DNA of 64,000 bases, from the NCBI GenBank assembly GCA_019637095.1, contig JAHBWG010000003.1, forward strand, positions 124,001 through 188,000, read 5' to 3'. The notes under the pieces were generated by a model. It worked only from the letters and a program-made list of their open reading frames with translations, did not search any database and had not been told where the DNA came from. This document shows, one piece after another, positions 1 through 64,000 of this stretch. This DNA comes from Sandaracinaceae bacterium. GTDB taxonomy: Bacteria > Myxococcota_A > Polyangia > Polyangiales > Sandaracinaceae. Each line of letters starts with the position of its first letter. Positions within the stretch are counted from its first letter, which is position 1. The translations under genes and the position numbers were made by a program.

Positions 1-674
1 GCGCGGAGCGATGCCGTCCCGACCAGGTGCTCGCGCCGCACCGCGAGCTCGATCGCGAGGGGGAGCCCGTCGATCGCGGCCAGGATCGCGACGAGGTCCG
101 CGCGCTCCGCCTCCGACAGGACGCGGCCGGGCGAGAGGCGAGCCGCGTGCGCGAGCCACAGGCGCGAGGCGGGCGCGGTGTCGAGCTCCGCCTCCGTCGC
201 CGGGGTCGCGAGCGGACCGACCTCGACGCGCGCCGCGCCAGGCTCGGCGAGGCGGTGGCGGCTCGTGACGAGCGTCGTGTCTCCCCCCGCGCGCTGGACG
301 AGGGCCGCGAGGCGGCCCGCCGCGTCGAGCACCGCGTCCGCTCCGTCGAGCACGAGCGCGGTCGCGTCCGCCGCCTCGAGCGCGAGCCGGAGCGTGCTCT
401 CGGCGTCGTCGTCGGGGCCGCCTCGGCCGCCGACCCCCGCGGACTCGAGGATCCGCGCCCACGCCTCGTCGAGCCCGCTCGCGTCGTGCACGTCGGCGAC
501 GAGGCAGCGCGCGCTCGCCGCGCAGAAGGCGCGCACGAGCGCCGACTTGCCGCACCCACCGACGCCGTGGACGCCGACGAGCGCCGCCCCGCTCGCCACC
601 GCGGCGTCGAGCCGCGCGAGCTCGGCCTCCCGGCCCACGAGGATCTCCCGCGGCCTCTCGACGGCGCGCCCCAT
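1..674 (-). CDS. STAND/NB-ARC-like ATPase, N-terminal part (runs off left edge)
   Basis: Reading the minus strand from an ATG at 674 gives an open frame to the window edge. The protein opens with a 'VGREAELARLD' lead-in about 15 residues in, then a P-loop (GVHGVGGCGKSALV), a Walker B-like strand (ALVLDGADAVLD), a sensor-like LVTSRHRL and a GLPLAIEL motif (IDGLPLAIELA). This is the order seen in NB-ARC/NACHT-type signalling ATPases, including the ATPase part of LuxR/AfsR-like regulators and kinase-associated proteins. The C-terminal part, which would show the effector or repeat domain, lies outside the window. A possible -10 (TACGCT, read on the minus strand) lies 14 nt upstream of the ATG. 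The family call is firm on motifs; the biological role is unknown. Confidence 0.75.
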   Translation of the reverse strand, partial: MGRAVERPREILVGREAELARLDAAVASGAALVGVHGVGGCGKSALVRAFCAASARCLVADVHDASGLDEAWARILESAGVGGRGGPDDDAESTLRLALEAADATALVLDGADAVLDAAGRLAALVQRAGGDTTLVTSRHRLAEPGAARVEVGPLATPATEAELDTAPASRLWLAHAARLSPGRVLSEAERADLVAILAAIDGLPLAIELAVRREHLVGTASLR

Positions 675-788
675 CTTCGATCCCGCCGAGCGTACCACCC
701 GGCGGGGCGGGCCACGCGCCGCCGCGCGAGATGGGATGTGAGCGGATGTGATTGGCTGCCCGGGAGCGCCGGTGGAACTCATGACGAC

Positions 789-977
789 ATGGCCAAGACA
801 CCCCTCCCCGAGAAGCCGTTGCCGGCCGTCGCCCGCACGTCGGCCACCCCGGAGGCGTCGCCGCGCCCGACGCGGGCGGCTCCCGTGACGCACCCCGCCG
901 ACCGGGACCTGGTGTGGGCGTTCCTCACGACCTTCCGCCTCTCGGCGGCGCTCCTGCTCGTGGGGGTCTGGGCGTGA
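789..977 (+). CDS. Small protein with C-terminal hydrophobic segment
   Basis: A 62-residue open frame begins at ATG 789. The first 40 residues are Pro/Ala rich and the last 20 are hydrophobic (WAFLTTFRLSAALLLVGVWA), which could be a single membrane helix. Its TGA overlaps the GTG of the next frame in a GTGA arrangement. The same arrangement links all four genes of this run up to 4097, which is the main reason to believe it. I do not recognise a family. It is likely translated together with the lipoprotein and the cytochrome downstream. Confidence 0.45.
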   Translation: MAKTPLPEKPLPAVARTSATPEASPRPTRAAPVTHPADRDLVWAFLTTFRLSAALLLVGVWA

Positions 978-1162
978 CGGGGGCGCGGGACGGCGGCGCC
1001 GCGAGCCCCGGCTGGCCCCACTACGACGCGATGTACCGCGTCGCCGCCGGGCTCTTCCCGCGCGCGTCCCTCGAGGCCGCGCCCGAGCGAGACGCCCGCG
1101 CCCGGGCCGACGCGGCCGTGCGCACGCCGCCGAAGCGGGCGCGCGCGCGGGGCCACGCGTGA
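974..1162 (+). CDS. Small hypothetical protein
   Basis: A 62-residue frame starts at GTG 974, overlapping the previous stop by 4 nt, and ends at 1162, overlapping the next GTG at 1159 by 4 nt. The middle (WPHYDAMYRVAAGLFPRASLEAA) is the only part of normal composition; the C-terminus is Arg/Ala rich. No signal peptide or known motif is visible. Support comes from position and coupling rather than from sequence similarity. Confidence 0.4.
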   Translation: MTGARDGGAASPGWPHYDAMYRVAAGLFPRASLEAAPERDARARADAAVRTPPKRARARGHA

Positions 1163-2724
1163 GGCGCTGGGGCGCGGCGGCGCTCGCGCTCGTGATCGGC
1201 CTCGGGTGCGACGACGCGGGCGGAGCCCTCCCCGAGGATCCGGGGCTCGCGGTGCTGCGGCCGCGGTCGGCGCCGATCGAGCACGTCGGCATGAGCTCGA
1301 GCCGGGCGGTCGGCGCCGAGGCGGACGCCCTCGACGTGCTCGGTCCGCTCTTCGGCCGCGACGGCCGCTTCCACGACGCCTATGTGCTCGAGCCGGGCCT
1401 GCGCGTCACGAGCGCCCCCGATCCGCGGACGCCCGAGCAGGCGGTCGTCACGCTGGCGATGGACCCGGCGGACGGCGGCGCGGCGCGCACGATCCTGCGG
1501 GTCCCCGTCTCGCTCGAGTACGGGCGCGTGTTCCTCGAGACGGTGCGAGCCGCGCTCGCGCGCGCCGAGGAGCTCGCGGCGAACGACCCGCGCGCGGCGC
1601 AGCCGTGGCAGCTCGAGTACCGCGTGATCAGCCCGCAGGGCGGCGCGCTCGTGGCGCGCGTCTCCCACGACGGCGCCGCGGCCGACCTCACGCTCGAGAC
1701 GGAGAGCCCGCGCACCTCGCTGCGCCGCGGCGAGGTCAACCAGCCCGCCTTCGAGGGCGCGCCGCACGAGGTCATCGGAGGCACGGTGCACTTCGAGCTG
1801 TCGCGCGACGAGTTCGACTTCTTCACCTCGCGCGCGTACGGCGTGAGCCACGGCCGCGAGCAGAACTTCTCCGACTTCCGCCTCCAGCCGCACGACTGGC
1901 TGCGCCTGACGGTGACCCCGCAGATCGACGACGGCGTCGTCGACGTCGCCTTCGAGGTCGTCACGCGCGAGGGCGGCCGCGTCGCGTTCGCGCACGCGCC
2001 GGCCTCGTACGTCGCGGGAGAGCAGTTCCGGCAGAACGTCTTCCGCGCGGTGGACAACATGCTCGCGCGCGAGCGCGAGGCGCCGGGGAGCGCGCGCCCC
2101 TTCACCGTGCCCTTCCACTACGACGACCCCGTCGGCGGCGGGGTGGTGCGCGTGATCGCGCGCGGCGCGGGCGGCGTCTTCCGCATCGCGTACGCGGTCG
2201 ACTCGCCCGTCCACGCCCTGCGCGACACGGACTTCGTGCCCTACGTCGGCGACCCGCTCGCCGACACGCCGCCGCCGCCGCCGCCCGCCGCCACCTGCGC
2301 CGAGCACGGCAGCGTCGCGGCCGACGAGGGGCGGTTCGCGCTGCGCTTCGACGCGTCACGCACCGTGCGCCGGAGCGCGCGGCTCACCCACGAGCTGCGG
2401 GGCGCCGTCTACGGCAGCGTCTACCGCGCAGCGGACGTGAGCATCGACGGGCCCCGCGCGGGCTCGTCGCCGGTCGCCGAGCTCGCGTTCGCCGACGTCG
2501 ACGTGCGCGCGGGGATCTCGGAGCAAGTCTACTTGCTCGACACGGTCCTCCCGGCCGGCGAGTACCAGGTCCTGTCGTTCATGGACGTCGACGGAAACGC
2601 GGGCGAGGCCGAGGAGCCCAGCCCCGGCGACCCCGTCTCGATCCCGATCGGGGGCTACCCGCTGCGCTGCTCCGTCCAGCCCGTGGTGGTAGAGTTCGCG
2701 CTCCTGCTCCCCGAAGGACTGTGA
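1159..2724 (+). CDS. Predicted exported lipoprotein of unknown function
   Basis: 521 residues from GTG 1159. The N-terminus (MRRWGAAALALVIGLGCDD) is a short signal peptide ending in a Cys that could be lipidated, so the protein is probably exported and anchored. The body is soluble and acidic, with Pro/Ala-rich breaks near residue 375. Three Cys are seen after the anchor region, two of them near the C-terminal third (ATCAEHG, PLRCSVQ). I do not recognise a family. It sits between two small genes and a di-haem cytochrome, joined by 4-nt GTGA overlaps on both sides, so a shared function with the cytochrome in the envelope is likely (inference). Confidence 0.8.
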   Translation: MRRWGAAALALVIGLGCDDAGGALPEDPGLAVLRPRSAPIEHVGMSSSRAVGAEADALDVLGPLFGRDGRFHDAYVLEPGLRVTSAPDPRTPEQAVVTLAMDPADGGAARTILRVPVSLEYGRVFLETVRAALARAEELAANDPRAAQPWQLEYRVISPQGGALVARVSHDGAAADLTLETESPRTSLRRGEVNQPAFEGAPHEVIGGTVHFELSRDEFDFFTSRAYGVSHGREQNFSDFRLQPHDWLRLTVTPQIDDGVVDVAFEVVTREGGRVAFAHAPASYVAGEQFRQNVFRAVDNMLAREREAPGSARPFTVPFHYDDPVGGGVVRVIARGAGGVFRIAYAVDSPVHALRDTDFVPYVGDPLADTPPPPPPAATCAEHGSVAADEGRFALRFDASRTVRRSARLTHELRGAVYGSVYRAADVSIDGPRAGSSPVAELAFADVDVRAGISEQVYLLDTVLPAGEYQVLSFMDVDGNAGEAEEPSPGDPVSIPIGGYPLRCSVQPVVVEFALLLPEGL

Positions 2725-4097
2725 TCGCTCCCTCCCGCCGCGGCGTGCGCGTCGCCCTCACGCTCGCGCTCGCCCTCTGCCCCCTGGCGAGCGGCTGCGA
2801 CGGCGCCGCGCCGGCCGACGCGGGCGCGCGCGAGGACGCGGCCGAGCCGGGCGAGGACGCGGGCGCCCCCATCCCCGACGTGCTCGGCTTGCCCGCGCTC
2901 GACGCCGCCAACGCGGTCGCGCCCGGTCACCCCCTCTTCGAGGGCCAGCAGCGGTTCCTCTGGGACGCGATGGGGACCGAGCGCGTCGCCGACTTCCCGC
3001 CGACCGCGTTCTTCGAGGCGTGGCTCGCCGAGGAGCCGGGGCTCTTCGATCGGTTCGGCTTCCTCGACGACCCGAACGACGATCTCCCGATCGGCTTCAA
3101 GCGCGGGCTCGAGGACCCGACGCACGTGCAGAGCACGTGCGCGCTCTGCCACGTCGCGCGCCTCCCCGACGGTCGCCTCTGGCTCGGCGCGCCGAGCACG
3201 CGGCTCGACTGGGGCGCCTTCCGCCTCGCGGTCGACGATCGGTGGATCGCCCAGGGGAACGCCGCGATGCTCACGCCGGCGGAGCGCGAGAAGCTCACGA
3301 CCCTCGGCCCGGGACGGACGAACGCCGCCTCGAGCGCGTACCCCCGCGCCGTGCCGGCCGACTTCCCGCCGTACTTCCGGCTCGGCGCGCGGACCGCGCT
3401 CAACTACCTCGGCACCGGCGGCAACCTCCGCACGGAGGTCTACCTCTCCGTCTTCACCTCCGGCGCTGGCAGCCCGAACCCGCGCGAGGCCGTGGTGCCG
3501 TGGCCGCCCGAGGCGCGCCTCGACCCGATGATCGCCGCGATGGGCGCGTTCGAGGCCCCGTCCGCGCCGGCCGGCGACGCGGCGCGCATCGCGCAGGGGC
3601 GCGCGGTCTACGAGCGCGAAGGCTGCGACGCGTGCCACCACGCCGGCGAGCCCAGCGCGCTCGGCGTCACGCCGTGGGACGAGCTCGAGCGCGCCCCCGG
3701 CGAGGACGCCGCGTGGCCGCGCGGCTCGATCGCGACGAGCCGGGCCCACCGCGTGCTCGTCGACGGCGACGGCGAGGGCGGCGCCGGCTCCGACACCGGC
3801 TACCGCGACCTCATCGCGTTCATCTCCCGCCACGGCCTGAGCGCGCGCCCGAGCGACGGCTACCGCGCGGCCGACCTCGGCGGGCTGTGGGTCACGGCGC
3901 CGTACCTCCACAACGGCAGCGTCCCCACGCTCGACGCGCTGCTGCGCCCGCCGGCCGAGCGGCCCGCCACGTTCGAGCGCGACGGCTTCGTCGTCGACAC
4001 GACGGTCGAGGGCAACGGCAACCAGGGCCACGCGTTCGGGACGTCGCTGTCGGACGACGAGCGCGCGGCGCTGATCGCGTACCTCGAGAGCCTCTGA
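2721..4097 (+). CDS. Di-haem cytochrome c lipoprotein
   Basis: 458 residues from GTG 2721, chosen because it overlaps the upstream TGA (GTGA) and immediately precedes a lipoprotein signal (LALALCPLASGC). An Asp/Ala/Gly-rich linker follows. Two haem c motifs are present: CALCH at about residues 140-144 and CDACH at about 302-306. The C-terminal GLWVTAPYLHNGSVPTLDALL stretch is typical of the di-haem cytochrome c peroxidase/RoxA-like superfamily, where the 'YLHNGSVPTL' loop packs against the haem. It should act in the periplasm or outer envelope as an electron-transfer or oxidative enzyme. The exact substrate cannot be told. It is the last gene of the four-gene operon and converges on the lipoprotein gene ending at 4107. 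Confidence 0.85.
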   Translation: MIAPSRRGVRVALTLALALCPLASGCDGAAPADAGAREDAAEPGEDAGAPIPDVLGLPALDAANAVAPGHPLFEGQQRFLWDAMGTERVADFPPTAFFEAWLAEEPGLFDRFGFLDDPNDDLPIGFKRGLEDPTHVQSTCALCHVARLPDGRLWLGAPSTRLDWGAFRLAVDDRWIAQGNAAMLTPAEREKLTTLGPGRTNAASSAYPRAVPADFPPYFRLGARTALNYLGTGGNLRTEVYLSVFTSGAGSPNPREAVVPWPPEARLDPMIAAMGAFEAPSAPAGDAARIAQGRAVYEREGCDACHHAGEPSALGVTPWDELERAPGEDAAWPRGSIATSRAHRVLVDGDGEGGAGSDTGYRDLIAFISRHGLSARPSDGYRAADLGGLWVTAPYLHNGSVPTLDALLRPPAERPATFERDGFVVDTTVEGNGNQGHAFGTSLSDDERAALIAYLESL

Positions 4098-4106
4098 CTC
4101 GCGCGC

Positions 4107-4868
4107 TCAGCCCGCGGCGGCGGGCGCGAGCAGCGGGCGCGGCGCGCACTCGAGGTCGACGCGCAGCGCGATCCCCGCGAGCGAGCGCTCGACGATCGTG
4201 ACCTCGCCGCGCGAGGTGCACCGCACGCCGTTCGGATCGAACGCCGGCGGCCCGTCGAACGCCGCCACCTCGCGCAGCGGGCCCACCGCGCGCTCGAGCA
4301 GCGCGGCGCGGTGGAGGTGCGGTCGGTCCACCGTCGGGAGCGGGTGGCTCACGGCGAGCTCGAGGCCGGCGAGCTCCGCGCCCATCGCGTCGAAGCGCTC
4401 CATGCAGCGCTCGACGCGCGCGAAGCGCGCGGCGACGTCGTCGAGCCCGGCGAGCGGCACGTCGATCGAGAGGGTCGCGGTCGCGCTCCACCGCTCCCCC
4501 TCGCGGCGCGGCGCGCCGAGCGCGACGACGGCCGCGGCGCACGCCCCGGGCACCGCGAGCGTCGCCCGCATCGCGCGCGTCGCGTCGTCCATCCGGGCGG
4601 CGAGCTCCGCGCGAGTCGGCGCGCGGCCGGTCACGTCGACGCGCACGAGCGCGCGATCCGGTGGCACCAGGAAGGCGCCGCCGTGGAGCTGGCGCTCGAG
4701 GTCGGAGGCGTCGGGCGCGGCGGCGGCCGCGCCGCGGCTCCACAGGTAGTCGCTCGACGCGGGCTCGCCCGCGAAGGCGACGGCGGGGGCCGCGGGCTCC
4801 GCGCGCGCGCCGAACCCGCAGCCGGCGAGGAGGAGGAGGCACAGCGAGAGCAGGACGTGGTGGGTCAT
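4107..4868 (-). CDS. Predicted lipoprotein, unknown function
   Basis: 253 residues from ATG 4868. The signal peptide ends in a clear lipobox (LCLLLLAGCGF), so the mature protein should be a periplasmic lipoprotein. The mature part has about 230 residues with four Cys in the second half (GACAAAV, VERCMERF, VRCTSR, DLECAP), which might form disulfides. No family recognised. It is convergent with the cytochrome gene (9 nt between stops) and divergent from the membrane protein starting at 4967. Confidence 0.75.
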   Translation of the reverse strand: MTHHVLLSLCLLLLAGCGFGARAEPAAPAVAFAGEPASSDYLWSRGAAAAAPDASDLERQLHGGAFLVPPDRALVRVDVTGRAPTRAELAARMDDATRAMRATLAVPGACAAAVVALGAPRREGERWSATATLSIDVPLAGLDDVAARFARVERCMERFDAMGAELAGLELAVSHPLPTVDRPHLHRAALLERAVGPLREVAAFDGPPAFDPNGVRCTSRGEVTIVERSLAGIALRVDLECAPRPLLAPAAAG

Positions 4869-4966
4869 GCACGAAGGAGTGCGCGGCGCGTGTGGCGAGG
4901 TCGTGGCGGCGCGAGGGAGACGTCGCGGAGTCTGGCGGCGCGCCCGGACCGTGCCGATACTGCGGC

Positions 4967-5557
4967 GTGCTCTTCACCTACCTCGAAGGGATCCTCCAGC
5001 TCGCGCTCGCGATGGCGTTCGGCTGGGCGTTCGGCCTGGGCGAGCTGCTCGAGCGGCGCGGCTACCGCTGGTTCCGCGGCGCCCCGCTCGCGCTCGGGGC
5101 GGCGACCGGCCTCTTCGGGGTCGGGATGCTCTGGCTCTCGCTCGACGGAGTGCGCGGCTTCTGGCTCGCCTCGCTCGCGGCGTGGATCCTCGCCGGCCGC
5201 ATGTTCACGCCGGGCAAGCTCGTCGCAGCGCTCGCGCTGAGCGGCTACCTCGCGCTCTGGACGGTGCGGGCCGACAACCTCGATCTGCCCGCGCTCGCGT
5301 ACCTCGGCGGCGCCCTCGCGCTCGTCAGCGCCGCGCAGGCGCTCGCCCGGCGCGCGACGCACGCGCCGCGTTGGCTGAGTCTCCTCGCGGCGCGCGAGCG
5401 CTGGGCCGCCTACGCCGTCGTCGCGGGGTACGTGGTCGCGTTCGAGCTCGACCTCGCGCTCATCGGCACCGTGTGGGCGTTCCACTCGACCACCGCGACC
5501 TTCGAGGACGAGGCGCGGCTCGCGAAGCTGGGCTCCTGGGGCATCCGGAGGCGCTGA
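4967..5557 (+). CDS. Integral membrane protein of unknown function
   Basis: 196 residues from GTG 4967. It is strongly hydrophobic with about five or six membrane segments: residues 3-20, 35-55, 60-75, 85-100, 105-125 and 145-170. The frame is open further upstream, but that part is Arg rich and overlaps the divergent lipoprotein gene, so GTG 4967 was preferred. No motif recognised. It is convergent with the PI-PLC-like gene ending at 5600. Confidence 0.65.
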   Translation: MLFTYLEGILQLALAMAFGWAFGLGELLERRGYRWFRGAPLALGAATGLFGVGMLWLSLDGVRGFWLASLAAWILAGRMFTPGKLVAALALSGYLALWTVRADNLDLPALAYLGGALALVSAAQALARRATHAPRWLSLLAARERWAAYAVVAGYVVAFELDLALIGTVWAFHSTTATFEDEARLAKLGSWGIRRR

Positions 5558-5565
5558 GTCTGCCG

Positions 5566-5591
5566 AGGGGTGCTCCAACGCTCCAACCCCT
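5566..5591. terminator. Possible bidirectional terminator between convergent genes
   Basis: A 6-bp inverted repeat, AGGGGT/ACCCCT, with a 14-nt loop lies exactly in the 42-bp gap between two convergent genes and is followed by TTTC. The stem is short, so this is a weak prediction. Confidence 0.3.
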
Positions 5592-5599
5592 TTCGGCGC

Positions 5600-6532
5600 T
5601 CACAGGCCGTTGAGCTCGTCGACCACCGCGAAGAGATCGCCGACGTCGTAGAAGTCGACCGTCACGAAGTTCGGGAGCTGCCCGGTCTCGGTCCGACAGC
5701 GCCGCACCTGATCGCCGAGGAACGGCTCGTGGTTGATCATCTCGGCGAGCGCGCGCATCGCGACGGGCGCGGTGAGGAAGTGGTTGAGGATGAACACCGG
5801 GTTGTCGGTGCTCCCGCGCCCGCGCCGGCACGACAGATCGCTCGGCATCCGCGCGCTGTACGGGTTGTCCCAGGCGTAGGCGTACGCGTAGTGGTGCCAG
5901 GGGAGCGAGACGTCGGCGCTCTCGGTGAACACCACCATCCGGCGTCCGCTCGTGATCAGCTCGCGCAGCGTCGGCCACGGCGCGCCGAGCGGCTGCGCGT
6001 GCAGGTACGGGTCGAGCCCCGCGGCCTCGAACGCCGCCGCCGTCCTCGGCTCGTCGATGTGGGCCTCGAGGATGAGGGTGATCACCTCGGCGGGGTGACA
6101 GTCCATGAACTCTCGGAGGTCGGTGAGCGCGTGGACGAACGGGCGGCTCCCGAGCGGACAGATCGAGTGGCAGAGCAGCGTCTCGCCGTCTTGCTCGTAG
6201 GTGTCCAGCATGAAGCCGCGCACGCCGTCCTCGAGCTGGCGCCAGAGCCGGAAGCCCTGGTTGGGCGGGATCCAGCCCTCCTCCTCGCTGCTCATCGCGT
6301 TGTGCGTCGCGGGGAAGGCGACGCCGTCGAAGGTGCGATCGCAGAGCGCCGCGTGGCCGTTGCACGCGAGCGGCTCGGGGAGCCCGATCGCGGGCGCGCA
6401 CCGCGGGCCCGCGTCCGGGACGTTCGCGTCGGTGCCCGCGTCGGCGCCCGCGTCCGTGCCCGCGTCCGTCGCCGCAGGGCCGTCGCAGCCGAGCGCGAGG
6501 GCGGCGGACAGCAGCGTGGCGATGCAGCGCAA
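5600..6532 (-). CDS. PI-PLC X-domain-like lipoprotein
   Basis: 310 residues from a TTG start at 6532 (LRCIATLLSAALALGC), giving a lipoprotein signal followed by an Asp-Ala-Gly-Thr linker (about residues 20-40). The body matches the phosphatidylinositol-specific phospholipase C X-domain family. It has a catalytic-type His in AFPATHNAM, then RGFMLDTYEQDGETLLCHS, LREFMDCHPAEVITLILEAH and the NFVTVDFYDVGD C-terminal strand of the TIM barrel. Bacterial members cleave phosphoinositide lipids or GPI anchors, but several relatives are only barrel-related, so substrate is open. Secreted and anchored by inference. No ATG is available in frame near the signal peptide, hence TTG. It lies 62 nt downstream of the exchanger gene on the same strand. 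Confidence 0.8.
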   Translation of the reverse strand: MRCIATLLSAALALGCDGPAATDAGTDAGADAGTDANVPDAGPRCAPAIGLPEPLACNGHAALCDRTFDGVAFPATHNAMSSEEEGWIPPNQGFRLWRQLEDGVRGFMLDTYEQDGETLLCHSICPLGSRPFVHALTDLREFMDCHPAEVITLILEAHIDEPRTAAAFEAAGLDPYLHAQPLGAPWPTLRELITSGRRMVVFTESADVSLPWHHYAYAYAWDNPYSARMPSDLSCRRGRGSTDNPVFILNHFLTAPVAMRALAEMINHEPFLGDQVRRCRTETGQLPNFVTVDFYDVGDLFAVVDELNGL

Positions 6533-6594
6533 GCCCAGAGTCTGATGGGTCGCCGGGCGTCCGTCACCCCTGGCCCGCGGGGACGAGGCGCGGC

Positions 6595-7695
6595 TCACGC
6601 GGACCCTCGCTCGCGCACCCTGCGCCGGAGCCAGCGGAGCCCGAGCACGCCGAAGGTCAGCGCGACGAGGGGCCCGGCGAGCCCGATCAGCGCGAGCTCG
6701 AGCGTGGGGGCGTAGGCGCTGCCCACGGCGCTCGCGGTGGTCACCACGAGGTAGGCGAGCTGAAACACGAGCCAGGTGCCCCCCTCCCAGCGATCGATCC
6801 GCCGGTCGGTCGCGAAGATGGGCAGGCAGCTCACGCACGCCGCGACCATGATCGGCAGGTCGAAGCGCAGGGCGTCGGCCGCAACGGGGAGCGGCACCGG
6901 CGAGGCGAGCGCGCTGATCCCGAGCACGACGAACAGGTTGAACAGACAGCTCCCCATCACGTTGCCGACGGCGATGTCGCGCTCGCCGCGCAGCGCGGCC
7001 ACGGTCGAGGTCGCGAGCTCGGGCAGGCTCGTGCCGATCGCGACGACGGTCGTGCCGATCACCAGCTCGCTGATGCCGAGCGCGCGCGCGAGCGCGGCGG
7101 CGCCGCCGACGAGCAGCTCCGCGCCGCCGGCCAGGAGCGCGAGGCCCACGAGGACCAGCAGCACGTGGAACGCGGCGTGGCCGCTCCACCCCGCGGGCGC
7201 CGCGCCGAGCTCGGCCTCGTACTCGGCCGCCACCGCGGCGCTCTCGTGCCGCGAGCGGCGCACGAGGAACAGCGTGTAGCCGACTCCGCCCGCCAAGAGC
7301 AGCGCACCGTCGAGGCGATCGAGCGTGCCGCCCCGAGCCATCGCGAGCACCGCGAGCGCCGCGGCGATCAGGATCGGCGCCTCGAGGCGCACGACCTTCT
7401 GGGCGACGACCAGCGGCGCGATGAGCGCCGAGACCCCGAGGATCCCCAGGATGTTGAAGGTCGTGCTGCCGACCACGTTGCCGACCGCGAGGTCGGGCTG
7501 GTCGCGCAGCACCGAGACGAGGCCGATGACGATCTCGGGCGCGCTCGTGCCGAACGCGACCACCGTGAGCCCCACCACCAGCGGCGAGATCCCGAAGCGG
7601 CGCGCGATCCGCGCGGCGCCGCGCACGAGCAGCTCGGCTCCCCCGACGGTCAGCGCCGTCCCGGCGATCACCCCGGCGATCGACCACACATCCAT
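6595..7695 (-). CDS. Calcium/sodium antiporter (CaCA family, YrbG-like)
   Basis: 366 residues from ATG 7695. The protein has two inverted halves, each with the alpha-repeat signature of cation/Ca2+ exchangers: VVAFGTSAPEIVIGLVS near residue 45 and VVAIGTSLPELATSTVA near residue 215. The matching VGNVVGSTTFNILG and VGNVMGSCLFNLFV segments follow. About ten membrane helices are predicted, with a cytoplasmic loop near residue 150. It should exchange Ca2+ against Na+ (or H+) across the inner membrane. It may be co-transcribed with the PI-PLC-like gene 62 nt downstream. Confidence 0.9.
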   Translation of the reverse strand: MDVWSIAGVIAGTALTVGGAELLVRGAARIARRFGISPLVVGLTVVAFGTSAPEIVIGLVSVLRDQPDLAVGNVVGSTTFNILGILGVSALIAPLVVAQKVVRLEAPILIAAALAVLAMARGGTLDRLDGALLLAGGVGYTLFLVRRSRHESAAVAAEYEAELGAAPAGWSGHAAFHVLLVLVGLALLAGGAELLVGGAAALARALGISELVIGTTVVAIGTSLPELATSTVAALRGERDIAVGNVMGSCLFNLFVVLGISALASPVPLPVAADALRFDLPIMVAACVSCLPIFATDRRIDRWEGGTWLVFQLAYLVVTTASAVGSAYAPTLELALIGLAGPLVALTFGVLGLRWLRRRVRERGSA

Positions 7696-7779
7696 CGCGA
7701 GCCGCACTCTGCGCCCGCGTCGCGCCGAGCACCAGGGTGACCCCGAGCGCGCGGGCTCGCTCCGCGCCGCTCGGCGCGA

Positions 7780-7785
7780 TAGCGT
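7780..7785 (+). promoter_or_regulatory. Possible -10 element, leaderless-type
   Basis: TAGCGT lies 7 nt upstream of ATG 7793. It matches the TAnnnT-N6-8-start pattern seen before several other genes in this window. No -35 is obvious. Confidence 0.3.
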
Positions 7786-7792
7786 TCGCGCG

Positions 7793-7822
7793 ATGACGAT
7801 CCCCGCGACCAGGCGAGCGTGA
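7793..7822 (+). CDS. Possible 9-codon upstream ORF coupled to the spermidine-synthase-like gene
   Basis: ATG 7793 opens a nine-codon frame (MTIPATRRA) whose TGA overlaps the GTG start at 7819 in a GTGA arrangement. A -10-like hexamer 7 nt upstream suggests transcription may begin at or near this ATG. If so, the mini-ORF would let a leaderless mRNA feed ribosomes into the downstream gene. This is inference only. Confidence 0.25.
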   Translation: MTIPATRRA

Positions 7823-8517
7823 TCCGGCGTGAGGTGATCGGCCGGGCGACGACGCCCGAGGGCGGCGTGGTCGAGCTCGTGCGCGAGGCGTCGGGCTTCG
7901 TGCTCTACGCGGACGCGCGCATCCTGATGACGAGCCGCACGCACGGCTCCGAGGAGGCGATGGCGCGGATCGCGTGTCACCACGTGGGCGCGCGCCCGCG
8001 GCCGCGCGTGCTCGTCGGCGGGCTCGGGATGGGCTTCACGCTGCGCGCCGCGCTCGATCGGCTGCCCGCCGACGCCGAGGTCGTGTGCGCGGAGCTGCTG
8101 CCCGCGATCGTCGAGTGGCACCGCGGGCCGCTCGGGCCCCTCGCTCGGCAGGCCATCGACGACCCGCGCGTGCGCGTCGTCGTGGGGGACGTGGCGGAGG
8201 TGATCTCCGCCGCGGCCGACGAGCCGTTCGACGCGATCCTGCTCGACGTCGACAACGGGCCGATCCCGATGACGGTGGTGGAGAACTGGTGGCTCTACGC
8301 GGCGCCGGGTCTGGCGGCGCTCCGCGCGGCGGTGCAGCCCGAGGGCGTGCTGGTCGTGTGGTCGGCCGGCGAGGACGACCTGTTCCGCGAGCGCCTGGTG
8401 GCGGCGGGGTTCGCCACCGAGGAGGTGCGCGTCGCCGCGCGCACCGGGCGACGCAAGCGGCGCGGGCGCGGCGAGACGCACGTGCTCTGGATCGGGACGC
8501 GCGGCGCCTCGACGTGA
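7819..8517 (+). CDS. Spermidine synthase-like methyltransferase-fold protein
   Basis: 232 residues from GTG 7819. It has a Rossmann nucleotide-binding core: VLVGGLGMGFTLRAALDRL (motif I, around residue 73), AEVVCAELLPAIVEWHRG (acidic end of strand 2), VVVGDVAEVI and FDAILLDVDNGP (strand 4). This matches the spermidine synthase/SpeE-like branch, in which aminopropyl transfer or an unknown transfer occurs. The protein is shorter than true SpeE (about 280 residues) and lacks an obvious N-terminal beta domain, so polyamine synthesis is not assured. It is convergent with leuB (25 nt apart). Confidence 0.75.
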   Translation: MIRREVIGRATTPEGGVVELVREASGFVLYADARILMTSRTHGSEEAMARIACHHVGARPRPRVLVGGLGMGFTLRAALDRLPADAEVVCAELLPAIVEWHRGPLGPLARQAIDDPRVRVVVGDVAEVISAAADEPFDAILLDVDNGPIPMTVVENWWLYAAPGLAALRAAVQPEGVLVVWSAGEDDLFRERLVAAGFATEEVRVAARTGRRKRRGRGETHVLWIGTRGAST

Positions 8518-8542
8518 GGCGCCCGCGTCCCATCCGTCGCCG

Positions 8543-9586
8543 CTACTCGAGCGCGTCGAGGATGGCGTCGGTGATCGCGGCCGTGCCGAGCTCCCCGCCG
8601 AGGTCGGGGCCGAGCGCCCCGCGGCCGAGCGCGCGGTCGATGGCGAGCTCGATCGCGGAGGCCGCCTCGGGGCGGCCGAGGCTGTGGCGCAGCATCAGCG
8701 CCGCGCTCGCGATGGTGCCGACCGGGTTCGCGACGCCCTTGCCCGCGATGTCCGGCGCCGAGCCGTGGATCGGCTCGTAGAGCCCGCGCGGGCCGTCGCC
8801 GATCGACGCGCTCGGCAGGACGCCGAGCGATCCGGTGAGCGCCGCCGCCTCGTCGGTGAGGATGTCGCCGAAGAGGTTCGCGGTCACGATGACGTCGAAG
8901 TCGCGCGCGTGCGTCAAGAGGCGCATCGCGCACGAGTCGACGAGCTGGTGCTCGAGGTGCACCGACGGGTGATGCGCGCACACCGCCTCCGTCGTCTCGC
9001 GCCAGAGGCGCGAGCTCTCGAGGACGTTCGCCTTGTCGACGCTCGTGAGGTGGTGCCGCCGCCCCTCCGCGAAGCGGCACGCGAGCTCGACCACGCGCGC
9101 GATCTCCGAGCGCGAGTAGACCATCGTGTCGAACGCGCGCAGCTCGCCGGTGTCCTCGTCGCGGCCGCGCGGCGAGCCGAAGTAGATCCCGCCCGTCAGC
9201 TCGCGCACGACGAGGAAGTCCACGCCGAGCACGCGCTCCGGCCGCAGCGGCGAGCGCGCCGCGAGCGCCTCGATCACGCGGACCGGGCGCAGGTTCGCGT
9301 AGACGCCGAGCGCCGCGCGCAACGCCAAGAGGCCTTGCTCGGGACGGACCGGAGCACGCGGATCCGACCACTTCGGGCCGCCGACGGCGCCGAGGAGCAC
9401 CGCGTCGGCGCTCAGGCACGCCTCGCGGGTCTGGTCGGGGAGCGGCGCGCCCGTCGCGTCGATCGCGGCGCCGCCGACGAGGTGCGTCTCGTACTCGAGG
9501 TCCGGCGCGACCACCTCGAGCACGCGCACCGCGGCCTCGACCACCTCCGGTCCGATCCCGTCGCCGGGCAGCAGCGCGACCCTCAC
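8543..9586 (-). CDS. leuB: 3-isopropylmalate dehydrogenase
   Basis: 347 residues from GTG 9586, which overlaps the cimA stop by 4 nt. It oxidises and decarboxylates 3-isopropylmalate to 2-oxoisocaproate with NAD+; with citramalate synthase in the operon it can also act on the methyl-malate intermediate of isoleucine synthesis. Motifs are LLPGDGIGPEV at the N-terminus, LGAVGGPKW, the substrate-binding SRSEIARVVELA region, DKANVLESSRLWR, NLFGDILTDEAA (metal Asp residues) and the NAD-binding YEPIHGSAPDIAGKGVANP. Length is normal for LeuB. It is the last gene of the operon. It contains one CAA-N6-TTG palindrome at 9326. Confidence 0.95.
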   Translation of the reverse strand: MRVALLPGDGIGPEVVEAAVRVLEVVAPDLEYETHLVGGAAIDATGAPLPDQTREACLSADAVLLGAVGGPKWSDPRAPVRPEQGLLALRAALGVYANLRPVRVIEALAARSPLRPERVLGVDFLVVRELTGGIYFGSPRGRDEDTGELRAFDTMVYSRSEIARVVELACRFAEGRRHHLTSVDKANVLESSRLWRETTEAVCAHHPSVHLEHQLVDSCAMRLLTHARDFDVIVTANLFGDILTDEAAALTGSLGVLPSASIGDGPRGLYEPIHGSAPDIAGKGVANPVGTIASAALMLRHSLGRPEAASAIELAIDRALGRGALGPDLGGELGTAAITDAILDALE

Positions 9587-11154
9587 GACGCCTCCGAGCG
9601 CGCGCGCGCGAGCAGGCCCAGGCCGTGCTCGAGCCCGTCGACGAGCGCGCCCTTGGCGGCCTCGATCACGTTGTCGGAGACGCCCACCGTCCCCCACGCG
9701 TGGCCGCCGACCGAGTGCTCGATCCAGACGCGCACCCGCGCGTCGGTGCCGGCGTCGCCGTCGACGATGCGCACCGCGAAGTCCGTGAGGCAGATGCGCG
9801 CGACCTCCGGCATCACCGGCTCGAGCGCCTTGCGCAGCGCCTCGTCGAACGCGCCGACCGGCCCGCGGGCCGCGCCGACCGTGTGGAACACCCGCTCGCC
9901 CACCTTCGTCTGCACCGTCACCTCCGCGTACGGCTGCTCGCCCTCGCCCTGCCCGAGCTGCGCGCGGTAGCGCAGCACCTCGAACGGCGGACGATAGCCC
10001 GCCTGCCGCCGCGCGAGCCGCAGCGCGACCGAGCCCTCGGCGCGGTCGAAGCTGTAACCCTCCGCCTCCTCGCGCTCGATCTCCGAGAGGACCTCGCGCG
10101 CCAACGTGTCTTGCGCGTTCCATCCGAGCCGCTCGGCGAACGAGATGACGTTCGCGCGGCCCGACAGCTCGCTGATCACGACGCGCGAGCTGTTCCCCAC
10201 CGCGCTCGGGTCGACGTGCTCGTACGCGCGCGGCGTGCGGCGGATCGCCGAGACGTGGACGCCCGCCTTGTGGGCGAACGCGCTCTTGCCGACGTACGGC
10301 TCGTGCGGGTCGTCGGCGAGCCCCGCGATCCGCGCGACCTCCGCCGCCGTCGCGGTGAGCCGCGCGAGCGCGCCGTCGGCGAGCGCGCGCACGCCGAGCT
10401 TGAGCTCGAGCGCGGGCGCGATCGCGCAGAGGTTCGCGTTGCCGCACCGCTCGCCCCAGCCGTGCATCGTGCACTGGACGTGCCGAGCGCCCGCCCGCAC
10501 CGCCGCGAGGCTGTTGGCGACCGCGCAGCCCGTGTCGTCGTGCGCGTGGATGCCGACCGGCCGCCCCGCGAGCTCGACGACCTCGCGCGTGACGCGCTCG
10601 ACGTCCCACGGGAAGCTCCCGCCGTTGGTGTCGCAGAGGACCACCGTCGAGGCGCCCCCGTTGACCGCCGCGACCAGGCACTGCATCGCGTAGCTCGCGT
10701 CGAGCGCGTAGCCGTCGAAGAAGTGCTCGGCGTCGAAGATCACCTCGCGTCCGTGCGCGACGAAGTAGGCGACGCTCTCTCGGATCATGCGCAGGTTCTC
10801 GTCCGGGCTCACGCGCAGGACCTCGCGGACGTGGAGCATCGAGCTCTTGCCGAAGAGCGTCACCACGTCGGTCCCGCACGCGAGCAGCGCCGAGAGCGAC
10901 GGGTCGTCCTCGGGCCCGAGCCCGCGGCGCCGGGTCGCGCCGAACGCGACGAGCTTCGCGTGGCGCCACTCGACGTCGCGCGCGCGCGCGAAGAGCTCGG
11001 CGTCCTTGGGGTTCGAGCCGGGCCAGCCGCCCTCGACGTAGGCGACGCCGAGCGCGTCGAGCAGCCCGGCGATGCGCAGCTTCTCGCTCGCCGACAGGCT
11101 CAGCCCCTCGCGCTGTGTCCCGTCGCGCAGCGTGGTGTCGTAGAGCAGGGTCAC
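9583..11154 (-). CDS. cimA: Citramalate synthase
   Basis: 523 residues from GTG 11154, overlapping leuD by 4 nt. It condenses pyruvate with acetyl-CoA to (R)-citramalate, the threonine-independent entry to isoleucine. The protein belongs to the DRE-TIM metallolyase family: YDTTLRDGTQREGLSLS at the start (the 'TQREG' form is characteristic of citramalate synthase rather than LeuA's 'EQSPG'), VGIHAHDDTGCAVAN with the metal His pair, and HGWGERCGNANL. The C-terminal 180 residues form a LeuA-type regulatory domain. Length suits the long citramalate synthase family. No threonine dehydratase gene is present in the window, consistent with this route. Carries a CAA-N6-TTG palindrome at 10102. Confidence 0.93.
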   Translation of the reverse strand: MTLLYDTTLRDGTQREGLSLSASEKLRIAGLLDALGVAYVEGGWPGSNPKDAELFARARDVEWRHAKLVAFGATRRRGLGPEDDPSLSALLACGTDVVTLFGKSSMLHVREVLRVSPDENLRMIRESVAYFVAHGREVIFDAEHFFDGYALDASYAMQCLVAAVNGGASTVVLCDTNGGSFPWDVERVTREVVELAGRPVGIHAHDDTGCAVANSLAAVRAGARHVQCTMHGWGERCGNANLCAIAPALELKLGVRALADGALARLTATAAEVARIAGLADDPHEPYVGKSAFAHKAGVHVSAIRRTPRAYEHVDPSAVGNSSRVVISELSGRANVISFAERLGWNAQDTLAREVLSEIEREEAEGYSFDRAEGSVALRLARRQAGYRPPFEVLRYRAQLGQGEGEQPYAEVTVQTKVGERVFHTVGAARGPVGAFDEALRKALEPVMPEVARICLTDFAVRIVDGDAGTDARVRVWIEHSVGGHAWGTVGVSDNVIEAAKGALVDGLEHGLGLLARARSEAS

Positions 11155-11717
11155 GCCGCACCTCGCCGGGTCTCGAACGCGGCGATCTCCGCGTCGCGCG
11201 CGAGGAGGTAGCCGAGCGCGTCCACGCCGCCGAGCAGGCACTCGCGCGCGAACCCGTCGATGGGGAAGCGCGCGAGGTGGTCGCGCCAGCTCACCGTCGT
11301 CGCGAACAGGTCGACGCGCACCGTCAGCCGCGGGTCCTCCTCGAGGCTCGTGACGAGCCGCGCGTGCGGCCGCTCGTCGAGCGCGACCGGCAAGAGCCCG
11401 TTGCGCAGCGCGTTCTGCCGGAAGATGTCCGCGAACGAGCGCGCGATGACGCACCGGTAGCCGCCCGCGAGGAGCGCCCACGGCGCGTGCTCGCGCGAGG
11501 AGCCGCAGCCGAAGTTGTGGCCGGCGAGCAGGATCTGCGCGCCCCTCGGATCGGCGAGCGGCGAGGCCGGGTCGCTCCGCCACGCGGCGAAGAGGCCCTC
11601 GGCGAGGCCGGACCGATCCGTCACGGTCAGGTAGCGCGCGGGGATGATCTGGTCGGTGTCGACGTCGTCGCGCAAGAGCGGCACGACGCGCGAGGTGAGC
11701 TCGAGGAAAGGCTTCAT
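11151..11717 (-). CDS. leuD: 3-isopropylmalate dehydratase small subunit
   Basis: 188 residues from ATG 11717, overlapping the leuC stop (ATGA). It forms the swivel domain of isopropylmalate isomerase with LeuC. Seen motifs are [20 protein letters not shown] at the N-terminus and [17 protein letters not shown] near residue 75, both diagnostic. [17 protein letters not shown] follows. The length is that of bacterial LeuD. With citramalate synthase in the same operon, the isomerase probably serves both leucine and isoleucine routes (family knowledge). Its stop overlaps the cimA GTG. Confidence 0.95.
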
Positions 11718-13099
11718 GAGAGACCTGCGAGGGTTCGCGCGTCGGTGACGACGCCGGTCACGGCGGACGCAGCGGCCGTGAGCGGCGAGGCGAGCAAGGT
11801 CCGGCTGCCCGGCCCCTGGCGCCCCTCGAAGTTGCGGTTGGAGGTGGACACGGCGAGGTGCCCGGGCGGGACCTCGTCGCCGTTCATCGCGAGGCACATC
11901 GAGCAGCCGGGCTCGCGCCACTCGGCGCCGGCGCGGGTGAACACCTGGTCGAGCCCCTCGGCCTCGGCGGCGCGCTTGACGGCGCGCGAGCCGGGGACGA
12001 CCAGCGCGCGCACGCCGCCCTTCACCGCGCGACCGTCGAAGACCGACGCGGCGAGGCGCAGGTCGTCGAGGCGCGAGTTGGTGCACGAGCCGATGAACAC
12101 GACGTCGACGGGCTGGCCGAGCAGCGGCTTGCCCGGCGTCAGGCGCATGTACTCGAGCGCGCGGCGCGCCGCGTCCGAGTCGGGCGCGGGGATCGGCTCG
12201 TCGAGCGCGACGTTCATCGCCGGGGTGGTCCCCCAGGTGATGCGCGGGGTGATCGCGCTCGCGTCGAGGGTGATCGCGCGCGCGAACGTCGCGCCCTCGT
12301 CGGTGGCGAGCTCACGCCACCGCGCGACCGCCGCGTCGAAGTCCCGAGGCGCGCCGGGGCGCCCCGCGAGGTACTCGAACGTGACGTCGTCCGGGGCGAC
12401 CATGCCGGCGCGCGCGCCCGCCTCGATCGACATGTTGCAGAGGGTCATCCGGCCCTCCATCGACAGCGCGCGGATCGCCTCGCCGGTGTACTCGAGCACG
12501 TGCCCGGTCCCGCCGCCGACGCCGATCTCGGCGATCAACGCGAGGACCAGGTCCTTGGCGGTGACGCCCGGTCGCGCCGCGCCATCGAAGCGCACTTCGA
12601 ACGACGCGGGGCGATACTGCAAGAGACATTGCGTCGCGAGCACGTGCTCGACCTCGGTCGTGCCGATGCCGAACGCGAGCGCGCCGAACGCGCCGTGCGT
12701 CGAGGTGTGGCTGTCACCGCACACGACCGTCATGCCCGGGTGCGTGCGCCCCTGCTCGGGGGCGACGACGTGCACGATGCCGTTGTTCGGCGAGTCGAGG
12801 TCGTAGATCTCGATGCCGTGCTCCGCGCAGCGGCGGGCGAGCATCTCGAGCTGCTTCCTGCCCGCGTCGCCGACGATCGCGAGCCCGCCGGGACGCGTCG
12901 GCGTGGAGTGATCCATCGTCGCGAGCGTGCGCTCCGGCCGCCGCACGCCGATCTTGCGCGCCTCGAGCCCCGCGAACGCCTGCGGCGAGGTCACCTCGTG
13001 GACGAGGTGCAGATCGATGTAGAGGATCGTCGGCCGGCCCGGCGCCTCGTGCACGACGTGCGCGTCCCAGACCTTGTCGAACAGCGTCTTGTTCTGCAT
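11714..13099 (-). CDS. leuC: 3-isopropylmalate dehydratase large subunit
   Basis: 461 residues from ATG 13099. It carries the [4Fe-4S] cluster of isopropylmalate isomerase. The Cys ligands are seen in FIGSCTNSR (near residue 340) and [13 protein letters not shown] (near 400). [23 protein letters not shown] and [12 protein letters not shown] are aconitase-family substrate and cluster-domain motifs. Normal length. It starts 5 nt after the leuA stop and its own stop overlaps leuD by 4 nt, as expected for subunits made in equal amounts. One CAA-N6-TTG palindrome lies at 12620. Confidence 0.96.
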
Positions 13100-13104
13100 G
13101 GCGC

Positions 13105-14700
13105 TCAGCTCGCCTTCGCGGTGACGAGCGCGGGCTCGGCCGCGATCAATCGGTTGAGGGCCGCGACGTACGCGTGCGCGCTCGCCACGATGATGTCGGT
13201 GTCCGCCCCGTAGCCGTGGAAGACCCGCGGCCGCGTGGCGTCGTCCCACTGGGGGTGCGCCTTGTCGTCGTAGTCGGCGCCCGAGACGCGCACGCTGACC
13301 TCGCCGAGCGCGTCGATGCCCTCGGTCACCGCGTGCACGCGGTACTCGAGCAGGCGCGGGCTCACGCCCACGATCTCGTCGATCGCGCGGAAGCACGCGT
13401 CGACCGGGCCGCTCCCGCTCGCGGTGTGCGCGAGCGGGCGCTCCGCCGGATCGAGGAGCTTCACCGTCGCCGAGGGCGCCGCGCCCGTCCCGCAGCGCAC
13501 GTCGAGCCCGGCGAGGCGGAACACGCCCGAGCCGACCTCCTCGCGCGCGGACACGAGCGCGAGCAGGTCCGCGTTCGTGACGTGCTTCTTGCGATCCGCG
13601 AGCGCCTTGAAGCGCGCGAAGGTCGCCTCGAGCGCGTCGTCGTCGAGCGGGTAGCCGAGCTCGGCGAGGCGGACCTTGAGCGCGTGCCGCCCCGAGTGCT
13701 TGCCGAGCACGAGCTCGCTCTCGGGCCGCCCGATGGTCTCGGGCCGCATGATCTCGTAGGTCTGCCGCGCCTTGAGCATGCCATCCTGGTGGATGCCCGC
13801 CTCGTGCGCGAACGCGTTCGCGCCGACGACCGCCTTGTTCGGCTGCACGGGCATGCCGCTCAGCGTGCTGACGAGGCGGCTCGTCTTGTGGATCTGCGTC
13901 GTGTCGATGCCCGTCTCGAGCCCGAAGAAGGCCTGCCGCGTGTGGAGCGCCATCACGACCTCCTCGAGCGCGGTGTTGCCCGCGCGCTCGCCGACGCCGT
14001 TGATGGTGACCTCCACCTGCCGCGCGCCCGCGCCGACGGCGGCGAGGGTGTTCGCCGTCGCCATGCCGAGGTCGTCGTGGCAGTGCACCGACAAGACGAC
14101 GTCCTCGATGCCGGGCACGTTCGCGCGGATCGTGCGCATGCGCCGGTCCATCTCGAGCGGCGTCGCGTAGCCGACCGTGTCGGGGACGTTGAGCGTGGTC
14201 GCGCCCGCCTCGATGGCGGCCGCGAGGACCTCGCACAAGAACCCCGGCTCGGTGCGGCACGCGTCCTCGGCGCTGAACTCGACGTCGTCGACGAGCTCGC
14301 GCGCCCGCGCGACCGCGTCGCGCACGCGCTCGATCACCTCCGCGCGGCTCATCCCGAGCTTGTGCTTGCGGTGGATCGGGCTCGTCGCGAGGAAGGTGTG
14401 GATGCGCGGGCGCGCCGCGTCCTTCACCGCTTCGAACGCGGCGGCCAGATCCTCCGCGCGCGCGCGGGCGAGCCCGCAGATGATCGGCGGTGAGTCGCCG
14501 TCGTTGCCGACGTCGCGCGCGATCGCGCGCACCGCCTCGAGGTCGTCGGGCGAGGCGGCCGGGAAGCCCGCCTCGATCACGTCGACGCGCAGCCGGGCGA
14601 GCGCCCGCGCGATCTCGCGCTTCTCGGCGCTCGTCATCGACGCGCCGGGCGACTGCTCCCCGTCGCGCAGCGTGGTGTCGAACACGATGACGCGGCTCAT
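13105..14700 (-). CDS. leuA: 2-isopropylmalate synthase
   Basis: 531 residues from ATG 14700, overlapping the ilvC stop (ATGA). It condenses 2-oxoisovalerate with acetyl-CoA, the committed step to leucine. Motifs: [16 protein letters not shown] at residues 7-22, [13 protein letters not shown], the metal-binding [20 protein letters not shown], the glycine-rich [18 protein letters not shown], and [15 protein letters not shown] of the linker region. The C-terminal 130 residues are the LeuA dimer domain that gives leucine feedback inhibition in relatives. Length matches the 510-530 residue LeuA class. Confidence 0.96.
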
Positions 14701-15704
14701 CGGGGCACCTTCACGGGGCCGACGAACGGCATCATCGCGCGCAGGCGCTCGCCGACCTCCTCGATGGGGTGCGCGCGCTCGGCCGCGCGGCGGCGCTCGA
14801 ACTCGGGGCGGCCCGCCTGGTTCTCGGCGACCCAGCGCTTGGCGAACTCGCCGCTCTTGATCTCGGCGAGCACGTCGCGCATCCGCGCGCGCGTCCCCTC
14901 GTCGACGATGCGCGGGCCCGAGACGTAGTCGCCCCACTCCGCGGTGTCGCTGATCGAGTAGCGCATGTACCCGAGCCCGCCGCGGTACATGAGGTCCACG
15001 ATGAGCTTGAGCTCGTGCAGACACTCGAAGTACGCGACCTCCGGCTGGTAGCCGGCCTCGACGAGGGTGTCGAAGCCCGCCTTGACGAGCTCCGAGACGC
15101 CGCCGCACAGGACCGACTGCTCGCCGAACAGGTCGGTCTCTGTCTCCTCGGCGAAGCTCGTCGTCAGGACGCCCGCGCGGCCCGCGCCGATCGCCGAGGC
15201 GTAGCTGAGCGCGAGCGCGTCGGCTCTCTTCGTGGCGTCCTGGTGCACGGCGAGGAGCGCCGGCACGCCGCCGCCCTCGAGGAACGTCTCGCGCACCCGG
15301 TGGCCCGGGCCCTTGGGCGCGACCATCGAGACGTCGACGTCCCGCGGCGGCTCGATCGTGCCGAAGCGGATGTTGAAGCCGTGCGCGAACATCAGCGTGT
15401 CGCCCGGCCGCAGGTGCGGGCGCACCGCGTCGCGGAAGACCGCCGGCTGCGTCGTGTCGGGCACGAGCATCATCACGACGTCGGCCCACTTGGCCGCGTC
15501 CTCGGCGCTGCCCACGGCGAGCCCGGCCGCCTTGGCCTCCTGCCAGCGCGCGCTGTCCTCGCGCAGGCCCACCATGACGTCGACGCCGTTCTCGGCGAGG
15601 TTCAGCGCGTGCGCGTGCCCCTGGGAGCCGAAGCCGAGGATCGCCACGCGGCGCTCCCGGATGAGGGTCGGGTCGGCGTCGCGGTCGTATCGCATCTGGG
15701 TCAT
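14697..15704 (-). CDS. ilvC: Ketol-acid reductoisomerase (class I)
   Basis: 335 residues from ATG 15704. It isomerises and reduces acetolactate and acetohydroxybutyrate with NADPH. The NADP-binding loop [16 protein letters not shown] is at residues 21-36, [10 protein letters not shown] and [13 protein letters not shown] follow, and the metal-binding [12 protein letters not shown] and [12 protein letters not shown] motifs are in the knotted C-terminal domain. The short length marks the class I enzyme. GLREDSARW follows the second strand of the Rossmann fold. A 14-nt gap separates it from ilvN. Confidence 0.96.
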
Positions 15705-15718
15705 CTCTTCTCTCCTCT

Positions 15719-16258
15719 TCAGGCGGCCTCTCGCGAGGCCCTCTCGGTGCGAGCACTGGGGACGCCGGCGCCGCGCGTGAGCGCGACGGCGCCGGTCTGG
15801 ACCATCTCTTTGATGCCGAACGGCGAGAGCAGGCGGAAGAGGCCCTCGATCTTCTCGGTGGTGCCGGCGATCTCGATCATCAGGGAGTCGTGGGCGACGT
15901 CTACGACCTTTGCGCGGAACATCTCGCAGATCTCGCGGATCGTCGCGCGCTGCTCGGCGTCGGCGGCGACGCGGATGAGCGCGAGGTGCCGGGTGACCGA
16001 CGCGCGCTCGGTGATGTCCTCGACGGCCAGGACGTTGACGAGCTTGTAGAGGTTGGCCTCGATGAGGCGGCCGGTCCGCTCGTCGGCGGCGACGACCACG
16101 GTCATCCGCGAGACCCCCGCCTCGTGGGTGCCGCCGACGTTGAGCGACAGGATGTTGAAGTCGCGGCGCCGGAACAGGGACGCGATGCGGTTCAGCACCC
16201 CGGGCACGTCCTCGACGAGCACGGAGAAGGTTCGGAGCTCGTTGGGCTCGTTCGTCAC
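15719..16258 (-). CDS. ilvN: Acetolactate synthase small (regulatory) subunit
   Basis: 179 residues from GTG 16258, which overlaps the ilvB stop (GTGA). It binds the IlvB catalytic subunit and confers valine feedback inhibition in relatives. The first ACT domain ([23 protein letters not shown]) spans about residues 10-85 and the second about 85-165, ending [15 protein letters not shown]. This is the usual length for IlvH/IlvN of 160-180 residues. Its frame is conserved with IlvB by translational coupling. Confidence 0.95.
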
Positions 16259-17997
16259 GATGTCTCTCCTCCTTCGATCGCGCCGGACCCCGCGGAGGGC
16301 GGGAGCGGACGGCGGATCATGTCGGCGAGGTCGTTCCCCGCCGGAACCATCGGGTAGACGAAGTCCTCCGCCTGGACGCGGAAGTCGATCACGACCGTCC
16401 CCTCGGTCGCGCGGGCGCGCGCGACCGTCTCGGGGATGTCGGCGCGTCGCTCGACGCGCAGGCCGGTCAGGCCGTGCGCCTCGGCGAGCTTCACGAAGTC
16501 GGGGCTCAGGATCGGCGTCGCGACGTAGCGGCGCTCGTAGAAGAGCTCCTGCCACTGGCGGACCATGCCGAGGTAGCCGTTGTTGATGATGGCGATGTTC
16601 AGCTTCAAGCCTTCTTGACGGCAGGTCGAGAGCTCCGGCGCCGACATCTGGAAGCCGCCGTCGCCGGCGATCACCCAGATGTCGTCCGTCGGCCGCGCGA
16701 AGCGCGCGCCCATCGCGGCGGGCAGCGCGAAGCCCATCGTGCCCAGGCCGCCCGAGGTGAGCAGGCTCCGCGGCCGATCGTGCTTGTAGTACTGCGCCTC
16801 CCACATCTGGTGCTGCCCGACGTCGGAGACCACGAGCGCCTCGCCGCCGGTGAGCGCGTAGAGGTCGGCGATCACGTGCGCGCCGAGCAGGCGGCCGTCG
16901 TCCGGGAGCGAGAGCACGTCGCGGCGCGCCGCGTCCTGGCGCATCGCGTCGATCTCGGCGTTCCACGCCTCGCACCGGCGCTCGGGGACGAGCGGCAAGA
17001 GCTCGCCGAGCACCTCGCGCACGTCGCCGACGAGCGGCACGTCGACGCGCACGTTCTTGTCCACCTCGGCGGGGTCTAGCTCGACGTGGATCTTCTTCGC
17101 GTTCCTCGCGTAGGTCGCGAGGTTGCCCGTGACGCGGTCGTCGAAGCGCATCCCGAGCGCGATGATGAGATCCGCGCGCTGCACCGCCGCGTTCACCCAC
17201 GCCTCGCCGTGCATGCCCATCATCCCGAGCGAGCGCGGGTGCGTCGCGGGGAAGCCGCCGAGCCCGAGCAGCGTGGACGCGACCGGCAGGTCGGCGCGCG
17301 CGACGAGCTCGAGCAGCCGCTCGCTCGCGCCGGCCTTCACGATGCCGTGGCCGCAGAAGACGAGCGGGCGCTCGGCGCGCGCGATCAGCGCCGCCGCCTG
17401 CTCGAGCGCCGCGCGCCCGACCGGCACCTCGGGCCGCCGCACGCCGCGCCGCGGCGCCGAGGGCGCGCCCGCGGGCGCGGGCCCGAGCTGCGCGTCCTTG
17501 GTGATGTCGACCACCACGGGGCCCGGGCGCCCGGAGCGCGCGACCTCGAACGCCTCGCGCAGCGTCGGCGCGACCTCCTCCGGGCGCGAGACGAGGTAGT
17601 TGTGCTTCGTGATCGGCAGCGTGACGCCGGTGATGTCGGTCTCCTGGAACGCGTCGGTGCCGATGAGCGAGCTCGGGACCTGCCCCGTGATGAACACGGT
17701 GGGCGAGGAGTCGAGCATCGCCGTCGCGATGCCGGTGACGAGGTTCGTCGCGCCGGGGCCCGAGGTCGCGACCGCGACGCCGACCTTGCCGGACGCGCGC
17801 GCGTAGCCGTCGGCCATGTGCGCCGCGTTCTGCTCGTGTCGGGTGAGCACGTGGTGGATCGGCCAGCGCGTGAGCGCGTCGTAGGCCGGCATGATCGCGC
17901 CGCCCGGGTAGCCGAAGACGACGTCGACACCCTCCTCGCCCAGCGTGCGCCAGATCGCGTCGGCGCCGTTGTCCACTCGCTCGCCTCGGTCGCTCAT
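16255..17997 (-). CDS. ilvB: Acetolactate synthase large (catalytic) subunit
   Basis: 580 residues from ATG 17997, overlapping the ilvD stop. The enzyme is thiamine-diphosphate and FAD dependent and joins pyruvate to pyruvate or 2-oxobutyrate. The activating Glu is in [20 protein letters not shown], near residue 55. [31 protein letters not shown] and [19 protein letters not shown] are classic ILV motifs. The TPP-binding [14 protein letters not shown]...[14 protein letters not shown] block is near residue 450. Domain order (TPP pyrimidine, FAD-like, TPP diphosphate) and length are normal. CAA-N6-TTG palindrome at 16606. Confidence 0.96.
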
Positions 17998-19823
17998 CGG
18001 CTCTCCTCGTCCGCGAAGGGGTCCTTCATCACGGCGCCGTTGCTGGCGCTGCCCACGAAGTGCGCGTAGCGGCGCAGCCACGGGCTGTCGGTCGGCGGCG
18101 GCCGCCGCCTCCAGTCGGCGAGGCGGCGCGCGATCTCGTGCTCGGGCACGCACAGGGTCAACGACTTTTGCTCGAGATCGATCGCGATCTCGTCGCCGTC
18201 GCGCACCGCCGCGATCGGCCCACCGACCGCGGCCTCCGGGCTCACGTGCCCGATGGAGGCGCCGCGCGTCGCCCCGCTGAAGCGTCCGTCGGTGATCAGC
18301 GCGACCTTCGCGCCGAGGCCCATCCCGGTGAGCGCGCTCGTCGGCTCGAGCATCTCCTGCATGCCGGGGCCACCGGCCGGGCCCTCGCCGCGGATCACCA
18401 CGACGTCGCCCTCCTTGATCTTGCGCCGGCGGATCGCGTCGACCGCCGCGTCGTGCCCCTCGAACACGCGCGCCGGCCCGCGGTGCTTCATCATCTCGGG
18501 CGCGACCGCGCCGACCTTCACCACCGCGCCCTCGGGGGCGAGGTTGCCGTAGAGCACCGCGAGCCCGCCGCGCGGCGAGTGCGCGGTACCCGCCGAGCGG
18601 ATCACCTCGCGGTCGCGGACGGGCGAGCGCTCGACGAGCGCGCTCAGCGGCTCCGCGCTCACCGTCGGCCGGTCGAGGCTCAACAGGCCGGGCACCGCCG
18701 CGAGCTCGCGGATCACCGCGGGGACGCCGCCCGCGCGGTGGAGGTCCTCCATGTGCCACGGGCCCGAGGGGCTGATCTTGCAGAGGTGCGGGACGCGCTC
18801 GCTGATCGCGTCGACGCGCCGCAGCGGGTAGTCGAGCCCGGCCTCGCGCGCGATCGCGAGCAGGTGCAAGACGGTGTTCGTGCTCCCGCCGAGCGCGAGG
18901 TCGACGGCGAACGCGTCGTCGAACGCCGCCTCGGTGAGGATCTTGCGCGCCGTGAGGTCTTGCTCGATGAGGTCGGCGACGCGCGCGGCGGTCGCGCGCG
19001 CGAGCGCGTCGCGGTCCTCGGTCATCGCGAGCGTGGTGCCGCCGAGCGGGAGCGCGAGGCCGAGCACCTCGCTCAGGCAGTTCATGCTGTTCGCGGTGAA
19101 CAGCCCGCTGCAGCTCCCGCACGAGGGGCACGCCTTCTTCTCGAGCTCGTCGAGGCGCGGCAGGCCGATCTTGCCGGCCTGGAACGCGCCGACGCCCTCG
19201 AACACGCTCGCGAGGTCGACGGGCGTTCCATCCGAGAGCCGCCCCGCGGGCATCGGGCCGCCCGCGATGAAGATGGCCGGCACGTCGAGGCGCGCCGCCG
19301 CCATCAGCATGCCGGGCACGATCTTGTCGCAGCTCGCGATGCACACCATCGCGTCGAAGCAGTGCGCGCGCACCATCGTCTCGACCGAGTCGGCGATGAG
19401 CTCGCGGCTCGGGAGCGAGTAGCGCATCCCCTCGTGGCCCATCGCGATGCCGTCGTCGACGCCGATCGTGTGCAGCTCGAACGGCACCATGCCCGCCGCG
19501 CGCAGGGCGTCCTTCACGATGCCGCCGAGCCGCGCGAGGTGGACGTGACCCGGCACGATGTCGACGTGCGAGTTCACGACCGCGACGAACGGGCGGTCCA
19601 TGTCGTCCTCGCCGACGCCGGTCGCGCGCAGGAGCGCGCGGTGGGGCGCGCGGATCGTCCCCTTCTTGATGCGCGAGGAGCGCGGCGAGGGGACCTTGCG
19701 CGGCGGCGCGGCGGCGACCGGCGCGGGCGCGGGCTCGCGCGGCTCCGCCTCGGCGGCGGCGGCGAGCGCGGTGCGCAAGGCGTATTGCGCGGGGAGGAAC
19801 CAACGGCGTCGGGGGGTGCTCAT
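17994..19823 (-). CDS. ilvD: Dihydroxy-acid dehydratase with N-terminal extension
   Basis: 609 residues from ATG 19823; GGAG lies 10 nt upstream. It dehydrates dihydroxyvalerate and dihydroxymethylvalerate. The usual IlvD start ([19 protein letters not shown]) only appears near residue 50. The preceding part is an Arg-rich then Ala/Pro-rich stretch with no alternative start codon in frame, so the extension seems to be translated. Fe-S ligand motifs are [10 protein letters not shown] and [32 protein letters not shown] and [22 protein letters not shown] are also diagnostic. First structural gene of the ilv-leu operon, downstream of the attenuator. Two CAA-N6-TTG palindromes (18159, 19776). Confidence 0.95.
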
Positions 19824-19847
19824 GATGGGGAAGCTCCGAAACGACGA

Positions 19848-19879
19848 AGCCCCCGCGGCCTCTCTGGGCGGCGGGGGCT
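19848..19879 (-). terminator. Attenuator terminator hairpin of the ilv-leu operon
   Basis: On the minus strand, AGCCCCCGC pairs perfectly with GCGGGGGCT (9 bp, 14-nt loop), followed by TCGTCGTTT. It lies between the leader peptide stop (19909) and ilvD (19823). The trailing T tract is weak, as is common in very G+C-rich genomes. Confidence 0.65.
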
Positions 19880-19933
19880 CTCTCGTTTCCAGGGTCCGTG
19901 GGGTTGGACTATGGGAGAGGTGGCCCGCCGCCC
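19866..19933 (-). promoter_or_regulatory. Predicted antiterminator pairing of the ilv-leu leader
   Basis: GGGCGGCGGG (minus strand, plus coordinates 19924-19933), inside the end of the leader ORF, is a perfect 10-bp complement of CCCGCCGCCC (19866-19875). The latter contains the end of the terminator's 5' arm and its loop. The two pairings exclude each other. A ribosome stalled on the upstream Leu/Val/Ile codons would leave the first segment free to form the antiterminator. A ribosome reaching the stop codon would cover it and allow termination. Pairings are seen in sequence; the mechanism is inferred from classical ilv attenuation. Confidence 0.65.
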
Positions 19934-20019
19934 GTAATGAGGACGAGGCCGATGAGTACGAGGAGGAGGAGGGCGAGGGGGAGGCGCTCGAGCGCGGCGC
20001 CCGCGCCCCGGCCGACCAC
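19909..20019 (-). CDS. ilv-leu operon leader peptide
   Basis: A 36-residue frame from GTG 20019 to TAG 19909. Near its end is a run of branched-chain residues ([15 protein letters not shown]): four consecutive CTC codons, then GTA, CTC, ATC, GGC, CTC, GTC, CTC and ATT. This is the hallmark of a transcription-attenuation leader for branched-chain amino acid synthesis. The frame is also open to an upstream GTG at 20064 (51 residues). No clear Shine-Dalgarno sequence is seen at either start, so the start is uncertain. The stop is 29 nt before the terminator hairpin. Confidence 0.7.
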
Positions 20020-20094
20020 GAGGGCGGCAGGGAGAGCCGGGAGCCGGTGCGTGAGCTGCGTCACGGGTTGGAGACTGGCGTTGGTGACGCGGCG

Positions 20095-20100
20095 TGTCAA
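20095..20100 (-). promoter_or_regulatory. Possible -35 box for the ilv-leu leader transcript
   Basis: The minus strand reads TTGACA here, a perfect -35 consensus and rare in this base composition. The hexamer 17 nt further (CAGTCT) is a poor -10. Position would suit a transcript starting just before the leader ORF. Confidence 0.25.
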
Positions 20101-20210
20101 ACAAAAACGTACGGGACTCCGAAATCGCTGCGTTTTCCAGGTTCGATTTCCGCTGGACAACGCGCCGCGTCAGGGCAACGGTGAGCAATCGCACGAGTCG
20201 GAGGCTCTCG

Positions 20211-21311
20211 ATGACGCAACGCAGCGCGCCCGACGTGGGCGATCTGGCCCCCATCCGCGAGCGGATCGACGCCGTCGACGCGCGGCTGCTCGAGCTGCTC
20301 GCGGAGCGCGCGGACCTCGTGGCCGCGATCGCGGACGCCAAGCGGGCGAGCGGCCTCTCCACGGTGGACCCCGAGCGCGAGAACCTGCTGTTGCGCAAGG
20401 TGCTCGAGCGCGGCGCCGGGCGCTTCCCGCGCGAGGCGATCGTCGCGGTCTTCCGGGCGATCATGAGCGCGTCGGTGTCGCTGCAGGCGAGCGTCTCCGT
20501 CGCCTACCTGGGCCCAGCGGGCACGTTCTCGCACCTCGCGGCGCGCACGCTGTTCGGCTACGCGCCGCGCTACCTCGAGACGGTGACGATCGAGGGCGTG
20601 TTCGACGCGGTGCGCACCGGGAGCGCGAGCTACGGCGTGGTGCCGTTCGAGAACTCGACGGAGGGCTCGGTCGCGGGCGTGATCGAGGGCTTGCTCGTGG
20701 GCGGGCTCTTCATCCGGCGCGAGGTCGTCTTGCCGATCGAGCACTGCCTGATGGGCCGCGCGACGTCGCTGCTCGAGGTCGAGCGCGTGTACTCGCACCC
20801 GCAGGGGCTCGCGCAGTGCCGCGAGTGGCTGCACCGCAACGTCCCGCGCGCGCAGCTCGTGCACACCGACTCGACGGCGGCGGCGGCGCGCGAGGCGCGG
20901 CGCGACACGGCGGGCGCCGCGATCGGCAGCACGGTCGCGGCCGAGCTCCAGGGCCTCGACGTGCTCGCGAGCCGCATCCAGGACCACGCGGGAAACGAGA
21001 CGCGGTTCGTGATGATCGGCACCGAGCGCGCGCGCCCGACCGGGGACGACAAGACCACGATCGTGTTCGCGATCAAGGACGAGGAGAGCCGCGGCGCGCT
21101 GCGGCGCATCCTCGCGCTCATCGACGAGGCCGGCGTGAACATGACGCGCATCGAGTCGCGCCCGCGGCGCGGCGCGGCGTGGCGCTACCTCTTCGTCGTC
21201 GACGTCGAGGGTCACGCCGACGACCCGCCCGTCGCCGCCGCGATCGCGCGGCTCGAGGAGCGCTGCGAGGGCGTCACCGTCCTGGGCAGCTACCCGCGCT
21301 ACCCGCGCTGA
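20211..21311 (+). CDS. pheA: Bifunctional chorismate mutase/prephenate dehydratase
   Basis: 366 residues from ATG 20211, chosen because GGAGG lies 6 nt upstream (20200-20204). It converts chorismate to phenylpyruvate in phenylalanine synthesis. Residues 10-95 are an AroQ-type chorismate mutase (IRERIDAVDARLLELLAERADLV). Residues 100-275 are the dehydratase, with AYLGPAGTFSHLAARTLF, VVPFENSTEGSV and the catalytic NETRFVMIG. Residues 285-365 form the ACT regulatory domain with the ESRP phenylalanine-binding motif (RIESRPRRGAAWRY). The frame is open upstream to GTG 20094. Divergent from the ilv-leu operon; 387 bp separate the two starts. Confidence 0.95.
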   Translation: MTQRSAPDVGDLAPIRERIDAVDARLLELLAERADLVAAIADAKRASGLSTVDPERENLLLRKVLERGAGRFPREAIVAVFRAIMSASVSLQASVSVAYLGPAGTFSHLAARTLFGYAPRYLETVTIEGVFDAVRTGSASYGVVPFENSTEGSVAGVIEGLLVGGLFIRREVVLPIEHCLMGRATSLLEVERVYSHPQGLAQCREWLHRNVPRAQLVHTDSTAAAAREARRDTAGAAIGSTVAAELQGLDVLASRIQDHAGNETRFVMIGTERARPTGDDKTTIVFAIKDEESRGALRRILALIDEAGVNMTRIESRPRRGAAWRYLFVVDVEGHADDPPVAAAIARLEERCEGVTVLGSYPRYPR

Positions 21312-21525
21312 AGGTCTGTCGATGAATCGGACCGAGCACCGGGGTCGAGGTGGGTCCAGCCTCGAGGCGACGCGAGGAGTCGTGCGAAGAGCACGGCGAG
21401 CCGCGGCAACGCCGCGGATGGGCCCGCATCGGCCGCGGGGCGACGGGAGATTCATGGACAGACCTCGAGTTGCCCAGAGGTGCTCCGCACCCCTCCACCG
21501 CGGGCCGGGCTCTCGACTCTCGTGG

Positions 21526-21531
21526 TATGTT
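21526..21531 (+). promoter_or_regulatory. Possible -10 element 6 nt before a GTG start
   Basis: TATGTT within TGGTATGTT lies 6 nt before GTG 21538, which would place the transcript start at the start codon. Same layout as at 23282 and 62678. No -35 seen. Confidence 0.35.
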
Positions 21532-21537
21532 CCTAGT

Positions 21538-21780
21538 GTGTCGAGCTCGTCCTTCGAGGAGCGCGCCGCGCTCCGCCGGCGCACCTGGCAGGGTGGCGTC
21601 GCGCGCTCCTTCGAGGAGATGGAAGAGCGCGACCTCGAGTTCTGGATGCGCGCCTCGCCGGCCGAGCGCGTGCGTGCGGTCTGGCTCCTCAACCTCGAGC
21701 TCGCGCACCTGGTGGGTGACGATGGACCTCCCCCCCGACTTCAGAGATCTCTTGGAGGCGTTCGCCCGCGAGTCGGTTGA
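21538..21780 (+). CDS. Small partner protein of nucleotidyltransferase (possible antitoxin-like)
   Basis: 80 residues from GTG 21538. The core SFEEMEERDLEFWMRASPAERVRAVWLLNLELAH and the C-terminal PPRLQRSL resemble small proteins encoded just before nucleotidyltransferase-fold genes in many bacteria; I recall the layout but not a family name. It runs 59 nt into the nucleotidyltransferase gene in another frame. The conserved-looking RLQR tail falls inside that overlap, which suggests the overlap is real. A leaderless-type -10 lies 6 nt before the GTG. A toxin-antitoxin relation is a hypothesis from layout only. Confidence 0.6.
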   Translation: MSSSSFEERAALRRRTWQGGVARSFEEMEERDLEFWMRASPAERVRAVWLLNLELAHLVGDDGPPPRLQRSLGGVRPRVG

Positions 21781-22183
21781 GGCCGTGCTCGTCGGCGGCT
21801 ACGCGGTCGCCTTCCACGGTCGGCCTCGGGCGACCAAGGACATCGACCTCGTCCTCGCCGGCGATCCGGAGAACCTGGCTCGAGCCGCGCGCGCGCTCGC
21901 GGCGTTCGGCGCGCCGGCCAACGTCATCGGCGCCATCCGGACGCTGGCCGAAGGTGAAGTGGTCTACCTCGGGCAGCCGCCGCTCCGGATCGATCTGCTC
22001 CGGACGATCGCGGGCGTGAGCGAGGCAGAGCTGTTCGACCGCGCCATCTCCACCTCGCTCGACGGCCAGCCGCTCCGGGTGATCGCGCTCGAGCACCTGA
22101 TCGCGAACAAGCGCGCGGTCGCTCGTCCGCAGGACCTGATCGACGCCGACCTGCTCGAGGCGGTCACGAGGCGCGCCCGCTGA
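21722..22183 (+). CDS. Nucleotidyltransferase-fold protein (AbiEii/DUF6036-like)
   Basis: 153 residues from ATG 21722. LLEAFARESVEAVLVGGYAVAFHGRPRATKDIDLVLAG contains the pol-beta-type GG(Y/W) motif and a D-x-D pair (KDIDLVL) that binds metal in minimal nucleotidyltransferases. The later ALEHLIANKRAVARPQDLIDADLL block (K in LIANKRA) is typical of the AbiEii/DUF6036-like class, some of which are toxins that modify tRNA. It overlaps the preceding small gene by 59 nt, so the two are probably translated together. It sits at the left edge of the repeat island. Enzyme fold fairly sure; toxin role unproven. Confidence 0.75.
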   Translation: MDLPPDFRDLLEAFARESVEAVLVGGYAVAFHGRPRATKDIDLVLAGDPENLARAARALAAFGAPANVIGAIRTLAEGEVVYLGQPPLRIDLLRTIAGVSEAELFDRAISTSLDGQPLRVIALEHLIANKRAVARPQDLIDADLLEAVTRRAR

Positions 22184-22313
22184 CGCGAGCCGCGGATGCG
22201 GACGCCGGGCGAGGCGAGCACGGCGAGCGTCCGTCGGCCTCGCGGCGTACGCCTCGCGCCGCGCTCCGACGATCCGACAGCGCCGCACCGGAGCAGCGTG
22301 TGGTGGCGTTGGA

Positions 22314-22539
<226 letters not shown>

Positions 22540-22784
22540 TCGTTCTCGTCGCCGTCCTCGTGTTGGCACCGCGGGGTCGGGGTTAGGCGTCGGTTCGCGC
22601 GTTTCTCGAACGTAGCCGCGTGCTCGGCGCGTCGAGGGCTCGTGCTCGCCGTGCTCGCTTTTCGGCCGCGCCGAAAAGCTGCGCGCGGCTCCGCGCGAAC
22701 CCTCGACACGCCTGCGCGCGCGGCTGGGGGGGGTGGAAACGCGCGACCCGACGGCGGGTCGCCTCCCACGAAAGGAAGCCTCTC

Positions 22785-23117
22785 ATGACCTTCACGCTTC
22801 GCCTCTACACGCTCTCGCTCGATGCGGCGCGCCTCGTCGGTCCGCTCGCCAACACGATCGCGCACTCCGATCCGGATCTCGGTCGGCAGCTGCGGCGGGC
22901 GCTCTGCTCGGTGCACCTCAACATCGCCGAGGGGATGAACGCTCGCGGGCGGACGCGGCCGCTGCGCTACGACACGGCGCTCGGGAGCACGAACGAGTGC
23001 ATCGCCGCGCTCGATGTCGCCGAAGCCCTCGGCTACGTCGAGCGAGACGAAGCCACGCACGACAAGCTGCAGCACGTGCGCGCGACGCTGATCCGGCTCG
23101 TCCGAAGGACGAGCTGA
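22785..23117 (+). CDS. Four-helix bundle protein (S23/IVP-like)
   Basis: 110 residues from ATG 22785, with AAAGGAAG a few bases upstream. The pattern LRRALCSVHLNIAEGMNARGRTRPLRYDTALGSTNECIAALDVAEALGYV matches the four-helix bundle family also known from 23S rRNA intervening sequences and diversity-generating retroelement accessory proteins. No retroelement, rRNA or reverse transcriptase is nearby, so neither role can be claimed. It lies between the GACGAG satellite and a solitary copy of the island's hairpin repeat. Members of this family are often found in variable genome regions (general knowledge). Confidence 0.85.
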   Translation: MTFTLRLYTLSLDAARLVGPLANTIAHSDPDLGRQLRRALCSVHLNIAEGMNARGRTRPLRYDTALGSTNECIAALDVAEALGYVERDEATHDKLQHVRATLIRLVRRTS

Positions 23118-23193
23118 CCCGAGCACGGTCGCGGCCGCTCGGCGTTCACGCGTCGAGCGACCGCGGAGGCGCTGGGAGTCGCGGGGGAGTCGC

Positions 23194-23221
23194 GGGGACG
23201 ATCCTCGTCATTTCGTCATTC
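23194..23221. repeat. Solitary inverted copy of the island's hairpin repeat
   Basis: This 28-bp segment is the reverse complement, with one mismatch, of the core repeated seven times at 26078-26570. It contains the small hairpin GACGA-TCC-TCGTC. It lies in the 176-bp gap between two genes. Confidence 0.8.
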
Positions 23222-23281
23222 CCGCCCCGCAGGATGAGGATGATGATGAGGACGCCGATGCCGATGCCGGAGCCGATGCGC

Positions 23282-23287
23282 TAAGCT
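23282..23287 (+). promoter_or_regulatory. Possible -10 element 6 nt before a GTG start
   Basis: TAAGCT lies exactly 6 nt before GTG 23294, the spacing expected for a leaderless transcript. Same layout as at 21526 and 62678. Confidence 0.35.
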
Positions 23288-23293
23288 GATCCG

Positions 23294-23590
23294 GTGGGCA
23301 CTCCTCCCGACTCCGACGGTGACGACGATCTCCACGCGCTCTCCATGCCGCGCGATCCCAGCCTCCCGGGCACACAGCTGCTCGAGACGCCCGCCGCCCG
23401 CGCGGACGAGCGGCCGCCCGTGAGCGCGGACGACCTCGAGTTCGGCGACACGACCTCACCGGGAGGCGAGCTCGTGACGCTCGACGAGTCGACACCCGCT
23501 GCCCTCCTCGAGGGCCTCGCCGCGACCGCCTCCGAGTGGGACGAGGACGTGGAGACGCTGGTCGACGACGCACCGGGCGCCCCGTCCTGA
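23294..23590 (+). CDS. Small acidic protein, unknown function
   Basis: 98 residues from GTG 23294. It is rich in Asp, Glu, Thr and Pro, with no hydrophobic segment and no recognised motif (LLEGLAATASEWDEDVETLVDD near the C-terminus may be helical). It probably lacks a stable globular fold. It ends 14 nt before the DOMON-like gene on the same strand, so the two may be co-transcribed. The -10-like hexamer 6 nt before its GTG supports it as a real gene. Confidence 0.5.
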   Translation: MGTPPDSDGDDDLHALSMPRDPSLPGTQLLETPAARADERPPVSADDLEFGDTTSPGGELVTLDESTPAALLEGLAATASEWDEDVETLVDDAPGAPS

Positions 23591-23604
23591 GCTCTCGCGC
23601 GGGG

Positions 23605-24144
23605 ATGACGCGGCGGCTCGCGATCGCGCGGACGTGGGACGGCGCGCCGGCGCCCGCCGGGGAGCACGCCTTCGTGGAGGTGACGCGCACGACCGAGGGA
23701 CTCGCGATCGCAGTCGACGCGCCGTGGCACGGCGACCCACCGCCGAGCGCCCCACCCGGTGCGACACACGCCCTCTGGGAGCACGAGGTCGTCGAGCTCT
23801 TCGTGGCCGGCGTGGACCAGCGCTACCTCGAGCTCGAGATCGGCCCCCACGGCCACCACCTCGTGCTCTGGCTCGAGGGCGTGCGGCGCCCGATCCGCGA
23901 GCGGCTCCCGCTCTCGCTCGAGGTGCGCCGCGACGGCCCGCGGTGGCGCGCGCGAGCCGAGACAGGTCCGCAAGTTCCCTTGCCCGATCCACCATGGCGC
24001 CTCAACGCGTACTCGATCCACGGCGCGGGCGCGGCGCGGCGGCACCTCGCGTTCGCGCCGGTGCCGGGCGCGGCGCCCGACTTCCACCGGCTCGACGCGT
24101 TCGTCGCGTGGGACGCGCTGCCGCTCACTCGGGCAGCGGGGTGA
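23605..24144 (+). CDS. DOMON-like domain protein
   Basis: 179 residues from ATG 23605, with GGGG just before it. The beta-rich sequence with THALWEHEVVELFVAG, YLELEIGPHGHHLVLWLEGVR and WRLNAYSIHG matches the stand-alone DOMON-like family related to carbohydrate/haem-binding domains of secreted redox proteins. No signal peptide, so probably cytoplasmic. Ligand is unknown. Its last 20 nt overlap the convergent gene ending at 24125. It contains one CAA-N6-TTG palindrome at 23971. Confidence 0.75.
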   Translation: MTRRLAIARTWDGAPAPAGEHAFVEVTRTTEGLAIAVDAPWHGDPPPSAPPGATHALWEHEVVELFVAGVDQRYLELEIGPHGHHLVLWLEGVRRPIRERLPLSLEVRRDGPRWRARAETGPQVPLPDPPWRLNAYSIHGAGAARRHLAFAPVPGAAPDFHRLDAFVAWDALPLTRAAG

Positions 24145-24787
24145 CCTCGACGCGCGCGGAGTCGTTGAGGAACACCAGCGGCAGGAACGGGATCAACAGC
24201 GCCGCGGCGATCGGCGTGCCGATGAGCACGGCCGCGAAGATGCCACCGATCCACGACAGCGAGAACGCGGTGAGCGCGCCGCTGAAGAAGGCCCAGCCGA
24301 GCGCTCGGAGCGCGCCGCGGTTGTCGTAGCTCATCGTCACCGCGAGCCGATCGCCCTCGAGCCACACCGGCATGTCGTCGGCGGCGCGTGGCCCGCCGCC
24401 TCGCGGCTGGACGGACAGGACGTAGCGGCCGTAGTCGACGTCGAGGCGACATGGCGCAGCACAGCGCACGTCCTCGCCGCCGTCGGTCCGACGCGCGTGC
24501 AGCGTGAGCGGGCGCGCGGAGCCCACGCTCAGCGCGTATAGCGTCGCGCGGCGACCCGTGGGGCGCGGGCGGAGCACCGGCACGGTGAGGTCGCCGTAGC
24601 CCTGCGGCGCGACGACCGCGCCCTGTGGGACGGTGAGTGCCTCGCTCGGTGGCGCCTCGGGAAGCAGCGGCTCGCTCGAGGGAGCCGCCGTCGCGTCGGA
24701 GGGCTCCTGGGCACACGCCCCGACGGGTGTCGATGCCCCGACGAGCGCGAGGAGCGCGAAGAGCGCGGGGCGGCGGAGGTTCAGCAT
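24125..24787 (-). CDS. Predicted exported membrane-anchored protein
   Basis: 220 residues from ATG 24787. A signal peptide (LRRPALFALLALVGAST) is followed by a Pro/Glu-rich stretch and a beta-rich region with a Cys pair (DVRCAAPCRLDV). There are two or three C-terminal membrane helices (ALGWAFFSGALTAFSL and IFAAVLIGTPIAAALLIPFLPLVFL). The Cys pair preceding a DYGRYVLSV strand resembles PEGA-like surface layers seen in other Deltaproteobacteria (weak). Its start overlaps the stop of the GH114-like gene by 7 nt, so they probably form an operon. Confidence 0.7.
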   Translation of the reverse strand: MLNLRRPALFALLALVGASTPVGACAQEPSDATAAPSSEPLLPEAPPSEALTVPQGAVVAPQGYGDLTVPVLRPRPTGRRATLYALSVGSARPLTLHARRTDGGEDVRCAAPCRLDVDYGRYVLSVQPRGGGPRAADDMPVWLEGDRLAVTMSYDNRGALRALGWAFFSGALTAFSLSWIGGIFAAVLIGTPIAAALLIPFLPLVFLNDSARVEVTPLPE

Positions 24788-25701
24788 CCGTCGTACACGT
24801 AGCCCGCGCTGCCCGGCGCGACGAGGTTCAGATCGCGGAGCACGATCGATAGCTGGGGAAAATCGCGGCAGCCGCGATCGAAGTCCGCGCGCCGGTACTC
24901 GATCACGTAGACGTGATCGCCGTACGCGCCCGTGAACACGTCGCACTCGTCCCAACGGTTGCACTCCTCGACGACGGCGAAGTCGGTGCCCATCGCGGCG
25001 CGGCGCGAGACGATCTCGGCGGAGTTCTTCTGCGCGATCGGCAGCCCGCGAGCGTGCGCGCGATCGGAGAGCAGGCGCATGAACGCGACCGCGTCGTCCT
25101 CGCGGATGAGGCCGCTCGAGCGCGCGTAGGTGTCGAGGTTGTCGATCTCGATGGCGTCGAAGCCAGCGTCGGCGCAGCCGTCGATCCAGCCGCCGACGAC
25201 CGTCGCGAGCGCGGCGCGGCGCTCGGGCGTCCTGACGTCGAGGAGGATCTCGTCCCAGTCGGGATCGATCACCAGGGCGCCCGAGCCGTCGCGGAGCAAG
25301 AGGTCCGGGTGCTCGCGCTCCCAGAACGCGCGCTCGTGCGGCTGCGTCTGGAAGCCGTTGACGTAGCAGATGGTGTAGAGGCCTTCGGCCGGGCGCGCCT
25401 CGCGGTCGCGCGCGAGGACGACGACGCCCGCGGGCGGCGGATAGGACGCGCCGAGTTGGTAGTCGAGCGGGCCGTTCGCCGGCGGCAGCGCGCCCATCGG
25501 TGGACCCGCGTCGCGCGGGGCGACGGCCGCGTCTCCTGCGTCGACGAGCCCCGCGTCGACGAGCCCCGCGTCGCGCGGTCCCGCGTCCTCTGCGCTCGCC
25601 GCGTCGCGCGCGAGCGAGGCGTCGACTTCCGTGGCGGGCTCGTCGCAGCCCATGAAGGCGAACGCCACGGTGAGGAAGGACAAGCTCCGCATGCGCGTCA
25701 T
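24781..25701 (-). CDS. GH114-like (endo-alpha-1,4-polygalactosaminidase family) lipoprotein
   Basis: 306 residues from ATG 25701. The signal peptide ends FAFMGCDE, a lipobox, and is followed by a 45-residue Asp/Ala/Gly linker. The catalytic barrel matches the GH114/TM1410-like family: YTICYVNGFQTQPHE, DWDEILLDVRTPERRAAL, a GFDAIEIDNLDTYARSSG motif with the acidic residues expected at the active site, and LPIAQKNSAEIV. Family members cleave galactosaminogalactan-type polymers, so a surface polysaccharide hydrolase is the likely role. The window's repeat cluster lies just upstream. Confidence 0.8.
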   Translation of the reverse strand: MTRMRSLSFLTVAFAFMGCDEPATEVDASLARDAASAEDAGPRDAGLVDAGLVDAGDAAVAPRDAGPPMGALPPANGPLDYQLGASYPPPAGVVVLARDREARPAEGLYTICYVNGFQTQPHERAFWEREHPDLLLRDGSGALVIDPDWDEILLDVRTPERRAALATVVGGWIDGCADAGFDAIEIDNLDTYARSSGLIREDDAVAFMRLLSDRAHARGLPIAQKNSAEIVSRRAAMGTDFAVVEECNRWDECDVFTGAYGDHVYVIEYRRADFDRGCRDFPQLSIVLRDLNLVAPGSAGYVYDGC

Positions 25702-25794
25702 CGTACGCTCGCGCTCCCGCCGCGCGTACCCCTTTGGGACATCGACGCTGGGTCCACCTCTCGCGCATCGTCGACGACGCAGCGGCCGCGTCAT

Positions 25795-26049
<255 letters not shown>

Positions 26050-26050
<1 letters not shown>

Positions 26051-26570
26051 GACCAGCGCGAGTCCGTCACTCGAAACGCGAATGACGAGATGACGAGGAT
26101 CGTCCCCGAGCAGTCCGGCTCGCCTGAGCGTCCTCGTCCTCGTCCTCGTCCCCGTCCCCGTCCTCGTCCTCGTCCTCGTCCTCGTCCCCGACCAGCGCGA
26201 GTCCGTCACTCGAAACGCGAATGCGAGATGACGAGGATCGTCCCCGAGCAGTCCGGCTCGCTCATGAACCGCGAATGACGAGATGACGAGGATCGTCCCC
26301 GACCAGTCCGTCTCGCTCCGCGAATGACGAGATGACGAGGATCGTCCCCGAGCAGTCCGGCTCGCCTGAGCGCGAATGACGAGATGACGAGGATCGTCCC
26401 CGACCAGTCCGTCTCGCTCCGACCAGCGCGAGTCCGTCACTCGAAACGCGAATGACGAGATGACGAGGATCGTCCCCGACCAGCCCGTCTCGCTCTGCGA
26501 ATGACGAGATGACGAGGATCGTCCCCGACCAGCCCGTCTCGCTCCTCCCCGACCAGCCCGTCTCGCTCCC
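26050..26570 (+). repeat. Cluster of seven ~50-bp hairpin repeats
   Basis: Seven copies of a core reading GCGAATGACGAGATGACGAG then GATCGTCCCCGA begin at 26078, 26217, 26272, 26320, 26372, 26448 and 26497. Most continue into a variable (C/G)CAG(T/C)CCG(T/G)CTCGC tail; an eighth tail-only copy ends the cluster. Three copies (beginning 26051, 26190, 26421) carry a further 28-bp left extension, GACCAGCGCGAGTCCGTCAC then TCGAAACG. The 26217 copy has a 1-nt deletion. Each core holds a GACGA/TCGTC hairpin. No coding gene is supportable here. Confidence 0.85.
26131..26190 (-). repeat. Short hexanucleotide satellite inside the hairpin-repeat cluster
   Basis: Ten units of GACGAG/GACGGG (minus strand) sit between the first two copies of the hairpin repeat, where other neighbouring copies abut directly. 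This suggests the satellite grows from the GACGAG hexamers inside the repeat itself. Confidence 0.8.
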
Positions 26571-26576
26571 CGCGGA

Positions 26577-28007
26577 TCAGAAGCAGCGCGAGCGGATCCG
26601 GCGCATCGCGCGCGCGTCCCAGCCCTCCGGCGCGCGGTCGAGGTAGCGCGAGGCGAGCTCGCACGCCTCGTCGCTGCGCACGCGCGGCGCGAGCAGCCCG
26701 AGCGCGACCGGCGGCGGGGCGCGACCGGTGACGGCGGCGCGCAGGTGCGGCGTCGCGTCGTGACGGCGCGCGAGCGCGACGCGCGCGAGCAGGAGCGAGG
26801 CCTCCGCCGAGCGCGGGTCCGACAGGCGCGCCCGCGCCGCCTCCTCCGCCGCCTCGGAGAGCCGGCCGTGCTCGAGCTGGATCATCCCCGCCGCCACGCG
26901 CAGCCGCGCGTCGCGGACGGGGTCACGCGCGCCCATCGCGTGCGCCGCCTCCTCCGCGATGCGCAGGTGGCGCTGGGCAGCGCCGATCGCGGCGGCGCGC
27001 GCGGCGATCGACGCGAGCCCGACGTGCGCGTCGACGCTCTGCGGGTCGAGCGCGATCGCCGCCTCGAACGCCTGCTGCGCCTCGGTGTCGCGCTCGGCCT
27101 GCTCGAGCGTGCGACCGAGCGCGCTCCAGACCGCCGCGTCGCGGTGCTGCTCGGCGAGCGAGCGCAGCCGCGGGATCGCAGGCGCGCCGTCCCCGCGCAG
27201 GACCGAGAGCGCGGCGTCGAGGCGATCGGCGGCGAGGCGGTCCACGCCGGCCGCACGAGCCCGCGCGAGGAGCGCCGCGGCCGACTCTGGGTCGGCGTCG
27301 CGCAGCGCGTCCTCGACCTGCGCGAGCAGCTCGATGGCGGTCGGCTCGGGCGGCGCCTCGGCCTCGGCCGGCGCCTCCGCCACCGCAGGCACCTCGGGCT
27401 CCGGCTCGACGTGCGCAGGCGCAGACGCCTCGACCGCAGACGCCGCGACCGCGGGCGCCGACGCCGCAGCGGGCGCGGCCGCGCTCGGCACGGCGGGCGC
27501 GGGCTCGGCGTGGACGGCGCTCGGCGGCTCGGTCGCGACCCGCTCCGACGCGTGCGGCATCTGCGTCGCGACGAGCCCGACACCGACGCCGACGAAGACG
27601 CCGATCGCACCACCGATCGCGCCGATGATCGGCCCGTGGCGCCGGCGCCGCGGCGCCGGCCGCGCCGCGGGCGCGGGCTCGCTCGGGATCGCTGCGCGCG
27701 CGCGCGGCGCCTCGCGAGGCGGCTCGCGGCGCGACGTGAGCGCCGTGCGCTCCCAGAACGTCGTCTTGCCGAGCTCCGCCGGGCGCTCGCGCGGCCCCCA
27801 TCCCGGCGCGTCGTCCGCGACGGGCACCGCGTCGTAGAGGCCCGTCGCCGCGCCCGGCAGCTCCAGGAGATCGACGCGGTGATCCAGCCGGATCACCTCG
27901 TCGAGCATGGCGCGGCTGACGATGCGCGTCGGGTCGTCGTCGTCGTCGTCGTCCAGATCCTGTCGGTAGCCTCGTGCGGCGGCGGGATAGGCGTGCGGTG
28001 CGCTCAT
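26577..28007 (-). CDS. TPR-like protein with single membrane helix
   Basis: 476 residues from ATG 28007. Order of parts: an acidic N-terminus with a run of seven Asp (about residues 18-24), a basic stretch (RPAPRRRRHG, about 120), a glycine-rich membrane helix (PIIGAIGGAIGVFVGVGVGLVA, about 126-147), an Ala/Pro/Glu linker, and a C-terminal 250-residue alpha-helical region with TPR-like repeats (AVWSALGRTLEQAERDTEAQQAFEAAIALDPQSVDAHVGLASIA). Likely a membrane-bound scaffold with the TPR part in the periplasm, given the basic residues before the helix. Partner unknown. It is followed by the repeat cluster. Confidence 0.8.
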   Translation of the reverse strand: MSAPHAYPAAARGYRQDLDDDDDDDPTRIVSRAMLDEVIRLDHRVDLLELPGAATGLYDAVPVADDAPGWGPRERPAELGKTTFWERTALTSRREPPREAPRARAAIPSEPAPAARPAPRRRRHGPIIGAIGGAIGVFVGVGVGLVATQMPHASERVATEPPSAVHAEPAPAVPSAAAPAAASAPAVAASAVEASAPAHVEPEPEVPAVAEAPAEAEAPPEPTAIELLAQVEDALRDADPESAAALLARARAAGVDRLAADRLDAALSVLRGDGAPAIPRLRSLAEQHRDAAVWSALGRTLEQAERDTEAQQAFEAAIALDPQSVDAHVGLASIAARAAAIGAAQRHLRIAEEAAHAMGARDPVRDARLRVAAGMIQLEHGRLSEAAEEAARARLSDPRSAEASLLLARVALARRHDATPHLRAAVTGRAPPPVALGLLAPRVRSDEACELASRYLDRAPEGWDARAMRRIRSRCF

Positions 28008-28124
28008 CTGGGGCCTCGTGACCCGAATCCGCAACGCACGTGCCACGCGCGAGATCCCCGGCGCAGCGAGCGCGAGCGCGAGCACGGAGCGCGCCGCGCG
28101 GGGCGCGGAGCGCGCGACGCGCCG

Positions 28125-29636
28125 CTACGCCAAGAGGCCCCAGCGCGCGAGCGAGGCGAGCGCCTCCGCGATCCGCGCGTCGAGCGAGCCCTCCGCCGAC
28201 ACCGGATCGCCCGCGAGCGCGGCGACGAGCTGAGCGAAGTCGCGCGAGCCGTCGAGGTGGTCGACGAGCGCGCGCTCGAGCGGCCCGAGCGGGAGCATCC
28301 CGCCGGTGGGCGTCGAGAGGACGTCACGCTCGCGCGCCTCGAGCCGGGTGAGGTCGAGCGCGCGCGGCCGCTCCGGGACCGCGACCCCGAGGCGCGCCGG
28401 CTCGAGGCGGAGCTCGACCTGCATCTCGGTGTAGAGCGCGCCGAGCGCCTCGGCGAGCCGCGCGGGCGGATCGGCGGCGAGGCCGAGCGGCGCGAGGCGC
28501 GCCGCGCACTCGGCGTGCAGCGCCTCGAGGCGCAGCGCCTCGGGGTAGCGCGAGGCGAGCAGCAAGAGCGCGATCTTCGTCGTCGCCGAGCGCACGCGCA
28601 CCTCGCGACCGAGCGCGCCGTCGAACGTCTCCTCGACACCCTCGCGCGCGTCGAACGGATCGCTCCGCCGCGCGAGGGCGGACGCGATCCACGCGTCGGC
28701 GACGAGCAGCGCGGGCCTCGGCGGCGCGCCGACCGCGCCCGTCTTGGCGAGCACGGCGGCGCGGAGCTGCCGGAAGGCGACGAGGTCGATCCAAGCGTCC
28801 GCCGCGCCCGCGCCGCCCCCGAGCCGAGCGGCCGCCGCGGCGAGCTCCGGGTCGACGAAGCCCTCCGCGCGATCGAACGTGGCGTCCCCCACGTACGCGA
28901 GGCCCTCGTCGGCGAACGCGCGCGCCACGTCCTCGAGCCAGAACGCTTCGTTGACGGGCGCGAGGTACTCGTGGGCGAGGTAGCCGTCCTCGGCGTGCGC
29001 CGCGCGAGCGAGCTCGCGCGCGAAGAGCGCGGGCCACGGGCCATCGCCGACCGCGCCGGCGAGCGCGGCGAGCCCATCGAGCGTCGCGCGCGCCTCGGTG
29101 AGGCCGCGCGGCCGCGCGCGCAGCAGCGCGGCGCGCACGAGCCCGCGGACCGACCAGCCCGGCTCCGCGTTGAAGCTCACGTACGCGAGCCCGCCATCGA
29201 CGAGCGCCCGCGCGGTGAGGCGCCGCAGCGACGCGCGCGCGTCCGCGTCGATCCAGGAGTAGACGCCGTGGGCGAGCACGACGTCGAACCGCTCGTCGGG
29301 CGCGGCAGGCGCGTAGGCCGCGAGATCGGCGAGCTCGAAGCGCACGTTGGTGAGCCCGAGCGCGCGCGCCGCCTCGCGCGCCCGCGCGATCGCCGGCGCG
29401 CTCGCGTCGATCCCGACGGCGGCGACGTGCGGCCGGAACCACGCGAGCGAGAGCAGGTGCGCGCCGTCCCCGCAGCCGAGCTCGAGCACGCGCGTGCGCT
29501 GCGTCGGGTCGAGCGCCGGGCCCCCGTGCGCGCGCGACGTGAGCGCGAGCGCGGCCGGCGTCGCCCACGGCACCGGGCGCCCGCGGTACGGGACGGCGTC
29601 GTAGCCGAAGGGGCCGCGCTCACGGTTCTCGCCCAT
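28125..29636 (-). CDS. Class I methyltransferase with regulatory domain (PKMT-like)
   Basis: 503 residues from ATG 29636. The SAM-binding core is clear: RVLELGCGDGAHLLSLAWFRP (motif I, about residue 50), AVGIDASAPAIARA, and FDVVLAHGVYSWIDADA. The middle part (NEAFWLEDVARAFADEGLAYVGDATF) is the regulatory domain found in rickettsial-type protein lysine methyltransferases and related enzymes. A C-terminal winged-helix-like part follows (LSTPTGGMLPLGPLERALVDHLDGSRDFAQLV). Substrate is unknown; proteins are plausible. Its start is only 24 nt from the start of the divergent DUF2325-like gene, so the two probably share one regulatory site. Confidence 0.85.
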   Translation of the reverse strand: MGENRERGPFGYDAVPYRGRPVPWATPAALALTSRAHGGPALDPTQRTRVLELGCGDGAHLLSLAWFRPHVAAVGIDASAPAIARAREAARALGLTNVRFELADLAAYAPAAPDERFDVVLAHGVYSWIDADARASLRRLTARALVDGGLAYVSFNAEPGWSVRGLVRAALLRARPRGLTEARATLDGLAALAGAVGDGPWPALFARELARAAHAEDGYLAHEYLAPVNEAFWLEDVARAFADEGLAYVGDATFDRAEGFVDPELAAAAARLGGGAGAADAWIDLVAFRQLRAAVLAKTGAVGAPPRPALLVADAWIASALARRSDPFDAREGVEETFDGALGREVRVRSATTKIALLLLASRYPEALRLEALHAECAARLAPLGLAADPPARLAEALGALYTEMQVELRLEPARLGVAVPERPRALDLTRLEARERDVLSTPTGGMLPLGPLERALVDHLDGSRDFAQLVAALAGDPVSAEGSLDARIAEALASLARWGLLA

Positions 29637-29644
29637 CGCGCCAG

Positions 29645-29654
29645 ATGGTATGAG
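29645..29654. promoter_or_regulatory. Possible overlapping back-to-back -10 elements
   Basis: Only 24 bp separate the ATGs of two divergent genes. On the plus strand TATGAG lies 6 nt before ATG 29661. On the minus strand TACCAT lies 8 nt before ATG 29636. The two hexamers share two bases, so the polymerases could not bind both at once. Confidence 0.35.
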
Positions 29655-29660
29655 ACGGGG

Positions 29661-32444
29661 ATGCTTCGCGGGGGGCCGAACGGCCACACCTGGCTCGGAA
29701 TCTGGAGGGACCTCGACCCCGCGACGAGGCGGGAGGTCGCGGCCGCCTCGCTCGAGGCGCCGCACCTCGCGAAGGCGCTCGTCATCGCCGTCGCGCGGCA
29801 CGATCGCGTGCGCCGCCAGTCGGTCGAGCGCTGGGACCTCGAGAAGCAGGCCCTGCACGTCGCGCGCATGCGCCGGCTGCCGAACGCGAAGCTCGCCGCC
29901 GCGCTCCTCACGCACTTCCACCTCACGCGTCGCCAGCGGCTCGTCGTCTCGTTCCTCGACTTCCTCAAGGTCCCCCACGACGCGGGCGTCATCCGCGACA
30001 TCGACACCGTGGAGCCGCCCGCGCGCAGCCGCATGATCGCGGCCATCCGCCGGATGAGCACGCTCTTCCCGCCGGCGCACGTGTCGCTCTTCTTCGACGT
30101 CGTCTCCTGTCAGACGTCGTTCGCCGTCTTCCGCGAGTTCGACTCGGCGCGGCTCGAGGCGCTCCCGAGCGAGCACGCCGTGATCCGCCGCGCGACGCCG
30201 AGCCTCGACACGTTCGGCGGCCAGCTCGACGCGGACTTCTCGAGCGAGCCCACCGCGCCCGAGGAGCCCGCGCCCGCCGCCGCCGCAGACGACACGCCGC
30301 CGACGTTCACCACGCTCGATCAGGTCCTCATCCGCTCCGTGATCGCGTCCGTCGCCGAGGTGCACGGCGCGCTCTCGCCCGAGAAGGTGGAGGACCTCGT
30401 CGAGGAGGTGGTCCAGCTCAACCTCGAGCGACACCAGAGCTACTTCCATCGGGGGTTCCTGGCGGTGCTGCTCGGCCGGCCGCTCGAGCTCGACTTCCCG
30501 GAGGCGAGCGACGTGCGGCGCGGCTGGTACGCCTGCGGCGCCATCCTCGGGCTCGCGCGGCGCGGCATGCTCGACGCGATCGTCGGCTTGCTCACGGAGC
30601 GGCAGGACCTCGCGCGGGAGCTCGCGCGGCCGGGCACCGGCTACGCGGAGCGCGTCGTCTCGACGGTGTTCTCCGCGTTCTGCGCCAAGGGCCGCTACGC
30701 GGAGGTCGCGCGCTTCCTCTCGCCCGCCGTGGTCGGCTACGCCGGCGTGCAGCTCGCCGAGGAGATCCTCGAGACGGCGTCCGGGCTCATCCGCCAACGC
30801 CGCGAGGCCGACGCGCGCCGCCTGCTCGACGTGCTGCTCGCCGCCCTGCCCGCGCTGCGCGAGGACCCGGACCTCCCGCAGGACTTCGAGGTGCTGCTGT
30901 CGCGGCGGCGCGCCCACTGCGCGCGGCTGCGCGGCGACTTCGAGGGCGCGAAGAAGCTCCTCTTGCCGCAGCTCACCGCGGCCGAGGCGGACGTGCGCTC
31001 GGACATCCTCGCGGACCTCGGCCTGATCGACTGCGGGCTGCGCAGCCTCGCCGACGTCCGCCTCCCGCCGGACGAGTCGATGCTCGCGGAGTTCGGCGCG
31101 CAGTTCGAGAAGGGCTGGCCGCGCTTCCTCGAGTCGAGCCGCGTCGCCGCGGGCGGGCGCAGCCACGGCGACTTCTGCATCGGCCTCGCCCTGTTCGCGC
31201 GCGGCCAGACCGACGAGGCCATCCCGTACCTCGAGCGCGCCGTCGCGGGCATGGGCGCGGACCCCGATCGCTACGGGCAGTTCGGGCCGCTCGACACCGC
31301 GCGCCTCGCGCTCGCCGTCGCGCTCGCGGAGCAGACCGATCTCGCGCGCGTCCCCTACGCGCGCGACCTGATGAGCCAGGTCCTCGACTCCAAGCACAAG
31401 GTGCCCGACTACCTCCCCCGCCGCGTGCTCGTCGCGGTCGAGCTGACCGACCCGGAGATCGCGGTGGAGATCGCCCGCGAGATCTACGCGAGCCGCAACT
31501 CACGCAGCCTCGGCGTGCTCGCCGAGACGCGGCTCATCCGCTACTTGCCCGAGGCGCTCGACGAGCTGCTCGAGCTCGCCGGCCGCGACGGCTACAGCAA
31601 GGAGCGCCGGTTCGAGGCCGCGCGCGTGGTGCTCGCGGAGAGCCACGCGATGCGCGACGCGCCGAGCGCCGAGCGGCCCCCGAACCTGACCGAGCGCGCG
31701 ACCGAGGCGCTCGACGTCCTCGTCGAGCTCGCCGACGAGGAGCCCTTCCGCGGCCGGCTGCTCGAGCTGCTCGACACCCCGAACGGCGCGTGGCGCGCGG
31801 CGATGGATCCGACGGACCGACGCGTCGTGCGCGCGGCGCTGCTCGAGGACGCGGGCGCGTTCGCGAACGCGGCCAGCGAGCTCGTCGGCGCGTTCCACGA
31901 GACGCTCGACGCCGACGACGAGTGGGCGCTCGGCAAGGCCGAGGCCCTGCTCGAGGACATCCGCGCGCTCGGCGGCGACGAGGCGGTCGAGGGCCTCGAG
32001 GCGCGGCTCGCGCAGTACCGCGTGGTGTTCGAGCGCCGCTCGCAGTCCGGCCTCGTCATCCCGCCGACGGTGGACCCCGAGGACTTCTACGGGCTGGTCC
32101 TCGTGATCGGCGGCAACGAGACGCAGGCCGCGCAAGACGCGGCGATCGCGGCGACGATCAAGGAGCAGTGGCCGAACGTCTCGGTCGTGTTCGAGCGCAC
32201 CGGCTGGAGCAGCAACTGGGGCGAGCAGCTCCGCGTGATGGAGTCCGAGCTGACGCGCGCGCGCGCCGTCGTGCTGATGCGCTACGTGCGCACGATGCTG
32301 GGCCGCGCGATCCGCAAGCGCTGCTCGGAGCTCGAGCTCCCGTGGATCGCCTGCACGGGCAGCGGGCGCGCGTCGATGGTGCGCGCGATCGAGCAAGCTA
32401 TCTTGCTCGCCTGGAGGCAGGGCGGGATGGCGCGTCACGCGTGA
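29661..32444 (+). CDS. Large helical-repeat protein with C-terminal DUF2325-like domain
   Basis: 927 residues from ATG 29661. The first 800 residues are alpha-helical with TPR-like segments (SHGDFCIGLALFARGQTDEAIPYLERAVAG, YAEVARFLSPAVVGYAGVQLAEEI). The last 120 residues (LVLVIGGNETQAAQDAAIAATIKEQWPNVSVVFERTGWSSNWGEQLRVMESELTRARAVVLMRYVRTMLGRAIRKRCSELELPWIACTGSGRASM) are set out here in parts: VLVIGGNETQ, a mid-domain RTGWSSNWGEQLRVMESEL and a terminal ELELPWIACTGSGRASM. This order resembles DUF2325. A hairpin (CGAGCAAG-N4-CTTGCTCG) sits near the end. The stop overlaps the methyltransferase GTG by 4 nt. Function unknown. Confidence 0.7.
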   Translation: MLRGGPNGHTWLGIWRDLDPATRREVAAASLEAPHLAKALVIAVARHDRVRRQSVERWDLEKQALHVARMRRLPNAKLAAALLTHFHLTRRQRLVVSFLDFLKVPHDAGVIRDIDTVEPPARSRMIAAIRRMSTLFPPAHVSLFFDVVSCQTSFAVFREFDSARLEALPSEHAVIRRATPSLDTFGGQLDADFSSEPTAPEEPAPAAAADDTPPTFTTLDQVLIRSVIASVAEVHGALSPEKVEDLVEEVVQLNLERHQSYFHRGFLAVLLGRPLELDFPEASDVRRGWYACGAILGLARRGMLDAIVGLLTERQDLARELARPGTGYAERVVSTVFSAFCAKGRYAEVARFLSPAVVGYAGVQLAEEILETASGLIRQRREADARRLLDVLLAALPALREDPDLPQDFEVLLSRRRAHCARLRGDFEGAKKLLLPQLTAAEADVRSDILADLGLIDCGLRSLADVRLPPDESMLAEFGAQFEKGWPRFLESSRVAAGGRSHGDFCIGLALFARGQTDEAIPYLERAVAGMGADPDRYGQFGPLDTARLALAVALAEQTDLARVPYARDLMSQVLDSKHKVPDYLPRRVLVAVELTDPEIAVEIAREIYASRNSRSLGVLAETRLIRYLPEALDELLELAGRDGYSKERRFEAARVVLAESHAMRDAPSAERPPNLTERATEALDVLVELADEEPFRGRLLELLDTPNGAWRAAMDPTDRRVVRAALLEDAGAFANAASELVGAFHETLDADDEWALGKAEALLEDIRALGGDEAVEGLEARLAQYRVVFERRSQSGLVIPPTVDPEDFYGLVLVIGGNETQAAQDAAIAATIKEQWPNVSVVFERTGWSSNWGEQLRVMESELTRARAVVLMRYVRTMLGRAIRKRCSELELPWIACTGSGRASMVRAIEQAILLAWRQGGMARHA

Positions 32445-33157
32445 GCGCGCCGGCCGAGCTCTACGCGGAGTCCGCGCTCTACGCGCTGTTGTTCCGGGAG
32501 CGAACCGCGGACGTCGCGTTCTACCGCGCGCTGGCCGCCGAGCACGGCGGGCCCATCCTCGAGCTCGGCTGCGGCGACGGACGCGTCGCGCTCGCGCTCG
32601 CGCGCGACGGTCACCGGGTCGTCGGGGTCGACCGCGCGCGCGCCATGCTCGACGCGCTCGAGGCGCAGCGCGGCGCGCTGGCGCTGGCGACGCACGAGGC
32701 CGACATGCGCGACGTGCGGCTCGGCGAGCGCTTCGGCCTCGTGATCGCGCCGTTCAACGCGTTCGCGCACCTCCACGCGCACGAGGACCGCGCGCGCTTC
32801 TTCGCCACCGTCGAGGCGCACCTCGCGCCCGGCGGCGTCTTCGCCTTCGACGTCACGATCCCCGACCCCGCGCACCGCGCGGGATCCACTTCCTTCGTGC
32901 CCCGCGTCGTGCACCCGCGCACCGGCCGCGTGTGCCGGCTCGAGGAGCGCACCGCGTTCGACCCGTCGACGGAGGTGCGCACCATCGAGACGCGGCTCGT
33001 CGAGCGCGAGAGCGGCGAGGTGCAGGTGCTGTCGCTCGCGCTGCGCGAGTGGGACCCGGCCGCGACCGCGCGGATGCTCGAGGGCTTCGGGCTCGTCGTC
33101 GAGCGACGCAGCGCGGACATCGGGGACTCGCTCGCGTACGTCTGCCGCCTGCGCTAA
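32441..33157 (+). CDS. Class I SAM-dependent methyltransferase
   Basis: 238 residues from GTG 32441, overlapping the previous TGA (GTGA). Motif I is ILELGCGDGRVALALARDG, followed by VVGVDRARAMLDAL, FGLVIAPFNAFAHL and a post-core beta strand region. It resembles small-molecule methyltransferases of the type 11/25 class. The substrate is not evident. Translational coupling to the DUF2325-like protein suggests a shared task. The Rieske protein gene starts 10 nt after its stop, so it may be part of the same transcript. Confidence 0.85.
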   Translation: MSAPAELYAESALYALLFRERTADVAFYRALAAEHGGPILELGCGDGRVALALARDGHRVVGVDRARAMLDALEAQRGALALATHEADMRDVRLGERFGLVIAPFNAFAHLHAHEDRARFFATVEAHLAPGGVFAFDVTIPDPAHRAGSTSFVPRVVHPRTGRVCRLEERTAFDPSTEVRTIETRLVERESGEVQVLSLALREWDPAATARMLEGFGLVVERRSADIGDSLAYVCRLR

Positions 33158-33167
33158 GAACGAGGCC

Positions 33168-34247
33168 GTGCCGACCGAGCCGAAGCTGGTCCCGCCGCGC
33201 GCCAAGGGAAGCTCCGTCGCGCGCGTCAGCGCGGCCTGGTACGTCGCGTGTACGTCGCGCGAGCTCGGCCGCCGCGTCCCCGTCGCGCGCACGATCCTCG
33301 GCCAGCCGATCGCCCTCTTCCGCGGTGAGGGCGGCGCGCCGGGCGCGCTCCTCGACCGCTGCCCGCACCGCAACGTCCCGCTCACGCTCGGCCGCGTGAC
33401 GGACCGGGGCGCGCTCGAGTGCGGCTACCACGGGTGGCGCTTCGATCGCGGCGGGCGGTGCCTCGAGGTGCCGGCGCTCTGCGGCGTCGCCGAGGCGAGC
33501 GCGCGCGACGCGGTCTCCTTCGCCTGCGTCGAGCAGGACGGGTACGTCTGGGTGTGGGGCGAGCCGGGCGTCGCGCCGAGCGCGCAGCCGTTCCGCTTCC
33601 CGTTGCTGTCGGCGGAGGGCTACACGAGCGTGCGCCAGCACGTCGTCGCCGACGCGTCGGTGCACGCGGTCGCCGAGAACGCGCTCGACGTGCCGCACAC
33701 CGCGTTCCTGCACGCCGGGCTGTTCCGCTCGGACGCGCGCGCGCGCAACCGCGTCGAGGTCGTCGTGCGGCGCTGGCACGACCGCGTCGAGGCCGAGTAC
33801 GTCGGCGAGCCGCGCCCCGAGGGCCTCGTCGGGCGCCTGCTCTCGCCCAAGGCCGGCGTGGTCGAGCACTGGGATCGGTTCCTGCTGCCGTCGATCGTGC
33901 AGGTCGAGTACAAGCTCGACGCCGCGCACGTCTTCGTCTGTGCCGCGATGACGCCCGAGAGCGACTACCGCACGCACCTCTACGCGGTGGTGAGCTTCAA
34001 GCTGCCGATCCCCGGCTGGCCGCTCGTCCCGCTGCTGAAGCCGATCGCGCTCGCGATCTTCAGCCAGGACGCGCGCGTGCTGCGGCGGCAGACCGACAAC
34101 ATCCACCGCTTCGGCGGCGAGAGCTACGTCTCGACGGAGATCGACGTGCTCGGGCCGCACATCCTGCGCCTCCTGCGCGCGGCCGAGCAGGGCAAGCTCG
34201 AGCCCTCGGACGCGCCCAAGGAGCGGCGCTTCCACATGGACGTCTGA
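33168..34247 (+). CDS. Rieske [2Fe-2S] aromatic-ring-hydroxylating oxygenase-like protein
   Basis: 359 residues from GTG 33168. The Rieske centre is complete: CPHRN near residue 65 and CGYHGW near 85. A mononuclear iron site of the Rieske oxygenase type follows: ENALDVPHTAFLHAGLF near residue 170, with Asp and two His spaced as expected. This is the alpha-subunit layout of single-component or KshA/VanA-like oxygenases; the substrate could be an aromatic or a sterol-like compound. It starts 10 nt after the methyltransferase stop and is followed, 3 nt after its stop, by the nitronate-monooxygenase-like gene, so they look co-transcribed. Confidence 0.88.
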   Translation: MPTEPKLVPPRAKGSSVARVSAAWYVACTSRELGRRVPVARTILGQPIALFRGEGGAPGALLDRCPHRNVPLTLGRVTDRGALECGYHGWRFDRGGRCLEVPALCGVAEASARDAVSFACVEQDGYVWVWGEPGVAPSAQPFRFPLLSAEGYTSVRQHVVADASVHAVAENALDVPHTAFLHAGLFRSDARARNRVEVVVRRWHDRVEAEYVGEPRPEGLVGRLLSPKAGVVEHWDRFLLPSIVQVEYKLDAAHVFVCAAMTPESDYRTHLYAVVSFKLPIPGWPLVPLLKPIALAIFSQDARVLRRQTDNIHRFGGESYVSTEIDVLGPHILRLLRAAEQGKLEPSDAPKERRFHMDV

Positions 34248-34250
34248 ATC

Positions 34251-35246
34251 ATGCAAACCGCCTTCACCGCCCACGCCGGGATCCAGGTGCCGCTGATCTG
34301 CGGTGCGATGTACCCGTGCTCGAACCCGGAGCTCGTCGCGGCCGTCAGCGCGGCGGGCGGCATCGGCATCGTACAGCCGATCTCGCTCAGCTTCGTGCAC
34401 CGCCACGACCTGCGCGAGGGACTGCGGCTGATCCGGCGCATCACCGACGAGCCGATCGGCTTCAACGCGCTCGTGGAGAAGTCCTCCGACGTCTACATGG
34501 ACCGGATGAAGCGCTGGGTCGACGTCGCGCTCGAGGAGGGCGTGCGCTTCTTCGTGACCGCGCTCGGCAACCCGCGCTGGGTCGTGGACCGCGTCCACGC
34601 GGTCGGCGGCGTCGTCTATCACGACGTGACGGAGCGCCGCTGGGCCGAGCTCGCGCTCGACCACGGCGTCGACGGCTTGATCTGCGTGAACCGCCGCGCG
34701 GGCGGGCACGCCGGCCGCCGCGCGCCGGAGGCGCTCCTCGAGGAGCTCTCGGACCTCGGGGTGCCGCTCGTGTGCGCGGGCGGCATCGGTGACGAGCGCG
34801 CGTTCGTCGAGGCGATCGAGATGGGCTACGCGGGCGCGCAGCTCGGCACGCGCTTCATCGCGACCACCGAATGCGCGGCCCACGACGACTACAAGCGCGC
34901 GATCCTCGCGGCGGGCGAGGACGACATCGTGCTGACGGAGAAGATCAGCGGCATCCCGGTCGCGGTGATCGAGACCGACTACGTGCGCCGCGTCGGCACG
35001 GAGGCGGGCTGGCTCGCCAAGCGGATGCTCCGCCACCCGCGCGCGAAGCACTGGATGCGGATGATCTACCAGGCGGTGAGCGTGTGGCAGCTCCGCCAGG
35101 CGTCGCTGCGCGGCACCTCGTACCGGGACTACTTCCAGGCCGGCAAGAGCGTCGGCGGCATCCACGCGATCGAGCCGGCCGGCGACATCGTCCGGCGCTT
35201 CGCGGCCGCGCTCGACGCCGCCGACCGCGCGCGGATCACCGCGTAG
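34251..35246 (+). CDS. Nitronate monooxygenase-like FMN enzyme
   Basis: 331 residues from ATG 34251. It has the TIM-barrel features of the 2-nitropropane dioxygenase family: VPLICGAMYPCSNPELVAAVSAAGGIGIV, GFNALVEKS, DGLICVNRRAGGHAG with the catalytic-type His, VPLVCAGGIGD and GYAGAQLGTRFIATTECAAHDDYK for FMN binding. Such enzymes oxidise nitronates or act as enoyl-reductase-like proteins. It overlaps the end of the convergent kinase gene by 11 nt. With the Rieske protein it may form a short oxidative pathway (inference). Confidence 0.85.
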   Translation: MQTAFTAHAGIQVPLICGAMYPCSNPELVAAVSAAGGIGIVQPISLSFVHRHDLREGLRLIRRITDEPIGFNALVEKSSDVYMDRMKRWVDVALEEGVRFFVTALGNPRWVVDRVHAVGGVVYHDVTERRWAELALDHGVDGLICVNRRAGGHAGRRAPEALLEELSDLGVPLVCAGGIGDERAFVEAIEMGYAGAQLGTRFIATTECAAHDDYKRAILAAGEDDIVLTEKISGIPVAVIETDYVRRVGTEAGWLAKRMLRHPRAKHWMRMIYQAVSVWQLRQASLRGTSYRDYFQAGKSVGGIHAIEPAGDIVRRFAAALDAADRARITA

Positions 35247-37482
35247 GCGCGCGCGCGGCGCGGAGCGCGGCGGCGAGCTCGCCGACCGACGGCCGGATGC
35301 GCGGATCGATCCCGACCGCCGCCTCGAGGAGCGCGGCGAGCGCGGGGTCGAGCCCGGGGCAGCCGTCGGTGATCGGCGGCGGCGCGGGCACCTCGCGCCC
35401 CTCGAGCACGGCGAAGGCGGCCGGCTCGAGGTAGGGGCGCACGCCGGTCAGGAGCTGGTAGGCGAGCACGCCGAAGCTGAACACGTCGGCCGCCGGCGTG
35501 ATCGCCGCGTCCGGCAGCACGAGCTCGGGCGCGAGGTACGGCGGCGTGCCCGGCACCCCGCCCGGGCGCGTGAGCGGCGGCGAGCTCGACCGCGCGCGCT
35601 CCGGGGTCGGCGGCTCGCCGAGCCCGCTCGTCAGCGCGCGCACGATCGACGGCATCGACTCGTCCGGCGCGCGCCGCCGGCCGCGCGGGATCTCCACCTG
35701 CGTCTCCTCCTCGAGCGCGGCCGGGTCGTCGAGCATGCGCGAGATCCCGAAGTCGACGAGCTTCACCGAGAGCCCGCCGCCCGCGTCGCAGACGAGCACG
35801 TTCGCCGGCTTGAGATCGCGGTGCACGATGCCCGCGGCGTGGAGCGCGCCCAGGCCGTCGCAGATCTGCGCGAGCACCTCGAGCCACTCGCCACGCGAAC
35901 GCTGGCTCATCGAGAGCTCGGCGAGGCTCGGGCCCTCCACGAGCTCCATCACCACGAACACGAAGCCCGGCTCGGCGACGTCGACGTCGTAGACGCGCAC
36001 GACGTTGGGATGGCTCACGCGGCAGGCGATCTGCGCCTCGCGCGCGAGCCGCGCGAGGGCGAGCCCACGCACCTCCTGCGCGACCTTGAGCGCGAGCCGC
36101 GCGCCGTCGGTCTCGCGCACCACCTCGTACACCGAGCCCATGCCGCCGCGGCCGAGCGGGCCGACGACGCGGTAGCGCTCCGCGAGCCGCTCGCCCGGGG
36201 CGAGCTCGGTCAGCTGCGTCTCGCTCGATCCGGCCTGCGCGAGCGCCGCGAGGATCTGCGAGGAGCGCTCGTCGAGCTGACGCTGGAGCTCGACGTTGAG
36301 CCGCTCGATCTCCGTGCGGCGCGACTCGAGCGTCTCGACCTGCGCGCTGAGCTCGACGTTCAGATCGTCGGCGCGCGCGAGCGAGCGCATGTGTCCGCGG
36401 CCGAGCAGGAGCGAGAGGAAGAGCGCGAAGAGCGCGAGCCCGAGCGTCGCGGGGTGCGTGCCCTCGAGCACCTCGCCGATCCCGAGCCACCCGCCGAAGT
36501 CGACCCACGCGGTCAGCGCGACCGCGCCCCAGCACGCGGCGAGGAGCGTCGCGCCGCGCGGGTCGCGGCCCTCGCGCACGAGCCGCGCGCACAGGACGAG
36601 CTGGTAGCCGATGGCGAGCCCGAGCGCGAGCACGGTCGGTGGCGCGATGACGTCGACGATGAGGAAGGGGTCGAGCGCGAGCCACGCGACCCACGTCGCC
36701 GCGGGCACGCCGGCGCCGGTGATCCACCAGAGCCTGGAGGGCGGCGGCAGGGAGAAGTAGGAGTGGGTGAACAAGAGCCCGACGTGCGTCGCGCCCACCA
36801 GCGCGGTCGGCAAGAGCGGGAGGTCGACGGGGCCGAGCCCGCTCGTCAGGCCCGCGACGAAGAGCGGGTAGTAGAGGCCGAAGAGCGCCTGGATGCCGAA
36901 CCAGAAGTACGACCGGCGCCGGCGGTCGACCAGGAAGATCGCGACGCAGGTGAGGCCGACCTGCGCGAGGAGCGCGAGCGCGGCGACCGCGAGGTGGAGG
37001 TGGAACACGCGCGCGCGCCGCGTCGCGCGGTCGGAGCGATCCGCGGGCAAGAGGCGCGGCGCGACGTCGAGGCGGCCGCTCCCTCGCCAGCGGTGCTCGA
37101 CGCACAGCTCGAGGTCGAGCACGCCGTCGTCCGCGGCGCTCGCGGGGATGCGGAAACGGGTCGGGCCGCGGCTCCGGTAGGTGTCGTCGGCGCCCTCGAG
37201 CAGGACCGCGTCTTGGCCGTCGACGCGCAGGCGCGCGCGCGCGGGGAGGTACGGCAGGCTCAGCTCGAGCGGCTCGCGCGCGAGGGCGACCGGCAACGTG
37301 ACGCGCCGCCGGAGCGCGTACTCGTGCGGCGCGTCGGGGACGGGCACGCGCGCGGGCACGGTGAGCGGCACCTCGCCCGCCTCCGTCACGAGGCTCCACT
37401 CGTCGAGCGCGACCGAGGGCGGCTCCGCGCACGCCGCGAGGAGCACGACCCCGACGAGACCCCACTCGCAACGACGCGTCAC
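35236..37482 (-). CDS. Membrane sensor Ser/Thr kinase with 7TM and C-terminal kinase domain
   Basis: 748 residues from GTG 37482. A signal peptide with a possible lipobox (LLAACAE) leads a beta-rich extracytoplasmic domain (about residues 25-150, ending in a jelly-roll-like part). About seven membrane helices follow (160-360), as in 7TMR-DISM receptors, then a coiled coil (370-410). The kinase domain (437-745) has GPLGRGGMGSVYE, ALKVA (Lys 466), IVHRDLKPANVL, VDFGISR and PGTPPYLAPEL. So this looks like a diverse-intracellular-signalling receptor whose output is a Hanks-type kinase rather than the usual histidine kinase or cyclase. Signal unknown. Confidence 0.88.
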   Translation of the reverse strand: MTRRCEWGLVGVVLLAACAEPPSVALDEWSLVTEAGEVPLTVPARVPVPDAPHEYALRRRVTLPVALAREPLELSLPYLPARARLRVDGQDAVLLEGADDTYRSRGPTRFRIPASAADDGVLDLELCVEHRWRGSGRLDVAPRLLPADRSDRATRRARVFHLHLAVAALALLAQVGLTCVAIFLVDRRRRSYFWFGIQALFGLYYPLFVAGLTSGLGPVDLPLLPTALVGATHVGLLFTHSYFSLPPPSRLWWITGAGVPAATWVAWLALDPFLIVDVIAPPTVLALGLAIGYQLVLCARLVREGRDPRGATLLAACWGAVALTAWVDFGGWLGIGEVLEGTHPATLGLALFALFLSLLLGRGHMRSLARADDLNVELSAQVETLESRRTEIERLNVELQRQLDERSSQILAALAQAGSSETQLTELAPGERLAERYRVVGPLGRGGMGSVYEVVRETDGARLALKVAQEVRGLALARLAREAQIACRVSHPNVVRVYDVDVAEPGFVFVVMELVEGPSLAELSMSQRSRGEWLEVLAQICDGLGALHAAGIVHRDLKPANVLVCDAGGGLSVKLVDFGISRMLDDPAALEEETQVEIPRGRRRAPDESMPSIVRALTSGLGEPPTPERARSSSPPLTRPGGVPGTPPYLAPELVLPDAAITPAADVFSFGVLAYQLLTGVRPYLEPAAFAVLEGREVPAPPPITDGCPGLDPALAALLEAAVGIDPRIRPSVGELAAALRAARAPTR

Positions 37483-37525
37483 CGACCCGTCACGGAGGGT
37501 ACCAGGCGACGCGCCCGCGCGTCCC

Positions 37526-40500
37526 TCACTCCTCGGCGGGCGCGGCCTCCGCGTCGAGCCCCGCGGCGGGGGGCTCGTCGTCCTCGAGCGCGAACGGATC
37601 CGGCGTCGGCTGCGGCCACGGCGTCGCGCGGCCGAGCACCCAGCGCGCGAAGCCGCGCCGGAGCGCCTCCATCGCGAGGTAGACCACCGGCACGACGAGC
37701 AGCGTGAGGATCGTCGAGCTGATGACGCCGCCGATCACGCCCATCGCCATCGGCGAGCGGAACTCGCTCCCCGGGCCCTGGTTGAGGGCGGTCGGGAGCA
37801 TGCCGAGCACCATCGCCGCGCTCGTCATCAGGATCGGCCGCAGGCGCGCCGGGCCCGCGTGGAGGATCGCGCGCTTCGGATCCCAGCCGTCGACGCGCAC
37901 GCGCACCGCGGCGTGATCGATGAGCAAGATCCCGTTCTTGGTCACGAGGCCCATCAGCAAGATGATGCCGATGGTCGCGCCCATCGAGAACGTCGAGCCC
38001 TGCAGGAACAGGGCGACGATCGCGCCGACGATCGCGAGGGGCAGGGCCATCATGATCGTGACCGGGTGCAGGAACGACTCGAACTGCGAGGCGAGCACCA
38101 GGTAGATGAAGAGGATCGCGAGGACGAGCGCGACGCCGAGGCTCTCGTTGCTCTCGTTCATCATCTTGGCCTGCCCCTCGAGGGTCCACGAGATGCCGTG
38201 GGGCAGGTCCTCGGCCTCGACGCGCCGCTGGAACTCGGCGACGACGTCGCCGAGCGCGCGGCTGCCGGGGCTGGCGGTCAGCATGATCACGCGGCGCCGG
38301 TTCGCGCGCTGGATCTCCGCCGGGCTGTCCGAGCGCTCGAGGGTCGCGAGGTCGGAGATCGGCACGAGGCCCGCGGGCGAGGCGACGCGCAGGTCGGTGA
38401 TGCGCTGCACGTCGGAGCGGTCCTGCTCGCGCAGCCGCACGCGGATGTCGAGCTCCTCGTCGCCGTCGCGGTAGGTGCCCGCGATCTGCCCCTCGATCGA
38501 CGCGCGCACGGTGCCGGCGACCGCCGCGAGCGGGACGCCGAGCTGGGCGGCGCGGTCGCGGTCGACGCGCACCTCGAGCTCCGGGCTCCCCGGCGAGTAC
38601 TGGAGATCGACGTCGGTCGTGCCGGGGATCGTCGCCATCAGCTCGTGCAGGCGCCGCGCGACCGGCTCGAGCGTCGCGTAGTCCTCGCCGAGGATGTCGA
38701 TCTGGATCGGGTAGTCGCGCGCGCCCTCGATGATCGAGGGGTCGGTGATCGAGATCTTCGCCTCCGGCATGTGACGCAGCACCACCTCGCGCGTGATCGC
38801 GCGGAGCTGGAGCTGGTTCACGTCGCGCTCGGTCTTGGGCACCGCGACCACCCGGTAGGTGATCCGGTTCGCGCGCTGCTGGACGCCGACCTGGGCGTAG
38901 ACGGTCACGAAGCGCGGGTCGGCTTGCAGCTCGAGCTCCGCCGGCAGCGAGAGGCGCGCGGCCTCCTCGAGCCGCGTCCCCGCCGGCAGCTCGATGTCCA
39001 CGTTGAACATCCCGCGGTCTTCGGGGGCGGCGAACTCGCTCCCCATGAGGGGGATGAGCGCGCAGCTCCCCATGAGCATGCCGACGCCGCCGATCAGCAC
39101 CGCGGCCATCGCCCAGCGGCGCGAGAGGATCCAGCCGAGCAAGGCCGCGTAGAGCCCGTCGTTGAGGCGGTAGAACGCGAGGAACGGCGCCTTGAGGCGG
39201 TCGGTCCAGCCGGGCTTCGCCGGCCCCGAGCGCGCCATCCGCGCGGAGAGCATCGGGTCGAGCGTGAACGCGACCCACGTCGAGATGACGGTCGCGCCCG
39301 CGATGGTGAGGCCGAACTCGCGGAAGAACTGGCCGACCATGCCGCCAGTGAACGCGACGGGGACGAACACGGCGCAGATCGCCGCGGTGGTCGCCAGCAC
39401 GGCGAGCGTGATCTCGCGCGTCCCTCGCTTGGCCGCCTCCTTCGGGGAGAAGCCGCGCTCGAGGTACTTCATGATGTTCTCGCGGACGACGATCGAGTCG
39501 TCGATCAAGAGGCCGATCGCCAGCGAGAGACCCAGGAGGGTCATCATGTTGAGCGTGAACCCGAGCATCCACATCAGGAAGAACGCGCCGAGCACCGAGG
39601 TCGGCAGCGCGAGGCTCGTGATGAAGGTGCTGCGCAGGTCGAGCAGGAACACGAGGATGACGAGCACCGCCATCAGGCCGCCGAACACGAGGGCGATCTG
39701 CACCTCGTGCACGTTCTCGAGCACCCACTCGGCCTGGTCGATGAGGATGTTCGCGGTCACCCCCTCGGGCAGCTCGAGCTCGGCGAGCCGGGCGGTGACG
39801 CCGCGCGCGACCTCCACGGTGTTGGCGTCCGACGTCTTCATGACCTCGAAGACCACGGCGGGCTCGCCGTTCGAGCGCACGATCTCGGTGGCCTCGGCGA
39901 AGCCGTCGGTCACCTCGGCGACGTCGGCGAGGCGCACGATCGAGCCATCGGCCGCGGTCCGCAAGGGAAGCTGACGGATCTCCTCGACGCTCGCGAACGC
40001 GCCGACGGTGCGCACCGCGATCCGGCGCTCGCCCTCGTCGAAGCCGCCGCCCGGGATCGTGACGTTCTCGCGGCGGACGAGCTCGGCGACCGTCGCGGGC
40101 GTGAGCCCGAGCGCGAGCGCGCGATCGAGGTCGACGTCGACGTTGACCTGCCGCTCGCGGCCGCCGAGCACGCGGATGCTCGCGACGCCGGTGACCTGCT
40201 CGAGCGCGGGCTCGAGGCGATCCTCCGCGAACCGCCGCAGCGCCTGCGCGCTCTGTCCGCCCTGCAGCGTGTAGAGCTGGATCGGCGCGGCGCCGATGTC
40301 CATGCGCATCACCGTCGGGTCCTCGACGTCGCGCGGCAGGCTCGCGCGCACCTGCGCGACGCGCTCGCGCACCTGCGTCGCCGCCTCCATCGGATCGACG
40401 TCGAGCTCGAACAGGATGATGACGTTCGAGACCGACTCGCTCGACGCGCTCTGGATGCGATCGACGCCGGCGACCGAGGCGATCGCGTCCTCGATCCGCT

Positions 40501-40693
40501 CCGTGACCTCGCGCTCGACCTCGTCGGGGCTCGCGCCTGGATAGACCGTCGTGATCGTCACGACGGGGAAGCTCACGTCGGGGAACAGGTTCACGCCGAG
40601 CGTGCGCAGGCCCAGCAGGCCGAGCACGACGATGGCCACGGAGACCATCGTGATGAAGACGGGCCGCTCGATGGCGACGTCGGAGAGGGTCAC
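37526..40693 (-). CDS. RND-family efflux transporter (HAE1-like inner-membrane pump)
   Basis: 1055 residues from GTG 40693, overlapping the stop of the adaptor gene (GTGA). The protein is of normal RND length, with twelve membrane helices and two large periplasmic loops. VAIERPVFITMVSVAIVVLGLLG is the first helix. GLLIDDSIVVRENIMKYLERG carries the proton-relay Asp pair. FPDVSFPVVTITTVYPGASPDEVE and LVLASQFESFLHPVTIMMALP are typical HAE1 motifs. It should export hydrophobic compounds driven by protons. No outer-membrane channel gene is adjacent. Adaptor and divergent TetR gene complete the locus. Confidence 0.95.
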   Translation of the reverse strand: MTLSDVAIERPVFITMVSVAIVVLGLLGLRTLGVNLFPDVSFPVVTITTVYPGASPDEVEREVTERIEDAIASVAGVDRIQSASSESVSNVIILFELDVDPMEAATQVRERVAQVRASLPRDVEDPTVMRMDIGAAPIQLYTLQGGQSAQALRRFAEDRLEPALEQVTGVASIRVLGGRERQVNVDVDLDRALALGLTPATVAELVRRENVTIPGGGFDEGERRIAVRTVGAFASVEEIRQLPLRTAADGSIVRLADVAEVTDGFAEATEIVRSNGEPAVVFEVMKTSDANTVEVARGVTARLAELELPEGVTANILIDQAEWVLENVHEVQIALVFGGLMAVLVILVFLLDLRSTFITSLALPTSVLGAFFLMWMLGFTLNMMTLLGLSLAIGLLIDDSIVVRENIMKYLERGFSPKEAAKRGTREITLAVLATTAAICAVFVPVAFTGGMVGQFFREFGLTIAGATVISTWVAFTLDPMLSARMARSGPAKPGWTDRLKAPFLAFYRLNDGLYAALLGWILSRRWAMAAVLIGGVGMLMGSCALIPLMGSEFAAPEDRGMFNVDIELPAGTRLEEAARLSLPAELELQADPRFVTVYAQVGVQQRANRITYRVVAVPKTERDVNQLQLRAITREVVLRHMPEAKISITDPSIIEGARDYPIQIDILGEDYATLEPVARRLHELMATIPGTTDVDLQYSPGSPELEVRVDRDRAAQLGVPLAAVAGTVRASIEGQIAGTYRDGDEELDIRVRLREQDRSDVQRITDLRVASPAGLVPISDLATLERSDSPAEIQRANRRRVIMLTASPGSRALGDVVAEFQRRVEAEDLPHGISWTLEGQAKMMNESNESLGVALVLAILFIYLVLASQFESFLHPVTIMMALPLAIVGAIVALFLQGSTFSMGATIGIILLMGLVTKNGILLIDHAAVRVRVDGWDPKRAILHAGPARLRPILMTSAAMVLGMLPTALNQGPGSEFRSPMAMGVIGGVISSTILTLLVVPVVYLAMEALRRGFARWVLGRATPWPQPTPDPFALEDDEPPAAGLDAEAAPAEE

Positions 40694-41862
40694 CGCGTGA
40701 GCTCCGCGGTCGGCGCGCTGCCCTCGGCGGTGACGAGCGCGGGGCGGATCACCGCGCCCTCGCGCGCGAGCGCCGCGCGCACGGCGACGCGATCCTCCAC
40801 GCTCAGGCCGTCCGAGACGAGCCACGCGCCGTCCTCGTCCGCCTCGGCGGTCACGACGCGGGCCACGAGCCGCGAGCCCTCCCCGACCACGAGCACCGAG
40901 CCGCCGACGCGCATCGCGGTCGCCGGGATCCGCAGCACCGGGCGGCGCGCGCCGCGCGGGATGCGCGCGCGCACGAACGCGTTGGCGACGAGCGCGCCGG
41001 CCGCGTTGTCCACCCGCACCTCCACGGGCGCCCGGCGCGTCTGCGCGTCGAGCGAGCGGACGAGCGCCTCGATCGTGCCCGCCCCGCGGGCGCCCTCGAG
41101 CGTCACCGGCGCGCCGACCTCGAGCCCGTCGAGATCGCGCTCGTTGACCGTGGTGCGCAGCCGCAGCGACGAGAGGTCCTCGACCCGCACGAGCGCGACC
41201 CCCGGCGTCGCGGGCACCCCGACGCCGCTCGGCACGCGCGTGACGAGCCCCGCGAACGGCGCGCGCAGGACGTGATCCGAGGAGGTCGCCGCGATCTGGC
41301 GCTGGCCGGCCCGCGCCTGCGCGAGCTGCGCCTCCGAGATCGCGAGCTGCTGGCGCGCGGTCGTCAGCTCGCGCTCCGCCATGGACCCCGCGCGCACGAG
41401 CGGTTCGAGCATGCGCACGCGGTCGCGCGCCATCTCGACGTTCGCCTCGGCGACGCCGATCGCCGCCGCGGTCTGCGCCGACTGCGCGCCGACGCTGCGG
41501 CGATCGAGCTGCACGAGCACGTCGCCCGCCGCGACGCGCTGGCCGAGGCGCACGTCGACCGACGCGACGCGGCCGGGGACGGCGAACGCGAGGTCCGCCG
41601 CCTGCGCCGGCTCGAGCGTCCCGGTGAGGATCACGACGGGGGCCGCCTCGACGGGGAGCGGCGCGATCACCGCGACCTCGGGGACCTCGCCCGCGCGCTC
41701 GGCCACCGCCTCGCGCTCCGTCTCGAGCGCCGCCTGCGCCTCCATCGCCTCGCCGAGACGGCCGACGACGAAGAAGCCGAGCGCACCGACGACCGACGCC
41801 ACGAGGAGCGCCGCGATGCGCTTGGCGAGCGGGGGCGGCGGACGCAGCGCGGGCTCGGACAT
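40690..41862 (-). CDS. RND efflux periplasmic adaptor (membrane fusion protein)
   Basis: 390 residues from ATG 41862. One N-terminal membrane helix (AALLVASVVGALGFFVVG), then the biotinyl-lipoyl-like half (VPGRVASVDVRLGQRVAAGDVLVQLD, about 93-118), a short alpha-helical hairpin (about 120-185) and the second half (HVLRAPFAGLVTRVPSGVGV). A beta-barrel and membrane-proximal domain complete the usual HlyD/AcrA layout. It links the pump to an outer-membrane channel. It shares 4 nt with the pump gene and is divergent from the TetR gene, 67 bp away. Confidence 0.93.
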   Translation of the reverse strand: MSEPALRPPPPLAKRIAALLVASVVGALGFFVVGRLGEAMEAQAALETEREAVAERAGEVPEVAVIAPLPVEAAPVVILTGTLEPAQAADLAFAVPGRVASVDVRLGQRVAAGDVLVQLDRRSVGAQSAQTAAAIGVAEANVEMARDRVRMLEPLVRAGSMAERELTTARQQLAISEAQLAQARAGQRQIAATSSDHVLRAPFAGLVTRVPSGVGVPATPGVALVRVEDLSSLRLRTTVNERDLDGLEVGAPVTLEGARGAGTIEALVRSLDAQTRRAPVEVRVDNAAGALVANAFVRARIPRGARRPVLRIPATAMRVGGSVLVVGEGSRLVARVVTAEADEDGAWLVSDGLSVEDRVAVRAALAREGAVIRPALVTAEGSAPTAELTR

Positions 41863-41884
41863 CGCTCCGCGGGATCTAAGCCAC

Positions 41885-41912
41885 TTTACTCGAGAGTCAA
41901 GGCGACTATATG
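41885..41912 (+). promoter_or_regulatory. Possible TetR promoter with operator-like repeat
   Basis: TTTACT (41885-41890) and TATATG (41907-41912) are spaced 16 bp. Between them lies AGTC-N5-GACT, a small inverted repeat that a TetR-type regulator could bind. The 67-bp gap serves both directions. Confidence 0.4.
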
Positions 41913-41929
41913 AAGGAGTCAGGCAAAGG

Positions 41930-42508
41930 ATGACGCCGAACCCCGGCCCAGACGCCCCGACGCGCTCGCTGCTGCTCGCCGCGGCGGGGCGCGCGTTCGC
42001 GCGGCACGGCTATCGGGCGGCGACGGTGCAGCTCATCGCGCAGGAGGCGGGCTTCACGCCACCGACCGTGTACGCCCACTTCGGCAGCAAGCGGGGGCTG
42101 TTCGAAGCGCTCGTCGAGGAGCTGCTCGCGGACCTGCACACCGTGCTCGGGCGGCCGCTGCCGGGCGGGCTCACGCTCCCGCAGAGCCTCGAGCTGCGCG
42201 TGCGCGATCTGCTCGAGCTCGCGGAGCGCCGGCGCGACCTCTTCCACCTGTTCCTGTTGCGACCGTACGACCTCCCGGATCTCGGCGGGAGCCGAGAGGA
42301 GGACGCGATGTTGTCGCGCTACTGGGAGCACGTCTTCTCCCTGCACGCGGACGAGCTCGGCGATCGCACGCCCGCGGAGGCCGCGCTGGTGATGGAAGGC
42401 ATCCTCTACGCGTGGGTGAAGCGCTGGCTCGCCTCCGAGGAGCCCGGCATCGCGCACGAGACGCGGCGCCTCGTCGAGCTCATGCTCGGCGGCCTCTGTC
42501 CGCGGTGA
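41930..42508 (+). CDS. TetR-family transcriptional regulator
   Basis: 192 residues from ATG 41930. The helix-turn-helix is typical: TRSLLLAAAGRAFARHGYRAATVQLIAQEAGFTPPTVYAHFGSKRGLFEALVEELL, residues 10-60 (given here only by its key parts ATVQLIAQEAGFTPPTVYAHF). The C-terminal ligand-binding part is all helical. By position it most likely represses the divergent RND pump operon, a common arrangement for multidrug efflux. A heptapeptide frame (ATG 41910) overlaps its start in ATGA fashion, possibly by chance. Confidence 0.92.
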   Translation: MTPNPGPDAPTRSLLLAAAGRAFARHGYRAATVQLIAQEAGFTPPTVYAHFGSKRGLFEALVEELLADLHTVLGRPLPGGLTLPQSLELRVRDLLELAERRRDLFHLFLLRPYDLPDLGGSREEDAMLSRYWEHVFSLHADELGDRTPAEAALVMEGILYAWVKRWLASEEPGIAHETRRLVELMLGGLCPR

Positions 42509-42518
42509 GGCGCGCGCC

Positions 42519-43460
42519 TCAACGCTCGTCGCGCAGGGCGTCGAGCTCCGCTTGCACGCCCGCGCGCACCAGCGCGTCGAACGCGGCGACCTGCTCGTCC
42601 GAGGGTGGCTCGCCCGGACCGAGGCCGACGGCAGACGGGTGGATCGGCGTCCCGAACCGATAACGCAGCGTCGCCGGCACGGGGATGTGCGGCCACGGGC
42701 CGATCGCGAGGCCCCACGGCAGCGAGAGGTGCACCGGCCAGATGTGCGCCCGCGCGAGCTCGGGCAGGCGGAGGAGGTCGGCGAGCTTCTGCCCGTCCGT
42801 GAGCACGACGAAGGTCTCGTGCGCGCCCGCGTTCGCGACGGGCACGACCGGCACCCCCGCCTCGAGCGCGACGCGCGCGTAGCCCGTCCGACCCGCGAAC
42901 TGCACCTCGAAGCGCCTCGAGTAGGGGCGCCACACGTCGAGGTCGCCGCCTGGCATCACCAGCAGGTCGTCCCCCCAGCGCTGGAGCACCTGCACGGCGA
43001 GCCGCGGGTCCGCACGCACGACGCCGCGCTTCGCCATGAACGGACCGACGAGCGGGTTGCCGAGGATCATCTCGTGCGCGGCGGGGTGGAGCGGACGCTC
43101 CGTCCCGAAGTGCGTGTACCAGGACCAGAGCAGCCCCCAGCTGTCGAGGAAGAGGGTCCCGCCCGAGTGGTTCGAGACGAGCATCGCGGGCGCGGGCGGG
43201 AGGTGATGCCAGCCCGCGACCTCGACGCGGAAGTAGCGCCGCGGCCCGAACAACATCCCGAGCCAGCGCCGCGCGCGCTCGACCGCGCCGGGGTCGAAGC
43301 CGGCCTCGTCGTCGCCCCACGCGACCCCCTCGGGATAGAGCCACCGCAGCAGCCTCCCCTTCTGGCGGCCGCGCCGTGGTCGCTTGCTCTTCGCAGGGCT
43401 CGGCGCCGGCGCGCGCGAGCCCTCGTTCAGCCCATCCATCCGTCCCGCGAGTGTAGCCAC
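42519..43460 (-). CDS. PlsC-like lysophospholipid acyltransferase
   Basis: 313 residues from GTG 43460 (ATG 43439 is also possible). The N-terminus is basic (SKRPRRGRQKGRLLRW). The acyltransferase motif I is AMLVSNHSGGTLFLDSWG, the second block includes GVVRADPRLAVQVLQRWGDDLLVMPGGDLDVWRP, and VPVVPVANAGAHET is the third block. The longer His-to-Asp spacing (NHSGGxxFxD) is seen in the PlsC branch related to diacylglycerol acyltransferases. It should acylate a lipid precursor at the inner membrane. It lies 10 nt from the TetR stop, on the opposite strand. Confidence 0.82.
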   Translation of the reverse strand: MATLAGRMDGLNEGSRAPAPSPAKSKRPRRGRQKGRLLRWLYPEGVAWGDDEAGFDPGAVERARRWLGMLFGPRRYFRVEVAGWHHLPPAPAMLVSNHSGGTLFLDSWGLLWSWYTHFGTERPLHPAAHEMILGNPLVGPFMAKRGVVRADPRLAVQVLQRWGDDLLVMPGGDLDVWRPYSRRFEVQFAGRTGYARVALEAGVPVVPVANAGAHETFVVLTDGQKLADLLRLPELARAHIWPVHLSLPWGLAIGPWPHIPVPATLRYRFGTPIHPSAVGLGPGEPPSDEQVAAFDALVRAGVQAELDALRDER

Positions 43461-43615
43461 GGTGCCAGCCGCCGATCCGCGGTTAACCTATAGGTGGTTT
43501 GGCCGACGATCGAAAGAAGCCCGAGGCCACCCTCGCGGAGCACGTGACGAGAATGCAGTCCCAGACGACGAGCGATGGTATCCAACGCGGACGAGCCCCG
43601 AGGAGGCATACGTCC

Positions 43616-44482
43616 GTGCTCTCCCAACTTCCACGCCTGGCCGATCGCGTGCTCCTCGAGGGGCTCAAGCTCCGCGGGTATCGCAGCGTGCGCGTCCCGA
43701 CGTCGGTCGGGAAGCTCCACGCGATCGAGGCGCGAGGGGGCGGCGACCTCCCGCCCATCGTGGTGCTCCACGGCCTGAGCGCGGCGGGCCAGTACTACGA
43801 GAACCTGATGAGCCGCGTGCGCCCGCACGTGCGCCGCGTCGTCGCGCCGGACCTGCCCGGACACGGCTACAGCGAGCTGCCCGCTCGCGGGCTGAACCAC
43901 GACACGCTCGGCGCCGGGCTGCGCGAGGGGCTCGACCAGCTGCTGACCGAGCCGTCGATCGTGTTCGGCAACTCGCTCGGCGGGATCGCCGCGGTCCGCT
44001 ACGCGGCGGAGCGCCCCGAGCGCGTGCTCGGGCTGATGCTCGCGGCGCCGGGCGGCGCCCCGATGGACGACGAGGAGCTCACGACGTTCGTCGACGGCTT
44101 CCGCCTCCACGACCACAAGAAGGCGCTCGACTTCGTCGACAAGCTCTTCCACCGCCCGCACCCCATGCGGCACGTGCTCGCGTGGGGCGTGCGCCAGCAG
44201 TTCGGCCGCTCGGGCATCGACGACCTCTTGCGCAGCATCACGCCGCGCGATCTCTTGCGACCGGACGAGCTCGCGGGGCTCGAGATGCCGGTGTTCATGC
44301 TCTGGGGCGAGGCGGACCGGGTGCTCTGGCCCGAGCACCGCCGGTTCTTCGAGGAGCACCTGCCCGCGCACGCGGAGGTCCACCGCATCGAGGAGTACGG
44401 GCACGTCCCGCACATGTCGCACCCCGACTGCCTCGCGGCGCGGCTGCTCGAGTTCGCGCGCCAGGTCGGCCAGAAGCAGTAG
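43616..44482 (+). CDS. Alpha/beta hydrolase
   Basis: 288 residues from GTG 43616, chosen because AGGAGG lies 9 nt before it (43601-43606). The frame is open further to TTG 43499 but that leader is unlike the family. PIVVLHGLSAAGQYYENL carries the oxyanion region, VVAPDLPGHGYSELP the second strand, and SIVFGNSLGGIAAVRYA the nucleophile elbow (Ser in GNSLGG). An Asp in LWGEADRVLWPEHR and a His in GHVPHMSHPD complete the triad. Substrate unknown. Its TAG overlaps the next GTG by one base. Confidence 0.85.
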   Translation: MLSQLPRLADRVLLEGLKLRGYRSVRVPTSVGKLHAIEARGGGDLPPIVVLHGLSAAGQYYENLMSRVRPHVRRVVAPDLPGHGYSELPARGLNHDTLGAGLREGLDQLLTEPSIVFGNSLGGIAAVRYAAERPERVLGLMLAAPGGAPMDDEELTTFVDGFRLHDHKKALDFVDKLFHRPHPMRHVLAWGVRQQFGRSGIDDLLRSITPRDLLRPDELAGLEMPVFMLWGEADRVLWPEHRRFFEEHLPAHAEVHRIEEYGHVPHMSHPDCLAARLLEFARQVGQKQ

Positions 44483-45030
44483 TGGACGCGCGGCGCGGCC
44501 TCGACCTGCTCCTCTCGGCCGGCGCGCTCCACGTCTTCTCGCCCGTGCAGCTCGCCGCGGCGTGCGCGATCCGGCTCGAGGACGGCGGCCCCGTCGTCTT
44601 CCGGCAAGTCCGGCTCGGCAAGGACCGCGTCCCGTTCGAGATCCTCAAGCTCCGCACGATGCGGGGCGGGCGCGTCACGCGCGTCGGCCGGTACCTGCGC
44701 GCGACCGGGCTCGACGAGACGCTGCAGTTCTGGTGCGTGCTGCGCGGCGACATGAGCATCGTCGGCCCGCGACCGCTCACCGCCGAGGACGTCGCGCGCC
44801 TCGGCTGGAGCGGGCCCGCGCACGACGGACGGTTCCGCGTGCGCCCCGGCATCACCGGGCTCGCGCAGGTCTACGGCGGGCGCAGCGCGCGGCACACGCG
44901 CGCGCTCGACGCGCTCTACGCGCGGCGCGCCACGCTCGGGCTCGACCTCTCGCTGATCGCGATCTCGTTCGGGATGAACCTCGCGGGCAAGGCCCGCGTG
45001 CGCCGCTGGCTCCGCCGCCGCGGCGTGTGA
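44482..45030 (+). CDS. Bacterial sugar transferase (undecaprenyl-phosphate sugar-1-P transferase type)
   Basis: 182 residues from GTG 44482, sharing one base with the previous stop (TAGTG). It is the catalytic core only, without the extra N-terminal helices of WbaP-like proteins. A weak membrane segment (LDLLLSAGALHVFSPVQLAAACAI) is followed by GGPVVFRQVRLGKDRVPFEILKLRTM, then LDETLQFWCVLRGDMSIVGPRPL and RPGITGLAQVYG, all diagnostic. It would load a sugar phosphate on a lipid carrier for exopolysaccharide or O-antigen. No other glycosyltransferases are near, which is unusual for this family. Confidence 0.85.
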   Translation: MDARRGLDLLLSAGALHVFSPVQLAAACAIRLEDGGPVVFRQVRLGKDRVPFEILKLRTMRGGRVTRVGRYLRATGLDETLQFWCVLRGDMSIVGPRPLTAEDVARLGWSGPAHDGRFRVRPGITGLAQVYGGRSARHTRALDALYARRATLGLDLSLIAISFGMNLAGKARVRRWLRRRGV

Positions 45031-45143
45031 CGCAGCCTCACGCGCGTTCCCACGGCGGGACACACGCGCGCGCACACGCCCCGCGCTCAGTCTCTCTCGT
45101 GCCGGGGACACGTCGTCCCAGGCGAGACGAAGGAGAGACCGAG

Positions 45144-45737
45144 ATGACGAGCCCCCAGACCGAGCCCTCGACCCGCGAGACCAAGCCCTCGACGCTCAAC
45201 GGCGTCCGCACCGACGGCGTGTTCGCCACGATCGCCGTCGTCCGCGAGCAGCCCGAGCTCGGGAAGTTCCGCTTCCGCGCGACGAACCGCTGGGTGCGCG
45301 GGACCCACTCCAAGAGCCGTCCGGAGCGCTTCTCCGGTGCCGGCGCCGAGCACGCGCACCGTCACGCCGTCGAGGTCGACGCGGATCACCCGGCCGTCCT
45401 GGTCGGCGAGGACGAGGGCCCGACGCCGGTCGAGCTGCTGCTCTACGCGCTCGCGTCGTGCCTGACCGCCGGCATCGCGAACATCGCGGCGGCGCGCGGC
45501 GTGACCCTCCACCGCGTCGAGTCCGCGGTCGAGGGCGACATCGATCTGCGCGGCATCTTCGGGATCACCGACGAGGTGCGCAACGGCTACGAGGCGATGC
45601 GCATCGCGTTCCGGATCGAGGGCGACGCGCCGCCCGAGACGCTGCGCGCGATCGTCGAGCAGTCCCGCCGGCGCTCGGCCGTCTTCGATGTCCTCACCCA
45701 CGGCACCGCCATCGACATCGCCGTGGACGCCGGCTGA
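45144..45737 (+). CDS. OsmC family protein
   Basis: 197 residues from ATG 45144, with AAGGAGAG upstream. An N-terminal beta part (FRFRATNRWVRGTHSKS) precedes the central helix with GPTPVELLLYALASCLTAGIANIAAARG, whose Cys is the first redox Cys of OsmC/Ohr proteins. At the place of the usual second Cys, the sequence reads SRRRSAVFDVLTHG, with Ser. So it is a one-Cys OsmC-like protein, and peroxidase activity is not certain. It starts a same-strand run with two flavoproteins. Confidence 0.85.
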   Translation: MTSPQTEPSTRETKPSTLNGVRTDGVFATIAVVREQPELGKFRFRATNRWVRGTHSKSRPERFSGAGAEHAHRHAVEVDADHPAVLVGEDEGPTPVELLLYALASCLTAGIANIAAARGVTLHRVESAVEGDIDLRGIFGITDEVRNGYEAMRIAFRIEGDAPPETLRAIVEQSRRRSAVFDVLTHGTAIDIAVDAG

Positions 45738-45819
45738 GACGCGCCCGACCGGCTCGCTCCGCGCGGGCCGGTCGAGCGCGATCGCGCTGCCGCGAGGAGA
45801 TTCACGGGGAGACGGAGCG

Positions 45820-47061
45820 ATGCGACGCACGGACACGATCATCATCGGCGCCGGCCAGGCAGGGCTCGCCACGAGCCGCACCCTCTGCGCGTTGGGGCTC
45901 GACCACGTCGTGCTCGAGCGCGGGCGCCTCGCGGAGCGGTGGCGCTCCGAGCGCTGGAGCTCGTTGCGGCTCCTCACCCCAGCGTGGATGACGCGCCTGC
46001 CGGGGCATCGCGACGACGGCCCCGACCCCGACGCGTTCCTGACGATGGGCGAGACGATCGCGCTCCTCGAGCGCTACGCCCGCTCCTTCGCGGCGCCGGT
46101 CGAGGAGGGCGTGGAGGTGCGCTGCGTCGAGCGCGTGCCCGGCGGCTACCGCGTGCTCACCGCGAGCGACGAGTGGCGCGCGCGTCAGGTCGTGATCGCG
46201 ACCGGGCACGCCGCCGAGCCCCTCGTCCCGCGCGCGGCGCGCGGGCTCTCGCCCCGGATCCTGCAGCTCGTGCCGTCGCGCTACCGGCGGGCGAGCGAGC
46301 TCCCCTCGGGCGGGGTCCTCGTGGTCGGCGCGTCCGCGACGGGGGCGCAGCTCGCCGAAGAGATCCACGCGTCGGGCCGGCCGGTCACGCTCGCGGTCGG
46401 CAGGCACACGCGCATGCCGCGCCGCTATCGCGGCGCCGACGTGTTCCGCTGGCTCGACCGCGCCGGGGTGCTCGACGAGCGCTTCGACGACCTGCCCGAC
46501 CCGCACGCCTCGCGCCGGCAGCCCTCGCTGCAGCTCGTCGGCCGGCCCGCCTCCGAGCCGCTCGATCTCGGGGTGCTCGCCGCGCGCGGGGTGCGCGTGA
46601 TGGGGCGCCTGCTCGGCACGGACGCGACGCGGGCCGCGTTCGCGGGCGACCTCGCCGCGACCACGCGCGCGGCGGACCACAAGCTCGCGCGGCTGCTCGC
46701 GCGGATCGATCGCCACGTCGACGCGGGCGGCCTCGACGTCGCGCCCCCCGACCCGCCCGGGCCGCTCGAACTCGACGCGCCCGCGACCACGCTCGACCTC
46801 GCGCGGCACGGGATCCAGACCGTCGTGTGGGCGACGGGCTTCGCCCGGCGCTACCCGTGGCTGCGCGTGCCCGTGCTCGACGCCGCAGGCGAGATCGTGC
46901 ACGCGGGCGGCGTCACGCGCGCGCCGGGGCTCTACGTGATCGGGCTCCACCTGCTGCGGACGCGGCGCTCGAGCTTCATCGACGGCGTCGGCGCGGACGC
47001 GCGCGCCCTCGCCCTGCACATCGCCGCGCGCTCGGGGCGTGCGGCCACCCTGGCCGCGTGA
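45820..47061 (+). CDS. FAD-dependent oxidoreductase (flavin monooxygenase-like)
   Basis: 413 residues from ATG 45820. The FAD-binding motif is DTIIIGAGQAGLATSRTLCALGLDHVVLERG at residues 5-35. A second nucleotide-binding GVLVVGASATGAQLAEEIHASG is near residue 165, and the ATG motif VVWATGFARRYPWL is near 330. These are the marks of CzcO-like flavin monooxygenases. Substrate unknown. It is 82 nt after the OsmC gene and 30 nt before another FAD enzyme on the same strand. Confidence 0.87.
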   Translation: MRRTDTIIIGAGQAGLATSRTLCALGLDHVVLERGRLAERWRSERWSSLRLLTPAWMTRLPGHRDDGPDPDAFLTMGETIALLERYARSFAAPVEEGVEVRCVERVPGGYRVLTASDEWRARQVVIATGHAAEPLVPRAARGLSPRILQLVPSRYRRASELPSGGVLVVGASATGAQLAEEIHASGRPVTLAVGRHTRMPRRYRGADVFRWLDRAGVLDERFDDLPDPHASRRQPSLQLVGRPASEPLDLGVLAARGVRVMGRLLGTDATRAAFAGDLAATTRAADHKLARLLARIDRHVDAGGLDVAPPDPPGPLELDAPATTLDLARHGIQTVVWATGFARRYPWLRVPVLDAAGEIVHAGGVTRAPGLYVIGLHLLRTRRSSFIDGVGADARALALHIAARSGRAATLAA

Positions 47062-47091
47062 TCGCGCAGACGAGCGAGAAGGAGGCGCGCC

Positions 47092-48456
47092 ATGCACGAC
47101 ATCGAGCACGAGGCCTACGACACCATCGTCGTCGGCGCGCGCGCCGCCGGCGCGACCACGGCGATGCTCCTCGCGCGCGGCGGGCAGCGCGTCTTGACGC
47201 TCGACCGCGCGCGGCTCGGGAGCGACACGCTCTCGACCCACGCGCTCCAGCGCGGCGCGGTCACGCTGCTCGAGGCGTGGGGGCTCCTCGATCGCGTCCG
47301 CGCGGCCGGGACGCCCGTCGTGCGCCGGACGTCGTTCCACTACGGCGGCGATCCGGTCCACGTCCCGATCCGCGCGAGCCGCGGGGTCGACGGGCTGTAC
47401 GCGCCGCGGCGCACCGTGCTCGATCCGATCCTCGTCGCGGCGGCGCGCGAGGCGGGCGCACGAGCGCGGCACGGCGTGAAGGTCCGCGACCTCTCGCGAG
47501 ACGACCGCGGCCGCGTGCGCGGCGTCGTCGTCGAGGGCGTCGGCGGCGAGGTCCGCACGCTCCGCGCCGACCGAGTCGTCGGCGCCGACGGCGCGCGGTC
47601 CACGGTCGCGCGGCTCACCGGCGCACGCACGACCCGGCGCTCGGACGCCGCCTGCGCGTACGTTTACGGCTACTTCCCCGGTGCCGACCTCGACGCGATC
47701 GAGTTCCACTACGCGCCGCGCACCACGGCCGGGGTCTTCCCGACCAACGACGGCGCCGCGTGCGTGTTCGTCGGCGTGCCGCCCACGCGCCTCGCCGCGG
47801 CGCGCGCCGCCGGGACGCGCGCGCTCTTCGACGCGGCGCTCGCCACCTGCGCGCCCTCGCTCGCCGCGCGGCTCGCGCGCGAGGCTCCGGTCGGGGCGCT
47901 GCGCTCGTTCCCCGGCGCGCCGGGGTTCCTCCGCGCGCCTTCGGGCCCCGGCTTTGCGCTCGTCGGCGACGCCGCGCACTTCAAGGACCCGGCCACCGCG
48001 CACGGGATCACCGCCGCGCTGCGCGACGCGACCCTCCTCGCCCGCGCGCTCCTCACCGGGACCGACCGCGCCCTCGCCGACTACGCGCGAGAGCGCGACG
48101 CGCTCTCGCTCGGGCTCTTCGAGGTGACCGCGCGGATCGCCTCGCTCGAGTGGTCACTCGACGAGCTGCGCGAGCTTCACCGCGCGTTCTCCGCCGAGTC
48201 CCGGCGCGAGCTCGCCACCATCGAAGCGCTCGCAGAGACTCGAAGACAGTCGATCGAGTCGAGCGCGGGCGCGGCCGACGGCGCCCTTCGAGGCCAGGCC
48301 ATCGCGCAGCGAGGGCCGTCGGTCGAGGGGGCCCCATCGCCCCGCGATGGAGACGAACGCGGCGCTGCCGCGTTCGTCGTGGGTGGGGGGCCCCATGGGG
48401 CTCTGCCGCATGGGCGGACGGGTTGGAACAACCCCTACGAGGACATCAGCCGGTGA
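47092..48456 (+). CDS. FAD-dependent monooxygenase with unusual C-terminal tail
   Basis: 454 residues from ATG 47092. FAD-binding fingerprint YDTIVVGARAAGATTAMLLARGG, GADGARSTVARLTGA (DG motif, near residue 165) and FALVGDAAHFKDPATAHGI (GD motif, near 285) mark the PHBH/geranylgeranyl-reductase-like class. The recognisable domain ends near residue 375. The last 80 residues (from about ATIEALAETRRQS) are low in hydrophobics and encoded by a stretch packed with perfect inverted repeats, see 48327-48401. It overlaps the convergent DUF4242 gene by 11 nt. Confidence 0.82.
   Translation: MHDIEHEAYDTIVVGARAAGATTAMLLARGGQRVLTLDRARLGSDTLSTHALQRGAVTLLEAWGLLDRVRAAGTPVVRRTSFHYGGDPVHVPIRASRGVDGLYAPRRTVLDPILVAAAREAGARARHGVKVRDLSRDDRGRVRGVVVEGVGGEVRTLRADRVVGADGARSTVARLTGARTTRRSDAACAYVYGYFPGADLDAIEFHYAPRTTAGVFPTNDGAACVFVGVPPTRLAAARAAGTRALFDAALATCAPSLAARLAREAPVGALRSFPGAPGFLRAPSGPGFALVGDAAHFKDPATAHGITAALRDATLLARALLTGTDRALADYARERDALSLGLFEVTARIASLEWSLDELRELHRAFSAESRRELATIEALAETRRQSIESSAGAADGALRGQAIAQRGPSVEGAPSPRDGDERGAAAFVVGGGPHGALPHGRTGWNNPYEDISR
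48327..48401. repeat. Cluster of perfect inverted repeats
   Basis: In order: GGGGGCCCC (48327-48335), CCATCGC-CCC-GCGATGG (48334-48350), GACGAACGCGGC-GCT-GCCGCGTTCGTC (48352-48378, 12-bp arms with a 3-nt loop) and GCCCCATGGGGC (48390-48401). All arms are perfect. It lies inside the 3' end of the monooxygenase gene, just before the convergent gene, so it could act as a terminator-like structure in both directions. Confidence 0.75.
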
Positions 48457-48697
48457 GCTCGGTCGCCGACCACACGCGCTCGACGGGCATGCCCGCCGTG
48501 CGCTGGACCTCCCGGACGCTCTCCGCGTCGGGCGCTTCGTAGAAGCAGAGCATGCGCCGCTTGTCGTTCGACACGAACGTCCGCACCCAGCGCACGCGGT
48601 GCTGCGCGAGGCACCAGGCGAACTGCGCCTCGATCGCCGCCAGCTCGCTCACTTCCTTCGGCTCGTCGAACGAGCGCTCCACGACCACCAGCTCCAT
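48446..48697 (-). CDS. DUF4242 (nickel-binding-like) protein
   Basis: 83 residues from ATG 48697. ELVVVERSFDEPKEV, VRWVRTFVSNDKRRMLCFYEAPDAESVREVQRTAGMPVERVW match the DUF4242 family, some of whose structures bind nickel and form small ferredoxin-like barrels. Here VRWVRTFVS and LCFYEAPDAE are the clearest parts. Function unknown in general. A second DUF4242 gene lies at 56385. It is convergent with the monooxygenase gene and divergent from the methyltransferase at 48774. Confidence 0.8.
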   Translation of the reverse strand: MELVVVERSFDEPKEVSELAAIEAQFAWCLAQHRVRWVRTFVSNDKRRMLCFYEAPDAESVREVQRTAGMPVERVWSATELTG

Positions 48698-48773
48698 CGC
48701 GTCTCTCCCCTGCGAGCGCGATGGAGCCTAGCAGAGAACCCGACCCCGACACCGACAACCCCAGGAGACGACC

Positions 48774-49562
48774 ATGGCCACCACTGCTCCGATCGGATTC
48801 GACACCGCCCGCCTGCGCGACCGCGTGCGCGAGACCTACGACCACGTCGCGCGAGATCCGCGCGGCGAGTTCCACTTCCACCGCGGCGCCGCCTTCGCGG
48901 CCGAGCGCCTCGGCTACGACGCCGACGAGCTCGCCGCGCTGCCCGCCGCGAGCACCGACGCGTTCGCGGGCGTCGGCAACCCGATCGCGGTCGGCCCGAT
49001 CCACGCGGGCGAGACGGTGCTCGATCACGCGTGCGGCGCGGGGATGGATCTCCTGCTCGCGGCGCGGCGCGTGGGCCCGCGCGGCCGCGCGATCGGCGTC
49101 GACATGACGCCGGGCATGCGCGCCCGGGCGCGGCAAGGCGCGCGCGAGGCGGGCCTCGAGGGCCGCGTCTCGATCCTCGACGGGCTGTACGAGGAGCTCC
49201 CCGTCGCCGACGCGGGCGTGGACGTCGTGATCTCGAACGGCGTGGTGAACCTCGCGCCGGACAAGGGCCGCGTGCTGCGCGAGATCGCCCGTGTCCTGCG
49301 CCCGGGCGGCCGCCTGCACCTCGCCGACGTGATCGTCGCGCGAGAGCTCACCCTGCCGGTGCGCTCGAACGCGGAGCTGTGGGCCGCGTGCGTCGGCGGC
49401 GCGCTGACCGAGGCGGAGCTCCACGCGCTCGCGCGCGACGCGGGCCTCGTCGGGTGCCGCACCGTCGCCTGGTTCGACTGCTTCGCCGGCACGAGCGCGG
49501 CGGAGAAGGTCTCGAAGGACCTGCGGGTCCGGGGGATGAGCTTCGTCGCGGCCAAGCCGTGA
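48774..49562 (+). CDS. SAM-dependent methyltransferase, ArsM-like
   Basis: 262 residues from ATG 48774, with AGGAGA upstream. It begins with VRETYDHVARDPRGEFHFHRGAAFAAERLGYDADELAALPAASTDAFAGVGNP, whose FHFHRG and GVGNP parts are usual in the arsenite-methyltransferase-like class. VLDHACGAGMDLLLAARRVGP is motif I, AIGVDMTPGM motif II and VDVVISNGVVNLAPDK motif III. True ArsM needs three or four conserved Cys; here only CGAGMD, AACVGG, LVGCRT and FDCF are seen, so arsenic methylation is doubtful. It lies directly before the regulator gene. Confidence 0.83.
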   Translation: MATTAPIGFDTARLRDRVRETYDHVARDPRGEFHFHRGAAFAAERLGYDADELAALPAASTDAFAGVGNPIAVGPIHAGETVLDHACGAGMDLLLAARRVGPRGRAIGVDMTPGMRARARQGAREAGLEGRVSILDGLYEELPVADAGVDVVISNGVVNLAPDKGRVLREIARVLRPGGRLHLADVIVARELTLPVRSNAELWAACVGGALTEAELHALARDAGLVGCRTVAWFDCFAGTSAAEKVSKDLRVRGMSFVAAKP

Positions 49563-49607
49563 CGCGTGCGCTCGAGCCCCGCGCGCGAGGCCGCGGGCGG
49601 GCTCTGG

Positions 49608-49613
49608 TATGCT
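49608..49613 (+). promoter_or_regulatory. Possible -10 element before the BTAD regulator
   Basis: TATGCT within TGGTATGCT lies 8 nt before GTG 49622, again the leaderless-type layout. No -35 is evident. Confidence 0.3.
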
Positions 49614-49621
49614 CGCGCGAG

Positions 49622-50354
49622 GTGGCCTCGACCGACCTCACGCTGCTCGTCCTGGGCCCGATCGAGCTCTGCCGCGGCGGCGAGGCCGTACCCCTCCCGC
49701 GCTCGAAGAAGACGCGCGCCATCCTCGCGTTCCTCGCGCTCACCGGGCGCGCCCACCGCCGCGCGCGGCTCACCGAGCTCTTCTGGGACGTCGCGGACGA
49801 CCCGCGCGGCGCGCTGCGCTGGAGCCTCAGCAAGCTGCGACCCCTCTTCGGCGCGGACGACGGCGCCGCGATCGTGGCCGACCGCGAGTCCGTCGCGCTC
49901 GAGGGGCTCGCCTCGGACCTCGCCGAGGTGCGCCGCGTCGCGCGTGCGCCGGGCGGGGCGAGCGTCGCCGAGCTCGAGGCCGCGGTCGCCCACTTCCGCG
50001 GCGAGCCGCTCGAGGATCTCGAGCTCGCAGAGCTCGACGAGCTCAACGCGTGGATCTACGCCGAGCGCGAGGACGCCAGGCGCGCGCACACCACGATCCT
50101 CGGCGAGCTCGTCGCGCGCCACTCGGACGACCCCGAGCGAGCCCTCGGACCCGCGCAGCGCCTCGCCCGGCTGGACCCCTACGCGGAGGGGCCGCGCCTC
50201 GGGCTCGCGCGACACCTCGCCGCGCTCGGCCGAGTCGACGAGGCGCGCCTCGAGCTCGAGGCGCTCTCTCGCGCGCTCGCGGACCTCGGTCAGCGCCCCT
50301 CGCTCAGCGCGCGCGAGCTCGGCACGAGCTCGCGCGACCCGGCGCGCGCGCGCA
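49622..50354 (+). pseudogene. BTAD/SARP-like regulator, N-terminal part (frame broken at 50342-50353)
   Basis: From GTG 49622 the frame gives a winged-helix/BTAD-type N-terminus: LTLLVLGPIELCRGGEAVPLPRSKKTRAILAFLALTGRAHRRARLTELFW, with the RSKKTRAILAFLAL and LRWSLSKLRPLF parts as the OmpR-like DNA-binding features. The bacterial transcriptional activation domain (TPR-like, with ARHLAALGRVDEARLELEAL) follows. After about residue 240 this frame turns into Arg/Ala-rich nonsense. The matching ATPase half continues in the +1 frame. The switch point is a (GC)6 run. Whether it is a true mutation, phase variation or a sequencing error cannot be told. Confidence 0.65.
50342..50353 (+). repeat. (GC)6 run at the frame break
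   Basis: Six GC dinucleotides lie where the reading frame of the regulator must shift by +1 (equivalent to loss of one GC unit). Dinucleotide runs can slip during replication or be misread in sequencing. Confidence 0.6.
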
Positions 50355-50411
50355 GCCGCGCCTGCCGCGGCGCCGCTCGCGCTCGCGCCGGCGCCCGCGG
50401 GACGAACCAGC

Positions 50412-52637
50412 GTGCACGGGCTCGCGCTCGTCGGACGCGACGCGGAGCGCGCGAAGCTGCGCGCGCTGGTCGACGAGGCGGCGGGCGACGGCCGGCTGAG
50501 CGCGGTGCTCGTCACCGGCGAGCCCGGGATCGGCAAGAGCCGGCTGCTGCACGAGCTCCGCGTCGCGACGCGCGCGAAGCGGGGCGTGATCGTCGACGCC
50601 TGCGCGTACGAGGCGGAGCGCCGCCGTGCGTTCGGCCCGATCCTCGACGCGCTCGGTCGTCCCGAGATGCCCGTGGAGGTGCGCTCGCTCGCCAGCGCCT
50701 TCGCGTCCGGGAGCTCCGCGGACGAGCTCACGCGCGAGCAGCTCTTCGGGACGACCGCGGAGGTCCTCGCGGGGCTCGCGGAGCGCGCCCCAGTGACGAC
50801 CTTGATCGTCGACGACCTCCAGTGGCTCGACGAGTGCTCCGCGGAGCTGCTCCACTACCTCTCGCGGGCCCTGCGGCGCGCGCGCGTCGTCCTGGGCCTC
50901 GCCGCGCGCCGCGGCGAGCTCCCCGACGCAGACCACGTCCGCTCGGTCGTCCGAGGGCTCCGGCGCGACGGCCGCCTGTCCGAGCTCGCGCTCGGGCCGC
51001 TCGGCCCCGACGACACCCGCGCGCTCGTCCGGATCGGCGGCGAGCCGCCCGACGCGGATCACGCGGCGGCGCAGAGCGGCGGCAACCCGCTCTTCGCGCT
51101 CGAGCTCGCGCGCGCGGGCGCGGGCGCGGCCGAGACGCGCTCGGTGCGCGCGCTCGTCGCGGATCGCGTCGAGGCCCTGCCCGAGAGCGCGCGCGAGGTC
51201 CTCTCGTGGGCCGCGGTCCTCGGGCCCGTGTTCGATCCGATGGCGGTCGCCGCGCTCTCGGGGCTCGACGCCGAGGCGCACATGCGCGCCCTCGAGGTGC
51301 TCGAGCGCCGCGCGCTGGTCGGGCTCTCCGAGCCCGGAGGCGCCGAGGGCACGCTCGTGTTCGCGCACGGCGTGGTGCATCGCACGGTGTACGCGACGCT
51401 CAGCGACGCGATGCGGCGCCTCATGCACGCCCGCGCCGCGCAGGCGCTCGAGGCGCGCGGGCGGCCGGAGGACGCGACCGAGATCGTCCGTCACGCCGCC
51501 CTCGCAGGCGACGCGGAGCGCGCGGCGCGCGGCTGCCTCGTCGCGGCCGAGCAGCACGTGCGCGTCTTCGCGCGCAAGGAGGCGAGCCGCATCGCCCAGC
51601 GCGGGCTGCGCTTCGCCGCCGAGCTCTCGGAGCCGGAGCGGACGCGCCTGTCCATCGAGCTCCACGCCGCGCTGCTCGCGGCGCGGCGCCGCGGGGACGA
51701 CCTCGCCGCCGCGGCGCCCGCGGTCGACGAGCTCGCGGAGCGCGCCCTCGACCTCGGGCTGCTCGAGCACGCGCGCCTCGCGTTCCACGTCGCGAGCTAC
51801 CTGCGCTGGGAGGACGACCTCCCGCTCGACGCGGCCCGCATCATGATGCGGGCCGAGGAGGTGAGCCGCGCGTCGGAGCCGCGCGAGCGCGCCCTCGCGC
51901 TCGCCGAGGCGGCGCGGTGCCTCGTGCTGCTCGAGCGCGACCTCGCCAAGAGCGAGGCGTGGCTGCGCGAAGCCGACGCGCTGGCCCGACGCGAGCGCCT
52001 CGAGCCGCTGGCGCTCGCGGACGCGCTCGCGATGCTGCACGTACACCGCGGCGAGCTCGAGCAGGCCGAGCCGCTGCTCGTGCGCACGCGCGACCTCGCG
52101 CGGCGCGAGCGCGACCTGCGCACCGAGGCGCGCGCCATCGAGCACCTCGCGCTCGTCGCGCTGCGCCGCGGGATGGTGTTCGACGCCTCGCTCCACGCGG
52201 ACGAGCTCGTCAGGCGCATCGAGCGCGAGCCGCTCGCGCAGAGCGAGGTCGCGTTCGCGCGCGGCCTCGCCGCGGTGACCCGCCTCCACCTCGGCCGCCC
52301 CGGCGCCGAGGAGGAGCTCGCGCAGGCGCTCGACGTGCTCCGGGGCGAGGACGCGAAGCGGCGGATCATCCGGCTCGCCCTCGCCGCGGCGGAGCCCTAC
52401 GCGAGGCGTGGTGACGCGGCCCGCGCGCTCGAGCTCGCGCGCGAGGCGCTCGCCCTCGCCGAGCTCATGGAGCGGCCGAGCGACGTGACGCTCGCGTGCG
52501 CACGCATCGCCCTCGCGAGCGAGGCCCTCGGAGACGGCGCGAGCGCCGAAGCGCACCGCGCGCGGATCCGCGCGAGCCCGCTCGACGCGCTCTCGAGTGA
52601 GGCGCGCGCGGCGGCGACGGAGGTCGGCGGTGCGTGA
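50412..52637 (+). CDS. ATPase/TPR part of a BTAD-type regulator
   Basis: Frame +1 to the preceding part; GTG 50412 is the first plausible independent start, giving 741 residues. It opens with GLALVGRDAERAKLRALVDEA, followed by the P-loop LVTGEPGIGKSRLLHELR, a Walker B strand VTTLIVDDLQWLDE and SGGNPLFALELA, as in AAA/STAND ATPases of the MalT/LuxR and SARP class. The C-terminal 400 residues are TPR-like. With the BTAD part just upstream, this is most simply one protein of about 1000 residues whose frame is broken. It runs 8 nt into the kinase-globin gene. Confidence 0.75.
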   Translation: MHGLALVGRDAERAKLRALVDEAAGDGRLSAVLVTGEPGIGKSRLLHELRVATRAKRGVIVDACAYEAERRRAFGPILDALGRPEMPVEVRSLASAFASGSSADELTREQLFGTTAEVLAGLAERAPVTTLIVDDLQWLDECSAELLHYLSRALRRARVVLGLAARRGELPDADHVRSVVRGLRRDGRLSELALGPLGPDDTRALVRIGGEPPDADHAAAQSGGNPLFALELARAGAGAAETRSVRALVADRVEALPESAREVLSWAAVLGPVFDPMAVAALSGLDAEAHMRALEVLERRALVGLSEPGGAEGTLVFAHGVVHRTVYATLSDAMRRLMHARAAQALEARGRPEDATEIVRHAALAGDAERAARGCLVAAEQHVRVFARKEASRIAQRGLRFAAELSEPERTRLSIELHAALLAARRRGDDLAAAAPAVDELAERALDLGLLEHARLAFHVASYLRWEDDLPLDAARIMMRAEEVSRASEPRERALALAEAARCLVLLERDLAKSEAWLREADALARRERLEPLALADALAMLHVHRGELEQAEPLLVRTRDLARRERDLRTEARAIEHLALVALRRGMVFDASLHADELVRRIEREPLAQSEVAFARGLAAVTRLHLGRPGAEEELAQALDVLRGEDAKRRIIRLALAAAEPYARRGDAARALELAREALALAELMERPSDVTLACARIALASEALGDGASAEAHRARIRASPLDALSSEARAAATEVGGA

Positions 52638-55600
52638 GGACGATCCGACGCTCCCGGGCGCCGGCGCGGACAAGACGTTCTGCGAGCGCTGCGGTCACAG
52701 CGTCTCGCCGAACGCCGAGGCGTGCGGTCGCTGTGGGACGCCGTGCCCCCAGCGCGGGTTCGGCATCGACCCGCGGATCGGGACCCTGGTCGCCGGCGCG
52801 CAGTACCGCGTCCTGCGCCGGCTCGGCGAGGGCGGCTTCGGCGTCGTCTACGAGGTGGAGACGCTCGTCGGTGGGCTGCGCCGCGCGCTCAAGGTCCTCA
52901 ACGCCCGCGGCGCGAGCGATCCCGAGCTGCAGCGTCGCTTCCGCGACGAGGCCTCCATCCTCGAAGAGATCAACCACGCGAACGTCGTGCGCTGCTACGC
53001 CGCCGGCCACCTCGAGCGGGCGGGCGAGCTCTACCTCCTGCTCGAGCTCGTCGAGGGCGTGCCGCTGTGGTCGATCGTCCGCGACCCGGCCACGCGCGCC
53101 CGTCGCCCGCTCGAGCCCCGGCGCGCCGTGCGGCTCGCCAAGCAGATCGCGTCGGGCCTCGCGGCCGCGCACCGCGTGGGCGTGCTGCACCGCGACCTCA
53201 AGCCCGACAACGTCCTGATCGTCGATCCGGGGACTCGCGAGGAGCAAGCCAAGTTGCTCGACTTCGGCGTGGCCAAGGTCCTCGGCACGGAGGCGGAGGC
53301 CGCGGTCAGCTCCGGGATCGTCGGCACGCCGTCCTACATGGCGCCCGAGCAGTTCCAGGAGGGCCGCCCCCTCGACGCGCGCACCGATCTCTACGCGCTC
53401 GGCGCGGTCCTCTACGTGATGCTCACCGGCGCCGGGCCGTTCGACTCGGCCGGCGCCTCCCTCGGGGCGATCTTCGCGGCGCAGGCCCGGCACCGCGACG
53501 CCGGCCCGCTGCCGAGCGCGCTCGTCCCCGCGCTCGCCGAGCACCCCGCGCTCGATCGGCTCGTCGCGGGCCTCCTCGCCTGCGAGCCCGACGTCCGCCC
53601 CTCGTCGGCCGCCGATCTGTGCGCCGAGCTCGCGCGGCTGGAGCACGCGCTCTCCGATCGAGGCGCGGCCGACGCGGGCGAGAGCTTGGTCCGCGCGCTC
53701 GCCGCCGTTCCGGGAGAGCGCGCGTGGCTCGCGCTCCTCGCGCACGTGTCGGCGGGCGGCGAGGCGCGCACGGACTTGGTGGCCGCGGCGGTCCGCGCGC
53801 TCGAGCGGTGGCCGGACGCGCTGCGCCCCGCGCCGCTCGCCGCGCTCCGCTGGGTCGACGGCGGCCCCGAGTCGGCCCTCTGGCCGCTCGTGCGCTCCCT
53901 CGATCTCTCGGGCCGCGAGCTCGAGGACGAGGACGTAGCCCGGCTCGCGAGGAGCCCCGCCCTGTCGACCGTCGCGGCGCTCGACCTCTCCCGCAACGCG
54001 ATCACGAGCGAAGGGCTCGCCGCGCTCGCGTCCTCGCCCCACCTCGGCTCGCTCGAGGTCCTCTGCCTCTCGCGGAACCGGATCACCTCGCGCGGGGTCG
54101 CGGACTTCGCCGCGCGCGCGGGCTGCCTCCGCCTCCGCGCGCTCGAGCTCGCGGAGAACCGCCTCGACGCGGCCGGCGCGCGCGCGATCGCGACGAGCCG
54201 CTTCAGGCTGCGCGTGCTCGACCTCTCGCGCACCGACCTCGGCGCCGAGGCCGCCCTCGCGCTCGCCGCCGGGCCCGCGCTCGAGGGGCTCGAGGTCCTG
54301 CGCCTCGAGGGCAACCGCGTCGGACCCGAGGGGGCGCGCGCGATCGCGTCGGCGCCCTTCGGACGCCTCGCCTCGCTCGAGCTCGCGCGCAACCTGATCG
54401 GCGCAGCGGGCGCGCGCGCGATCGCGAGCGCCCCGTGGCGTGGCGGGCTGGCGCACCTCGGCCTCGCGGAGAACGCGATCGATCGCGACGGCGCGCGGAG
54501 CCTCCTCGCCGCCACGGGCCTCGAGCGCCTCGACTCGCTCGACCTCGGCGGCAACACGCTCGGCGCCGCCGGCGCGATCGCGCTCGCGAGCGCACCCGTC
54601 GCGCGCCGGCTCACGCGGCTCGCCCTCGGCGACGGAGACCTCCGCGAGAGCGGGCTCGCGGCGCTGCTCGGCGCGGGTGGGCTCGTGCGGCTCCGCGCGC
54701 TCGATCTCTCCAACGACGCGCTCGACGCCGACGCGGTCGGGCTGCTCGAAGAGGCGCCGTTCTCGCTCGAGCACCTCACCCTCGATCGCAACCCGCTCGG
54801 GCGCGGAGATGCGCGCGCGCTGGGTCGGGCGCTCGCGCGGCTCGGCGTGCGCTCGCTCGGGCTGAGCGGCTCGGGCCTCGACGGGGTCGGGCTCGCGCGC
54901 GCGCTCGAGGGCGCACGCGTCGTCGCGCTCGACGCGTCGGAGTGCCCGCTCGACGCCGCGGGCGCGCAGGTGCTCGCGGCGAGCGGCGCGCTCGGCCGCC
55001 TCTCGCGCCTGGAGCTCGCCGGCGCGCCCCTCGGACCCGCGGGCGTGGCCGCGCTCCTCCCGCATCTCGAGGAGGTCGCGGAGCTCGCGCTGAGCGGGTG
55101 CGGGCTCGGTGACGAGGGCATCGACGTCGTCGTCGCGCACGCGCCGCGGCTCGCGCGGCTCACCGACCTCTCGATCGCGGGCGACGCGCTCGGGCCGCGC
55201 GCGGTCGACGCGCTCGCCGCGTCGGCGCTGGCACCGCACCTCGCGCGCCTCGATCTCTCGCACGACCGCCTCGGGGACGCCGGGGCCGAGGCGCTCGCCC
55301 GCGCGAGCACGTTCGGCGCGCTGACGACGCTCTCGCTCGCCGGCAACGGCATCGGCCTCGCCGGGACGATGGTGCTCCTCGGCGCGGGAGGGCTCGGGCG
55401 CGTGTCGCGCCTCGACCTGTCGAACAACGAGCGCACCGGTCGCGTGGACGTGTACAGCCTGTCGAGGCAGGCCATCGCGCGCATGGAGGAGAGCTTCGCG
55501 GGCCTCGCGGCGCACGGAGACGCGTTCGCCGACCGCTTCTACGACGAGCTCTTCGCGCGTCACCCGTCCGTGCGCCCGCTGTTCGCCCGGACGGACATGA

Positions 55601-55896
55601 CGCAGCAGAAGCGGCACCTCCTGCACGCGCTGACGCTCGCGATCGACAACCTCCGCAACCCGGCGCTCCTCGAGCAGAACCTGCGCGCCCTCGGCGCGCG
55701 CCACGTCGCGTACGGCGCGCGCGCGCCGCACTACCACGCGGTGACCAGCGCCATGCTCTTCGCGATGGAGGTGACGCTCGGCGACGACTTCACGGAGGCG
55801 CACGCCGCCGCGTGGAGCCGCGGCCTGCGCGCGGTCAGCGAGGTGATGCTGTCCGGCGCGCGCGACGCCACGCTCTCGGTGGCGCACGCGCAGTGA
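52630..55896 (+). CDS. Zinc ribbon-Ser/Thr kinase-LRR-globin fusion protein
   Basis: 1088 residues from GTG 52630, overlapping the previous gene by 8 nt. Residues 18-39 form a zinc ribbon (CERCGHSVSPNAEACGRCG). Residues 60-340 are a Hanks-type kinase: RLGEGGFGVVYE, RALKVLN, LHRDLKPDNVL, LDFGVAK, GTPSYMAPEQ. Residues about 420-935 are leucine-rich repeats of the RNI type (VRSLDLSGRELEDEDVARLA and many like it). Residues 940-1075 are a bacterial-haemoglobin-like globin: FYDELFARHPSVRPLF, MTQQKRHLLHAL with a distal Gln, ARHVAYGARAPHYHAV with the proximal His at 1025. By inference a haem-based gas (O2 or NO) sensor fused to a kinase. Confidence 0.88.
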   Translation: MREDDPTLPGAGADKTFCERCGHSVSPNAEACGRCGTPCPQRGFGIDPRIGTLVAGAQYRVLRRLGEGGFGVVYEVETLVGGLRRALKVLNARGASDPELQRRFRDEASILEEINHANVVRCYAAGHLERAGELYLLLELVEGVPLWSIVRDPATRARRPLEPRRAVRLAKQIASGLAAAHRVGVLHRDLKPDNVLIVDPGTREEQAKLLDFGVAKVLGTEAEAAVSSGIVGTPSYMAPEQFQEGRPLDARTDLYALGAVLYVMLTGAGPFDSAGASLGAIFAAQARHRDAGPLPSALVPALAEHPALDRLVAGLLACEPDVRPSSAADLCAELARLEHALSDRGAADAGESLVRALAAVPGERAWLALLAHVSAGGEARTDLVAAAVRALERWPDALRPAPLAALRWVDGGPESALWPLVRSLDLSGRELEDEDVARLARSPALSTVAALDLSRNAITSEGLAALASSPHLGSLEVLCLSRNRITSRGVADFAARAGCLRLRALELAENRLDAAGARAIATSRFRLRVLDLSRTDLGAEAALALAAGPALEGLEVLRLEGNRVGPEGARAIASAPFGRLASLELARNLIGAAGARAIASAPWRGGLAHLGLAENAIDRDGARSLLAATGLERLDSLDLGGNTLGAAGAIALASAPVARRLTRLALGDGDLRESGLAALLGAGGLVRLRALDLSNDALDADAVGLLEEAPFSLEHLTLDRNPLGRGDARALGRALARLGVRSLGLSGSGLDGVGLARALEGARVVALDASECPLDAAGAQVLAASGALGRLSRLELAGAPLGPAGVAALLPHLEEVAELALSGCGLGDEGIDVVVAHAPRLARLTDLSIAGDALGPRAVDALAASALAPHLARLDLSHDRLGDAGAEALARASTFGALTTLSLAGNGIGLAGTMVLLGAGGLGRVSRLDLSNNERTGRVDVYSLSRQAIARMEESFAGLAAHGDAFADRFYDELFARHPSVRPLFARTDMTQQKRHLLHALTLAIDNLRNPALLEQNLRALGARHVAYGARAPHYHAVTSAMLFAMEVTLGDDFTEAHAAAWSRGLRAVSEVMLSGARDATLSVAHAQ

Positions 55897-55926
55897 GGTC
55901 GGGGGCTGCCAGTCGGGCGAGGCCCA

Positions 55927-56388
55927 TCAGCCGAGCGTCATCGTGTAGCAGACCGCGGTGCCAGAGAGCACGCGGGTCCCGTCGTCTCGCAGGATCTGGA
56001 CGCGCAGCGTCGTGATGGGCGCGTCGTCGCGCACCGCGACGACCTCGGCCTCGGCAGTGAGCGTGTCGCCGGGACGCACGGGCGCCTCGAAACGATAGTC
56101 GGTGCGCAGGAACACGCTGCCCGGACCGGGGAGCTGCTCGGCGACGAGCGCGTTGAGCAGCGCGGTGGTCACGCCGCCCTGCACGACGATCTCGCCGAAG
56201 CGCGACGCGCGCGCCGCCGCCTCGTCGTAGTGGAGCGGGTTGCGGTCGCCGCTGATCTCGGTGAAGCGCGCGATGTCTTCCGCCTCCACACGACGAGATC
56301 GGCGCGCGCGCGCGCCCACCGATGGCGCGGGGCCCGACCAACCGGCGCCGGCCACGACCGCCGGTGCCGCTCGCTCGACGACGCTCAC
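55927..56388 (-). CDS. MaoC-like hydratase
   Basis: 153 residues from GTG 56388, overlapping the previous stop (GTGA). The hot-dog fold motif is RFTEISGDRNPLHYDEAAARASRFGEIVVQGGVTTALL, where the Asp and His (GDRNPLHYDE) are the catalytic pair of R-specific enoyl-CoA hydratases. YRFEAPVRPGDTLTAEAEV is the second conserved part. It could hydrate short enoyl-CoA in fatty acid or polyhydroxyalkanoate metabolism. It is coupled to the DUF4242 gene and convergent with the kinase-globin gene (30 nt). Confidence 0.87.
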   Translation of the reverse strand: MSVVERAAPAVVAGAGWSGPAPSVGARARRSRRVEAEDIARFTEISGDRNPLHYDEAAARASRFGEIVVQGGVTTALLNALVAEQLPGPGSVFLRTDYRFEAPVRPGDTLTAEAEVVAVRDDAPITTLRVQILRDDGTRVLSGTAVCYTMTLG

Positions 56389-56681
56389 GCCTCCCCCTCG
56401 CGCGGGTCGGGGCGGATCACCACCGTGCCGTCGATGGGCAGCACTTCGTCCGCGCGCATCCCCACGCGCCGCGCGTGCTCGCGGATCGCCTCGGGGCTGC
56501 TGGCCTGGTACACGCACGCGGTCCCGAGCGCGCCGTCCGGCTCGCGCAGGACGTAGCTGCGGATCCAGCGCACGTCGGTGGGCATCTCCTCATCGCCGAC
56601 GCGCCTCGAGCGGATCGCGGTCTCGGCGAGGTGATCGGCGTCCCGGAAGGCGCCGCGGCGGAGGATCAGGTAGGTCTGCAT
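56385..56681 (-). CDS. DUF4242 protein
   Basis: 98 residues from ATG 56681. TYLILRRGAFRDADHLAETAIRS, then DVRWIRSYVLREPDGALGTACVYQASSPEAIREHARRVGM fit the DUF4242 family (VRWIRSYV and CVYQASSPEAIREHA are the key parts). It is the second such gene in the window. Its stop overlaps the MaoC-like GTG by 4 nt, so the two are translated together. Role unknown. Confidence 0.78.
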   Translation of the reverse strand: MQTYLILRRGAFRDADHLAETAIRSRRVGDEEMPTDVRWIRSYVLREPDGALGTACVYQASSPEAIREHARRVGMRADEVLPIDGTVVIRPDPREGEA

Positions 56682-56852
56682 GACGTCGTGTCTCCTGGGT
56701 CTCGGGGCCGCACGGCGCGGCCACGAATGGATGTGCGAGCGCCCCGTGGGAATGGGCGTGTGAGGGCGCGTGGAGGTCGCTCGCGAGCGCTCGCCGCGGT
56801 TCCGTCGCGCCCACCCACGGTCCGTCCCACGCGCTGCGCCCAACGTCGCCGT

Positions 56853-57797
56853 ATGCCTCCTCCTGCACGCGCGCCCGAGCTCCGCGGCCCGCCACGAACA
56901 GCGCTCCTCACGCTGAGCGCGCTCGTCGCGTTCGCGGCGAGCTCCCTCATCACACGCCGCGCGCTCATGACCGACGCCATCGATCCCGCGACCTTCACGC
57001 TCGTGCGGCTCGGATCGGGCGCGCTCGCCCTCGCGTCGTTCGCGCGACTCACCACGGGTCCGTCGAGGCCAGTCGCGCCGGGGTCGCGCTGGCGCGCCTG
57101 GGGGGGCGCCGTCGCCCTCGCGCTCTACGCCGTCCCCTTCTCGTTCGCCTACGCGCGGCTCGACGCGGGCATCGGCGCGCTCCTCCTGTTCGCCTCCGTG
57201 CAGGTGACGATGATCGCGCACGGGCTCGCGACGGGCGACCGGCCGACGCCGAGGGCGTGGCTCGGCTCCGCCGGGGCGCTCGTCGGGCTCGTCCTCCTCA
57301 CCTGGCCAGGCGCATCAGCGGTCGATCGTCCCGGGGCGGCGTCGATGGTCCTCTCGGGAGTGGGCTGGGGCGCGTACTCACGCGTCGGCGCCGGCGAGGC
57401 GGCGCCAGCGCGGGCGCTCGCCGCGAGCTTCTGGCGAGCGGCGCTCCTCGTCGCGCCGCTCGCGTGGCTGGCGCTGCCGCGCCTCGTCGACACGACGCGC
57501 GAAGGGCTCGCGCTCGCGCTCGCCTCGGGCGTCCTCGTCTCCGGCGTTGGCTACGTCGCGTGGTACGCGGCGCTCCCGGCGCTCGGCGCCCCGCGCGCGG
57601 CGCTCGTCCAGCTCGCCGTGCCAGTGCTCGCCGCGAGCTTCGGGGTCGCGCTCCTCGACGAGGCGATCACGGCGCGCCTCGCCGTCTCCGGCGCGCTCGT
57701 GATCGGCGGCGTCGCGCTCGGGCTCCGCGCGCGATCTCGCGACGCGCCGGCCCGCGAGTTCGCTCAGCGGGAGGCGCGGGACGCGCCCTCGGCGTGA
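56853..57797 (+). CDS. EamA/DMT-family transporter
   Basis: 314 residues from ATG 56853. Ten membrane helices in two repeats: ALLTLSALVAFAASSLITRRAL at the start; IGALLLFASVQVTMIAHGL at the end of the first EamA unit; SGVLVSGVGYVAWYAALPALGAPRAALVQLAVPVLAASFGVALLDEAIT in the second, with the usual P-x-x-A-x-x-F/G-E pattern (VPVLAASFGVALLDE). It probably exports small metabolites. Its last 34 nt overlap the convergent SGNH gene. Confidence 0.88.
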   Translation: MPPPARAPELRGPPRTALLTLSALVAFAASSLITRRALMTDAIDPATFTLVRLGSGALALASFARLTTGPSRPVAPGSRWRAWGGAVALALYAVPFSFAYARLDAGIGALLLFASVQVTMIAHGLATGDRPTPRAWLGSAGALVGLVLLTWPGASAVDRPGAASMVLSGVGWGAYSRVGAGEAAPARALAASFWRAALLVAPLAWLALPRLVDTTREGLALALASGVLVSGVGYVAWYAALPALGAPRAALVQLAVPVLAASFGVALLDEAITARLAVSGALVIGGVALGLRARSRDAPAREFAQREARDAPSA

Positions 57798-58990
57798 TCG
57801 AGCGCGGCGACGAGGCGGCGCGCGATCACCTCGCGCCCGCGCGGGGAGAGGTGCTTTCCGTCCGTCGACGCGAGGCCGAGCCGCTGCCACTCCTCGAACG
57901 AGCCCGCACCGCCCATCGCCTCGAGCGAGCTCCAGAAGGCGCAGCCGGCGCGCGCCGCGGCCGCGCGCTGCGCGCGCACGATCGTCTCGACGTGGTGGCG
58001 CTCCACCGTGGCCGTCCCGGACTGCGCGTGATCGGTGATCCCGAGCAGCAAGCACGCCGCGTTCGGGACGGCGCGCCGGACGCGCGAGAGCACCTCCGCC
58101 GTCTCGCCGGTGAAGCGCGGCTCGTCGACCACCCCGCCGATCAAGCGGCGCAGGTCGTTGCCGCCGAAGCTCAGCACGACGAGGGCCGGGTCGCGGTGCG
58201 CGAGCTGCCCCGCGAAGTGGGCCTCGTCGCTGGCGAGCATGCGCGGCGTGAAGGCGCCGACCATGGAGATCGAGTCCCACACGACGCCCGGGCCTTCGCC
58301 CTCGAGCACGACGCCGTATGCGCGCGCGATGCCGCCGCCGTCGGCGCTGACGCGCACCGTGTGCTGACCCGGCTCGCGCCGGATGGCGTGCCAGCGATCC
58401 TCGAGGACGTCGGCGCGCGTCGCGAGGCGCTCGTACGCCGCCTCGCCTCGGCCGAAGCGGAACGCGATGCGGCCGCCGCCCGGGTGCGCCGCGTACCACA
58501 GCTCCGCGCGCGAGATGCGGCGCCCAGGCCGCAGGACGATCTCCGAGATCGCCCCGCCGGAAGAGGTGACGGTCACGCCGCCGAGCCCGTAGCGGCCGTC
58601 GCGCGCGCAGCGGTGGATGATGAAGCAGAGGTCCCACTCCGCCTCGGTGCGCAGCCAGAGCAGCCGGTTCGCATAGCTCCCGCTCGACGCTTGCAAGAGC
58701 ACGAAGCCGGGGCCCGCGTCGCCGTAGCGCGACTGGTAGATGCCGCGCAGACGGTGCGGGAGATCGTCGAGCCCGATCGACGAGTCGCCGAGGTGGGTGA
58801 CGCGCGCGATCGTGCCCGCGTCGCGGGTGCGCGCGAGCGCCTCGAAGAAGGGGCGCAGCGCGCGGTGGCCCTCGATCGCGGGCGTGGCCCCGGGCGCGTC
58901 GGTGCGCGCCGGCGCCGGCTGCGCGCGCGCCATCGACGCTACGCCGGCGAGGGCGAGCGCGAGCGACGCGAAGCGGATCGAGCGAGACAC
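57764..58990 (-). CDS. Exported SGNH/GDSL-type hydrolase
   Basis: 408 residues from GTG 58990. A signal peptide (IRFASLALALAGVASMARAQ) directs export. The hydrolase block I is VTHLGDSSIGLDDLPHRLRG, where GDS holds the nucleophile Ser. LVVLSFGGNDLRRLIGG is block III with the oxyanion Asn, and DGKHLSPRGREVIARRLV near the C-terminus carries the catalytic Asp/His. A beta domain lies between the first two (about 110-240). This is the layout of periplasmic peptidoglycan or exopolysaccharide O-acetyl esterases. The substrate is not known. Confidence 0.85.
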   Translation of the reverse strand: MSRSIRFASLALALAGVASMARAQPAPARTDAPGATPAIEGHRALRPFFEALARTRDAGTIARVTHLGDSSIGLDDLPHRLRGIYQSRYGDAGPGFVLLQASSGSYANRLLWLRTEAEWDLCFIIHRCARDGRYGLGGVTVTSSGGAISEIVLRPGRRISRAELWYAAHPGGGRIAFRFGRGEAAYERLATRADVLEDRWHAIRREPGQHTVRVSADGGGIARAYGVVLEGEGPGVVWDSISMVGAFTPRMLASDEAHFAGQLAHRDPALVVLSFGGNDLRRLIGGVVDEPRFTGETAEVLSRVRRAVPNAACLLLGITDHAQSGTATVERHHVETIVRAQRAAAARAGCAFWSSLEAMGGAGSFEEWQRLGLASTDGKHLSPRGREVIARRLVAALDHAEGASRASR

Positions 58991-59062
58991 GACGCCCTCG
59001 GCATACACCCGCGCGCCCGCGCGCTCAACGCGCCGGCCCGGCGAGCCAGCTCGATCTGCGGT

Positions 59063-59467
59063 ATGAAGGCGACCGTGAAGTCGTTCATCGAGCACGCGAT
59101 GATCGCGCTCTATCCACGGACGGACGCGCTCCCCGGGATCGAAGACGCGGGCATCTCCGAGTTCCTCGATCGCTACCGCGAGGAGTCGACGCTCCTCATG
59201 TGGCTCGGGCTGATCGCGGGGGCCTTCGCGTTCATCGCGAGCCCGATCCTCACCGTCCACTGGCCGCTGCCGTCGTTCCTGCTGCCGGCGCGCGTCCTCG
59301 ACGAGCACGCGCACCGCGTGACGAGCTCGCAGCTCTACCTCCTGCGCCAGGCGATCTTCCTCATCAAGCTCGCCGCGGGGCTCTGCTGGGGCGCGCACCC
59401 GGCCGTGCGCGCGCACTTCGCGATGGCCCCGTACGCCCCCGACCCGGGCACCTGGCGGGCCTCGTGA
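59063..59467 (+). CDS. Small membrane protein coupled to a GMC oxidoreductase
   Basis: 134 residues from ATG 59063. Hydrophobic segments are at about residues 48-72 (LLMWLGLIAGAFAFIASPILTV) and 100-118 (AIFLIKLAAGLCWGA). The C-terminus (AMAPYAPDPGTWRAS) is soluble. Small hydrophobic partner proteins encoded just before GMC oxidoreductase genes occur elsewhere, where they serve as membrane anchors (family analogy). Its TGA overlaps the GMC GTG by 4 nt (GTGA). Confidence 0.75.
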   Translation: MKATVKSFIEHAMIALYPRTDALPGIEDAGISEFLDRYREESTLLMWLGLIAGAFAFIASPILTVHWPLPSFLLPARVLDEHAHRVTSSQLYLLRQAIFLIKLAAGLCWGAHPAVRAHFAMAPYAPDPGTWRAS

Positions 59468-60966
59468 GCCACGTCGCCTTCCGCGAGCGCGGCGAGGACC
59501 TGCGCCTCGAGGCCGACTACGTCGTCGTCGGCAGCGGCGCGGGCGGCGCCGCGGCGGCGGTGACCCTCGCGCGCAGCGGCGCGGAGGTCGCGATCATCGA
59601 GGCCGGCGCGTGGCGCGACCCCGAGGACTACCCGAGCTCGACCTACGGCGCGATGCGCGACCTGTTCGACGACTGGGGCACGCAGCTCGCGCGCGGGCGC
59701 GCCCTGTGGCCGATCGTGCAGGCGCGGACCGTCGGCGGCACGACGGTGATCAACTCGGCGATCTGCGTGCGCACGCCGGGCGACATCTTCGCGCAGTGGC
59801 AGCGCGAGCGCGGGATCGAGGGGCTCGCCGAGCGCGTGTGGGCGCACCAGGACACGCTCGAGCGCGAGCTCCGGGTCGAAGAGGTGCCCGAGCCCGCGCG
59901 CGGCAACAGCAACCGCCTCGCGATGCTCGGCGCGAGCCGCGCCGGCTACGACAGCCACTGGATCCGCCGCTACGTCGCCGGGTGCGAGGGCACGGGCCAG
60001 TGCCTTCAGGGCTGCAAGAAGACGCGCAAGCAGAGCACGAACCTCAACTACGTCCCCGAGGTCCTCGCGCGCGGTGGACACGTCGTGAGCTCGGCGCCGG
60101 TGAAGCGCGTCGCGATCGAAGGCCGCCGCGCGATCGGCGTGCGCGGCCGCTTCGAGCACCCGCGCACCAAGGCATGGGGCGCGGACTTCTTCGTACGCGC
60201 GCGTCGCGCGGTCGTCGTCGCCGCGAGCGTGACGCACTCGCCCGCCCTGCTCGAGCGCTCGGGCGTGCGCTCGCCCGCGCTCGGCAAGTACTTCCGCGCG
60301 CACCCGGGCACGGGCGTGTTCGGCATCTACGACGAGCCGGTCGACACGAACACGGGCGCGACGCAGGGCTGGGCCTCGACCGCGTTCCGCGCCGACCCGG
60401 GCCTGAAGCTCGAGACGCTCTCGATCCCCTTCGAGATGGTGGCGAGCCGGCTCTCCGGCGGCGGCGCGCGCCTGATCGAGCGGCTGCGCGAGTACCGCCA
60501 CCTCTGCATGTGGTGCCACGCGGTCCGCGCCGAGTCCGTCGGCACCGTGAGGAACGGCCTCTTCGACAAGCCGGTCGTCCGCTATGGCCTCGACCGCGAG
60601 GACATGCTGCGTTTCCGGCAGGGGATGATCTTGCTCGCCAAGACGCACTTCGCCGCGGGCGCCAAGAAGATCCTCCCCGGGATCCACGGGATGCCGTACG
60701 AGCTCGGCCCCGATCAGGTGAGCCTGCTCGAGGACGCGCCGCTCGACCCGCGCGCGTATATCGCGATCCTGAGCCACCTCTTCGGAGGCTGCGTGATGGG
60801 CACGGACCCGCGCGACGCGGTGACGGACGCGCGCGGGCGCGTGCACGGCTACGACGGGCTCGTCGTCGCGGACGCCTCGGTCATCCCGAGCAACCTCGGC
60901 GTCAACCCGCAGCACACGATCATGGCGCTCGCGATGGCCTTCGCCGAAGACCTCGCGAGCGAGTGA
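59464..60966 (+). CDS. GMC-family FAD-dependent oxidoreductase
   Basis: 500 residues from GTG 59464. LEADYVVVGSGAGGAAAAVTLARSGAEVAIIEAG binds FAD (residues 16-50). Also seen are TVGGTTVINSAICVRTP, a Cys-rich GCEGTGQCLQGCKKTRKQST region (near 180), and the C-terminal HLFGGCVMGTDPRDAVTDARGRVHGYDGLVVADASVIPSNLGVNPQHTIMALAMAFAED block, whose LGVNPQHTIMALA end is characteristic. It resembles GMC enzymes with long substrates (sterol or long-chain alcohol oxidases). It forms an operon with the membrane protein before and the kinase gene 9 nt after. Confidence 0.88.
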   Translation: MSHVAFRERGEDLRLEADYVVVGSGAGGAAAAVTLARSGAEVAIIEAGAWRDPEDYPSSTYGAMRDLFDDWGTQLARGRALWPIVQARTVGGTTVINSAICVRTPGDIFAQWQRERGIEGLAERVWAHQDTLERELRVEEVPEPARGNSNRLAMLGASRAGYDSHWIRRYVAGCEGTGQCLQGCKKTRKQSTNLNYVPEVLARGGHVVSSAPVKRVAIEGRRAIGVRGRFEHPRTKAWGADFFVRARRAVVVAASVTHSPALLERSGVRSPALGKYFRAHPGTGVFGIYDEPVDTNTGATQGWASTAFRADPGLKLETLSIPFEMVASRLSGGGARLIERLREYRHLCMWCHAVRAESVGTVRNGLFDKPVVRYGLDREDMLRFRQGMILLAKTHFAAGAKKILPGIHGMPYELGPDQVSLLEDAPLDPRAYIAILSHLFGGCVMGTDPRDAVTDARGRVHGYDGLVVADASVIPSNLGVNPQHTIMALAMAFAEDLASE

Positions 60967-60975
60967 GGCCGCGCG

Positions 60976-62628
60976 GTGGTCCCGTTCGAGCTCGACGAAG
61001 GGACGGTGTTCGCCGGGGACTTCCGGGTCCTGTCGCCGCTCGCGCGCGGCGGGATGGGCGCGGTCTACGTCGCCGAGCAGGCGAGCACGGGCAAGCGGCG
61101 CGCGCTGAAGATCATGAGCCCGATGCTCGCGGACGACGCGAAGGCGCGCGAGCGCTTCGTCCAAGAGGCGCGCGTCGGGGCGCTCGTCGACAGCGAGCAC
61201 GTCGTCGAGGTGATCGCGGCGGGCGTCGACGAGGCGACGCGCATGCCGTGGCTCGCGATGGAGCTGCTCGAGGGCGAGACGCTCGGCGCGCGGCTCGAGC
61301 GCGGCGCGATCCCGCTCGCCGAGGTGAAGGAGATCGCGGCGCAGCTCCGGCACGCGCTCGCCGAGGCGCACGCCCGCGGGATCGTGCACCGCGACCTCAA
61401 GCCCGAGAACCTCTTCCTCGAGCGGCCGCGGCGCGCGGGCGTCCCGTTCACCGTGAAGGTGCTCGACTTCGGGATCGCCAAGCTCGTGCAGCAGGCGCGC
61501 GATCGGCACTCGGGCGGTACGCAGTCGCTCGGCTCTCCGCTCTGGATGGCGCCGGAGCAGGCGAACGCGCACACGATCTCGCCCGCCACCGACGTGTGGT
61601 CGCTCGGGCTGATCGCGTTCGCCGCGATCACCGGCAAGCCCTACTGGCGCGCGGCCGCCGGCGACGAGCTGCACCTCACGCGCTTGCTGGTGGAGATCTT
61701 GGTCGACCCGCTCGCGCCCGCGTCGCTGCGCGCCGAGGAGCTGCGCGCGCAGGTGGTGCCCGGCGAAGCGTTCGACGCGTGGCTCGCGCGCTGCGTGAAC
61801 CGGTCGCCCGAGGCGCGCTTCGCCGAGGCGGGCGCGTGCCTCGACGAGCTCGCGCGCGTGATCGACGCGGGGGACTTCCGCGCGAACGACGAGGCCTCGC
61901 TCGGCCACGGCGCCGCCGCGATCACCTCGCGCGCGTCGGCCATCGATCCCGAGAGCCCGACGGTGCCGATCGACGCGAGCGAGCACGAGCCCATCGTGCG
62001 AAGGGACGCGCCGCCGACGCGCGAGGGCGCGAAGGGGAGCCTCGGGCTCGGACAGATCGCCGCGCTCATCGCGGGCACCACGCTCATCGCGCTGCTCGCG
62101 GTGTTCGGCGGGCTCGGCGGCTACGCGGTGTTCACCGCTCAGCGCGCCGAGGACGCGGTCGTGTCGCGCGGCCTCGCCGGGCCCCACGGGCTGAGCGAGG
62201 CCCAGCCCACGCCTCCGACCCCGATCACCAGCCAGCCGGCGATCGAGCGAGCCCAGCCCCCAACCCCGCCGAGCGACGCGGCGTCCCCCGACGCGGCCGT
62301 CGACGCCGCATCGGAGCCCGCGCGAGCGCGCCCGCCGGCACCGGCGCCGCCGGCGCCGCGCGACGACGCGACGAGCCGCGCGCTCTACGCGGGGACGATC
62401 GGGCCCTGCTGGCAAGAGGAGCTCGTGCGCAACGCGCCGGGGCCGACGCGCCTCGAGGTCGAGCTGATCCCGACGGCCGACGGACGCGGCGTCGCGAACG
62501 TGCGCCTGCCGGAGCGATGGCGCGGGACCCCGTTCGCCGAGTGCATCGTCCGCGGCCTCCCCCGGACACGCTTCGCGACCCCGCCGACGAGCCACCGCGC
62601 GGTGCTGATGCTCCCGGGCGCGCGCTGA
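60976..62628 (+). CDS. Ser/Thr protein kinase with membrane helix and extracytoplasmic C-terminal domain
   Basis: 550 residues from GTG 60976. Kinase domain, residues 15-295: PLARGGMGAVYVAE, RALKIMS, IVHRDLKPENLFLE, VLDFGIAK, GSPLWMAPEQA. After a linker comes one membrane helix (IAALIAGTTLIALLAVFGGLGGYAVFTA, about 355-383). A Pro/Ala-rich stretch follows, then a C-terminal periplasmic domain of about 80 residues with two Cys (GPCWQEEL, AECIVRGL), similar to TonB-like or energy-sensing C-terminal domains found on other myxobacterial kinases (family recollection). It is the last gene of the operon with the GMC enzyme. Confidence 0.88.
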   Translation: MVPFELDEGTVFAGDFRVLSPLARGGMGAVYVAEQASTGKRRALKIMSPMLADDAKARERFVQEARVGALVDSEHVVEVIAAGVDEATRMPWLAMELLEGETLGARLERGAIPLAEVKEIAAQLRHALAEAHARGIVHRDLKPENLFLERPRRAGVPFTVKVLDFGIAKLVQQARDRHSGGTQSLGSPLWMAPEQANAHTISPATDVWSLGLIAFAAITGKPYWRAAAGDELHLTRLLVEILVDPLAPASLRAEELRAQVVPGEAFDAWLARCVNRSPEARFAEAGACLDELARVIDAGDFRANDEASLGHGAAAITSRASAIDPESPTVPIDASEHEPIVRRDAPPTREGAKGSLGLGQIAALIAGTTLIALLAVFGGLGGYAVFTAQRAEDAVVSRGLAGPHGLSEAQPTPPTPITSQPAIERAQPPTPPSDAASPDAAVDAASEPARARPPAPAPPAPRDDATSRALYAGTIGPCWQEELVRNAPGPTRLEVELIPTADGRGVANVRLPERWRGTPFAECIVRGLPRTRFATPPTSHRAVLMLPGAR

Positions 62629-62677
62629 CCCGCGTCGACGGTGCGCAGACGCTGGCGCCGCGAGGTCGCGCGTGCGG

Positions 62678-62683
62678 TAGGCT
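62678..62683 (+). promoter_or_regulatory. Possible -10 element 6 nt before an ATG start
   Basis: TAGGCT within CGGTAGGCT lies exactly 6 nt before ATG 62690, which would place transcription start at the start codon. Layout as at 21526 and 23282. Confidence 0.35.
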
Positions 62684-62689
62684 GCGCGG

Positions 62690-63808
62690 ATGCGCTGGAC
62701 CGCGCTCGCGCTCGCCTCGTCGTGCTTCGCCGCGCCCGCGACGGCGCAGTTCCCCGAGTGGCTCGAGCGCGAGCCGGCGGCGTGGGCTGGGCGGCGCGAG
62801 CCGCAGCTCGAGAGCCCGGCCGCGCAGCTCGCGCGGGCGCCCGAGGAGGAGCCGGGGCCGCTGAGCGGCGCGCTGCTCGTCTGTCGCCTGCGCGTGACCG
62901 ATCCGGAGAACGGGTTCTGGGACACGTTCGCCGCGCCGGACCTGCGCATCGTGGTGCAGCGCGGCCGGCGGCGGATGGAGGTGTGGGGCACGGAGAACGC
63001 CTACGAGCACGCGTTCTCGTTGCCCGGCGTGGATCTGGGCCCGCGCGACGCGCTGCGCTTCGCGATCGCGGATCGCGACGTGACCGGCGACGAGCCCATC
63101 GCGCGCTTCGAGGCGCGCTACGAGGGCCGCTTCCCGCTGACGCTGAGCGCGCGGTACGTGAGCGGCGAGTGCCGGCGCGTCGCGCCCGATCGGGTCGACG
63201 CGCGGCTCGCGGCCGCGCGCGGGCACGCCGAGGGCGCGGTCGCGCGCGTCGAGGACGCGGCGCCGGATCTCGCGCGCGAGGATCTCGGCCGGCCGACGGC
63301 CGCGCTCGGCGAGGCGCGGCGCCACCTGCTGCACGCCGCCGCCCTCGGGAGCTGGCGCGAGCCGGGCGTCGCCGGGCTGCGGCTGCGGCTCGAGCTCGGC
63401 GAGCGCGCGTTCACCACCGCGCTCACCCGGGCGGTCGCCGCCGCGCACCGGAGCGCCCCGCGCGTGGGCCAGGACGCCCGCGCCCCGGACGGAGGGGCCG
63501 TGCTCGTGCGACGGCTCGCCTGCGGCGCGAACGCGCGCGCGATGGAGCCGACCGAGGAGCAGCCGACCGCGCGCTGCGTCGCCCACCTCGAGGTCGAGGC
63601 GCCGGCGCAGAGCGACGCGGCGCCGGCGTGGCTCGGCGCGATCGACGCGCTCGACGCGCGCGGCTCCCGGCACGAGGCGCGGCAGACGCTCGTGCTCGGG
63701 CGCACGGACGGCGGGCGCCTGCGCGTCGCGGTGGTGCTCTCGCCGTTCACCCCGCGGCGCGCGATCCTCCGCCTCGCCGGCGGCCGCGCGTTCCTGCGCG
63801 CGAGCTGA
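62690..63808 (+). CDS. Exported protein of unknown function
   Basis: 372 residues from ATG 62690. A signal peptide (RWTALALASSCFAAPATAQ) is followed by a mature domain with a C2-like or beta-sandwich section (LRIVVQRGRRRMEVWGTENAYEHAFSLPGVDLGPRDALRFAIADRD, about residues 85-130). An alpha-helical middle and another beta section (CVAHLEVEAPAQS) complete it. The DLGPRDALRFAIADRDVTGDEPI part looks like a C2-type calcium-independent domain, but this is only a resemblance. No family is assigned. The gene follows the kinase operon and has its own -10-like sequence. Confidence 0.75.
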   Translation: MRWTALALASSCFAAPATAQFPEWLEREPAAWAGRREPQLESPAAQLARAPEEEPGPLSGALLVCRLRVTDPENGFWDTFAAPDLRIVVQRGRRRMEVWGTENAYEHAFSLPGVDLGPRDALRFAIADRDVTGDEPIARFEARYEGRFPLTLSARYVSGECRRVAPDRVDARLAAARGHAEGAVARVEDAAPDLAREDLGRPTAALGEARRHLLHAAALGSWREPGVAGLRLRLELGERAFTTALTRAVAAAHRSAPRVGQDARAPDGGAVLVRRLACGANARAMEPTEEQPTARCVAHLEVEAPAQSDAAPAWLGAIDALDARGSRHEARQTLVLGRTDGGRLRVAVVLSPFTPRRAILRLAGGRAFLRAS

Positions 63809-63942
63809 GCGTCTGCCGTCACCAACGCCGCGCGTCCCGCTCGCCCGCGCCAAGCCCTCGCGAGCGACACGCGCGGCGTCGCGCACTCGCCGCGCGCGCA
63901 GTGTCTCGACGTGCGACGGCGACGTCGCGCTCTTCGCCGAGC

Positions 63943-64000
63943 TCAGGACGGCGGCGACGCGACGCGCTCGGTCTGGGGCTCGTCGTCGGCGAACACGGGG
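63943..64000 (-). CDS. C-terminal end of a gene that enters from the right edge
   Basis: On the minus strand a frame from the window edge (PVFADDEPQTERVASPPS) ends in TGA at 63943. The composition is that of an acidic, flexible C-terminal tail. Too short to identify. The 134 bp between it and the gene ending at 63808 show nothing further. Confidence 0.35.
   Translation of the reverse strand, partial: PVFADDEPQTERVASPPS

Follow-up and report, generated by a model that had tools for sequence, protein, structure and literature searches.

A Sandaracinaceae solenoid protein whose C-terminal domain is probably a remote relative of DUF2325, and the genes around it

The window analysed here is a stretch of 64,000 nucleotides (contig JAHBWG010000003.1, positions 124,001 to 188,000) from a Sandaracinaceae bacterium with a genome of 9.25 Mb. 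It carries a gene for a 927-residue helical-repeat protein that has a methyltransferase gene on either side. Since the frame is open over its full length in homologues of three related genomes, at 67-69% identity, we regard it as real. Four nucleotides, 'gtga' at 32441-32444, are common to the end of this frame (stop codon TGA, 32442-32444) and to the GTG-initiated gene for a 238-aa methyltransferase, which matches Methyltransf_25 with an E-value of 8.9e-16. On the other side, a gene starting at 29636 diverges from the 927-residue frame, 25 nt upstream of it, and its product exceeds the Pfam cut-offs for both MethyTransf_Reg (41.9 bits; cut-off 25.5) and PKMT_2nd (30.0 bits; cut-off 27.8). It shares these two domains with the PKMT-like protein-lysine methyltransferases but is merely a neighbour of the 927-residue protein. 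Both the overlapping methyltransferase gene and the divergent PKMT-like enzyme had been correctly recognised in the initial annotation. The features of the locus are as follows:

28125..29636, minus strand: PKMT-like SAM-methyltransferase, about 503 aa (Pfam over cut-off; start codon located)
29661..32444, plus strand: 927-aa helical-repeat protein with a C-terminal domain probably related to DUF2325 (open reading frame, homologues, model)
29880..30131, plus strand: N-terminal helical module, residues ~74-157 (hhalign against five small proteins; genome matches)
30303..30626, plus strand: second module, residues ~215-322, motif TLDxxL...SYFHxGF...LG (common to 720-730 aa proteins; hhalign)
30648..32030, plus strand: predicted helical (TPR-like) solenoid, residues ~330-790 (model secondary structure; sub-threshold TPR_2)
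32082..32423, plus strand: predicted four-stranded alpha/beta domain, probably related to DUF2325, residues ~808-921 (motifs GGNExQ, WxSNxG, RTxLGxxxR, PWxxCxGxG)
32441..33157, plus strand: class I SAM-methyltransferase, 238 aa (Methyltransf_25; 4-nt overlap with the 927-aa frame)
33168..34247, plus strand: Rieske / VanA_C-type oxygenase, context gene (Pfam over cut-off)
34251..35246, plus strand: nitronate monooxygenase-type enzyme, context gene (Pfam NMO, 134 bits)

The oxygenase and nitronate monooxygenase genes thus lie downstream of, and co-directional with, those for the 927-residue protein and the small methyltransferase. No Rfam family reached its gathering threshold between 20 and 42 kb of the window.

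The layout of the 927-residue protein was derived from structure prediction and comparison with other proteins. In the full-length model, which was built from two sequences and has a mean pLDDT of 55.9, the chain is all-helical up to residue ~796, which agrees with the helical repeats that had initially been proposed. Within the predicted solenoid (residues ~330-790) pLDDT values are mostly 54-89, with about 441-500 below 50. TPR repeats are seen by Pfam below threshold only: TPR_2 matches the 927-residue protein with 20.3 bits against a cut-off of 27, and weak sub-threshold TPR_2 matches occur in 8/10 family members at E <= 10. A likeness to TPR solenoid proteins is nevertheless suggested by a Foldseek search with the full-length model, whose leading matches include O-GlcNAc transferase and SPINDLY (E 3e-5 to 6e-4). 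The protein differs from these in that no repeat exceeds the Pfam cut-off and in that its N-terminal part reveals two further helical modules covered by no Pfam family. The first of them recurs in small separate proteins from other families of the same class, five of which gave an hhalign E-value of 8.2e-13 and a score of 83 (60 column shuffles reached 21 at most); the four of these small proteins that were scanned have no Pfam match. In 10/317 genomes of the class only this module was matched, with in-frame stops in three of the ten matches. Proteins of 720-730 aa, encoded by four genomes that all belong to one other family, share the second module (90 columns aligned by hhalign, E 1.4e-9). 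By eye, these longer proteins (G057-G060) have a C-terminal region with a GG motif; compared as profiles, this region gave a Prob of 0.15% to the six members of our family and of 1.4% to DUF2325, too low to support a relationship. A PaaB match inside the solenoid (E 0.007, below the cut-off) was taken as chance, PHROGs gave a single weak match (E 0.013), and a PDB sequence search with the 927-residue protein returned no match.

The C-terminal ~115 residues are probably a remote relative of DUF2325, a domain that is widespread and unexplained, and it is for this reason that the 927-residue relative is of interest. The resemblance to DUF2325 noted at the outset holds as remote homology but not as membership. 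PF10087 does not match the protein even at E <= 10, and a search of its own genome did not find the family. At this E-value 3/10 family members are matched, the best being the homologue L062 with 18.8 bits over 2-91 of 94 positions (gathering cut-off 33.6). Direct membership was rejected, as the Pfam cut-off is reached by no member tested. For a comparison of profiles, 13 DUF2325 sequences over the cut-off were collected from 12 of 47 genomes, with four weaker matches excluded. Our six-sequence C-terminal alignment scored 31.2 against this set over 83 columns in hhalign, and 22-42 over 75-88 columns against eight sets of seven DUF2325 sequences drawn at random from it. Shuffled columns reached a maximum of 18.75 in 100 trials, 12 response-regulator sets from one genome, whose fold is of similar size and type, scored 11-17 over 19-33 columns, and three unrelated enzyme families scored 11-20. 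As the profile scores lie above both the shuffles and the response-regulator controls, the remote relationship is probably real. High scores do require the inclusion of two distant homologues, as an alignment of four sequences gave a Prob of 21%, and of 2.4% under other settings.

Both groups appear to share a collinear alpha/beta domain over 75-88 columns, with a GG after the first strand and a conserved pair after the third. This pair is an invariant Ser-His in the 13 DUF2325 sequences, whereas all six family members have Arg-Thr in its place, together with extra W.SN.G and PWxxCxGxG motifs. There is also a difference in architecture: the DUF2325 protein Cj1384 comprises 104 aa according to PMC9426514, whereas the domain described here is fused to a long helical solenoid. 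The same source reports that the Campylobacter DUF2325 gene showed the largest increase in expression under bactericidal violet-blue light. Passages of PMC9426514, PMC6934571 and PMC10534721 describe no fusion of DUF2325 to a solenoid. In sequence searches of the PDB, the four-sequence C-terminal profile gave only matches of E >= 0.44, and DUF2325 only matches of E >= 0.061.

At the C-terminal end of the full-length model, four strands (811-816, 840-845, 869-873 and 895-898) are each followed by a helix, and the single-domain model agrees in the order of elements, beta-alpha four times. The latter was built from one sequence and has a mean pLDDT of 66.8 (43-67 over five models), and given this value and the 55.9 of the full-length model, details of either are unreliable. 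The residues that are invariant in the six members form four clusters, GGNExQ, W.SN.G (where the Asn varies once), RTxLG and PW..C.G.G, and each of these starts at the end of one predicted strand. Rossmann-like domains bind their ligands at such strand-end loops. In this solenoid-fused relative of DUF2325 the four sharply conserved loops may hence represent a ligand site that is open to testing.

The family is rare and patchy within this phylum. Full-length homologues occur in 4/56 relatives, with the own genome counted, and in 5/317 genomes of the class, where the additional homologue is 34% identical. A search with the C-terminal profile found the family in 6/377 genomes of the phylum sample and thereby added G377 and G420, in whose class 2/90 genomes have homologues. 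Scanning GTDB contigs with single-sequence patterns yielded one locus only, from a Sandaracinaceae MAG at 69% identity, so that more distant members may still occur in other phyla. No relative was found on PLSDB plasmids by tblastn with the C-terminal domain, nor among the 14 pattern matches obtained in IMG/VR viral sequences.

The initial annotation had further proposed that three genes with two methyltransferases might be linked, a view against which homologues lacking methyltransferase neighbours would speak. When the neighbours in the window were searched by tblastn (E <= 1e-3) at ten homologue loci of 5-16 kb, of which L061 is cut by a contig start and G005 and G008 belong to one genus, such homologues were found throughout for the PKMT-like gene (0/10 loci) and in most cases for the small methyltransferase, which is present at 3/10 loci (G002, G005 and G008, all close relatives; ~50% identity) and at none of the seven distant ones. 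The proposed linkage of three genes was thus not borne out, and with it we rejected a two-methyltransferase operon. PKMT-like paralogues of G005 and G008 lie on other contigs, and so does the second PKMT-like copy of the genome studied here. The Rieske gene (69-77% identical) and the nitronate monooxygenase gene are found at the same three loci as the small methyltransferase; one further weak partial Rieske-like match was seen at the L062 locus. In G002, G005 and G008 the methyltransferase is encoded on the opposite strand to the homologue, which it faces tail to tail, whereas it lies head to head with the Rieske gene. Between homologue and methyltransferase lies an ABM-like gene in G005 and G008, and in G002 an H-type lectin gene together with a gene that, judging by its sequence, is presumably katG-like. 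The 4-nt overlap is seen in the present genome only. A gene presumably encoding a GMC oxidoreductase lies on the 5' side of the homologue in G005 and G008, and in G002 it is separated from the homologue by a few genes. Its counterpart in the window is found at 59320-60954, 27 kb from the 927-residue gene, from which we conclude that the region has been rearranged. The methyltransferase coupling most likely arose by chance from the local gene order. A functional link nevertheless retains some plausibility, since in four close genomes rearrangement has left the 927-residue gene together with the methyltransferase and Rieske genes in a single neighbourhood. The best methyltransferase match is 51-52% identical in the three other genomes that have the 927-residue gene, and 36-43% identical in six genomes of the family without it, a pattern consistent with a neighbourhood that was inherited as a unit. 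The named family nearest to the 238-aa methyltransferase is that of the daptide-type RiPP methyltransferases (NF041820), which it matches over residues 5-224 with 119 bits, but this is below the cut-off of 175 bits.

From these comparisons we tentatively favour, with a probability of roughly 45%, a role of the 927-residue protein as a cytosolic adaptor or scaffold. The TPR-like solenoid and the two N-terminal modules would engage a protein partner, and the C-terminal edge of the sheet in the predicted Rossmann-like domain would accommodate a small ligand, probably anionic or resembling a nucleotide. Ligand binding by this domain could then switch or tune the interaction with the partner. The neighbouring methyltransferases would stand outside this mechanism, and the downstream one may belong to a small, locally conserved redox neighbourhood (Rieske oxygenase, nitronate monooxygenase, GMC oxidoreductase) that is partly co-directional here.

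One could also imagine that the C-terminal domain is itself an enzyme acting on nucleotides or NAD, such as a nucleoside-deoxyribosyltransferase or a TIR-like hydrolase, which the solenoid would restrain as in sensor-effector conflict proteins. The Foldseek and VIA lists do repeatedly contain nucleotide N-glycosidases (MilB with Z 9.5, DNPH1 with Z 8.5, and 4mcj) and TIR domains. However, the best Foldseek match of the C-terminal model has an E-value of 0.011 and none reaches 0.001, and an assignment to SIR2/TIR was accordingly not adopted. Equally good scores (Z 8-9.9) were obtained for ABC-type and sugar-binding proteins, dehydroquinases and designed Rossmann folds, so that the modelled arrangement appears generic, with no match singled out. 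The only acidic residue invariant in the six members, moreover, is the Glu of GGNE, with none on the third or fourth loop, and PADLOC is blank for the 927-residue protein. We thus consider an enzymatic role of this kind unlikely. For both methyltransferases the PADLOC match to mad2 from MADS is confined to the SAM part (profile 286-427 of 492), the PKMT-like protein having an additional weak match to a Type II methyltransferase (E 0.0084), and an assignment to a defence system was not retained.

Slightly less probable still is a modification system, in which the co-translated methyltransferase, and perhaps the PKMT-like enzyme too, would act on a substrate or carrier presented by the solenoid. 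The 4-nt overlap suggests co-translation, and the proximity of a methyltransferase orthologue to the gene in all three other close genomes, along with the lower identities where the gene is lacking, would be in keeping with such a role. Against this stand the reversed orientation and the intervening genes in these same genomes, the missing methyltransferase at every distant locus and the missing PKMT-like gene at all ten; the co-occurrence is confined to one family.

A very improbable role is that of an accessory of nucleotide-signalling immunity, for instance in type III CRISPR, where the C-terminal domain would sense the signal. It is prompted by the distant genome G420, where the homologue is truncated by the start of its contig, is convergent to csm5 and lies downstream of csm3-csm4-csm5 (NCBIfam 192.6, 122.9 and 69.1 bits, all over cut-off). 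This arrangement is found at 1/10 homologue loci only and is convergent rather than co-directional, and no cas genes were seen near the other loci by eye or in the Pfam searches made, which did not amount to a systematic cas search. It would be similarly far-fetched to regard the C-terminal domain as the founder of a separate family of Rossmann-like sensors (GGNExQ / W.SN.G / RTxLG / CxGxG) for a nucleotide second messenger, with the solenoid proteins as effectors or adaptors and one lineage at a type III-A CRISPR locus; this idea draws on the single csm case of G420, and one case makes no association. Among the remaining loci, the homologue in G288 lies 5' of genes for proteins that match Pfam weakly or not at all, and that in G377 adjoins a gene for a PQQ-domain protein.

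In the ORFs of about 300-500 aa at L021, L023 and L025 (loci from the compared genomes), a sub-threshold match to DUF2325 lies close to the C-terminus, and these ORFs probably represent a further long-protein context for the domain. The N-terminal helical module of the 927-residue window protein is common to small proteins at the loci L037, L039, L041-L044 and L052-L054, and the adjoining gene in several of these loci encodes what appears by eye to be the same phosphoesterase-like protein. No Pfam family was found in any of the four small proteins with this module that were scanned.

In the close relative G002, a putative katG-like gene (L007:3773-6139) is located between the methyltransferase gene and the gene of the window-protein homologue. 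PMC9426514 describes katA as clustered with a DUF2325 gene in Campylobacter. In the distant genome G420, the type III-A CRISPR genes csm3, csm4 and csm5 (L061:1650-5121) are convergent to the homologue. SGNH-like and GMC oxidoreductase genes (named by eye) are found near the homologue in related genomes and, in the window, at 57791-60954, which is 25-27 kb off.

Upstream of a GH114-like ORF (also named by eye), on the minus strand, the window further holds two tandem arrays:

25794-26051, 12-nt unit, 21.5 copies
26216-26569, 49-52-nt units, about 4 + 2 copies

Follow-up and report, generated by a model that had tools for sequence, protein, structure and literature searches.

A zinc ribbon, Hanks-type kinase, leucine-rich-repeat and flavohaemoglobin-type globin protein of a Sandaracinaceae bacterium: a candidate haem sensor kinase beside an AfsR-like regulator

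Introduction

The known outputs of globin sensors are chemotaxis, cyclic-di-GMP and histidine kinases. The window described here, a stretch of 64,000 nucleotides from the draft genome of a Sandaracinaceae bacterium, contains an open frame in which a Ser/Thr kinase and a globin are joined through leucine-rich repeats (LRRs), and the question raised by this locus is whether the globin senses a gas for the kinase and what the kinase acts on. The combination had been regarded as new when it was read from the letters of the DNA. No paper on a Ser/Thr kinase-globin fusion, with or without LRRs, was found among the open PMC papers, which is weak evidence of absence, but many Polyangiales-like genomes carry kinase-globin proteins that lack the LRRs, and the claim that a Ser/Thr kinase with a globin is new has to be narrowed accordingly.

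Results

Domain structure of the kinase-globin protein

The gene was found to be a single intact frame without an internal stop, and GGAGG was read in the sequence 6 nt 5' of its GTG start. The domains follow one another in the order of Cys4 zinc ribbon, Hanks kinase, LRRs and C-terminal globin, and the earlier claim that all four lie in one frame was borne out by the Pfam assignments of Pkinase, LRR_6 and Globin. The zinc ribbon (PF13240) scored below the Pfam cut-off (19.5 vs 25 bits) but its four Cys are invariant. The features of the gene are as follows.

52630–55896, + strand: zinc ribbon-Ser/Thr kinase-LRR-globin gene; GTG start, 1,088 aa; full-length orthologues exist
52681–52734, + strand: Cys4 zinc ribbon, C18-x2-C21-x10-C32-x2-C35; invariant in the three aligned orthologues of the order
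52804–53607, + strand: Hanks kinase domain, aa 59–326; from Pfam and invariant residues
53890–55419, + strand: about 20 ribonuclease-inhibitor-type LRRs of about 27 aa, aa 421–930; from Pfam, periodicity, AlphaFold and Foldseek
55459–55857, + strand: F-family globin domain, aa 944–1076; Y971 B10, F985 CD1, Q993 E7, H1025 F8, Y1035 G5

The kinase domain matched Pfam Pkinase (aa 59–326, E = 2.5e-44), and its catalytic motifs are complete (K88, E107, HRDLKPDN 187–194, DFG 211–213 and APE 238–240) and identical in the alignment of three members from the order. With Lys, Glu, HRD, DFG and APE all in place, the protein can be classed from its sequence as a Hanks-type kinase. A search of the host genome with this kinase returned about 145 matches.

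The LRR part matched LRR_6 (E = 1.8e-22) with a repeat period of 27 residues. AlphaFold folded this part confidently with some 20 beta strands, and ribonuclease inhibitors were the best structural matches of the model in Foldseek; with its period of 27, the modelled arm fits the ribonuclease-inhibitor type, a horseshoe of beta/alpha repeats of 27–29 aa. The structure prediction that had been proposed for the protein succeeded for the LRRs and not for its two ends, as the kinase and the globin had low confidence in the full-length model, which was built with two sequences as input and was too poor in these parts to give the contacts or placement of the domains.

The last 140 or so residues had been read as a globin near Vitreoscilla haemoglobin (VHb) with the proximal His at 1025, and this reading held. 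Pfam Globin (PF00042) was assigned at aa 969–1073 (E = 5.1e-12), the nearest solved structure was that of VHb (1vhb, E = 7.9e-15) followed by HGbRL and neuroglobin, and H1025 occupies F8. The five haem-pocket residues listed above do not vary among the three order members, and of 56 related globins all have His at F8 and Phe at CD1, and 55 have Gln at E7. In VHb and flavohaemoglobins, O2 is bound by an arrangement of Tyr B10 and Gln E7. By its PF00042 match, His F8 and Phe CD1 the globin is, at the level of sequence, a member of the F family (VHb/flavohaemoglobin-type). Protoglobin (PF11563) gave no Pfam match in the 1,088-aa protein, and a search of the genome with PF11563 matched three other loci, the window gene not being among them. 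A classical S-family globin-coupled sensor (GCS) was thus rejected. The globin is covalently joined to a signalling output, the Ser/Thr kinase, as is expected of a GCS; by analogy, the protein is likened to GCSs in its working and stands outside the family that is defined by the S-type (Protoglobin) domain.

Conservation of the four-part architecture

The same architecture was searched for in other genomes, and all four parts are encoded in four further Myxococcota genomes, in one frame in three of them and split by a frameshift in the fourth. G043 and G017, from other families of the same order, contain the four parts end to end with 54% and 45% identity, respectively; elsewhere in the phylum, G543 has them in 1,075 aa and G504 in two overlapping frames. 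The frame change of the G504 member (L096:3966–7273) falls inside the LRR part. These three intact members and one split member led to the rejection of a gene unique to the window genome. The family is rare, with members in 3 of the 184 order genomes. When these genomes were searched with a profile built on the ribbon and kinase, family members scored 678–718 bits and any other kinase at most 258 bits, so that the order showed no form of the protein lacking LRR and globin.

The host genome is a 9.25 Mb draft in 197 contigs and the adjoining gene does hold a frame break, both of which would fit an assembly or sequencing chimera in the window frame. The full-length orthologues in two other families and the two more distant members in the phylum speak against it. 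Furthermore, the third-position GC is 0.89–1.00 along the entire frame, so no frame change is hidden between the LRRs and the globin, and the LRR/globin junction, where a frameshift would have undone the sequence-only reading, is conserved in other genomes. A frameshift or chimera in 52630–55896 is refuted by the independent genomes together with the uniform third-position GC, and we give this explanation a negligible probability.

The adjoining regulator

The AfsR-like regulator gene upstream (49583–52637) is split over two frames that change near 50.3 kb, and its parts are as follows.

49628–50308, + strand: partner gene, predicted N-terminal AfsR/EmbR-like part (OmpR-type DNA-binding and BTAD); frame differs from that of the ATPase
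50370–52637, + strand: partner gene, ATPase (AAA_16) and C-terminal part; 3' end overlaps the kinase start by 8 nt

The kinase gene had been described as coupled to a BTAD/ATPase regulator. This description is right in outline and, as the pairing is conserved, better founded than was claimed, but the regulator is not one frame in the window. In G001, G006 and G017 the regulator homologue is a single frame, and the break in the window is either a sequencing error or a broken gene. A run of GC dinucleotides (about 50345) adjoins the frame change. The BTAD label found no match by Pfam or PDB sequence search and was recovered through structural comparison alone: the model of the N-terminal part (pLDDT 65) resembled the EmbR and AfsR structures with E values of 2.6e-5 to 1.3e-4, and no other structure matched this model below E = 0.03. 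EmbR is the target of a Ser/Thr kinase. Compared with the layout of AfsR, the regulator has AAA_16 by Pfam, a SARP fold in the pLDDT 65 model only, and a weak TPR signal in a homologue. AfsR consists of SARP, NOD and TPR parts and is phosphorylated by AfsK, though phosphorylation in vitro activates it little (PMC10936776).

In all three genomes of the order that carry the family, a regulator homologue is found next to the kinase gene. In G017, it lies directly upstream in tandem and in one frame (48% identity in the N-terminal part and 38% in the ATPase); this copy is shorter, and the best match in that genome lies elsewhere. In G043, the homologue is the immediate downstream neighbour, convergent on the opposite strand, with 52% identity over 635 aa. 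As the homologues number one in the window genome, one in G043 and three in G017 among thousands of genes, and the gene order has changed, adjacency in three of three is very unlikely by chance. No homologue was found beside the kinase at E ≤ 1e-30 in G543 or G504, the contig of the latter ending just upstream of the kinase.

Globin-kinase fusions in other genomes

At least 20 of the 184 genomes of the order have a confirmed kinase-globin frame; the domains of the fusions were assigned by Pfam for part of the set and by our own profiles or reading of translations for the rest. Proteins of the kinase-globin-alpha/beta hydrolase type were found in several genomes, including G001, G006, G015, G142, G147 and G175–G180. 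The kinase and globin stand alone in G102 and G110, and the two-domain proteins of L088 (480 aa; L088:3751–5193) and L095 (498 aa) have no LRR. Kinase-globin-cNMP-binding-aminotransferase proteins were found in G160 and G163, kinase-2Fe2S-globin proteins in G037, G297 and G298, and globin-PAS-MCP chemoreceptors in G021, G277, G300, G236 and G559.

Several of these loci have features of their own. The kinase-globin-hydrolase genes at L034:6120–8867, L036:6815–9583 and L039:8672–11510 each adjoin a separate single-domain globin gene, and these single-domain globins form their own clade. The proteins of about 1400 aa at L092:1595–5854 and L093:1845–6050 combine kinase, globin, cyclic-nucleotide-binding and aminotransferase V domains (Pfam on L092 only). 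The kinase-2Fe2S ferredoxin-(cyclase-like)-globin proteins at L035:6822–9203, L102:3976–6372, L103:3036–5399 and L104:4110–6965 bring two redox- or gas-reactive centres together with a kinase. The proteins at L089:3590–5578 and L091:3799–5442 have two globin domains each, the rest being unassigned, and are followed by a separate Ser/Thr kinase gene, which is perhaps an unfused version of the kinase-globin pairing.

In the globin tree, the five ribbon-kinase-LRR-globin proteins formed one group with moderate support (SH-aLRT 90) near the MCP-linked globins. The kinase-globin-hydrolase set stood apart and grouped with one MCP globin (97), and the kinase-2Fe2S-globin set made a third group. A single origin of all kinase-globin fusions was disfavoured by the AU test (p = 0.039), a borderline value with a constraint chosen after seeing the tree. 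Since the kinase-linked globins fall in separate groups and a single clade was rejected at this level, Ser/Thr kinases would have acquired an F-type globin independently at least twice and probably three times. The fusion is a recurrent and apparently unreported theme in this order.

Discussion

We somewhat favour the interpretation that the window protein is a haem-globin sensor Ser/Thr kinase acting on its AfsR-like neighbour by the logic of AfsK and AfsR. In such a cytoplasmic kinase, the C-terminal F-family globin would hold a haem and bind a diatomic ligand, most probably O2 or NO. The LRR arm would pass the state of the ligand to the N-terminal kinase and might double as a docking surface. 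The kinase would then phosphorylate the adjoining regulator, with its putative SARP-type DNA-binding part, STAND-like ATPase and C-terminal repeats, and the phosphorylated regulator would alter transcription, as after the action of AfsK on AfsR. That a haem-bound ligand in the globin alters the state of the kinase, directly or via the LRR arm, is reasonably likely, and the chances that the adjacent regulator is the substrate are about even.

The haem-sensing kinase idea is supported by conservation, by the pocket residues and by the repeated fusion of this type of globin to kinases and chemoreceptors. The sensor reading is backed by the identity of the catalytic motifs and haem pocket in the three order members, the lack of a globin-less version in the order and the presence of same-lineage globins on MCP domains and kinases, the best available argument for a sensor role being the same globin on PAS-MCP chemoreceptors. 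The AfsK/AfsR-type reading draws on the regulator homologue adjacent in all three order genomes and on the N-terminal model being nearest to EmbR and AfsR. Counted against them, O2 or NO might be stored or scavenged by the globin with no control over the kinase, the pair was not found in the two distant members, the window regulator is frameshifted and its model modest in pLDDT, the adjacent copy in G017 is shorter and is not the best match in its genome, and AfsR responds little to phosphorylation in vitro.

Other roles of the globin and of the LRRs were weighed on the same data. The signal might enter at the LRRs, as in plant and animal LRR receptors, with the globin as a redox or haem-occupancy gate or a solenoid cap; the LRRs are the largest part of the protein and are confidently predicted to form a solenoid like that of ribonuclease inhibitor, a fold shared with NLR proteins. 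We consider this rather unlikely, as other kinase-globin proteins have no LRR and L088 and L095 have only kinase and globin, so that a globin by itself suffices for selection with a kinase. Chemistry by the globin, which would oxidise NO or buffer O2 near the kinase or its targets with the LRRs merely tethering it, would agree with a pocket (Tyr B10, Gln E7 and Tyr G5) like that in VHb and flavohaemoglobins, whose reduced forms have NO dioxygenase activity (review PMC3820574). This is unlikely, given that no reductase domain is fused or adjacent, that, by our reading of the alignments, the orthologues have another residue in place of the H23 Glu of flavohaemoglobins, and that chemoreceptors carry the same globins, a setting in which catalysis is harder to explain. 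A globin that has lost its haem and now serves solely for protein interaction has a precedent among haem-less regulatory globins in RsbR of B. subtilis (PMC4476040), and the distant family member L097 has Leu at E7 and Phe at G5; with His F8, Phe CD1 and Tyr B10 retained in five of five family members, we hold it to be very improbable.

If the haem sensor kinase interpretation is true, O2 or NO would be linked directly to the networks of Hanks kinases, which are numerous in myxobacteria, and also to AfsR-type regulators, which control antibiotic production in Streptomyces. It would also mean that a gas-binding domain and a kinase can have an LRR solenoid between them. A simple system for the principle is offered by the kinase-globin proteins of two domains, which are small.

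Among the known systems, GCSs (HemAT, YddV/DosC, AfGcHK, GsGCS and the stressosome RsbR) resemble the window protein in a globin joined to a signalling output, with gas sensing as the principle that they would share. Their globins belong to the S family (Protoglobin, PF11563) and are usually N-terminal, whereas the window globin belongs to the F family (PF00042) and is C-terminal; their outputs are MCP, cyclase, phosphodiesterase, STAS and histidine kinase, in contrast to the Ser/Thr kinase with LRRs. Among published proteins, the globin-Roadblock/LC7 protein HGbRL of Methylacidiphilum is the nearest relative and was termed a putative globin-coupled sensor (PMC4476040); its single-domain globin, of the type closest to the window globin in the PDB, is likewise fused to a regulatory domain, but HGbRL has a Roadblock/LC7 output, an N-terminal globin and 274 aa without kinase or LRR. 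For LRRs combined with a globin, the nearest is a protein of Allomyces (PMC3287990), which has ribonuclease-inhibitor-like LRRs followed by a globin as in the window protein, and differs in being fungal, in its truncated (T1) globin and in having no kinase. AfsK/AfsR and PknH/EmbR pair a Ser/Thr kinase with a SARP-type regulator, and the window partner is predicted to have the same N-terminal fold with an ATPase part; AfsK and PknH are without globin or LRR, and their gene order and distance differ from those of the window pair. The kinase-globin-alpha/beta hydrolase proteins (L034, L076, L080, L082, L084 and others) have a kinase and F-family globin in one chain like the window protein, but contain no LRR or zinc ribbon, and their globin lies in a clade apart. 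Taken together, it is an evenly balanced proposition that Myxococcota have repeatedly made flavohaemoglobin-type globins into sensors for Ser/Thr kinases, unlike the described GCSs in both globin lineage and output, and that here such a sensor works via a 20-repeat LRR arm and controls an adjacent AfsR-like STAND regulator.
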